A stretch of DNA of 33,051 bases, from contig CADDYS010000016.1 of the NCBI GenBank assembly GCA_902810715.1, forward strand, positions 1 through 33,051, written 5' to 3'. Of this stretch, positions 1-33,051 are shown piece after piece. Below the pieces are notes generated by a model. It made no database searches and was not told the DNA's origin. It saw only the letters and a program-made list of their open reading frames with translations. Positions within the stretch are counted from its first letter, which is position 1, and every line of letters starts with the position of its first letter. The stretch comes from a bacterium (GTDB lineage Bacteria > Actinomycetota > Aquicultoria > Aquicultorales > Aquicultoraceae). A program made the translations under genes and the position numbers.

Positions 1-1208
1 AATGCCGCCTCAAACTGTGACGGTGCAAGGTATATCCCCTGCCCGAGCATCGCCTTAAAGTATGCGGCGTATTTGGCGGTATCGGACGTTTTTGCGCTTT
101 GGTAATCATAAACTGGTGCATTGGTAAAGAACATACAAGATAGCGATCCCACGCGGTTAAACTGGGCATCAACTCCGGCCCTGGCTGCCGCCTCTTTTAG
201 TCCATCGGCAAGCATCTTGCCCTTGCGGTCCAGCTCCTCGTAGATCTTCGGGTCTTTGAGGATGTTAAGAAGCGTGATACCGGCGGTCATTGCGATCGGG
301 TTGCCGGAGAGCGTCCCGGCCTGGTATACCGAGCCGACCGGTGCGATATGGTCCATGATTTCGGCACGACCGCCGAATGCGCCGACCGGGAAGCCGCCGC
401 CGATGATCTTGCCCATGGTTGTAATATCGGGCATGACATTGTAGTACTTCTGCGCGCCGCCGTAGGAAACACGAAAGCCCGTGATAACTTCATCAAAGAT
501 TAAAACAACGCCGTACTCCTGCGTAATCTTTCTCAGTCCCTCAAGAAAGCCTTCTCTGGGCGGGATAACCCCCGCGTTTCCGGCCACCGGCTCGATGATC
601 ACCGCAGCGATATCCTCATGTTGCTCGCGGATGACTTTTTCCACCGCCTCAAGGTTGTTATAGGGAAGATTTATTGTATCCTGGGCCGCGCCTTTAGTAA
701 CGCCGGGGCTGTCTGGCAGACCCAGTGTGGTCACACCCGAGCCGGCCTGCACCAACAGTGCGTCGGAGTGTCCGTGGTAGCATCCCTCGAATTTAATAAA
801 CTTCGAGCGGCCGGTGTATCCCCGGGCCAGGCGAATCGCACTCATGACCGCTTCGGTTCCCGAGCTTACCATCCTAACTTTTTCAACTGATGGCATTGCC
901 TCGACTACTAACTTGGCCATCTCGACCTCAAGCTCGGTTGGTGCGCCGTAACTCGTGCCGTTATCTAACGCGGCTTTAACCGCTGCATTTATCTCACCGT
1001 TGGCATGGCCCAATATCATCGGTCCCCAGGATGCGACGTAGTCGATGTACTCATTGCCATCCACATCGTATATCTTTGAACCCTTCGCTTTTGCAATAAA
1101 GAGAGGGTTTAAGCCAACCGACTTAAACGCCCTTACCGGACTGTTTACACCACCCGGGATGTACTTTTGGGCCTCTGCAAAGAGCTCCCGGGACTTTTTT
1201 GTATTCAT
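1..1208 (-). CDS. hemL: Glutamate-1-semialdehyde 2,1-aminomutase (3' end cut by window edge)
   Basis: Converts glutamate-1-semialdehyde to 5-aminolevulinate, the second step of the C5 tetrapyrrole pathway, using PLP. The minus-strand frame from the ATG at 1208 reads [20 protein letters not shown] and continues open to base 1 (about 402 codons). The family is about 430 residues, so roughly 25 C-terminal residues lie outside the window. Visible family motifs are the N-terminal [10 protein letters not shown], the PLP-phosphate SSGTEA (around 115-120), FDEVITGFR (around 238-246) and the Schiff-base lysine in [14 protein letters not shown] (Lys267). A TGGAGGT ribosome binding site lies 5 nt upstream. 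It is the last visible gene of the heme block, but it is separated from the radical SAM gene by about 300 nt with inverted repeats and a mobile-type repeat, so it may have its own promoter. Confidence 0.96.
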
Positions 1209-1244
1209 GCTATACCTCCATAGATTAAACTAAGGTCAAACTTT

Positions 1245-1293
1245 AGTTGTTAATTATTTGTTAACAACTGTTCACTATTTGTTAACAGTTGTT
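1245..1293. promoter_or_regulatory. Nested inverted repeats upstream of hemL
   Basis: Two overlapping perfect inverted repeats lie 37-85 nt upstream of the hemL start. AGTTGTTAA (1245-1253) pairs with TTAACAACT (1261-1269) across 7 nt. AACAACTGTT (1263-1272) pairs with AACAGTTGTT (1284-1293) across 11 nt. The core TTGTTAACAA at 1258-1267 is itself palindromic. The half-site TTGTTAA resembles clostridial-type Rex half-sites, and a rex gene lies in this window, but the canonical Rex spacer is 4 nt, not 7. A repressor operator is an inference. Confidence 0.4.
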
Positions 1294-1334
1294 CATTAAC
1301 TTTTAACGATTGTTTACTAACAATTAACATGCAA

Positions 1335-1461
1335 TGTAGTTGCCTAATTTATGGGGCGTGCACTTGCGCAGACTTGTGGTTGTCCTGTTTATAGGACATG
1401 GCATATATTAATTAACCATCACCGTTTTGCAACTGCGCGCTCGATAAATCGAGCAACTACA
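1335..1461 (+). repeat. Dispersed ~125-bp palindromic element, copy A
   Basis: The copy begins TGTAGTTGCC and ends GCAACTACA, giving terminal inverted repeats. It contains the internal blocks GGGGCGTGCACTTGC, TTAACCATCACCGTTTTGC and a terminal hairpin CTCGATAAATCGAG. Copies B (18673-18794, same orientation) and C (28243-28366, inverted) share ends and internal blocks. The whole unit is an imperfect palindrome able to fold into a long hairpin. It sits between the radical SAM gene stop and hemL. It has no coding capacity, so a MITE or a BIME-like repeat is likely. Confidence 0.8.
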
Positions 1462-1513
1462 TATCTTCAACCGATAGGTTGAATTAATTTTGAATTTTGC
1501 ACTGAATTACTGG

Positions 1514-2659
1514 TTAGCACCCGGGTATGTCACAACCTCGACCCTGCGAAGACACTTTGTCCAATTTGGGCTCGTACACACAATACGGTTCCTCAGCGAG
1601 ATAGTCCCCAGTGGCTTCATAGGCGCGGGCACGGCAGCCGCCGCAAATTCGCTTAAACTCACAGATGCCGCATTTGCCCTTGAGCTTATCATAGTCTCTT
1701 AAATCTGCAAAAAGTTTTGAGTTTTCCCAGACTTCTTTAAAAGGCTGCTCTTTGACATTGCCGGCGGCCTTTTCAAAGTAGCCGCACGGTTGCACCTGGC
1801 CCACATGACTTATGAAGCAAAAGCCGATGCCGCCAAGGCAGCCCCTCGTCATTGTCTCAAGGCCGCGCGCGGCGTGTGGGTGTCCGGACATCATGGTTGA
1901 GGCCTTCTCGCCGTCTTCCTTTGCCCGCTGTCGCATGATTCTGAAGTAGTGCGGCGCATCGGTTGGTTTAAAGAAGATGTCTTTTTCCTCTTTTTGTTTA
2001 TCGTAGACCCAGTTTAGCGCCCTTTCATACTCCTCAGGTGGAAGCTCCTGTTCTTCTAGCTCTTTGCCCCTACCCGTTGGAACTAAAAGAAACGGGTGAA
2101 ACGCGACCGCGCCGACCTCTTTTGCGAATTTTAGAAGGTCATCAAGATAAGCCACGTTAAGCTTGGTAATCGTGGAGTTTATCTGAACCTCAATGCCCGC
2201 TTCCCGGGCAATCTTTATCCCTTTTACCGCCTCATCAAATGCGCCGGGAAGTCCTCTAAACTCGTCGTGTTTCTCGGCGATTGGAAAGTCGATGCTCACG
2301 CTCATCCTCGGGATGCCGACCTCTTTAATTTTAGCGGCGATCTCCGGAGTCATAAGAGTCGCGTTTGTCCCAAGAACCATACGCAGGCCAATGTCGTGGC
2401 CGTATTTTGCAATCTCGTAAAAATCAGACCTTTCCAGCGGCTCGCCGCCGGTAAGAATTATAATCGGATTGCTAAAGGATTTTATATTATCAAGAAGTGC
2501 CTTTGCGTCATCCGTTGAGAGCTCACCCTCGTATGGGCCGTGCAAAGCTGATGCCCTGCAGTGGATGCAAGCAAGGTTGCAGCTTCGCGTTATCTCCCAC
2601 GCGATCATTCTCGGTGGGGGCACTTGCCCGTTTAAGTCTTTTACTTCGGCTTTTGCCAT
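1514..2659 (-). CDS. ahbD: Radical SAM/SPASM heme-biosynthesis enzyme (AhbD/AhbC/NirJ group)
   Basis: 381 residues. A radical SAM core has CxxxCxxC at Cys27, Cys31 and Cys34 (SCNLACIHC), followed by the GGEPL motif at 71-75. A C-terminal SPASM/twitch region has Cys274, 281, 292, 330, 333, 339, 342 and 360 (including CGGCRARAYEATGDYL), consistent with auxiliary iron-sulfur clusters. Two further tail cysteines (376, 381) end the protein. In the siroheme-dependent pathway AhbC removes acetate side chains from didecarboxysiroheme, and AhbD oxidatively decarboxylates Fe-coproporphyrin III to heme b. The setting among hemB, hemL and a Met8-type gene supports this pathway. I favour AhbD from the general look of the GCLGG-GFCFISH region, but separating AhbC, AhbD and NirJ needs a profile search. 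The start is set by GGAGG 8 nt upstream of the ATG. Confidence 0.8.
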   Translation of the reverse strand: MAKAEVKDLNGQVPPPRMIAWEITRSCNLACIHCRASALHGPYEGELSTDDAKALLDNIKSFSNPIIILTGGEPLERSDFYEIAKYGHDIGLRMVLGTNATLMTPEIAAKIKEVGIPRMSVSIDFPIAEKHDEFRGLPGAFDEAVKGIKIAREAGIEVQINSTITKLNVAYLDDLLKFAKEVGAVAFHPFLLVPTGRGKELEEQELPPEEYERALNWVYDKQKEEKDIFFKPTDAPHYFRIMRQRAKEDGEKASTMMSGHPHAARGLETMTRGCLGGIGFCFISHVGQVQPCGYFEKAAGNVKEQPFKEVWENSKLFADLRDYDKLKGKCGICEFKRICGGCRARAYEATGDYLAEEPYCVYEPKLDKVSSQGRGCDIPGC

Positions 2660-2675
2660 TTATAAAACCTCCATG

Positions 2676-2715
2676 TTAGCTCATAGCTGATAGCTCACAG
2701 CATGAAAGTAAGTAA
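2676..2715. repeat. AGCTCATAGCT-type short repeat, copy 1
   Basis: TTAGCTCATAGCTGATAGC is followed by TCACAGC and GAAAGTAAGTAAT, lying between hemB and the radical SAM gene. A related copy occurs at 14245-14292 next to ccmE. It is tandem AGCTCATAGCT-like low-complexity DNA of unknown role, confined to intergenic space. Confidence 0.6.
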
Positions 2716-2720
2716 TGAGC

Positions 2721-3695
2721 CTATTCACCCAACCAGCGGGCGGCGTCTTTTGCATGGTAGGTGATGATTATATCCGCACCGGCCCGCTTGATGCCGGTAA
2801 GTATCTCAAGCACAACCCGTCTCTCGTCTATCCAGCCCCTCTCAGCCGCGGCTTTAACCATCGAGAACTCCCCGCTTACGTTATACGCGGCTGTGGGATA
2901 GCCGAACTCCTGCTTTACCACATGGATTAAGTCAAGACAGCTCAACGCCGGCTTTACCATGACGATATCCGCGCCTTCCTCTATATCGAGCGCGACTTCG
3001 CGAATCGCCTCTAAGGAATTTGCGGCATCCATCTGATACGACCTGCGATCGCCAAACTGCGGAGTCGACTCGGCGGCCTCCCTAAACGGGCCGTAGAACG
3101 CAGATGCCTGCTTGGCTGAGTAGGCCATAATCGGGATATCCTGAAAGCCGTTCTCGTCAAGGTTCGACCGGATTGCTGCGACACGGCCATCCATCATATC
3201 CGATGGCGCAACTATATCCGCTCCGGCCTCGGCATGTGTGAGGGCTTCTTTTGCCAAAAGCTCAAGGGTAATGTCGTTTAGTATCTCGCCGTTTCTTACT
3301 ATGCCGCAGTGGCCATGGCTCGTGTACTCGCACAGACAAACATCGGTTACGACAAGTAAATTCGATACTTCTTTCTTAATTGCGCGGATAGCCCGCTGCA
3401 CGATGCCGTCTTCGGCATAGGCCTCGGAGCCCGCCTCATCTTTGACTTCCGGTATGCCGAATAGGAGGATTGCCGGGATACCCAAATCCTTGACCTCTTT
3501 GGCCTCCTCGACAATGAGGTCGATCGACATCTGGTAGTTGCCGGGCATCGAGGATATCTCTTTTTTAAATCCCTCTCCCGGTGTTACAAAAAGCGGATAG
3601 ATAAAGTCGTCGACGCTTAAGTCGGTCTCCCTTACCATCCTTCTTAAGTTCTCGTTTTTGCGCAACCTGCGCGGTCGATATGCTGGAAACTGCAT
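2721..3695 (-). CDS. hemB: Porphobilinogen synthase (5-aminolevulinate dehydratase)
   Basis: Condenses two 5-aminolevulinates into porphobilinogen in the cytosol. 324 residues, full length for the family. The two active-site lysines are visible: Lys195 in [17 protein letters not shown] and the Schiff-base Lys248 in [10 protein letters not shown]. The metal loop [14 protein letters not shown] supplies Cys120, Cys122 and Cys130, which indicates the zinc-dependent type. GGGGTG lies about 7 nt before the ATG. It lies between cobA-hemD upstream and the radical SAM heme enzyme downstream, all on one strand. Confidence 0.97.
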
Positions 3696-3714
3696 ACAAC
3701 ATCACCCCTTCACG

Positions 3715-3766
3715 GGGGACGTTCTTGAATAGTTGAATTTTTATTCAACTATTCAAGAACGTCCCC
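3715..3766. repeat. Perfect 24-bp stem palindrome overlapping the cobA-hemD stop
   Basis: Arms 3715-3738 and 3743-3766 are exact reverse complements separated by a 4-nt T loop. Each arm begins GGGGACGTTCTTGAATAG on its own strand. The right arm encodes the last residues of the upstream CobA-HemD protein (GTFLNS and stop), so the element appears inserted into the 3' end of that gene. GGGGACGTTCTT-type palindromes are a common intergenic repeat style in clostridia-like genomes (general knowledge). As RNA it would be a very stable hairpin between the cobA-hemD and hemB coding regions, without a following U-run. Confidence 0.85.
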
Positions 3767-5277
3767 TTTATCTTTATTATGGCGCTGACCAGGCCGGGAA
3801 TTGTGTATTCCTCGGCTATTATATCAACTTTAAGGCCGAGTTTCTCTACCGCCTCAGAGGTAACCGGGCCGATAACGGCAACTGAAACGCCCTGTGTGAG
3901 ATCCTTTAGCTCGGGGCCGATAAGCTTTGCAAGATTGTTAATTGTCGATGGACTGGTAAAGGTCGCGATATCGATGCTGCCCTCAACAAACATCTCTTTT
4001 ATCCGGGTAGCCGCCGCCTCATCAAGAACCGTCTGGTAGACCTCGGCGACGTCGACTTCTGCGCCCATCCCGCGCAGAGTGTCGGGCAAGACGTCGCGCG
4101 CAACCTTTGCCCGCGGGACAAGAACGCTGTTGCCCGCTATCCCAATCCGCTTAAACTCCTCGATAAGACCTTCGGCGACAAACTCCTTTGGGGTCACATC
4201 GATGTTTATAAGAAGCTCCTTGACCACCCTGGCCGTTGCGGGGCCGATAACGGCAACTTTTGCGCCGGCAAGTATCCTGATGTCTTTGCCCAATGCCTTC
4301 ATACGCTTTATAAAATAGCGGACACCGTTGGCGCTGGTAAATATCACCCAATTGTATCCGGGACCGTCCTCTAATCGCTCAAGCGCGCGGTCGATGTTTT
4401 CAAAGCTGTCTGGGTCGGTGATCTTTATCGTTGGGACCTCAATCGCCTGGCCACCCAATTCGCCAAGAAGATCTGATAGCGCACCCGCCTGCTCTTTGGC
4501 CCGTGTGACAAGAATGCGCTTGCCAAAAAGCGGCTTCTTCTCATACCAGCAAAGCTTCTCGCGAAGTTTTACGACGTCGCCGATGATTATAATGCAGGGG
4601 GCCTTCAGCCCTGCCTCGGTGACTTTACCGACGATGCCTTCAAGCGTGCCGATAACCGTTTGCTGCTGCGGGGTTGTCCCCCACCGGATAATGGCAACCG
4701 GCGTATTCTTATCGCGCCCGTGCTTAATTAACTGGTCAACAATTGATGGGAGATTTCTCATGCCCATATAAAAGATAATTGTTCCGATACCGACAAGACT
4801 CTTCCAGTCAATATCGGTGCTTGGCTTTGAGGGGTCTTCATGTCCGGTAACATAGGCAACCGTCGATGTTACGCCGCGATGGGTTACCGGTATGCCGGCA
4901 TAAGCAGGTACGGCGTTCCCCGCCGACACTCCGGGGACGAACTCAAACTCGATTCCGTTTTCAAACAAAACAAGCGCCTCTTCACCGCCGCGTCCGAAGA
5001 TCAAGGGATCCCCGCCCTTAAGACGTGTTACTACCTTACCCTCTTTCGCCTTTTCAACCAGTATGCGATTTATGTCTTCCTGCTTAACGGAGTGTTTGCC
5101 ATCGGCTTTTCCGACATAGATAAACTCGGCATCCGGCTTGGCGTGCTCAAAGAGTAAATTGGTTGCCAGCCGGTCGTAGATTATGACATCGGCTTGAGCG
5201 ATGCACTCAAGCCCCCTTAGAGTTATCAATTTCGGATCGCCGGGGCCCGCCCCAACTAAGTATACTTTACCATTCAA
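3745..5277 (-). CDS. cobA-hemD: Fused uroporphyrinogen-III C-methyltransferase and uroporphyrinogen-III synthase
   Basis: 510 residues with two enzymes in one chain. Residues 1 to about 245 are the SAM-dependent methyltransferase: VYLVGAGPGDPKLITLRG, TRLKGGDPLIFGRGGEE, PGVSAGNAVPAYAGIPVTHRG and FYMGMRNL. It makes precorrin-2 from uroporphyrinogen III. Residues from about 252 onward are HemD, which closes hydroxymethylbilane to uroporphyrinogen III (GKRILVTRAKEQAGALSDLLGELG; TFTSPSTINNL). This fusion is common in Gram-positive lineages. Together with the Met8-type gene it commits flux to siroheme. The start is TTG, with AAAGG about 11 nt upstream. The final residues are encoded by the palindrome at 3715-3766, so the native tail was probably replaced. 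Confidence 0.95.
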   Translation of the reverse strand: MNGKVYLVGAGPGDPKLITLRGLECIAQADVIIYDRLATNLLFEHAKPDAEFIYVGKADGKHSVKQEDINRILVEKAKEGKVVTRLKGGDPLIFGRGGEEALVLFENGIEFEFVPGVSAGNAVPAYAGIPVTHRGVTSTVAYVTGHEDPSKPSTDIDWKSLVGIGTIIFYMGMRNLPSIVDQLIKHGRDKNTPVAIIRWGTTPQQQTVIGTLEGIVGKVTEAGLKAPCIIIIGDVVKLREKLCWYEKKPLFGKRILVTRAKEQAGALSDLLGELGGQAIEVPTIKITDPDSFENIDRALERLEDGPGYNWVIFTSANGVRYFIKRMKALGKDIRILAGAKVAVIGPATARVVKELLINIDVTPKEFVAEGLIEEFKRIGIAGNSVLVPRAKVARDVLPDTLRGMGAEVDVAEVYQTVLDEAAATRIKEMFVEGSIDIATFTSPSTINNLAKLIGPELKDLTQGVSVAVIGPVTSEAVEKLGLKVDIIAEEYTIPGLVSAIIKIKGTFLNS

Positions 5278-5477
5278 AATCTATCTTACCTTTACTTAAT
5301 TTTGCGCAATGTGCCCTAATATCGCTTTTAGCCAAAAGGCGAAAAGGCCAAAAGGGGATTTAAATCTCTTTTTCACCTTTTGGCGGACCCACAAATCTAG
5401 ACCCGATTTTCATTGGCCTTTTGGCGCACTTCCATTCTAGACCTACTTTTAAGTGGCGAGCCCACTTTCTAGACCCT
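5278..5477. repeat. Repeat-rich 200-nt spacer between hemC and cobA-hemD
   Basis: Holds multiple forward and inverted copies of CCAAAAGG/CCTTTTGG (GCCAAAAGGCGAAAAGGCC near 5332-5352, then CACCTTTTGGCGG and GGCCTTTTGGCGC) and three TCTAGACC motifs. No open frame or clear terminator is seen. It is probably low-complexity or REP-type DNA inside the hem operon. Confidence 0.6.
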
Positions 5478-6440
5478 CTAGCCATTAGTATGCATCGGCT
5501 TTGGTACACAAACTGCTGCGGCCCTTACCTCATCCAGTATCTTATCTGCACCCATGCTCTTTAATTTATTTGCAAGGTTAACTCCAAGCTCATCGGCATT
5601 GGCCGGGTCGCCGGCTATAGAATTGCGAACAAGTTTTGAGCCATCAAGGCTTGCAACCATGCCGTCTAGGCGCAACTTGCCATCCTCAACTACCCCCAAC
5701 GCGCCGATAGGGATTTGGCAGCCGCCCTCAAGCTCTCTAAGTAGCGCCCGCTCAGCGGTGACTGCAGCTCTGGTCGGCGTATCGTCAAGGTACTTCATAA
5801 GCTCAAGCATATCCTCGTCACCGGCTCTGATCTCAACAGCGATCGCCCCCTGGCCGACGGCGGAGAGCATGATATCAGATGGGATTCGCTCGGTTATCCC
5901 CTCGGCCCATCCCATCCTATCAAGTCCTGCTGCGGCAAGGATAATCGCGTCAAAGAGCCCCTCGTCCATCTTGCGAAGCCGGGTATCTAGGTTGCCGCGC
6001 ACGTCCTTGATTTTTAAGTCGGGCCGGCGGTTAAGCACCTGAGCAATCCTTCGCAAAGAGCTTGTTCCAACAATCGAGCCGGCTGGCAGATCATCCAAAC
6101 CTTTCCCGCTTTTGGATATAATGACATCCCTGGGATCGACCCTCTTTAAGAACGCCCCCAGCGTAAGGCCCTCCGGAATCTGTGTCGGGACATCTTTACT
6201 GCTGTGAACAGCCAAGTCAACTTCGCCCTCCAAAAGGGCGGTCTCTATCTCTTTTACAAAAAGCCCTTTATCTCCGATTTTGGCCAGGGCCACATCGAGG
6301 ATTTTATCCCCTTGCGTTTTAATTTTCTTAAGTTCAATCTCAACGCCGGCTTTCTCGGCAAGTATTGAGGCCACGTGCTCGGATTGCCAGATCGCCAGCT
6401 TGCTCCCACGCGTTCCAAGTATATACTTCTTTCTTGTCAC
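5478..6440 (-). CDS. hemC: Hydroxymethylbilane synthase (porphobilinogen deaminase)
   Basis: Polymerises four porphobilinogens to hydroxymethylbilane. 320 residues. The dipyrromethane cofactor cysteine is Cys241 in LEGGCQIPIGA and the catalytic aspartate is Asp83 in HSSKDVPT. The N-terminal ILGTRGSKLAIWQ and central VGTSSLRR and VRGNLDTRL are classic. The start is GTG (GTGACAAGAAAG) preceded by AGGGGTGATGGA; an upstream ATG is out of frame and runs straight into a stop. It follows hemA by about 50 nt in the same orientation. Confidence 0.97.
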   Translation of the reverse strand: MTRKKYILGTRGSKLAIWQSEHVASILAEKAGVEIELKKIKTQGDKILDVALAKIGDKGLFVKEIETALLEGEVDLAVHSSKDVPTQIPEGLTLGAFLKRVDPRDVIISKSGKGLDDLPAGSIVGTSSLRRIAQVLNRRPDLKIKDVRGNLDTRLRKMDEGLFDAIILAAAGLDRMGWAEGITERIPSDIMLSAVGQGAIAVEIRAGDEDMLELMKYLDDTPTRAAVTAERALLRELEGGCQIPIGALGVVEDGKLRLDGMVASLDGSKLVRNSIAGDPANADELGVNLANKLKSMGADKILDEVRAAAVCVPKPMHTNG

Positions 6441-6493
6441 TCCATCACCCCTAATTTAAACTTCAGGGATTTCATAAAGATACAATATCCCGT

Positions 6494-7843
6494 TCACCTA
6501 TTTGCCTGATGAAACTCGGGGTTTGCTATAAAGGAAGCGGCGGTCTCAGTCTCAGACTCTTCGTCCTCTTGCCCGTTCCCATCTTCGATGTCAAAAAGAT
6601 ACCGTAATGATTCTACATAAAGATAGCCGTCTTTTCTATTGGCGCACTCTTTCATTTTTACGATTGGCTTATGAAGTATCTTGTTTATAATTGCGCTTGT
6701 TAAAGCGTTCAGTGTATTTATATCGGAGTCGGACAGGTTCGGTAATTTTCTTAAGTGCTTCTCAAGCTCTTTTATTCTTATCTCCTCAGCCTGGCGTCTG
6801 AGTATTGCAATCGTCGGCGTTACCTCAAGCGAGGCCAGCCAGGAACTAAAATTTGCGACCTCGGCCTCTACAACCCCCTCGGCAATTTGCGCCGCCTTCT
6901 TTCTCTCCTCAAGATTGGTTTGCACAACCGAGTCAAGGTCGTCGATATCGTAGGCAAACACGTTGTAGAGGTTTGCGACCTCCGGGTCGATATCTCGCGG
7001 GACCGCGATGTCGATAAAGAAGATTGGCTTGTTCTTTCTCTTATGCATGACCTTGGTTATATGGTCCTTGCCCACTATGTAATGCGGAGCCCCTGTTGAG
7101 CTTATAACGATATCGGCGTGAACCATATGGTCAACGAAATCGCTAAACGGCACCGCCGTTCCGCTGTATTTTGCGGCCAGAATCTCGGCCCTCTCAAACG
7201 TGCGGTTGGTGACAATCACCTTGTTTACGCCATTTGCCACCAGGTGCGTTGCGGTGAGCTCGATCATCTCGCCCGCGCCGATTAGCATTGCAGTCCTGCC
7301 ATCAAGCGTCTCAAAAACTTTCTTGGCCAGTTCAACGGCCGCGTAGCTTACCGAGACCGCGCTTTCGCCGATCTCTGTCTCGGTTCTCACTCTCTTGCCC
7401 GCAAGAAGCGCGTGGCGAAAGAGGCGGTTTAGTATGGTTGAGGTGGCCTCGGCCTCAAAGGCCGCGTCATATGCGTTCTTCACCTGGCCTTGTATCTGCG
7501 CCTCGCCCAAAACCATCGAGTCGAGGCTTGAAGTCACCCTGAAGAGATGAAGGATCGCGTTTTTACCCTCACGAAAGTAAAGGTATTTCTCCAGCTTGTC
7601 GCGGATAATACCATGGTAACTGCTTACGAACTGGGTTAGGTCATCCTTGCCCTTATCTACGTCGCCGGCGATTACATATATCTCCATGCGATTGCATGTT
7701 GAGAGAATAACCGCCTCGTTAATGCTGGGATATCCAGTTAGAATATGCAAGGCATCCGATAAGATCTGCTCCGGGAAAGTTACCTTTTCCCTGATCTCAA
7801 CGGGAGCCGTCTTGTGGCTGAGACCAGCAACAATTATATGCAT
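6494..7843 (-). CDS. hemA: Glutamyl-tRNA reductase
   Basis: First committed step of the C5 pathway: reduces glutamyl-tRNA(Glu) to glutamate-1-semialdehyde with NADPH, then hands it to HemL. 449 residues. The catalytic cysteine is Cys50 in LSTCNRMEIY. The tRNA-handling signature GEAQIQGQVKNAY, the nucleotide-binding GAGEMIELTATHLVANG and the C-terminal dimerisation helices are present. The last 30 or so residues are acidic and low-complexity. The ATG overlaps the end of the Met8-type gene by 10 nt, so translation is coupled, with AGAGGAAAGAG upstream. Confidence 0.97.
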   Translation of the reverse strand: MHIIVAGLSHKTAPVEIREKVTFPEQILSDALHILTGYPSINEAVILSTCNRMEIYVIAGDVDKGKDDLTQFVSSYHGIIRDKLEKYLYFREGKNAILHLFRVTSSLDSMVLGEAQIQGQVKNAYDAAFEAEATSTILNRLFRHALLAGKRVRTETEIGESAVSVSYAAVELAKKVFETLDGRTAMLIGAGEMIELTATHLVANGVNKVIVTNRTFERAEILAAKYSGTAVPFSDFVDHMVHADIVISSTGAPHYIVGKDHITKVMHKRKNKPIFFIDIAVPRDIDPEVANLYNVFAYDIDDLDSVVQTNLEERKKAAQIAEGVVEAEVANFSSWLASLEVTPTIAILRRQAEEIRIKELEKHLRKLPNLSDSDINTLNALTSAIINKILHKPIVKMKECANRKDGYLYVESLRYLFDIEDGNGQEDEESETETAASFIANPEFHQANR

Positions 7844-8457
7844 GATCTTACTCTTTCCTCTACCTCTTGGTTCTTGCCCTCTTTTAACAACCTGATAACA
7901 TCAGAGTCGATTAATCTATTTAAAGCCCGCTTTCTCTCCTCCGGGTCGCCGTACTTCTCGGCGACCTGCGCGCGGAAGTCTCTTAAGATGTCGCAATACT
8001 CCGCATACTCATCGCCAAACATCTGCTGTAGTTGTTTTCGAATGTTCTTTGCTAAGGCTGGGCAACTTCCACTTGTTGAAATACTGATAATAAGATCTCC
8101 GCGGCGAACTGTTGAGGGTACGATGAAGGAACAAAGCTCGGGCGTATCTACCACATTAACCGGTATTTTGTTTTCACTTGCCTCTTGGTGGACCTTTTTA
8201 TTTAACTCATGGTCGTCGGTTGCAACTATCGCCAGGGTCGCGCCTTCCAGGTCTCCGGTCTCGTACCCGCGCCTTGCCACCTCAACGCGGCCCTCTTCGG
8301 CAAGCCTGATAATCCCCGGAGTAAACCGCGGGCTTACTACCTTAACATCTGCCCCGCACTCGACCAGCGAGGCAACCTTTCTCTCGGCAACATCTCCCCC
8401 ACCGACAACAACGCACTTCTTACCTTCAATATCGATATATAACGGATAAAAAGCCAT
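7834..8457 (-). CDS. Precorrin-2 dehydrogenase / sirohydrochlorin ferrochelatase domain protein (Met8/SirC/CysG-N type)
   Basis: 207 residues. The N-terminal Rossmann motif KCVVVGGGDVAERKVASL binds NAD for oxidation of precorrin-2 to sirohydrochlorin. The conserved segment NVVDTPELCSFIVPS holds the aspartate used in Met8-type enzymes. The following SISTSGSCPALAKNIRKQL is typical of the siroheme synthase central domain. There is no C-terminal methyltransferase domain: that activity lies in CobA-HemD in the same operon. Together they give siroheme, the substrate for the Ahb heme route. Its ATG lies 3 nt after the hemX/ccsA stop and lacks a strong ribosome binding site, suggesting coupling. Confidence 0.92.
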   Translation of the reverse strand: MAFYPLYIDIEGKKCVVVGGGDVAERKVASLVECGADVKVVSPRFTPGIIRLAEEGRVEVARRGYETGDLEGATLAIVATDDHELNKKVHQEASENKIPVNVVDTPELCSFIVPSTVRRGDLIISISTSGSCPALAKNIRKQLQQMFGDEYAEYCDILRDFRAQVAEKYGDPEERKRALNRLIDSDVIRLLKEGKNQEVEERVRSCI

Positions 8458-8460
8458 TAC

Positions 8461-9333
8461 TTAACCGAGACCTCCACCATAGCTATGGATGCTCGGGAGA
8501 AGACCTGTATTTCCGATTAAATACGTTACGATGGCTACGATAAATCCAACAACTGCAAACATATTTGCTCTCTTACCCTGCCACCCAAAAGTCGTCCTTA
8601 CCACGAGGTAGCCCCCGTAAACCAGCCATGTCGCTATTGCCATAAGGATTTTAAAATCCTTGTACCACATCGACCACTGGGGAAGCATCTCGGCCCTGAT
8701 TATGCCGGTTGCAACGACCAGGGTTAGAAACGTAAAACTAAAAGCGATTGCCTTGTGGCATAGATCATCCGATATCTCAAGCGATGGCAATTTGCGAAAT
8801 ATCTTGCCGGGCTTTTTATCACGCATGGCGCGAAGTTGCCTTTCTTGAAGTAGATAGGCTATCGCTATTGCAAGGGCCACGGTCATCGATGCATAAGCCA
8901 GCACTGCAAATGTCACGTGTATGCCGACCCAGTAGCTCTTAAGCTGATCAGATAGTTTCTCGGTCAGCCCATAGGCATGCCAGGCAAGAAACTGCAGGAT
9001 GACCGATATCGGCATAACCACCATACCGAACGCTTTAACCTTTGAGCTTCGCCCCGCATAGATCGACTCGATCAGAAGAAAGACACCGATTATAAATGTA
9101 GAGAAGATGATGCGCATGGTAAACGGGCCGGCTGTTTTCTCAACGCCTAAAGCATTGGCGCGTATAAATATAACCGCCATTAAGAGAGTAAACGTGCCAA
9201 GGGCCGAGCCGACCGCAGTGTAGGTATGGATACGCCGCTCCGCCTTTGCCGCAAAATTTCCGATATAGGCCAAGCTGCTGGTAATCCCGCATACCAGCGA
9301 CAGCCAAAACAATACTATGGTTAACTTCTCCAA
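8461..9333 (-). CDS. hemX: HemX/CcsA-family heme-handling membrane protein
   Basis: 290 residues, about eight hydrophobic membrane segments, cytochrome c assembly (CcsA/ResC/HemX) family. Conserved histidines are visible at His139 (YWVGIHVTFAVLAYASM), His193 (LCHKAIAFSF) and His283 (LPSIHSYGG). The tryptophan-rich heme-binding motif that CcsA usually has (WGxYWxWDPKE) is degenerate here (QWSMWYKDFK before MAIATWL), which favours the HemX branch. Bacillus keeps hemX directly beside hemA, as nearly here. HemX is thought to affect glutamyl-tRNA reductase level (known from Bacillus). The start is TTG with AGGGGCGAG upstream. No ResB partner is visible. Confidence 0.85.
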   Translation of the reverse strand: MEKLTIVLFWLSLVCGITSSLAYIGNFAAKAERRIHTYTAVGSALGTFTLLMAVIFIRANALGVEKTAGPFTMRIIFSTFIIGVFLLIESIYAGRSSKVKAFGMVVMPISVILQFLAWHAYGLTEKLSDQLKSYWVGIHVTFAVLAYASMTVALAIAIAYLLQERQLRAMRDKKPGKIFRKLPSLEISDDLCHKAIAFSFTFLTLVVATGIIRAEMLPQWSMWYKDFKILMAIATWLVYGGYLVVRTTFGWQGKRANMFAVVGFIVAIVTYLIGNTGLLPSIHSYGGGLG

Positions 9334-9375
9334 ATTACTCGCCCCTGGCCAAAAGCAAGCTTACTATAACGCAAA

Positions 9376-9534
9376 TTAATCCACACTCTTCTTTTCAAAA
9401 GCTTTATTTAACGCACCCAGCTCTTTTTTAAGTCCAGAAAGCTTGTTATTAACTGCAAATACATATGCAAAAAGCACTACCCAAATGCCCATATATGCGG
9501 CAACAACGTAAGGTACAGCTTCTTTAAATTCCAT
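9376..9534 (-). CDS. ccmD: Small CcmD-like single-span membrane protein
   Basis: 52 residues, beginning MEFKEAVPYVVAAYMGIW. One hydrophobic span (about residues 8-28, VPYVVAAYMGIWVVLFAYVF) is followed by a charged helical tail (KLSGLKKELGALNKAFEKK). Size, topology and position immediately after ccmC match CcmD, which in System I helps release heme-loaded CcmE from the CcmABC complex. The ATG at 9534 has GGAGG about 10 nt upstream, overlapping the ccmC stop region. Confidence 0.85.
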   Translation of the reverse strand: MEFKEAVPYVVAAYMGIWVVLFAYVFAVNNKLSGLKKELGALNKAFEKKSVD

Positions 9535-9539
9535 ATTAA

Positions 9540-10232
9540 TTAACCTCCAAGCTTATTCTTTAAGTAATCTACTTCCTCGCCGGCAAGCAGCGTTTGATAG
9601 CGCAGCAAGAGAAATGCGACGTATAAAACAGTCATCCCAAACATGGATACAAGAAACGCCGCGAGCATCGAGTGCTCCATCTTTGCGCCTGAGCTATCAA
9701 AAACTATCGGATGAACCGATGGGATAAGCCGTATTGCAAAAAAGGTAAACGGCACCGTAACCGCAGCAATAACCGAGTAGGCTGCCGAAAGCCGGGCTTT
9801 TGAGCTTTCCTCGCTTACCGCCGAGCGAAGGACAAAGTATCCTGAATAAAGAAGCATTAAGATGAGATAGGTGGTAAGCCTCGGCTCCCACTCCCACCAG
9901 GTGCCCCACTCGGAGCGTGTCCAGATATCCCCCGTCCACATAACAAGCGCGCCAAACACGAAGCCTAGCTCAACCGAGGCAAAGCTTAAGAAGTCGTATT
10001 TGCGCTCCTTTCTAGCTAAGAACAGCGCGCCGAATATAGCCCCGATAACGAAGGCTACAAGCGATGTTTCAGCAATCGGCGCGTGGAAGTAAAATATTTT
10101 TTGGCTGAAAATAGAAACATCTTTGCCGTCTTTTTGAATGACAATTTGCGGCGCAACTAAGAAGGCCAGCGCCAATCCTGTAAGCAGCAAAACAGCCGCG
10201 ATGGCAAACAGCAATTTTGTAGCTTTTTCCAT
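9540..10232 (-). CDS. ccmC: Cytochrome c maturation heme-handling protein CcmC
   Basis: 230 residues, six membrane segments. The signature tryptophan motif SEWGTWWEWEPRLT (107-120) binds heme, with the flanking histidines His50 (FYFHAPIAET) and His174 (IPSVHPIVF) as heme axial ligands in this family. CcmC presents heme to CcmE on the outer face of the membrane. The start ATG lies 3 nt beyond the ccmB stop with GGGGAGTG upstream. A second, diverged CcmC-like gene lies at the head of the same cluster. Confidence 0.95.
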   Translation of the reverse strand: MEKATKLLFAIAAVLLLTGLALAFLVAPQIVIQKDGKDVSIFSQKIFYFHAPIAETSLVAFVIGAIFGALFLARKERKYDFLSFASVELGFVFGALVMWTGDIWTRSEWGTWWEWEPRLTTYLILMLLYSGYFVLRSAVSEESSKARLSAAYSVIAAVTVPFTFFAIRLIPSVHPIVFDSSGAKMEHSMLAAFLVSMFGMTVLYVAFLLLRYQTLLAGEEVDYLKNKLGG

Positions 10233-10235
10233 GCT

Positions 10236-10931
10236 TCACTCCCCTATAACAAAATCGTAAAGGGCATAAGCCACCAGTAAAAATAGTATATCATACGCAA
10301 TCAGTAATTTCATTGCGCTAAACACGTTTGCGAGCTTTTCACCGGCCACTCCGGCCATTATGCCGCCGGTGGAAACAACGGCGGCCGCAAGAACCGGCAA
10401 GATTACCGGCAAGAAAATCAGTGGTAGCAGCATATCCCTCATTTTAGTATTAATAGACACCGTTGAAAGCAGCGTCCCAACGGTGGAAATTCCGATGTTG
10501 CTTAAAACAATTGCGCTGATAAACAGGGCAATTGACCCCTCTATCGAGAGTTTAAACAGTATCATATAGATGGGAACGGTTATAATCTCAACGATAGATA
10601 TAAACATGAAGTTGCCGGCCATCTTCCCAAAAAATATATTCGGGCGGTCGACCGGTGCAAGAAGCAGCCCTTCCAAGCAGCCCTCATCTTTTTCGTGGAC
10701 AAAAGACCTGTTCAGGCCCAAAAGGGCGGTGAAAAGAAAGGCGATCCAAAGAAGTCCTCCGGCATAATCGCTAAAACTTTCCGAATCGCCGAATGCGTAT
10801 TTAAATGCAACCATAACCAAAAGGACAAAGAGAAACATGGATACCACCATCTCTTTGGTCCTGAGCTCGGCGATTATATCTTTTTTAATGATCGCGGCAA
10901 TCTGCTTTGCACCCGACACCTTACGAATCAC
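10236..10931 (-). CDS. ccmB: Heme exporter subunit CcmB
   Basis: 231 residues, six predicted membrane segments, permease of the CcmAB ABC complex that releases holo-CcmE from CcmC. The family segment GLNRSFVHEKDEGCLEGLLLAPVDR and the glycine/alanine-rich LPLIFLPVILPVLAAAV are seen. Starts with GTG, overlapping the end of ccmA by 11 nt, so the two are translationally coupled. Confidence 0.93.
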   Translation of the reverse strand: MIRKVSGAKQIAAIIKKDIIAELRTKEMVVSMFLFVLLVMVAFKYAFGDSESFSDYAGGLLWIAFLFTALLGLNRSFVHEKDEGCLEGLLLAPVDRPNIFFGKMAGNFMFISIVEIITVPIYMILFKLSIEGSIALFISAIVLSNIGISTVGTLLSTVSINTKMRDMLLPLIFLPVILPVLAAAVVSTGGIMAGVAGEKLANVFSAMKLLIAYDILFLLVAYALYDFVIGE

Positions 10932-11685
10932 CCTTTACCCGCTGCTGGTAGATGCTTTTAAACATATCGATATCGAGCTCTTCTTTGTCCTGGTAAAACA
11001 CTATTTGGCCGTTATATAAAATCATGGCCTTTGAGCAAAGCGCAAGGCCGCGCTCGATGTTGTGGGTTATCATGATAAACGTGTGCTCGGCACGGATACT
11101 ATCAAGCAAGTTTTCAAAGATATCAACCGCGTGCGGGTCAAGACCCGAGTGTGGCTCGTCCAAAAACAGAATTGAGGGCTTATGAAGAAGCGCGCGGGCA
11201 ATTGCTAATCGCTGCGTCATACCTTTAGAATAGGTGCGTACCAGATCGTAGCGGCGGTGCCCCAGCTCAACCTGGTCAAGCAGCTCATCGATCCTCTCAT
11301 CCAGGTTGTGGACACTATACATAGCACCGTAAAACCTTAAGTTCTCCTCGGCGTTTAAATCCAGGTAGAGAAGGGGGCTGTGCGAGATAAGACCGACTTT
11401 CGCCCTGATTGCCGCCGAGTTTTTCATCGGATTCATACCGGAGACTCTGATCTCGCCACTCGTCGGTGCGATAAGTGTTGTGATGATTTTTATAAGGGTG
11501 GTCTTTCCCGCCCCGTTCGGTCCGAAAAGGGATAGAAAGCCTCCCTTTTCAAGCTCAAAAGATATCTTATCGAGGACTTTTCTTTTTCCAAAAGTCTTTG
11601 TAAGGTTATTTACCTCGACCTCAGGAATCCGAGCAGGGTCTTTTTCGTTTTTTTCTTTTTCTAAGAGCTCTGTTGCTTTAGTCAA
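10921..11685 (-). CDS. ccmA: ABC ATPase of cytochrome c maturation
   Basis: 254 residues. Walker A FGPNGAGKTTLIK, Q-loop region, signature YSKGMTQRLAIARAL, Walker B SILFLDEP and the switch histidine in MITHN are all present. It partners with CcmB. Start: TTG at 11685 is the only reasonable in-frame initiator, but the strong GGAGGAG motif lies about 30 nt upstream, so initiation at an unusual codon nearer to it is possible. The N-terminal 20 residues are highly charged and lie outside the ABC domain. Confidence 0.93.
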   Translation of the reverse strand: MTKATELLEKEKNEKDPARIPEVEVNNLTKTFGKRKVLDKISFELEKGGFLSLFGPNGAGKTTLIKIITTLIAPTSGEIRVSGMNPMKNSAAIRAKVGLISHSPLLYLDLNAEENLRFYGAMYSVHNLDERIDELLDQVELGHRRYDLVRTYSKGMTQRLAIARALLHKPSILFLDEPHSGLDPHAVDIFENLLDSIRAEHTFIMITHNIERGLALCSKAMILYNGQIVFYQDKEELDIDMFKSIYQQRVKGDS

Positions 11686-11721
11686 TATCTGTGTCAGAGA
11701 ATTTCTGACCTTCTCCTCCTA

Positions 11722-11763
11722 CTAGAATTCTAGTTTCAAGTTTCTAGTTTCTAGTCTCTAGTC
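11722..11763. repeat. CTAG-rich low-complexity repeat
   Basis: The palindrome CTAGAATTCTAG (11722-11733) is followed by repeated TTTCTAGT and TCTCTAGT units running into the ccmF stop codon. It lies between ccmF and ccmA, with no clear regulatory reading. Confidence 0.55.
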
Positions 11764-13812
11764 TGCAGTCGCCAGCGCTTCCTTGCGCCGGCGGGCTGCC
11801 TTTTTGGCCTCAACTTCATCCGTCTCTTCGGCGGTCGCCGGAGCGGACTTTGGCCACATGGCAATCAGTGTGCCGAATACTAAAACTAAGCTACCAATCC
11901 AAACAAATGAGATAAGTGGATTGATTTTTATATTTACCGATAGATTGCCCTGCTTGTCTATACCGTTAAAGATAACAAACACGTCTCTGAACGGCTCGTA
12001 GTGAACGGCTGCTTTAAGCGTTTGCTGTTGCTGGGTCTCGTGGTAGACCATCTCTGGAGCGATCTCCCCTAACGACTTGCCGTTTTTATTATTCCGCAAC
12101 TGGAAGACGGCGCTGTAAAAAGTCTCGTCCGGAGCCTGTCCTTGTTTTAATTCCTTATAGGTCAACTGGTAGTCACCGGCCTGTATAACCTGGCCCGGCT
12201 GGTTCTTTATAACGGGCTGGATATCCTGCACGTAGAGCATGGAACCGGCGATACCGAAAAACATGATCGCTATGCCGAGATGGCTTAAATAGCCTCCGGT
12301 TAGGCTGCGGCTGTTCTTAAATGTTGCAAATAACGCGCTTGTGAACCCGACCCCCCGGTTTTTCGCCCGCGTGCTTACCTTGATATAGAAAAGCTCCAAA
12401 ACCGCGGCCATTGAGAAGAACGCGACAAAGATTGTAGCAACGCCGAAGGGCTGGCTAAGCCAATTTACGCTGTTCCACCCCATTACAAACGGAATAATTG
12501 CCACTACGGCAAATCCTAATGGTAGCGCAAATTGCCTGAGCAACTTCTTCCCGTCGGTCTTGGTCCAACCTAAAAACGGGCACACGGTTACAAGCAACAA
12601 ATATACCAACCCTATCGGTTGGGCCAGTTTATTGTAAAAATCAGCCTTTACCTCCGCGCCGCTAAATATCGGGAGCAACGTTGTAAAAAGAATGATGACC
12701 ATGAACATAACCAGCATTACGTTGTTTAGGTAATAGGTAAAATGCTTGGACAGAAAGTCGCTGAAGAACTCCTGTGTCTCGAATTCTTTCGCTCTTGTTT
12801 TTGCCAGGTATATCGTCGCTCCGGCGGCTGCAAGCATCAAACCGCCGAATAAGATAATAAGGTCGACCTTAGTGCCCTGGAACGAGTGTACCGACACCTT
12901 GGAGAGAAGACCGGTGCGCGTGATAAATGTGGCCATGACGCACATGATAAAAGAGAGCGAGGCCAGTGAAACCGCCCATATCTTCATTCCACCTCTTTTA
13001 CGGTACACTGCGAAAGTGTGAAGAAGCGCGGTGCCGACAAACCACGGCAAAATTGATGCGTTCTCCACCGGGTCCCAGCCCCAGTAGCCGCCCCATCCAA
13101 GAACAACATAGGCCCAAAGCGCGCCCAGCCATATTCCAACTGTTAAGAAGAACCAGGCAAAAAGCGTCCATCCACGCGCCCGATTTACCCATTCGCTCGA
13201 GGCGTTTCTATCAATTAGCGCAGCTATTGCAAATGCAAACGGAATGGTGAGTCCGGCATATCCCATAAAAAGCGTGGGCGGATGAAAAACCATCGCCCAG
13301 TGCTTCAACAGCGGATTTAGTCCCATGCCGTTTCCAATCATGGCAACCTGCGGGTCGGCCGCCTTAAATGGGTTTGTAGCAACAAGAATAGTTACCGTCA
13401 GGAATAGTTGGATAAAGTTTGAAATATAAAGTGCTAGTGAGTTAAGACGGTTCTCTTTCTTTAGATTAAAAAAAGCAAGAACCGCTGTGTATCCGGTTAA
13501 CATCCAAAGCCACAGGAGGAGTGAGCCCTCATGACCCGCCCAAAAAGCGGAGATTTTATAGAAGGTGCTTAGCTGCATCATCGAGTTTTCGGCAACATAG
13601 CCGAACGAAAAATCATTATTTATAAATGCGGCAACTAAAACCAGGCTTGCAAAAGTTACGGCGATAAACTGCCAGACCATGCCCCAGTTGCCCGCCACCT
13701 GCTGCTTCTGGCCTTTACGCGGCTTAACTTTATTGCCCACATAGAAACTGTAGGCCGTATAGATCGATATGGCGATCGATATGATAAGGGCAAGCAAACC
13801 GATAATACGCAT
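11758..13812 (-). CDS. ccmF: Heme lyase core subunit CcmF
   Basis: 684 residues, a large multi-span membrane protein that transfers heme from CcmE to apocytochrome CXXCH motifs. The tryptophan motif GWGGYWGWDPVENASILPW (239-257) and the conserved histidine segments FWAGHEGSLLLW (His94) and VFHPPTLFMGYAG (His177) are clear. Length matches family norms. The C-terminus ends in a basic/alanine-rich cytosolic tail. GGAGGAAA sits before the ATG, and the ccmE stop is 3 nt upstream. Confidence 0.96.
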   Translation of the reverse strand: MRIIGLLALIISIAISIYTAYSFYVGNKVKPRKGQKQQVAGNWGMVWQFIAVTFASLVLVAAFINNDFSFGYVAENSMMQLSTFYKISAFWAGHEGSLLLWLWMLTGYTAVLAFFNLKKENRLNSLALYISNFIQLFLTVTILVATNPFKAADPQVAMIGNGMGLNPLLKHWAMVFHPPTLFMGYAGLTIPFAFAIAALIDRNASSEWVNRARGWTLFAWFFLTVGIWLGALWAYVVLGWGGYWGWDPVENASILPWFVGTALLHTFAVYRKRGGMKIWAVSLASLSFIMCVMATFITRTGLLSKVSVHSFQGTKVDLIILFGGLMLAAAGATIYLAKTRAKEFETQEFFSDFLSKHFTYYLNNVMLVMFMVIILFTTLLPIFSGAEVKADFYNKLAQPIGLVYLLLVTVCPFLGWTKTDGKKLLRQFALPLGFAVVAIIPFVMGWNSVNWLSQPFGVATIFVAFFSMAAVLELFYIKVSTRAKNRGVGFTSALFATFKNSRSLTGGYLSHLGIAIMFFGIAGSMLYVQDIQPVIKNQPGQVIQAGDYQLTYKELKQGQAPDETFYSAVFQLRNNKNGKSLGEIAPEMVYHETQQQQTLKAAVHYEPFRDVFVIFNGIDKQGNLSVNIKINPLISFVWIGSLVLVFGTLIAMWPKSAPATAEETDEVEAKKAARRRKEALATAD

Positions 13813-13815
13813 TGT

Positions 13816-14229
13816 CTAGTTTCCTCCTGTTTTCTTCGACTTGTACTTAGAAGGACACTGGGTTGTAATGCTCTTTGCTTCCATCAAATTTTGTGATACT
13901 AGCCTGCCCTCCACGATGGCCTGAACTCCCCCGCCGAATGTCGACGGCATCTGGCCGGAGTAGGTAACCATGAGTTGTTTATCCTTGTCATGAATCTTGA
14001 AGGTGTACTTGCGCCCCTCCTGGTTAACCGAGCCCTTCAGTATCTCGCCACCTACCCTGACATTTTTGCCTACATAAGTCGAGTCCTTTGTTACCTCATC
14101 AATCTTTCTATAATATGAAAGTGAGGATGACGAAGAATTTCCCATTAAGCTGAAGATCATGTAACCAATAGCGGCAATAAGAACAATAGTAACAACCAGC
14201 AGTCGCGTTTTACTTTTGCTGTCAACCAT
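13816..14229 (-). CDS. ccmE: Cytochrome c-type biogenesis heme chaperone CcmE, CxxxY variant
   Basis: 137 residues: one N-terminal membrane anchor (about 9-29) and a soluble OB-fold domain on the outer face. In classic CcmE heme is bound covalently by a histidine in HxxxY. Here the same place reads ITTQCPSKYK, Cys125-x3-Tyr129, with no histidine. The CxxxY form is known from a variant System I in some archaea and Desulfovibrio, which also lacks CcmH. The fold segments YVGKNVRVGGEILKGSV and AIVEGRLV fit the family. GGGGGAG lies ahead of the ATG. Confidence 0.93.
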   Translation of the reverse strand: MVDSKSKTRLLVVTIVLIAAIGYMIFSLMGNSSSSSLSYYRKIDEVTKDSTYVGKNVRVGGEILKGSVNQEGRKYTFKIHDKDKQLMVTYSGQMPSTFGGGVQAIVEGRLVSQNLMEAKSITTQCPSKYKSKKTGGN

Positions 14230-14244
14230 TAAATCTCCCCCTAA

Positions 14245-14292
14245 TTAGCTCATAGCTCATAGCTCACAGCTCACAGAGTGAAAGCAAGTAAT
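14245..14292. repeat. AGCTCATAGCT-type short repeat, copy 2
   Basis: TTAGCTCATAGCTCATAGC followed by TCACAGC units and GAAAGCAAGTAAT. It matches the copy at 2676-2715 and begins the repeat-filled 361-nt gap between ccmE and the CcmC-like gene. Confidence 0.6.
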
Positions 14293-14301
14293 AGGGACTC
14301 T

Positions 14302-14421
14302 GTCATTGCGAGCCGAACCTTTTTGTCATTGCGAGCCGTAAGGCGAAGCAATCTCGGGAGTTGCAGCTAACATGAGATTGCTTTCCAAGCTCCTTCGGAG
14401 TCACTTCGTTCCTCCTATGAC
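14302..14421. repeat. GTCATTGCGAG / GAAGCAATCTC palindromic repeat
   Basis: Two partial heads GTCATTGCGAGCCG (14302-14315 and 14325-14338) are followed by GAAGCAATCTC (14345-14355) and its inverted partner GAGATTGCTT (14384-14393), then TCGTTCCTCCTATGAC. This type of dispersed palindrome (CATTGCGAG...GAAGCAATCTC) is widespread in unrelated bacterial genomes. It fills most of the gap between ccmE and the gene upstream, and no gene is seen in this gap. Confidence 0.8.
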
Positions 14422-14451
14422 AAATTCCTTTCACCATTTCACCGTAAGTTA

Positions 14452-14522
14452 GTCCGATAAATCGGGCAACTATTTTATTACCACTTAAGAATTTTGACGC
14501 CTGATGAATCAGGCAACTACTA
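14452..14522. repeat. Terminal hairpin fragments of the ~125-bp palindromic element (fragment D)
   Basis: CCGATAAATCGGGCAACTA (14455-14473) and GCCTGATGAATCAGGCAACT (ending near 14519) each match the hairpin-plus-GCAACTACA end of copies A-C, but the internal part is missing. They probably represent solo ends or a decayed copy. Confidence 0.65.
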
Positions 14523-14590
14523 TGCAGCGTAGCACAAAATCCCATCAGGTCAACCATAAACCCTGGCTGCGGCACAGCTTATTGAAAAAA

Positions 14591-15259
14591 CTAGGCCTTA
14601 GCTTCTTGCTCCCTCAGCATGGATGTAAAGACACTCATCAAGGCAAGTGCTGCAACAATAAATACCAGGGTAATAAGACCGGCAAAAAACTTTATTGCAA
14701 AAGAATCTGACGCCGCAAAGGCGTTATTCGGATGAAAAATCTTGCCGGTCTTTAAAAGAAGTAGAAAGGCTAAAGCGGGCAGACCAAAATTTAAGGCCGC
14801 CCAAAGCGATTTATTTTCTACCATTGATCGGACTAAAACGGTGACGACCGCCATGAGAAGGATAAGCGTTGCAACCCGAAGCCGGGGCTCGTGCCACCAG
14901 GTGCCGCCCCAGATAACGTAGGCCCCGATAGCCCCCAGCGTAAGATGACCCACCCAAAATATAGTCGCCGTCGATTGGCCAGCCGAGGACCAGGTAACTA
15001 GGGTATCTTTTATACTCTGTATCGCCGACTTGCCCGGAGCCAAAAACCCGATGAAGTAAAGCAGCCCGAGCAAACCCGAGGCAACAAACATGATAAGACC
15101 AACCCAGGTGATAGCGGCGTGTAGGTAGATTAGCCTGATGTTGCCTCCCAGCGTTTTTTCTTCAGGGGCGATTAATGCAAGGATTACAGCTAAGAGAATT
15201 AGCCCGAAGGTTGCTAATAAAGCTATTTTTCGCTTTCTTGGATTAGACTCCATGACCAT
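14591..15259 (-). CDS. CcmC-like heme-handling membrane protein (diverged paralogue)
   Basis: 222 residues, six hydrophobic segments. It keeps the layout of CcmC: first histidine His47 in RLIYLHAAITW (compare FYFHAPIAE in ccmC), a tryptophan motif WGGTWWHEPRL (117-127), and a second histidine His176 in KIFHPNNAF. The tryptophan motif is altered (WWHEPRL in place of WWEWEPRL). It is the first ccm gene of the cluster, lying where ccmE loading components would be expected. It may be a specialised heme-delivery or CcmC-type partner for the CxxxY CcmE (inference). The first of two in-frame ATGs (15259) is preferred: the GGGGGTG ribosome binding site is 10 nt away and lies inside a leader stem. Confidence 0.85.
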   Translation of the reverse strand: MVMESNPRKRKIALLATFGLILLAVILALIAPEEKTLGGNIRLIYLHAAITWVGLIMFVASGLLGLLYFIGFLAPGKSAIQSIKDTLVTWSSAGQSTATIFWVGHLTLGAIGAYVIWGGTWWHEPRLRVATLILLMAVVTVLVRSMVENKSLWAALNFGLPALAFLLLLKTGKIFHPNNAFAASDSFAIKFFAGLITLVFIVAALALMSVFTSMLREQEAKA

Positions 15260-15269
15260 TAAAATAGGA

Positions 15270-15376
15270 CACCCCCGCCAGGAAGCGCGTTTTTTGTTGT
15301 TTAGGCAAGCAAACCTGGACAGGGGTGATGAATAACCTGTTTACTTACGCCTTTTAGCTTGCCTAAACAAGTCCAG
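15270..15376 (-). promoter_or_regulatory. Structured 5' leader with mutually exclusive stems before the ccm-hem cluster
   Basis: On the minus-strand RNA, GUUUAGGCAAGC (15368-15357) pairs perfectly over 12 bp with GCUUGCCUAAAC (15310-15299). A second stem pairs CACCCC (15327-15322) plus CCAGG (15318-15314) with CCUGG (15282-15278) plus GGGGUG (15275-15270). The arms are interleaved (order b, c, b', c'), so the two stems form either a pseudoknot or alternative states. A third segment CUGGAC (15376-15371) can also pair with the GUCCAG at 15320-15315. The 3' arm of the second stem contains the GGGGGTG ribosome binding site of the CcmC-like gene. No U-run follows, so it is not an ordinary terminator. 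No known riboswitch class was recognised. Confidence 0.5.
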
Positions 15377-15474
15377 CTTAACAAAAATTATGCGTTTAAG
15401 CAAGGAAAATTCGAGCAAGTTGGGGAATTTGTAGACCTATGACCAGAAAAAACAAAGGGCCCTAATTAAGCATA

Positions 15475-15771
15475 CTACGCCGCGACATCACAAGGATGAC
15501 TCAGTAGAACCAGAACCTGTCTCTCAACTAGCTCATCGATGAATTCTTCGATCTCTTGGCGTATTTGCACCTCAGGCTTCCTGCTTTGCGCCATGATCTC
15601 TTGAATAATATCTTCCACTTCATGTTGCCCATCCGCGAGTTCCCAGATCTTTGTTCCGGCAGCATTCAACACAAAAAGTTTTTTGTCCTTTGCCTGTATT
15701 ATCAGCGTCTGCCTATCTATGATGCACGATGCGGAATCCGCACCCCTGAGCGGGTAACTTCCTGCATTCAT
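15475..15771 (-). CDS. PqqD-like (RRE-fold) small protein
   Basis: 98 residues. The pattern IIDRQTLIIQAKDKKLFVLNAAGTKIWELADGQHEVEDII, then a long helix, QEIEEFIDELVERQVLVL, is that of the PqqD family: a small winged-helix RiPP-recognition fold that usually presents peptides to radical SAM/SPASM enzymes. No precursor peptide or PqqE is adjacent, although a SPASM enzyme of related type (AhbD-like) ends the same gene block 13 kb on. It lies about 215 nt upstream of the CcmC-like gene and 105 nt downstream of rex, all co-oriented. It ends in an unusual HPCDVAA tail. Confidence 0.75.
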   Translation of the reverse strand: MNAGSYPLRGADSASCIIDRQTLIIQAKDKKLFVLNAAGTKIWELADGQHEVEDIIQEIMAQSRKPEVQIRQEIEEFIDELVERQVLVLLSHPCDVAA

Positions 15772-15876
15772 ACTTCTTTTCTGCCTCCATGAATATCTGC
15801 TCTACTGATTGCTTAGTTAATTCCCTTTAAGTCTATAAATAAATCAAAAGATATCGCCCTGTAACTATTTTCTGTT

Positions 15877-16566
15877 TTAATGTGTCGCTTTAATGCGGTT
15901 CTTGCTCCCGTCGGGGATGCGTTTTTTTCTGGGCAGCCCTTTGTCGCCGGTCGAGGAGAGATAGTAGAGGGTGTGCAGCAACTGCTGGACGGGATCGGTG
16001 TTATGAAGCTGCACGCCGGCCGGGACACTAATAAGCGCCGGTGTGTAGTTTAGGATAACCGATACCCCGCCCTCGACAAGCAGGTTGGCCGCTTCCTGGG
16101 CAGATGTCGGCGGTACGGCAATTATGCCAATCTCAATGTTCGTGCTTTTAGTGATCTGGGGCAGGTCTTTAATATCAAAGACCTCAAGATGCCTGATGTT
16201 TTCCCCGATTTTGCCCGGATCCTTATCGAATATGGCGGCGATATGGAAACCGTGCTGCAATAGCCCTTCATATGAAGCAATCGCAGAGCCGAGGTTCCCC
16301 GCCCCGACCAGGGCGATCTTATGAGGCTCGTCCGACCCCAGTATCCGCTGGATATGCTGTATTAAGGTCTCGACATCATAGCCGACACCCTTTTTCCCGA
16401 AGGTACCGAAATAGGTAAAATCCCGGCGCACTTCAGCCGGATTAACGCCGCTTGATGAACCCAGGCGCTCTGACGAAACCGTCTCGATCCCGTTCTGCTG
16501 GAACTTGATCAGGCAGTTTAGATACGTTGATAAACGTTCAATTACGCCTTCAGGTATATCGTTCAA
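15877..16566 (-). CDS. rex: Redox-sensing transcriptional repressor Rex
   Basis: 229 residues. The N-terminal winged helix includes SSSGVNPAEVRRDFTYFGTFGKKGVGYDV, the DNA-recognition and conserved family segment. The Rossmann domain begins KIALVGAGNLGSAIASYEG and senses the NADH/NAD+ ratio. I use the TTG start at 16566, giving LNDIPEGVIERLSTYL at the N-terminus, because AAGGAG lies exactly 6 nt before it; a more upstream TTG at 16584 contains that AAGGAG inside its frame. Rex commonly controls respiratory and cytochrome genes, and it stands directly upstream of the cytochrome c maturation block. Confidence 0.95.
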   Translation of the reverse strand: MNDIPEGVIERLSTYLNCLIKFQQNGIETVSSERLGSSSGVNPAEVRRDFTYFGTFGKKGVGYDVETLIQHIQRILGSDEPHKIALVGAGNLGSAIASYEGLLQHGFHIAAIFDKDPGKIGENIRHLEVFDIKDLPQITKSTNIEIGIIAVPPTSAQEAANLLVEGGVSVILNYTPALISVPAGVQLHNTDPVQQLLHTLYYLSSTGDKGLPRKKRIPDGSKNRIKATH

Positions 16567-16698
16567 TTTTAACTCCTTATCCAATTACCAGCCCCCGCGT
16601 ATGTCGACGGATTGCTTTTAGGAAGAAAAGCTATTGGTCAACCTCTACATTGTAACCGATGATACAAACTTCTTCCAGAGAGCAGTAGGTTAAATTTG

Positions 16699-17502
16699 TT
16701 AGAATCTTGCTCCTTCAAGTGCGTTATAACATGAACAATCTCTGACCTCGGGCAACTTTGGCACCAGGGCAAATAGTAGATTTCTTAACTTGTCGTTGTT
16801 TTCGTTGAAAACCTTTATTACCTCCTCGTGCGATACCGGCGGGATATCCGGCATGCCCTCGAGACCGACATCGTAATCGGTGATAAGCGAGATGTTTAAG
16901 TAGCACATCTCAAGCTCGCGGGCAAGGTAAGCCTCCGGGTACTGGGTCATATTAATTACCTCCCAGCCCATTGATGAGAACCACTTGCTCTCAGAGCGGG
17001 TGCTAAACCTCGGGCCCTGGATAACAACCACTGTGCCGCCATTAACAACCGGGATGTCCAGTTCTTTTGCGGTCTCATAGGCCACTGCGCGCATGGCAGC
17101 GCAGTAGGGATCGGCTGCGCTTACATGAGTAGCTATCGGCCCGTCGTAGAAGGTATCCTTTCGCCCGCTCGTGCGGTCGATAAACTGGTCGCAAATGACA
17201 AAGCTACCCGGCCTGATCTCTGGCTGTAGGCTTCCGCTTGCACACGGCCCGATTATCTGCCCAACCCCAAGCGACTTCATCGCCCACGTGTTTGCCCGGT
17301 AGTTAATCATGTGTGGGGGATACTGGTGATCGCTCCCGTGCCGGGGCAAAAACGCCACCTTTTTGCCCGATATCTCGCCTATCGCGATTTTATTGCTTGG
17401 CGGGCCGTAAGGGGTCTCAACATGTACCTCCTCGATATTCTCCAGAAAAGAATAAAACCCCGAACCCCCGAATATGCCTACCTCAGCTCTTTTTTCTGCC
17501 AT
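16699..17502 (-). CDS. mtnP: S-methyl-5'-thioadenosine phosphorylase (MTAP family)
   Basis: 267 residues. VGIFGGSGFYSFL, LPRHGSDHQYPPHMINYRANTWAMK, VVIQGPRFSTRSES and ITDYDVGLEG match the methylthioadenosine/purine phosphorylase family. It salvages methylthioadenosine to adenine and methylthioribose-1-phosphate. The TDYD segment favours MTA over inosine/guanosine use, but related enzymes accept several purine nucleosides. The C-terminus has a CSC pair. TAGGAGG lies 6 nt before the ATG. Confidence 0.92.
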   Translation of the reverse strand: MAEKRAEVGIFGGSGFYSFLENIEEVHVETPYGPPSNKIAIGEISGKKVAFLPRHGSDHQYPPHMINYRANTWAMKSLGVGQIIGPCASGSLQPEIRPGSFVICDQFIDRTSGRKDTFYDGPIATHVSAADPYCAAMRAVAYETAKELDIPVVNGGTVVVIQGPRFSTRSESKWFSSMGWEVINMTQYPEAYLARELEMCYLNISLITDYDVGLEGMPDIPPVSHEEVIKVFNENNDKLRNLLFALVPKLPEVRDCSCYNALEGARF

Positions 17503-17591
17503 ATTTGCCTCCTAAGAATTAGTATAAAATTATTTAGGAACAATATACCGGAAGAGTCATTCGATTGGAATGTTTTGGATGGAGCTTGCGC

Positions 17592-18605
17592 CTATTTCCT
17601 GACAATCCTTGCCAGCTCGCCATCTTTAGGTGGGATTATCTCAACCGCCTCGGAAGGCTTCTCAACATGGATGAGGCGCCTTGCCTCTTCGCCGAACTTC
17701 CAGCTTGCCACATCGGCCTCAGGCTCCCCTTTGGCCTTACTGTATCTTGCGGTAAGAACGGCCGCCTCAAAAACCGTATCCTCACCGAAGGAGTTTTTTG
17801 GGATCATAGTTAGCGGGCTGGGGAAGCCTTGCACCTCAAAAATTAAGTCGCCCGGCTCGGCAAGCTGCATCAGAGTGTTGTTTTCCGGCTCGTTTCTTGA
17901 GACGACAATTATCGCGCCTTCGCTGGATAAAAAAACGCGCCCGATTTTAATTAAGCTGACATCCTTCGCGGAGGGTTCCGCCTCCACTTTATAGAGGTTG
18001 CGAAGCCTTACCGCGTACATCGGGTCGGTTAGGATACAGCCGCCGGCCGGAGACGGGTACTCGTCTATCCCGTAATGTTTGGCAAGTGCCATCTGAGGTT
18101 TTCTTGAGCGGCCACGTATCGCCAAAAGTTTATTTCTATCGACAAGGCCTTCTCTCTCGGGGATGGTCTCATCAAGTAGTTTTGCCGAGAGTGGGCGCAA
18201 AATGTATCCTTCCATACCCGACTCTTTTTCGACAACCCGCAGCGCGTTGCGGTTTTGCGACTTGGGTCGCTCACCGAGCACCTCGCCAGTCGCGACAAAG
18301 TCGGCTCCCAACCTTTTCATAAGTTCGCCGGCCTTCTTTATCATAAGCGCATGACAGTCTATGCAGGGATTCATAAAACGGCCGTAGCCATGCTTCGGGG
18401 ACTTAAGCATCTTTAGGTGTTCTTCGGTGATGTCTATGATATGAACCGGCATCCCGAGCATCTCGGCCGCCTTTTGGGCGCTAACCGAGCCAAAAAAAGG
18501 CGTAACAAACGTTACCGCCTCTACTTTGATTCCCTGGTCTTCAAGTACTTTTGCAGCTAATATGCTATCTAAGCCACCGGACATAAGAACTAGCGCTTTT
18601 ACCAA
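17592..18605 (-). CDS. PP-loop ATPase, thiouridine-synthase-like (ThiI/MnmA-related)
   Basis: 337 residues. The N-terminal PP-loop LVLMSGGLDSILAAKVL binds ATP for adenylation. Cysteine pairs occur at NPCIDCH (around 81-84) and in SPAGGCILTD (around 197), the layout of tRNA thiolation enzymes in which cysteines carry sulfur or a cluster. VATGEVLGERPKSQN is also typical. The exact substrate (tRNA U8/U34 thiolation or other) is not certain; the C-terminal third is less conserved to my eye. TTG start with GGGGTG 9 nt upstream. A TudS/DUF523-like thiouridine-related protein lies 1 kb upstream. Confidence 0.75.
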   Translation of the reverse strand: MVKALVLMSGGLDSILAAKVLEDQGIKVEAVTFVTPFFGSVSAQKAAEMLGMPVHIIDITEEHLKMLKSPKHGYGRFMNPCIDCHALMIKKAGELMKRLGADFVATGEVLGERPKSQNRNALRVVEKESGMEGYILRPLSAKLLDETIPEREGLVDRNKLLAIRGRSRKPQMALAKHYGIDEYPSPAGGCILTDPMYAVRLRNLYKVEAEPSAKDVSLIKIGRVFLSSEGAIIVVSRNEPENNTLMQLAEPGDLIFEVQGFPSPLTMIPKNSFGEDTVFEAAVLTARYSKAKGEPEADVASWKFGEEARRLIHVEKPSEAVEIIPPKDGELARIVRK

Positions 18606-18672
18606 ATCGCGACACCCCTGAAACTAATTAAAAATTCTCTATCTACCAAATTGTTGCCTGATTTATCAGGCC

Positions 18673-18794
18673 TGTAGTTGCCACATTTATGGGGCGTGCA
18701 GTTGCACAAACCTATGGTTGTTTATTTGTGGGTACTATATATCTTTAACCATTACCGTTTTGCAAGTGCGCGCCCGATGAATCGGGCAACTACA
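18673..18794 (+). repeat. Dispersed ~125-bp palindromic element, copy B
   Basis: Begins TGTAGTTGCCACATTTATGG and ends with hairpin CCCGATGAATCGGG followed by GCAACTACA. It shares with copy A the blocks GGGGCGTGCA.TTGC, CTATGGTTG and TTAACCATTACCGTTTTGCA. A solo end, TTGCCTGATTTATCAGGC, lies just before it (about 18654-18671). It occupies the gap between the PP-loop gene start and the hisJ stop. Confidence 0.8.
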
Positions 18795-18800
18795 TTGGGT

Positions 18801-19598
18801 CTAAAATATATCCAAACTGATGTATTGTGGCACTCGTTTATTAAACACCGCAACCCTATCATACCCTGCATCTTTTGCAGCCGATATTGCGAGATCAAAA
18901 TCTTTGCCGACTTCTTCGGGCTTGTGGGCATCCGAGCCGAGTGTGATCGGGACATCCGACTCGAAGCAGAGCCGCAAGATATCCGCGCTGGGATACATCT
19001 CGCCGGCCGGCTTGCGCAGGCCCGCTGTGTTTATCTCAACGCACGCCCCGGCATCCTTAACCGCCCCCACAGTATCCCTTACGAGCGGCGTTATATCGGC
19101 CTCCGGCCTGAAGTTATACTTCTTGATCAGGTCGAGGTGCCCGATGACATCAAAAAGCCCCGTCTTGGCCGCATCGGCGACTAATCCGAAATAGCGCGTG
19201 TAAAGCTTATAAATATCCCAGTCTTTATATCCGTCGATGTAGCGACTGTCGTCAAAACCCCAGCCGTCGATAAAGTGAACCGAGCCGATGACAAAATCAA
19301 AGTCGTAGGATTTAAGAAGACGTGCCGTCTCCTCCTCGTAACCGGGTAGATAATCCGCTTCGATGCCCGCCTTAATTGCAATTTCGGGAAACTCTTTTTT
19401 AAGGTCTTCCACCGCCTGGATATACTCGCCTAATTGGTCAATACGCATAGTAAGGGTGGGGTCCTGTTTAAACAGTAGCGGCAGGTGGTCGGCAAAGCCT
19501 ATCTCTCTTAATGAAAGCTCGCACGCACGCGCAACATAATCGAACATCTTGCCGGATGCGTGCCCGCAGCGCGCGGTGTGGATGTGATAATCAATCAT
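18801..19598 (-). CDS. hisJ: Histidinol-phosphatase, PHP family (HisJ-type)
   Basis: 265 residues. The PHP metal motif DYHIHTARCGHASG at the N-terminus, GFADHLPL, GIEADYLPG, DFVIGSVHFIDGW, DVIGHLDLIKKY, EINTAG and LGSDAHKPEEVG complete the set of metal-binding histidines and acids of this family. It removes phosphate from histidinol phosphate in histidine synthesis. No other his genes are adjacent, so a related phosphoesterase role cannot be excluded. The ATG overlaps the DUF523 gene end by 8 nt. Confidence 0.88.
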   Translation of the reverse strand: MIDYHIHTARCGHASGKMFDYVARACELSLREIGFADHLPLLFKQDPTLTMRIDQLGEYIQAVEDLKKEFPEIAIKAGIEADYLPGYEEETARLLKSYDFDFVIGSVHFIDGWGFDDSRYIDGYKDWDIYKLYTRYFGLVADAAKTGLFDVIGHLDLIKKYNFRPEADITPLVRDTVGAVKDAGACVEINTAGLRKPAGEMYPSADILRLCFESDVPITLGSDAHKPEEVGKDFDLAISAAKDAGYDRVAVFNKRVPQYISLDIF

Positions 19599-20076
19599 CT
19601 TTCAACTCTTCCTCGGTAATAACTTCTATGCCGGATTCCCTTAGCAAGGCGGACGTAACGCCGTCGCCCGTAACTATCTTACCGGAAAAAGTCCCGTCAT
19701 AAATAGCCTTATGCCCGCAGGATGGACTGCGCGACTTTAGAACAGCTTTGTTTGCACCAAAGATGCGCGCAAGGCTTAACATCTCCTGCGCGCCTCTTAT
19801 AAATTCTTGCGTAACGTCTTTGCCTTCTCGGGTCAGCACCCGTGCCCTTCCGGCAAGCACATCATGGCCATCCCCGCCCACGATTTCGGCAGGGGGCCGC
19901 GGTGTGGCAAGCCCGCCTCCCTGCTCGGGGCAAAACGGCACCGCTATTGCTTGTTCAACTAATTTTTTAACCGGTTCGCAAAGTTTATTGCTGCTATCGT
20001 ACCTGGTATCTAAGCCGGCAAGGCAGGAGCTTACTATAAACCTGCCCTCTCCAGAATTGAAGGTCTGGTTAGCCAA
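19591..20076 (-). CDS. DUF523 / TudS-like [4Fe-4S] protein
   Basis: 161 residues. The three family cysteines are Cys18 (VSSCLAG), Cys49 (FCPEQGGGLATPRPPAEI) and Cys120 (SPSCGHKAIYDG). In the characterised TudS member these hold a [4Fe-4S] cluster that removes sulfur from thiouracil (established for that member; substrate here unknown). The gene overlaps mgtC by 43 nt and hisJ by 8 nt. No later ATG/GTG/TTG start lies before the conserved SSCLAG, so the long overlap seems real. Confidence 0.85.
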   Translation of the reverse strand: MANQTFNSGEGRFIVSSCLAGLDTRYDSSNKLCEPVKKLVEQAIAVPFCPEQGGGLATPRPPAEIVGGDGHDVLAGRARVLTREGKDVTQEFIRGAQEMLSLARIFGANKAVLKSRSPSCGHKAIYDGTFSGKIVTGDGVTSALLRESGIEVITEEELKDD

Positions 20077-20738
20077 CGTACTTCACTTACACCTTTCACG
20101 GACGCCAACTTTGCTACAATTGTAGACGAGTCAACATCCTGCGGGATTTGTAACCCTAACTGTATTATGCTTGCACCCTCGCCTTCAAGCGGCTCAATCT
20201 CGATGTTTCTTATCGTAACACCCAGCTCGCCAAGCGCCGACGCCACCAACCCCAATTCCTGAGGTTGATCTACCGCCAACAATTGAATGGTCCTGTGGCC
20301 GGAAACCGCCCTGAGCTCGACATACACCAATGCGATCAGTGTGACAAGGACAAGGATAGTTGTGACGGTCGCGGCAAGGTAAAACCCGGCACCGGCTGCC
20401 AACCCGACTCCGGATACCACCCAAATGCTTGCCGCAGTTGTAAGACCCCTTACGATGCTGCCCTGCCGGATGATCGCACCTCCGCCAAGGAAGCCTATTC
20501 CGGTAACAACGCTTGCCGCAATGCGGTCTACGGTGGTTCGGGGAAGACCCAAAATGGGCTCTATATTGATAGAGATAAGCATAATGAGCGCCGAGCCTAA
20601 CGCCACCAGCGCATGGGTGCGAAGGCCGGCGGGCTTCTCATGGATTTCCCGCTGGTAGCCGATAGCACCGCCAAGAACCATGGCAAGCACCAGCCTTAAT
20701 ATAGCCTCCCAAAATGGAGTAACCGTCGTAGCCGGCAT
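20034..20738 (-). CDS. mgtC: MgtC/SapB-family membrane protein
   Basis: 234 residues. Membrane segments and the signatures GGAIGYQREIHEKPAGLRTHALVALGSAL, GIGFLGGGAIIRQG and GLTTAASIWVVSGVGLAAGAGFY are typical. The C-terminal 75 residues form an ACT-like soluble domain. MgtC proteins affect magnesium homeostasis and ATP synthase control in pathogens; the role in this organism is unknown. The start is the ATG at 20738, because AGGTGAG lies 5 nt before it; a GTG at 20747 lies within that ribosome binding site. Confidence 0.88.
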   Translation of the reverse strand: MPATTVTPFWEAILRLVLAMVLGGAIGYQREIHEKPAGLRTHALVALGSALIMLISINIEPILGLPRTTVDRIAASVVTGIGFLGGGAIIRQGSIVRGLTTAASIWVVSGVGLAAGAGFYLAATVTTILVLVTLIALVYVELRAVSGHRTIQLLAVDQPQELGLVASALGELGVTIRNIEIEPLEGEGASIIQLGLQIPQDVDSSTIVAKLASVKGVSEVRWLTRPSILERAGL

Positions 20739-20775
20739 GTATCTCACCTTTACTTATTCTATCGACTCCAAAGGC

Positions 20776-20793
20776 AATCTTATTTATAAGATT
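20776..20793. promoter_or_regulatory. Inverted repeat before mgtC
   Basis: AATCTTAT and ATAAGATT are exact 8-bp arms around a 2-nt centre, 38-55 nt upstream of the mgtC start. It could be an operator or a short hairpin; nothing else supports a role. Confidence 0.3.
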
Positions 20794-20843
20794 ATGAGGC
20801 TTTCCCATTTTATATGCCACATTAAAACCGCTGATACGCTGGG

Positions 20844-21509
20844 TTATTCAAAAAACATCTCGGCAGTGCCGGTTGGGTCGAGATCGCCGGCTTCTGGTGT
20901 GTGTGTCTCCAGAAGCTTTTTTGCCGCGGTTCTTAATACATAGTCATAAGCTTCTTTTGCCAGCCATTCGATATAGGTCGGGTCTTCAGCAAGGACGTCT
21001 CCAAGGGTTTTATCTGCGTGCTTACCGAAGGATAGAACGACGGTTTCAGGGTTCTCAAGCCATGCCGATTTTACTTCCGTCTCGACTTCTTTTTCTGACT
21101 TACGGGATGACTTCTTGCCACCGTTTGAATTGTGGTTGTTTCCGTTTGCGCCCACAATCGGCTCGCTCTCGTTTATCTCCTCGACAGCAGTTATGCCGAC
21201 GTTTACCGCAATCCTGATGGCGCGGGCTATGGCGCGGGTGTCGGCTAAGCGAACCAGATGGGGCTGCATGGGGCGCTCCGCAGACTCCGGCGAGGCGTCG
21301 CCCAATGCTGAAAATATCCCTTTATCCGTCTCAATAACGGCGCGCACTATCGCAAGCATACCATTATCCTTATGCGGGGCCTGCAGGAGTTGGGTCTCCA
21401 CCCTCTTTAGGCCCTCTGCATGGGCCATCTCCAGGAGACCCTCGAAGAGAACAAAGTCTTTGCCCTGGATCTTCTTAGTAAATTTTGCAGGGAGTTTGTG
21501 TTCTGACAT
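20844..21509 (-). CDS. Putative single-strand-annealing-like protein with ExoX-C-like tail; SOS-controlled
   Basis: 221 residues. Residues about 20-112 contain ALGDASPES and RLADTRAIARAIRIAVNVGITAVEE, the type of block seen in Rad52/DdrA-like annealing proteins (by eye, not by search). A low-complexity linker (about 118-142, asparagine, serine and lysine rich) leads to a C-terminal domain VLSFGKHADKTLGDVLAEDPTYIEWL, which resembles the DUF3820/ExoX C-terminal domain found on repair nucleases. I use the ATG at 21509: AAGGTGGTAAGGA precedes it, whereas an upstream frame extends over the promoter. A perfect SOS box lies 21 nt upstream of that ATG. The likely role is DNA damage repair; annealing activity is an inference. 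Confidence 0.6.
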   Translation of the reverse strand: MSEHKLPAKFTKKIQGKDFVLFEGLLEMAHAEGLKRVETQLLQAPHKDNGMLAIVRAVIETDKGIFSALGDASPESAERPMQPHLVRLADTRAIARAIRIAVNVGITAVEEINESEPIVGANGNNHNSNGGKKSSRKSEKEVETEVKSAWLENPETVVLSFGKHADKTLGDVLAEDPTYIEWLAKEAYDYVLRTAAKKLLETHTPEAGDLDPTGTAEMFFE

Positions 21510-21530
21510 TTCCTTACCACCTTCCATCTG

Positions 21531-21544
21531 CGAACGTTTGTTCG
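21531..21544 (-). promoter_or_regulatory. LexA (SOS) box upstream of the annealing-like gene
   Basis: CGAACAAACGTTCG on the minus strand is an exact CGAAC-N4-GTTCG palindrome, the SOS box of Bacillota and Actinomycetota. It begins 5 nt after a TACAAT -10 box, covering the expected transcription start. Confidence 0.88.
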
Positions 21545-21549
21545 TATTA

Positions 21550-21578
21550 ATTGTAATATATTGGTAATTTATGCGCAA
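21550..21578 (-). promoter_or_regulatory. Promoter of the annealing-like gene
   Basis: Minus-strand TTGCGC (21578-21573), a 17-nt spacer and TACAAT (21555-21550) fit a sigma-70-type promoter with a weak -35. The SOS box lies immediately downstream. Confidence 0.65.
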
Positions 21579-21718
21579 CGACATGCGGTCCCTTTGGGTA
21601 CCGTAATCAGGTAATATACACCGCTTGAGGGAATTCGTACGCTCACATTTTGGGTATCTATTTAACGAGTAATTTAAATTAGTAGTAATTTTGAATTCTG
21701 TGCATAGGAAGGACAATC

Positions 21719-22264
21719 ATGATTGCTCTATTCATCATCATTGGATTAGTAATCCTGGTGATGCTTATATTCGCCGGCTACTACAACAGCCTGATATCGC
21801 TTCGCAATCGGGTCGATAACGCCTGGTCGCAGATCGACGTGCAGCTTAAGCGTCGCTATGACCTCATCCCAAACCTCGTCGAGACGGTCAAGGGATATGC
21901 CACACATGAACGCGAGGTGTTTGAGAAGGTAACCGAAGCAAGGTCACAAGCTATCTCAGCGGGAGGTAGTGTTGCCGAGCAGGCCAAAGCAGAAAATCAA
22001 CTCACGCAGACGCTTCGAAGCCTTTTTGCGGTTGCCGAGAACTACCCGGAGCTTAAAGCCAACCAGAACTTCATGTTGCTTCAAGAAGAGCTTTCAGGAA
22101 CGGAGAGCAAAATCGCCTTTGCCCGGCAGTTTTACAACGACAGCGCCTACCGGTATGATACGGCAATCGAGACTTTTCCGAGAAATGTCATGGCCGGTAT
22201 TTTCGGCTTTAAAGAACGGCCGTACTTTGAAGCCGAGGCAGAGTCGCGCCGGCCGGTTCTTTAA
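21719..22264 (+). CDS. lemA: LemA family protein
   Basis: 181 residues. An N-terminal membrane anchor (about 3-21) is followed by the family block [66 protein letters not shown] and [21 protein letters not shown]. The function of LemA is not well defined; it is an N-out coiled-coil membrane protein. GGAAGG lies 6 nt before the ATG. It stands alone, without the usual neighbour peptidase or TPM-domain gene, and meets ppsA tail to tail. Confidence 0.94.
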
Positions 22265-24564
22265 GCAGCCCTTCCCCGCTCCCTTAGCCTCTCGAGTAAT
22301 TCAAGTATCATCCGTTGCTCGGTTGAGGCGACCAACCTTCTTGTTTGGATGACCGCATCGGGGTTGACTGAGACCGATGTTATCTCATGCTCAACAAGCG
22401 CCTCAGTTATCTCTGGGTACGTAGATGGGGCCTGCCCGCAGATTGAAGAGGTCACCCCATGGCGGTGGCAAGCAGCGATCACCTCAAACATAGCCTTCAT
22501 AACGGATGGGTCACGCTCATCGAACTCGGGGGCAAGAAGTTCTGAGTCGCGATCAATTCCCAGGATAAGCTGGGTGAGATCGTTTGAGCCAATGGAGACG
22601 CCATCGACCCCCGCCTCGCAGAACTGATCGATTTGAAAGACGGTTGAAGGCACCTCGATCATTATCCAGAGCTTAAAATCGGCCGAGCGTCTCAGGCCGT
22701 TTTCTTCCATAATCTTTTTGATATCCTCGACTTCGGATACTTTGCGCACAAAGGGTAGCATAACCCAAAGGTTTTTAAGTCCCCAGTCATTTCGAACTTT
22801 TTTTACGGCAGCAAGTTCCATCTCAAATACATCGCGCTCCCTTATGTAGCGCGACACCCCCCGGTAGCCGATCATGGGATTTGCCTCCTGTGCCTCATAC
22901 TTATCGCCGCCCGCAAGTTCACGGTACTCGTTGGTTTTAAAATCTGTAGTCCTGTAGATAACCGGCCGGGGGTAAAAAGCTTGGGCGAACTTCCTTAAAC
23001 CATCGGCAAGTTTGCTGATAAATTCCTGCTGACGCCCTTCTTCAATGAATTTTCTAGGATGAACCCCCATGCCTGCAATCATAAACTCGGCCCGCAAGAG
23101 ACCCACACCGTCAACAGGCAGCGCGGCTGTTTTCTCGGCAAGTTCCGTCTCGGCAAGATTGACATAGACCTTGGTTGCGGTGACCGGAACGCCGGCAGAT
23201 ATCGCTGCAACAGGTGCTGCCTCTTCGGCACGTTTCTCCAGCAATGGTTTTGCCTTAATCTCACCCGCATAGACAATTCCCCTTGCGCCATCAACCGTTA
23301 TTGCCTCTCCATCCTTCAAAACCTGGGTTGCCTTCCCGGTTCCAACAACCGAGGGGATGCCGAGTTCACGGCTTACAATTGCCGCGTGGGAAGTGCGACC
23401 GCCTGCGTCAGTTACTATAGCAACCGCCCGGCGCATTGCAGGTACAAAATCAGGGTTGGTCATCTGGGTTACTAAAATATCTCCCTCTTTAACTTTATCC
23501 AGTTCCTCCTTGCTGGAGACGATTTTTACAGTGCCTGAGGCCATGCCGGTTGAGGCGGCAATTCCTTCTAGAATTACTTCGCCGGCCGCCTTTTCCTCCG
23601 GCGCTTTTGCTGGGGCAAGCGTAGTTACCGGCCGGGTCTGAACCAGATAGACTTTGCCCGCCTCTACCGCCCACTCCGCATCCTGCGGAAAGTTGTAGTG
23701 GTTCTCTAGATCAACCCCATATCTTGCAAGTTGGACTATCTGACCATCGGTTATTTTTTGCTTCTCACGTAGCTCTGGCGGCACATCCAGGTGTTGGTTC
23801 TTGCCCTCTCTTAGAGCGATCTTCCAGGGCTGGCCTACTACCTTTTTGTCGGTTATTTGCAAGTCGCTTTTTCTTACTAGATAGACATCCGGGGTTAGCG
23901 CACCCGAGACAACAGCTTCGCCGAGGCCGTAGATTGCCTCAATCTCAATCTTATCGGGATCGTTTGTTAACGGCTCAACCGTAAACATAACTCCGCTTGC
24001 CTCAGATTCAATCATCCGCTGCACGGGAACCGCGATGCCGATCTTAAAATGATCGAATCCCTTCTCGTGCCGGTAGAATATGCCACGCGCCTCAAAAAGC
24101 GAAGCCCAGACCCTCTTTACCGCATCAACCACCGCATCCTCTCCTTTTACATTTAGAAGAGTTACCTGCTGCCCCGCAAAGGAGGCCTTGGGAAGATCCT
24201 CGGCGGTCGCTGAGGAGCGAACGGCAACAAAAACCGGCACCTGCCCGGATAGATCGCGATACGCCCTCTTTATATCATTTGCGATATCGCCCGGCATATC
24301 GGCGGATATAATTAGGTGCTTTATCGTATCGGATGCCCTGCCCAAGGCCTGGTTGTTGTTATAGTCCAGGTTGGTTAGAGCCCGCGCAATTTTATCCCTT
24401 AAACCCGCTGCATCAAGAAAGTTAAAGTAGGCGGTTGAAGTGACAATAAACCCTGGCGGCACGGGAAGACCTGCCCTCGTCATCTCCCCTAAATTTGCCC
24501 CCTTGCCGCCCGCTAATGATACATCATCCTTGCCGACCTGGTTAAATAAAACGATATATGTCAT
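22261..24564 (-). CDS. ppsA: Phosphoenolpyruvate synthase
   Basis: About 767 residues from the ATG at 24564, chosen because GGGGTGG lies 6-8 nt ahead; a GTG at 24573 overlaps that site. Converts pyruvate, ATP and water to PEP, AMP and phosphate in gluconeogenesis. Domains: N-terminal ATP-grasp ([33 protein letters not shown]), central phosphohistidine swivel domain with the catalytic histidine near residue 393 ([25 protein letters not shown]), and C-terminal PEP-binding barrel ([32 protein letters not shown]). The reading ends in a TTAA shared with the lemA stop, so there is no room for a terminator between the two convergent genes. Confidence 0.95.
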
Positions 24565-24644
24565 AAAAACCACCCCGAAATTGGCTTAAATACTCTTAAA
24601 CTATAATTTCCCAAATCAAGGCGAAATGAAAATTGCCTTTTATC

Positions 24645-24673
24645 TTCCCTTCCATAAATCCTTCTGTTACAAT
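24645..24673 (+). promoter_or_regulatory. Promoter of the nurA-herA operon
   Basis: TTCCCT (24645-24650), a 17-nt spacer and TACAAT (24668-24673). The -35 is weak, but the -10 hexamer and its distance to the SOS box are identical to those of the annealing-like gene at 21.5 kb. Confidence 0.6.
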
Positions 24674-24678
24674 TATAT

Positions 24679-24692
24679 CGAACGGTTGTTCG
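24679..24692 (+). promoter_or_regulatory. LexA (SOS) box upstream of nurA
   Basis: CGAACGGTTGTTCG is an exact CGAAC-N4-GTTCG site. It starts 5 nt after the TACAAT -10 box and 42 nt before the nurA start codon, so bound LexA would block transcription start. Confidence 0.9.
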
Positions 24693-24720
24693 GGGTTGTA
24701 ATAATTAGAGGTGATACCGC

Positions 24721-25926
24721 TTGCTTGATTTAAGCAAACTGCAGTTGCAAATAAAAGCACTTAGCAAACATCAAAGAGACCGGATGCGGGGCATAGCAGA
24801 GGCCTTCAGCATTGCCAGCGAACAGGTCAACCTGGTCTCGGATAACGTTGAGGCGTTTGTAAGCAAGGTCAGCCGCTCATCTACATCCTGGCTGGTTGCT
24901 ATGCCGACTGAGGAGCACCCGTTTGCGTCACATCGCCCAGTTGCATGCCCCGGCTCCTATGCAATTCTTTCAACGGATGGTTCGCAGATAAACCCCGACC
25001 GCCACAGCCCATACCGTGCTTTTTTGATAAACATCGGCAAAGTCGAGATAAGCTACGGGGATTACTCGGGATATCGCATTGAAAGTGAGCCAAGCCTTTT
25101 CTTTGAGGAAAAAGATATCGTGCGCCGCTTCGGCGGCAAGGAACGCGAGGTATCCGGCGGGGTGCTTGCCGCCCTTCGGCAGAAAATGGAGTCCGAGTCG
25201 CTCACTAATATGATTGAGGGATGCAAAACAAAGCCGGCGGTCGCGCTAATTGACGGCACGCTTATCCTCTGGAGCCTTGAGACCGAGCCGGGTATACTGG
25301 GGGGACTCGGCACCGATGACCTGAAACTGCAATCGTTTATCTCGCTCATGCAGTTAATATCCACCGGAAAAAAATCCGGTATTCCGGTTGCCGGGTACAT
25401 CAGCTCACCGGGGAGCAACGATGTTGTAAATGCGTTAAAGGTAAGTCTTTGCCCAAGCGAGCCTGTTGACTGCGATAGCTGCCCGTACAAGACGGGGGGT
25501 TTTGATGGGTCACTTCCCTGTGCTAAGATAGATAGAATCACGGATGCCGGGCTGTTCCGCCGGCTTCTTCAACTCGGCGAGCGATCTTCACTGTTTGGAA
25601 GTATATCAAAAATCCTGAAGGATTACGGTGAAGAAAAAATATATTTTTTCTATATAAATGTAGGCAAAGAAATCGCCCGAGTTGAAGTACCGGGCTGGGT
25701 TGCCCGCAACCCGGATGCAGTCGCACTGGTACATGCCGTCTGCCTGGACCAGGCAGATAAAGGGGTCGGCTACCCTATCGCAGTGGCCGAGGCACACGAG
25801 CAGGCTGTTGTAAAGCAGACAGATAAAAACATATTTGACCAGCTTGTTTTACAGGCATTAATAAGACAGGGTTCCCCCGTGATTGAATCCCGCAAAGCCA
25901 TTCGCAAAAAGGGAGGCTTTGTATAA
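24721..25926 (+). CDS. nurA: NurA-family DNA end-resection nuclease
   Basis: 401 residues. NurA is the 5'-3' nuclease partner of the HerA translocase. The RNase H-like core is visible: ILSTDGSQINPDRHSPYRAFLINIG (metal aspartate Asp86), AVALIDGTLILW with a second acid, AGYISSPGSNDVVNAL, and the C-terminal VPGWVARNPDAVALVHAVCLDQADKGVGYPIAVAEAHE block. An N-terminal coiled helix precedes the core. The start is TTG (24721) with AGAGGTG 8 nt upstream. First gene of a three-gene operon with a HAS-barrel protein and herA, under an SOS box. Confidence 0.93.
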   Translation: MLDLSKLQLQIKALSKHQRDRMRGIAEAFSIASEQVNLVSDNVEAFVSKVSRSSTSWLVAMPTEEHPFASHRPVACPGSYAILSTDGSQINPDRHSPYRAFLINIGKVEISYGDYSGYRIESEPSLFFEEKDIVRRFGGKEREVSGGVLAALRQKMESESLTNMIEGCKTKPAVALIDGTLILWSLETEPGILGGLGTDDLKLQSFISLMQLISTGKKSGIPVAGYISSPGSNDVVNALKVSLCPSEPVDCDSCPYKTGGFDGSLPCAKIDRITDAGLFRRLLQLGERSSLFGSISKILKDYGEEKIYFFYINVGKEIARVEVPGWVARNPDAVALVHAVCLDQADKGVGYPIAVAEAHEQAVVKQTDKNIFDQLVLQALIRQGSPVIESRKAIRKKGGFV

Positions 25927-26502
25927 ATGTCCGAACGAATCGGAGAGATAATCGAAGTCTATACAACCAGGTTCTTGGCACAGGCAGATGGCCTTGAAAA
26001 CCCTCCGCATTTTGGAAGCTTTGTTAAAGCCGAAAGCCAGGGTATGGCAATCTACGGCCTTGTCTATAACGTGCATGAGACAAGCATCGACCCAAACCGG
26101 CGCGCCGTGGCCTTTGGGATCGAGCGCACGGAACTTTTTAAGAGACAGCCGCAGATCGCCGAGTTTTTAAAGATTGAGTTTGAGGCAGCGATCATCGGAT
26201 TTAACGATGCCGGATACATCCGGGCGTATCTTCCCCCCTTCCCGCCAAGGATTCACAGCTTCATCTATCCCTGTGAGAAACAAGAAGTGCTTGACTTAAC
26301 GGAGGACTTAGAATTCATCCGAAGCATAAACGCTTTGCCGGGTTTGCCTGTTGAGGAGTTAGCTGCAGCTTCAATCCGTCTAGCTTGCTCTGAGCGTGGC
26401 AACGACCGTGCGTTTCTTGTTCGCGCAGGGCAAGAAATAGCCCAGCTTTTAAAAGAAGAGTATGAGAAGGCGAGAAGTATCATCAGGAGAATAAGCGATT
26501 GA
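25927..26502 (+). CDS. HAS-barrel protein of the HerA-NurA locus
   Basis: 191 residues. IGEIIEVYTTRFLAQADGLENPPHFGSFVKA is the pattern of the HAS barrel (HerA-ATP synthase barrel), usually found at the N-terminus of HerA. Here it is a separate protein with a helical C-terminal half (about 125-191). The ATG follows the nurA stop directly, with GGGAGG inside the nurA end, and the herA TTG start overlaps its TGA (TTGA). The tight coupling suggests that it is a subunit or adaptor of the HerA-NurA complex (inference). Confidence 0.78.
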   Translation: MSERIGEIIEVYTTRFLAQADGLENPPHFGSFVKAESQGMAIYGLVYNVHETSIDPNRRAVAFGIERTELFKRQPQIAEFLKIEFEAAIIGFNDAGYIRAYLPPFPPRIHSFIYPCEKQEVLDLTEDLEFIRSINALPGLPVEELAAASIRLACSERGNDRAFLVRAGQEIAQLLKEEYEKARSIIRRISD

Positions 26503-28136
26503 AAGATAAGGCACAGGAGATCGGAAAACTTATCGCGGGCTCACTTCTATCCGGCCTTGAGGCAAAGTTAAACGAAGATATTAACGTCGAGGGGATATCG
26601 GTTGGCCGCTTAATAGTCGTTGATGGCAGAGAGAACAAGTTTTTCTGTTTATTAAAAGATGTTTCGCTTGAGGCGACCAATGAAGATATTTTACTTAACC
26701 CGCCAAGCGGGGATTTTGCAAGGCAGGTGCACGCGGGGGTAAATACCTTTTACAAGCTCTCGGTGCAGCCGATGCTTATTACGGCGCAAAATCCAACCGA
26801 CTTAGACAGGCCCCGGCCCTCAACTACAGTGCCGCCGCACTTCTCCCCTGTCTGCGAGGCCTCAGCTGAAGACGTTTCGCTAATATTCGGTGCGCCGGGG
26901 ATCACCAACCCCGAGATAGGCTCACCGATATTTATGGAAGTTCCGGTCTGTCTTAACCTTGAGAGATTTTGCAAGCGAAGTAACGCGATATTTGGCAAAA
27001 GCGGTTCGGGCAAAAGCGTACTTGCCCGGATGGTTTTAGGCTACCTTATCAAAAGCGACATGGCGATAAACCTTGTCTTTGACATGCACAACGAATACGG
27101 CTGGAGCGCAACCAACGAGGGCGGCATCGATGACCCCAGCCTAAAGCAGCTTCTGGGAAGCAAAGTTGCAATATTCACCGTTGATTCCAACTCGCCGCTT
27201 TACCGAAAAATCCGCGCCGACTACGACGTGCAGATTCCCTACGGCGCAGTTGAGATAGCCGATCTCGAGCTTGCCGCGGGCGAGCTAGGTCTAACTCAAG
27301 CCGGTATCGAGACGATGTACCGCCTCGCGGATAAGTGGGGCGAGGACAAGTGGCTTGCTAAGTTCTTGGATATGGATACCGATGAGTTCCCCCAAGTCGT
27401 TGAGGATTTAAAAGTAAACGAGCAGGCCCTAAATAAGCTTCGCCGCTGCCTCGACCGGCTAAAGAAGCTTCCCTTCATCCGAAAAGAAGTCGCCGACGAC
27501 ACGGTTAACCGGATTATGGATTTTATCCAGGATGGCAAGCACATCGTTTTCCAGTTTGGACGCTACAACTCGATGCTTGCCTACATCCTGGTCGCAAATA
27601 TTCTGACGCGCAGGCTGCATAAGCTTTATGTTGATAAAACTGACAGTGCACGGGCCGACGGAGTCGACGGGCCGAAACCTTTAGTTGTAACAATCGAGGA
27701 GGCACATAAATTCCTGGACCCACAAGTCGCCCGGCAGACAACCTTTGGCACAATTGCCCGCGAGATGCGAAAGTACAACATGGTTCTTCTTTTAATCGAC
27801 CAGCGGCCAAGCGGTATCGACGACGAGGTGCTATCCCAGGTAGGCACGCGCATAATCGGCGACCTCGGCGACGAGCGGGATATCAACGCGGTACTTACCG
27901 GGCTCCCCAATCAAGGGACGCTAAAGGTATTGATAAACAACCTTGAGCCCAGGCAGTTTTTGCTTACCGGATTTGCGCTTCCGATGCCGGTTGTAATCGA
28001 TGCCAAAGACTACGGCAAATTCTGTAGCGAGATTTCGCTTGGCTCGGGAATAATACTGGATGAGATCGAGCGGCGAAAGACCGTGGATGAGCTTAAAGCC
28101 CAAGTGTACGGCGATGACCAGATTATTTTTGATTAA
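26499..28136 (+). CDS. herA: HerA-family hexameric DNA translocase/helicase
   Basis: 545 residues of the HerA/FtsK ATPase group. An N-terminal barrel-like region (about 30-60, ISVGRLIVVDGRENKFFCLLKDV) precedes Walker A FGKSGSGKS (165-173), DMHNEYGW, Walker B with the catalytic glutamates LVVTIEEAHKF (396-405), and LLIDQRPSGIDDEVLSQVGTRI with the sensor and arginine-finger region. In archaea HerA drives NurA to make long 3' tails at double-strand breaks together with Mre11-Rad50. TTG start, 4-nt overlap with the HAS-barrel gene. Confidence 0.94.
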   Translation: MKDKAQEIGKLIAGSLLSGLEAKLNEDINVEGISVGRLIVVDGRENKFFCLLKDVSLEATNEDILLNPPSGDFARQVHAGVNTFYKLSVQPMLITAQNPTDLDRPRPSTTVPPHFSPVCEASAEDVSLIFGAPGITNPEIGSPIFMEVPVCLNLERFCKRSNAIFGKSGSGKSVLARMVLGYLIKSDMAINLVFDMHNEYGWSATNEGGIDDPSLKQLLGSKVAIFTVDSNSPLYRKIRADYDVQIPYGAVEIADLELAAGELGLTQAGIETMYRLADKWGEDKWLAKFLDMDTDEFPQVVEDLKVNEQALNKLRRCLDRLKKLPFIRKEVADDTVNRIMDFIQDGKHIVFQFGRYNSMLAYILVANILTRRLHKLYVDKTDSARADGVDGPKPLVVTIEEAHKFLDPQVARQTTFGTIAREMRKYNMVLLLIDQRPSGIDDEVLSQVGTRIIGDLGDERDINAVLTGLPNQGTLKVLINNLEPRQFLLTGFALPMPVVIDAKDYGKFCSEISLGSGIILDEIERRKTVDELKAQVYGDDQIIFD

Positions 28137-28461
28137 GGCCTAGGGATTGTCGATTTACAATCTTCGATTGTCGAATCAAACACCGGTGAGTCGGTGAATG
28201 GGAAAATGTTGCCCGATTCATCGGGCCTGGTGTAAGGCTCAATGTAGTTGCCCAATTCATCGGGCGCGCACTAGCAAAACGGTGATGGTTAAAGATGTAC
28301 TATGTCCTGTAAATAGGTTAACCATAGGTCTGTGCAACTGCGCGCTTGATAAATCAAGCAACTACACCGCCCCATAAATGCGGCAACTACAGGTCTGATA
28401 AAGGGTTTTTAATTTTACGTTTTTGCAATTTTGGTTAAGGCTTCATAGCAAGGAAAGCAGC
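28137..28461. other. Repeat-filled gap between herA and the Mre11-type gene
   Basis: No gene is seen. It holds GATTGTCGATTTACAATC-type short repeats (28145-28180), a solo hairpin GCCCGATTCATCGGGC (28211-28226), the full element copy C, and a partial head GCCCCATAAATGCGGCAAC after it. There is no SOS box here, so the downstream nuclease gene seems to be controlled separately or by readthrough from herA. Confidence 0.7.
28243..28366 (-). repeat. Dispersed ~125-bp palindromic element, copy C (inverted)
   Basis: Read on the minus strand it lines up with copies A and B: TGTAGTTGCTTGATTTATCA, then GCGCGCAGTTGCACAGACC, TATGGTTAACC, then TTTAACCATCACCGTTTTGC and the final hairpin before GCAACTACA. 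Opposite orientation and high similarity support a mobile or multiplying element. Confidence 0.82.
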
Positions 28462-29781
28462 ATGGCTACCGAAAAGCTATCCACATCAACACAAAGCACT
28501 GTTGAGGTATCAGCTGACCCCAAGTTAAAAACCGATACCATCAAAGTCATCCACTTTGCAGATCTTCACCTGGGGATGGAAAATTACGGACGTGTTGATT
28601 CTAAGACAGGTCTTAGCCAGCGTGTGGTTGACTTTTTAAAATCCCTTAACTTTATGGTGGATACGGCAATCGAGCAAGACGTAGCCCTGGTCGTCTTTGC
28701 CGGGGATGCCTTTCGCAACCAGAAACCCAACCCGACACTGCAGCGTGAGTTTGCCAGAATAATCCGCCGTCTGATTAAGGCAGATATTAAAGTGGTACTT
28801 CTTGTAGGAAACCATGACCTGCCAAACATGCAGGCGCAGGCACACTCGATGGCGGTCTACGATGCCCTGGAGATCGACGGCGTCTATGTCGCCCGCTCAC
28901 CCGAGCTTTTTACCATCTCAACTAAACAAGGGTTGGTCCAAGTGGCGGCCCTTCCCCATTTCTCACGAAGCCGTCTTATCGCAAGCCTAAAAGACCAGGA
29001 TATCGAGTACAAGGATAAAACCCTAACCGAGCTAAACGACCTTATGACAAAAACGGTCGAGACATTTGTCGATGACTTGGCAAGGCAAGTTGATCAAAGC
29101 ATCCCGGCGATACTTACCGCGCACCTAAGCGTCTCAACCGCAACTGTCGGCTGTGAAGATAGAAGCATCCTTGCCGGACATGAGATAACAGTTCTACCAA
29201 GTACCCTGCAGCGCCCCGAATTTGATTACGTCGCCTTAGGCCACATCCATAAATTTCAGGATTTAAGCCAAGGCATGTACCCCCACCTTATCTACTCAGG
29301 AAGCATAGACCGGGTAGACTTCGGTGAAGAAAAAGAGGATAAGGGCTTCTGCCTTGTAAACCTTACGCGCGGCGCAACCACTTACGAGTTTATAAAAGCC
29401 CCGGCACGCCGCTTCGTCACAATAGATATCGAGTGCAAGACGGATGAGCCAACAACGGAAGCGTGTGCGGCTTGCGAGAAAGCCGATTTAGATGGCGCCG
29501 TAGTTCGTGCACGCATCAAAGTACCGATAAAATTCAAAGAGCAGATAAGAAAAGATGAGATATTGGCTGCTTTATCGAGTGCTTACTTTGTCGCCTACAT
29601 CAACATTGAGACTACCGGCGAAGAGGTAAGAACTCGAAACCCAAATCTAACCGAGACGCAAACCCCAGCAGCCGCCCTTGCCGAGTATATCAAGACCCGC
29701 GACGATTTGCTTGAGCGCAAAGAAGAGCTGATTGAATACGGCCAGAAACTGATCGACGAGCTGCAGATGCGGGGGTTGTAA
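28462..29781 (+). CDS. Mre11/SbcD-type DNA repair nuclease
   Basis: 439 residues from the ATG at 28462 (AAGGAAA is 8 nt upstream; an earlier start at 28423 would add an unsupported 13-residue tail). Metallophosphoesterase motifs: VIHFADLHLG (Asp34, His36), FAGDAF (Asp82), LLVGNHDLPN (Asn117, His118, Asp119), ILTAHLS and ALGHIHKFQ, which form the two-metal site. A capping domain and a C-terminal coiled segment (about 405-439) that would contact Rad50/SbcC follow. No rad50/sbcC gene is adjacent: the next gene is an unrelated exporter ATPase on the other strand. The location after nurA-herA mirrors archaeal end-resection operons. Confidence 0.9.
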   Translation: MATEKLSTSTQSTVEVSADPKLKTDTIKVIHFADLHLGMENYGRVDSKTGLSQRVVDFLKSLNFMVDTAIEQDVALVVFAGDAFRNQKPNPTLQREFARIIRRLIKADIKVVLLVGNHDLPNMQAQAHSMAVYDALEIDGVYVARSPELFTISTKQGLVQVAALPHFSRSRLIASLKDQDIEYKDKTLTELNDLMTKTVETFVDDLARQVDQSIPAILTAHLSVSTATVGCEDRSILAGHEITVLPSTLQRPEFDYVALGHIHKFQDLSQGMYPHLIYSGSIDRVDFGEEKEDKGFCLVNLTRGATTYEFIKAPARRFVTIDIECKTDEPTTEACAACEKADLDGAVVRARIKVPIKFKEQIRKDEILAALSSAYFVAYINIETTGEEVRTRNPNLTETQTPAAALAEYIKTRDDLLERKEELIEYGQKLIDELQMRGL

Positions 29782-29879
29782 ATCGCTGCAAGAGTCATAT
29801 TTAAGCGAAGAGCAAATGGCCTTAAAAGCAAGGCGTCTTAGAAATATTCTAACGTAAGCCCAGTATCAAGCTGTAACTT

Positions 29880-30554
29880 TTAGACACCAACAGTCAAATA
29901 ATTGAGATCAATAATCCGCGTGCCTACTTTAACTACTTCATCGTCATGTGTCGCAACAATAAAGGTTCTGCTGCCTTCACCATGGAGCTGCTTCATTAAG
30001 TAAAGAATCTCACCGCTTGTTTGTTTATCAAGGTTCCCTGTCGGCTCATCTGCTAAAACGATCGTTGGATTGTTAACTAAGGCTCTGGCTATTGCCACTC
30101 TTTGCTGCTCACCGCCAGAGAGTTCAGCTGGATAATGCCTAGCCCTATGCGCAAGACCCACCCTGCCAAGCATCTCATGCACAAAACGTTCTAGTTCCGC
30201 AGATCGCACATGCCCACTAAGGAGTAACGGTAATTGAACATTATCAAAAGCCGTTAGAAAATGAATTAGATTAAAGGCTTGATAGATAAAACCAAAAGTT
30301 CTTAGCCTCAATTCGCTCAATTCATGTATCCCACCATGGGAAATATCTTTACCAAAGAGAGTTACTTTGCCTGAAGTCGGCTTTTCAAGCGTTCCTATAA
30401 TATTAAGAAGCGTTGATTTTCCCGAACCTGAAGCGCCTTTGATGATCAAGAACTCGCCGCTATTAACTTCTATATCAAGGTTGTTGAACACACATACTTT
30501 ATGCTTGTTGTGAATATAGTTTTTCGTTACATTTGTTAGACGAACTATTCCCAT
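29880..30554 (-). CDS. ABC transporter ATPase, LolD/MacB type
   Basis: 224 residues. Walker A IKGASGSGKSTLLNIIGTLEKPTSG, Q-loop FIYQAFNLI, signature LSGGEQQRVAIARAL, Walker B IVLADEPTGNLD and the switch histidine VATHDD are all present, so it should be active. This subfamily pairs with FtsX-like permeases that act mechanically on exported peptides or lipoproteins rather than channel-type transport. The ATG is 2 nt past the permease stop, with GGAG in the permease end. Confidence 0.93.
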   Translation of the reverse strand: MGIVRLTNVTKNYIHNKHKVCVFNNLDIEVNSGEFLIIKGASGSGKSTLLNIIGTLEKPTSGKVTLFGKDISHGGIHELSELRLRTFGFIYQAFNLIHFLTAFDNVQLPLLLSGHVRSAELERFVHEMLGRVGLAHRARHYPAELSGGEQQRVAIARALVNNPTIVLADEPTGNLDKQTSGEILYLMKQLHGEGSRTFIVATHDDEVVKVGTRIIDLNYLTVGV

Positions 30555-30556
30555 AA

Positions 30557-31822
30557 CTACTCCAATCTTAATAACCTAGCTATCTCTATCTTTGATAGCT
30601 TGATATTAGCGATAACCGAGGAGATTATAAATGCAAAAAGATTAACAAGCAATGCGATACCGATAACCTTATAAACAACTATGGCAGGGAGATAAAACGT
30701 GAGAAAATATCTGAAATATAGCTTTGTTATATAGATGCTAAATATGAGAATGGCCGAGTTGGTTATCAATGAGTCAAGCGCATTGTGAATAATTATCAGC
30801 CTTCTATTAGCACCGATAGCCGAGAGAATAGCATATAGCTTTTGGCGTAGATCAATGTTTTTCAAACTATTGCCAAGAAATAAGAACAAATATAGAGCTA
30901 ACGCCCCATACTGCAAAAACCAGAACTGATAAGATTGACCTAACTTTGCCGCCTCGTTAATCCTTGATTTTAAGGCTTGTTGACGCGTCTCAAATATAAG
31001 CTCATTCTTCTTTGACCCTAACTGATCTAATAGTCCTTCGCTTCCGGCATTAGCAAAGCTTTTTAACTTTATAAAAGCTGCTTCATAATCCGGGGAATAC
31101 TTCGGGGAATACCCGGTTGACATCCTATTTTCCTGGTCGATAGCTTTCTTTAGACTAACAAGAAATTGTTCTTTGTTGCTAGCATCGGCAACGATAATAT
31201 CGCGTTGAGTGTTAGGATAAACTATTCCGCTAACTCTATATCTGAGCGATTTGCCTTTGGTGGATTTCAACTTGAAGCTCTCCCATTTAATATCTATAAA
31301 ATCGCCGATGCCAACCTTGAGAGAGCTTGCCAAGTTTGCCGGCAAAACGCATGCATTTGGTTCGAATGAACCCTGTACTAAGAGCTTTTTGTTTACCAGC
31401 AGAGCTTCTGATGCAATACTTATGTTATCAACCAAATAGACATCTGCTACAATATGATTACTCTGGCTCCAGATATCAGTCGTAAAATCACTAAGGGCTA
31501 AAACATATTGAGTACCCTTGTACGCTTTTAACTTTTGAACATCTGTCTTCGTTATTGGGCCTGACAAGCTAATATCGTAGTTTGCCGTCCTATATGCGAC
31601 AGTCTGGAACTCATAGTAGGCAGCTGGAAGCGCAAAAAACGTAAGGACGAGCGAAAATATTAAAACCATAAATGCATAATTTCGAATATTCCTTAAGAAG
31701 CCTCGCCTATACTCACTTAATAATAGGCTAGCGCCTATGCTGATATGGCGCGCTTTTTTATTCTTTTGGTTAGTCAGAGTCCTAGCATATGCTAGGACTC
31801 TGACTGTTTCTCTGCTTTCCAT
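30557..31822 (-). CDS. FtsX-like ABC permease
   Basis: 421 residues from the ATG at 31822 (after the secreted protein stop); a longer frame to 31873 would overlap that gene by 49 nt. One membrane segment near residues 48-68 (FMVLIFSLVLTFFALPAAYYEF), a large extracytoplasmic loop of about 230 residues, then three more spans (ALALYLFLFLGNSL; NSAILIFSIYITKLYF; VIGIALLVNLFAFIISSVIA). This is the four-span layout of MacB/FtsX permeases. The first 25 residues are charged and are encoded partly by a 34-bp perfect palindrome, so the true start could be downstream. Product identity beyond the family is unknown. Confidence 0.8.
   Translation of the reverse strand: MESRETVRVLAYARTLTNQKNKKARHISIGASLLLSEYRRGFLRNIRNYAFMVLIFSLVLTFFALPAAYYEFQTVAYRTANYDISLSGPITKTDVQKLKAYKGTQYVLALSDFTTDIWSQSNHIVADVYLVDNISIASEALLVNKKLLVQGSFEPNACVLPANLASSLKVGIGDFIDIKWESFKLKSTKGKSLRYRVSGIVYPNTQRDIIVADASNKEQFLVSLKKAIDQENRMSTGYSPKYSPDYEAAFIKLKSFANAGSEGLLDQLGSKKNELIFETRQQALKSRINEAAKLGQSYQFWFLQYGALALYLFLFLGNSLKNIDLRQKLYAILSAIGANRRLIIIHNALDSLITNSAILIFSIYITKLYFRYFLTFYLPAIVVYKVIGIALLVNLFAFIISSVIANIKLSKIEIARLLRLE
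31772..31805. repeat. Perfect 34-bp palindrome at the start of the permease gene
   Basis: Each half (31772-31788 and 31789-31805) is the exact reverse complement of the other, with no loop. The half reads AGTCAGAGTCCTAGCAT. It lies 17-50 nt inside the permease frame, directly after the secreted protein gene. No U-run follows on either strand, so it is not a normal terminator. It may be an operator, an RNA processing hairpin that sets the ratio of secreted protein to exporter, or an inserted repeat. Confidence 0.85.
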
Positions 31823-31824
31823 GA

Positions 31825-32337
31825 TTAGTTTACCGTCGACCAGTAAGTCTTCCAAGCATCTGGTATATACCATGAGCTACCGGCCATATGTTTAAACGAT
31901 CCCCTATATGCGCTATATGTCGCTGCTTGCAGCCATATATCATAGGTTCCGGTGTACCATATCACACCACTATCATACCTCCAACAATTGCCGCCATACG
32001 AACCATTGTATTGATAGCTGAAGCCATTGTGTGGTACATTCCCGTTATTGTAGAGAGGCTGGCGGTAATACGGGTTGATCAGCATTTCTAGCCTTGCATC
32101 AGCCAATGCGTATGTGACCAGATGTTGGGAATGATACGGATAGGTCCATTGCCAAGCAGATGTTGGATTTGGTGAGAAATAGAAGCTCATGCTGGTAACC
32201 GCTGTCGACCCAACTTTTCCGGGCTTACCTTGACCGTTCTTACTATTATCCTTTGCAATAGCTAAACCTGGGCTTAATAGCATGGTTGCAACAAGCAACA
32301 TAACTACGATCAGGCTTAACTTTCGTAGTCTTTTCAT
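31825..32337 (-). CDS. Secreted aromatic-rich protein, candidate bacteriocin-like cargo of the adjacent exporter
   Basis: 170 residues from the ATG at 32337 (AAAGG about 9 nt upstream; an earlier TTG at 32352 is less likely). A clear signal peptide, MKRLRKLSLIVVMLLVATML, ends near GLAIA, so cleavage likely follows residue 28-30. The mature part (about 140 residues) begins with a lysine/glycine-rich stretch, then is very rich in tyrosine and tryptophan (SAWQWTYPY; SYQYNGSYGGNCWRYDSG; IWYTGTYDIWLQAATYSAYRG), with a single cysteine. I do not recognise a family with certainty. The order secreted protein, permease, LolD-type ATPase is that of lactococcin-972-type loci, but this protein is longer. 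Confidence 0.7.
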   Translation of the reverse strand: MKRLRKLSLIVVMLLVATMLLSPGLAIAKDNSKNGQGKPGKVGSTAVTSMSFYFSPNPTSAWQWTYPYHSQHLVTYALADARLEMLINPYYRQPLYNNGNVPHNGFSYQYNGSYGGNCWRYDSGVIWYTGTYDIWLQAATYSAYRGSFKHMAGSSWYIPDAWKTYWSTVN

Positions 32338-32427
32338 CTCCAATCCTTTCAATCGATATCGAGATTTGATAAAATTACTTTTGTCACCTCTTGGAACGAC
32401 CCTTAGGGTGTTTGTCCTAAGTTTTCA

Positions 32428-32497
32428 GGGGGTGGCTTTATCTTCTTCTCGAAAGCTATCGAGAAGAATTATGTAAACCCTCAATTGAACCACCCCC
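32428..32497. other. Nested hairpin upstream of the secreted protein gene
   Basis: The outer arms GGGGGTGG (32428-32435) and CCACCCCC (32490-32497) enclose a perfect 10-bp stem TTCTTCTCGA (32443-32452) / TCGAGAAGAA (32459-32468) with a 6-nt loop. It lies 91-160 nt upstream of the secreted protein start, so on the minus strand it may be in its leader or end an upstream transcript. Confidence 0.5.
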
Positions 32498-32564
32498 CCC
32501 CATTTTTAACAGACATGTTGCCTGCTTTGTATAATCCTGTATTAACAGTGCGTATTTCGCCCAA

Positions 32565-32652
32565 GCCGACCACTGATTCTAGTCCGAACCGTCCACTTAT
32601 TAGTATGGACCAGAATCGGTGGACGAAATCGATCAGAACGAGTGGGCGATAT
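32565..32652. repeat. Three related ~21-23-bp units resembling an insertion-sequence end
   Basis: GGACCAGAATCGGTGGACG (from 32607) and CGATCAGAACGAGTGGGCG (from 32630) are tandem direct units. A third copy lies in inverse orientation at 32565-32585 (minus strand GGACTAGAATCAGTGGTCG). Multiple short terminal repeats of this kind are known for IS21-type elements. No transposase is in the window, so a relic end is an inference. Confidence 0.4.
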
Positions 32653-32930
32653 GATGCTTTGGTATCTTCTTAGAGATATATGTGGCCTAGGTAACTTAAA
32701 CCTAAAAGCATACTCTCCTTTATTGAGAACCTCAGTTTCACACCACCTTCTAATTTGCACAGTATAGTAATCGCTCAGCACGCTCAACAATATAAATGAA
32801 GTTTGTCTGAAAAGGAAGTATTCTTGTCTAGAAAGGTGGTTTGGTCATCAAAAGTAAGCGATTAAATAATAATGCCCCTCTCCTTCTAATGAGATTGCTT
32901 AGCATTAAAGCACTCTTAGAATAATTGAAC

Positions 32931-32950
32931 AACTGTACTTAAGTACAGTT
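32931..32950. promoter_or_regulatory. Perfect 20-bp palindrome in a promoter-like context
   Basis: AACTGTACTT and AAGTACAGTT are exact reverse complements. TTGAAC (32925-32930) immediately precedes it and a half-repeat TAGTACAG follows at 32952-32959. The position suggests a repressor site for a gene beyond the window edge on the plus strand. The CTGT-N8-ACAG layout resembles a proteobacterial SOS box, but the LexA sites elsewhere in this window are of the GAAC type. Confidence 0.45.
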
Positions 32951-33051
32951 TTAGTACAGGGTAAGGAAGTTAAGTATTATTGACGACTAGAGGGAATTCG
33001 TCTCTTTGTGCACCAAACATATCAGCCTGCATCAAGGCACCTATCCTTAAA

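Follow-up and report, generated by a model that had tools for sequence, protein, structure and literature searches.

The gene at positions 20,844–21,509 (minus strand) of the window, by which we mean the whole 33,051-nucleotide stretch of DNA that was analysed, encodes what we take, with a probability of roughly 0.8, to be an annealase of the Rad52 superfamily that descends from phages and is controlled by the SOS system of its host. The 221-residue protein (SSAP hereafter) joins a Rad52-superfamily-like domain to an ExoX-like C-terminal tail, as judged from the open reading frame (ORF), Pfam, AlphaFold and conservation. Its domain layout, its unnamed family, its relatives in phage modules, its place on the chromosome, the strong purifying selection acting on it and the box in its promoter are all seen in the sequences compared here.

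The ORF is a single frame of 221 codons that runs on the minus strand from an ATG at 21,509 to a stop at 20,844. We preferred this ATG as the true start because of its ribosome-binding site, its promoter and the conservation of the start, and set aside a longer ORF from a TTG start (290 aa). Orthologues, low pN/pS, conserved neighbours and a conserved promoter indicate that the gene is real. ORF reading, Pfam and pLDDT confirmed the layout proposed in the initial annotation, namely an annealing-like block, a disordered linker and an ExoX-C-like tail. AlphaFold2 models and family alignments place an annealase-like N-terminal domain (N-domain) at residues ~8–112 (21,174–21,488, minus strand); it ends in a long helix (residues 79–102; 21,204–21,275, minus strand), and the RLADTRAIARAIRIAVNVG block covers residues 87–105. 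The linker (residues ~116–148; 21,066–21,164, minus strand) has low pLDDT, below 50 at residues 129–132 and 137–146, and varies in length among relatives. The tail matches ExoX-like_C (PF20600) at residues 159–185 (20,955–21,035, minus strand; E 2.7e-10, 39.9 bits against a cut-off of 26.5), the sole Pfam domain found; the FGKHADKTLGDVLAEDPTYIEWL block (residues 161–183) lies inside this match, and the helical region runs on to ~203. The initial annotation had also seen no nuclease motif, and Pfam and NCBIfam profile searches agreed, finding no nuclease domain. The exonuclease catalytic domain of exodeoxyribonuclease X is absent: the ExoX-like_C tail alone matches, and the NCBIfam exoX model scores 17.9 bits against 202 required. 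NCBIfam and PDB sequence searches with the protein gave nothing usable; CiaD-like Pfam matches (E 0.003–0.1) and PDB phmmer matches were judged to be noise. PHROG 22961, of unknown function, matches residues 6–115 (E 9e-10).

Read on the gene strand, the sequence upstream of SSAP consists of TTGCGC, 17 bases, TACAAT, 5 bases, CGAACAAACGTTCG, 21 bases and the ATG, a promoter layout that is conserved in relatives. It comprises a likely sigma-70 promoter (21,550–21,578, minus strand; −35 element TTGCGC at 21,573–21,578 and −10 element TACAAT at 21,550–21,555, with a 17-base spacer), a LexA/SOS box, CGAACGTTTGTTCG, between the −10 element and the start codon (21,531–21,544), and a likely ribosome-binding site, AAGGTGG, 8–14 bases before the ATG (21,517–21,523, minus strand), also conserved in relatives. 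The box lies at an equal distance from the ATG in all six readable relatives with a chromosomal copy; it is perfect in five (G001, L020; G002, L003; G004, L004; G005, L023 and L006; G007, L022 and L007) and carries one change, GTTTG, in the sixth (G003, L021 and L005). Across the genome, one pattern search for CGAACN4GTTCG, together with inspected stretches, gave four perfect boxes: before SSAP, nurA, recA and a sulfate adenylyltransferase-like gene, the names of the last two being read from translations. This count is not above chance (~2.3 expected by base counting; 9 for a reversed control pattern), so the SOS argument rests on the positions and conservation of the boxes. Within the window, the strict box occurs twice against 0.05 expected. 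The host lexA has one-mismatch boxes, and boxes with 9 or 10 of 10 positions precede lexA in all readable members of the order (one was unreadable); outside the order, two of three lexA genes have such boxes and the third has none. Judged by sequence, the SSAP promoter thus has the features of a LexA-regulon promoter, with a conserved box common to lexA and recA of the same genome; LexA binding and induction by damage are putative. Sequence evidence for SOS control, and for the domestication discussed below, is strong. The fourth perfect box (L452; G000:C1:46884-46897), just before the sulfate adenylyltransferase-like gene, may be a chance occurrence or a real site. One-mismatch LexA-type boxes (CGAACATATGTTTG) also stand before the mgtC–DUF523 genes at L003:1187 and L004:1426, and are absent in the window.

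A second LexA/SOS box, CGAACGGTTGTTCG (24,679–24,692), found by pattern search and conserved in the order, lies upstream of nurA, which encodes a nuclease of end resection (24,721–25,926, plus strand; PF09376, E 4.8e-26). Then follow a gene for a HAS-barrel protein (25,927–26,502, plus strand; PF09378, E 8.4e-5, 23 bits, below the cut-off of 25.2) and the gene for the HerA helicase (DUF87; 26,499–28,136, plus strand; PF01935, E 3.4e-29). All 11 other members of the order examined (L469–L479) have a box with 9 or 10 of 10 positions upstream of nurA, and by this sequence evidence nurA–herA appears to be an SOS operon in the order. Where SSAP and nurA–herA share a contig, as they do in five genomes, the two units are separated by 3 to 13 kb. 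A link to HerA–NurA had been suggested at the outset, to be checked by co-occurrence across genomes; the analysis upheld common SOS control and close linkage in the order, but not an obligate pairing. NurA is found in 12 of 12 order members examined, including genus g5, which has no SSAP, and NurA gave no match in the two Rubrobacter-family genomes tested, both of which have an SSAP; HerA–NurA was therefore rejected as an obligate partner. SSAP as a replacement for RecO was likewise rejected, because RecO is present in the host genome, throughout the order and in nearly all relatives.

The protein, called an orphan in the initial annotation, turned out to belong to a large unnamed family. A scan of viral sequences with the single protein found nothing, and an alignment of diverse members was required. 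The alignment-based search covered 396 sampled genomes of the phylum and returned relatives in 44, mainly from the window's own family and from family f23, to which Rubrobacter belongs and whose genomes mostly carry two SSAP copies. Further relatives were found in Chloroflexota and on 75 viral contigs, many of the viral ones being distant. Phage relatives sit in replication and recombination modules: in Paenibacillus phage API480 between the gene for Gam, a host-nuclease inhibitor, and ssb; in Rossellomorea phage phiT1 near dnaB, annotated as a DNA repair and recombination protein; and at locus L100 near RusA.

In clade A of the Rubrobacteraceae, 19 of 21 loci, as well as L079:4385-8175, show one gene order: a DnaB_2-domain gene, a gene for a helicase-loader-like (IstB/DnaA-type) ATPase and, directly after it, SSAP. 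On the R. marinus chromosome a ComEC-like gene and then ssb come next, both named from sequence; SSB-like ORFs follow the clade A SSAP in 8 of 21 loci, and several other loci are too short to tell. The clade A arrangement has the form of a primosome–annealase operon on the chromosome. In clade B, the Rubrobacter SSAP lies by MarR-type and sigma-70 genes, and almost no Rubrobacter SSAP has a LexA-type box directly upstream. As read from gene order, the Rubrobacter context supports a role in recombination or restart. It is also the ground for an alternative reading as a recombination mediator or replication-restart factor, whose Rad52-type domain would bind single-stranded DNA (ssDNA) and load RecA or the primosome, annealing not being its main job. 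The host also has recO and recA. We consider this reading possible, if somewhat doubtful: there is no primosome gene nearby in the window's lineage, RecO is already present in the family, and the phage slots beside Gam, SSB and RusA suit annealing equally well.

Every member of the window's Aquicultor lineage has the ExoX-like tail, and a family census found none in 75 other genome loci or in viral and phage members; outside the lineage, family members have another tail, either a probably helical stretch or a zinc-ribbon-like segment. What had been termed an uncommon architecture is therefore uncommon as a fusion, but the N-domain is widespread. C-terminal regions of other SSAPs bind partners (PMC11783212), and by analogy the ExoX-like tail is probably a docking module. 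The tail could instead be the working part of a nuclease-recruiting adaptor that the N-domain tethers to ssDNA, given that ExoX-like_C is named after exodeoxyribonuclease X and that the tail is found in every lineage member and recurs on another phage protein. This seems unlikely to us, as the N-domain is under tighter constraint than the rest of the protein (pN/pS 0.02 and 0.16, respectively) and occurs without an ExoX-like tail in all other lineages. The other phage protein, WBM89946.1 of Lacticaseibacillus phage R9.1 (L016:4401-5327), carries its ExoX-like_C tail behind an N-terminal part that looks, by eye, like helix–strands–helix; with no sequence relation to the SSAP N-domain detected, it looks like an independent fusion, possibly of another SSAP. 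SSB-like acidic C-terminal tips occur in 3 of 183 family ORFs and hence are no family trait; the three (EEDPF, DDLPF and DELPF) end the proteins of L018, L019 and L121, which are phage or plasmid members.

The genome to which the window belongs, as contig C16, measures 2.43 Mb and is 98% complete; its nearest relatives in the genome collection are metagenome-assembled genomes from the family of Candidatus Aquicultor secundus. Orthologues of SSAP at 79–91% identity occur both within the genus and in further genera of the family. Across genera the gene keeps its neighbours, which are LemA and PPDK genes to one side and MgtC, DUF523 and PHP genes to the other. The early remark that the gene is not beside phage genes holds for the window copy, whose neighbours are ordinary chromosomal genes. 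Synonymous sites have diverged widely and protein sites little: the N-domain shows a pN/pS of 0.02 in comparison with the same-genus orthologue, 0.04–0.12 with other chromosomal orthologues and 0.24 with a diverged second copy, L024. This second copy, in the relative genome G001 (L024:577-6354), has an ExoX-like tail, is 66% identical to the window's and has no LexA-type box before it; its contig carries a DnaB helicase gene, and the element is probably a phage or otherwise mobile. In a quick tree built on 111 columns, the Aquicultor clade (SH-aLRT 100) grouped with viral and phage/plasmid rows (SH-aLRT 96) and away from those of Rubrobacter and Chloroflexota; its exact position is unsure, the columns being few and the branches long. 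Because the lineage branches among phage sequences and a second copy lies near a DnaB helicase gene, the window gene looks, by sequence, like a domesticated phage gene. The initial annotation had favoured a chromosomal repair factor over a prophage recombinase; that fits the window copy, to which a phage-branching lineage and the copy near DnaB must now be added. The same two observations could be read as signs of a resident phage or prophage recombinase without host function, a reading we regard as very unlikely, since the window copy stands among housekeeping genes at the same place in several genera, a synteny that largely excludes it, and shows both a promoter of its own that includes a host-type LexA box and the low N-domain pN/pS against its same-genus orthologue.

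The Rad52-type fold of the N-domain is a prediction. Two AlphaFold2 runs agreed on its elements (hairpin 11–20, helix 22–31, strands 36–43, 53–61 and 64–72, and helix 79–102), with pLDDT above 90 across most of the domain and a pTM of 0.84 for the domain alone. The Rad52 superfamily has been described as a three-stranded antiparallel sheet crossed by a long helix, with a second helix and a beta-hairpin (PMC9870868); the predicted N-domain has the same order of elements. In Foldseek searches against viral models, most named matches were RecT, Erf, Bet or SAK3 proteins (E ~1e-4). Against the PDB, the full-length model ranked Sak of Staphylococcus phage 80alpha (SSAP_Sak; PDB 8pq8) second overall and first among solved SSAPs, though at an E value of only 0.064, with 11% identity and no sequence match to the window protein, whereas the domain alone matched dsRNA-binding domains (dsRBDs) first (E 2.9e-3), with nothing below E 0.001 and no SSAP structure among the best 50 matches. 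The structural case for a Rad52-type fold, as modelled, is thus good but not closed. An RNA-binding protein of dsRBD-type fold that is no annealase is highly improbable: dsRBD structures are the best PDB matches of the domain alone, and the helix–three strands–helix core is equal in shape, but SCOP groups the Rad52 core under the dsRBD-like fold, which makes such matches expected. DNA is favoured by the additional beta-hairpin, by the places held in phage recombination modules, by SOS control together with recA and nurA, and by the RecT, Erf and Bet matches among viral models.

By sequence, SSAP is outside every existing SSAP family model. Pfam Rad52_Rad22, ERF, RecT and SSAP_Sak gave nothing above curated cut-offs with the window protein, and none of the Pfam, NCBIfam or PDB sequence models of known SSAPs matches it. 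One relative (L111; E 3e-23 to the family) passes the Rad52_Rad22 cut-off, at 20.4 versus 20.3 bits, across the sheet and helix 3. We compared ungapped column profiles of the SSAP family and 136 phage Rad52-type sequences, taking p values from column shuffling. The best match paired the long helix with helix 3 of the phage proteins, PHLIRMAETRAKARAL / ESAIKEAETDAMKRAL, at a modest maximum-score p of ~0.02; the strand 4–5 region gave a weak, non-significant match in line with it. Within helix 79–102, R87, T91, R92 and R96 are invariant in the family and R99 is nearly so. Given the proposed register, T91, R96 and R99 would fall on RAD52 T148, R153 and R156, residues that touch the inner strand (PMC9772228; residue roles also PMC3823998), and the position of RAD52 K152 is an alanine in SSAP. 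With hhalign, the SSAP family showed no significant similarity to the Rad52, Erf or Sak profile; the result was given no weight because the known relatives Rad52 and Erf or Sak failed likewise, which makes the test powerless. The predicted fold, the phage gene neighbourhoods, the relative above the Pfam Rad52 cut-off and the helix-3 register together bear out the earlier description of the N-terminus as annealing-like, and no unrelated enzyme family appeared for it, the outcome that had been named as speaking against that description.

Phage Rad52-type SSAPs (Rad52_Rad22, for example ORF252 of Lactococcus phage ul36) share with SSAP the order of elements and the helix-3 signature in register, and their genes lie near ssb in phages, as in the SSAP family. 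The window protein differs from them in having no Pfam match to its N-domain, a shorter domain (~105 aa), the alanine at K152 and another C-terminal tail. Erf and RecT/Red-beta SSAPs are likened to it by the viral structure models so named, but matches to PF04404 and PF03837 are absent in the host genome, and searches with PF04098, PF04404 and PF03837 found no other SSAP there. Most known annealases of the Rad52 type come from phages and eukaryotes; to our knowledge, Deinococcus DdrA is the best-known chromosomal one of bacteria. DdrA is a chromosomal Rad52 homologue used after radiation (PMC515370), and is likened to the window SSAP by description only, both being chromosomal, damage-linked and Rad52-related. 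The host genome has no match to the Rad52_Rad22 model, which does match in the Deinobacterium and Thermus control genomes.

We propose that SSAP, as a domesticated annealase, probably helps to mend broken chromosomes. DNA damage would lead to cleavage of LexA and so switch on SSAP and nurA–herA, and NurA–HerA would resect the broken ends. On the single strands thus exposed, the N-domain may oligomerise and anneal complementary stretches, or help to load RecA. The ExoX-like tail, on its flexible linker, could dock the annealase to a partner, in the manner of other SSAPs; SSB, a nuclease and the NurA–HerA complex are candidates. Annealing of ssDNA, the oligomeric form and the partnering of the tail are what we infer from the family likeness.

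LexA-type boxes recur in a further lineage. Of 28 Chloroflexota homologues, some of them near relatives and not independent, 18 have GAACN4GTTC within 200 bases upstream, against 0.045 expected and 8 of 609 other ORFs of the same loci. The flanks, often TAGAAC...GTTCT, differ from those of the Aquicultor boxes. Boxed loci, with TAGAACN4GTTCT and variants, include L025, L027, L034, L036, L043, L053, L057, L070, L084, L086 and L094, among others.

At least three bacterial lineages have an unnamed annealase branch fixed in their chromosomes, and promoter sequence points to damage induction in two of these, in the Aquicultor order jointly with recA and nurA–herA. More tentatively, and with somewhat less than even confidence, we suggest a vertically kept Rad52-like repair route. 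In Aquicultor relatives it would pair LexA-controlled NurA–HerA with an annealase domesticated from a phage; its chromosomal counterparts would be the related annealases of Chloroflexota (with LexA-type boxes) and Rubrobacteraceae (in a primosome operon). If this is true, the Rubrobacteraceae annealases could contribute to radiation survival, Rubrobacter being a genus with radiation-resistant species (PMC4148983). The proposal offers a testable use for HerA–NurA resection products in bacteria, and repair candidates in Rubrobacter. In the open-access literature, as far as our partial coverage of it extends, we found no description of the SSAP family or of LexA control of such an SSAP. In genus g5, G008, which has no window-type SSAP, encodes a Pfam Rad52_Rad22 protein (60 bits; L185:1141-2690) with an extra N-terminal part; its gene adjoins ssb, and may represent a replacement or a mobile element.
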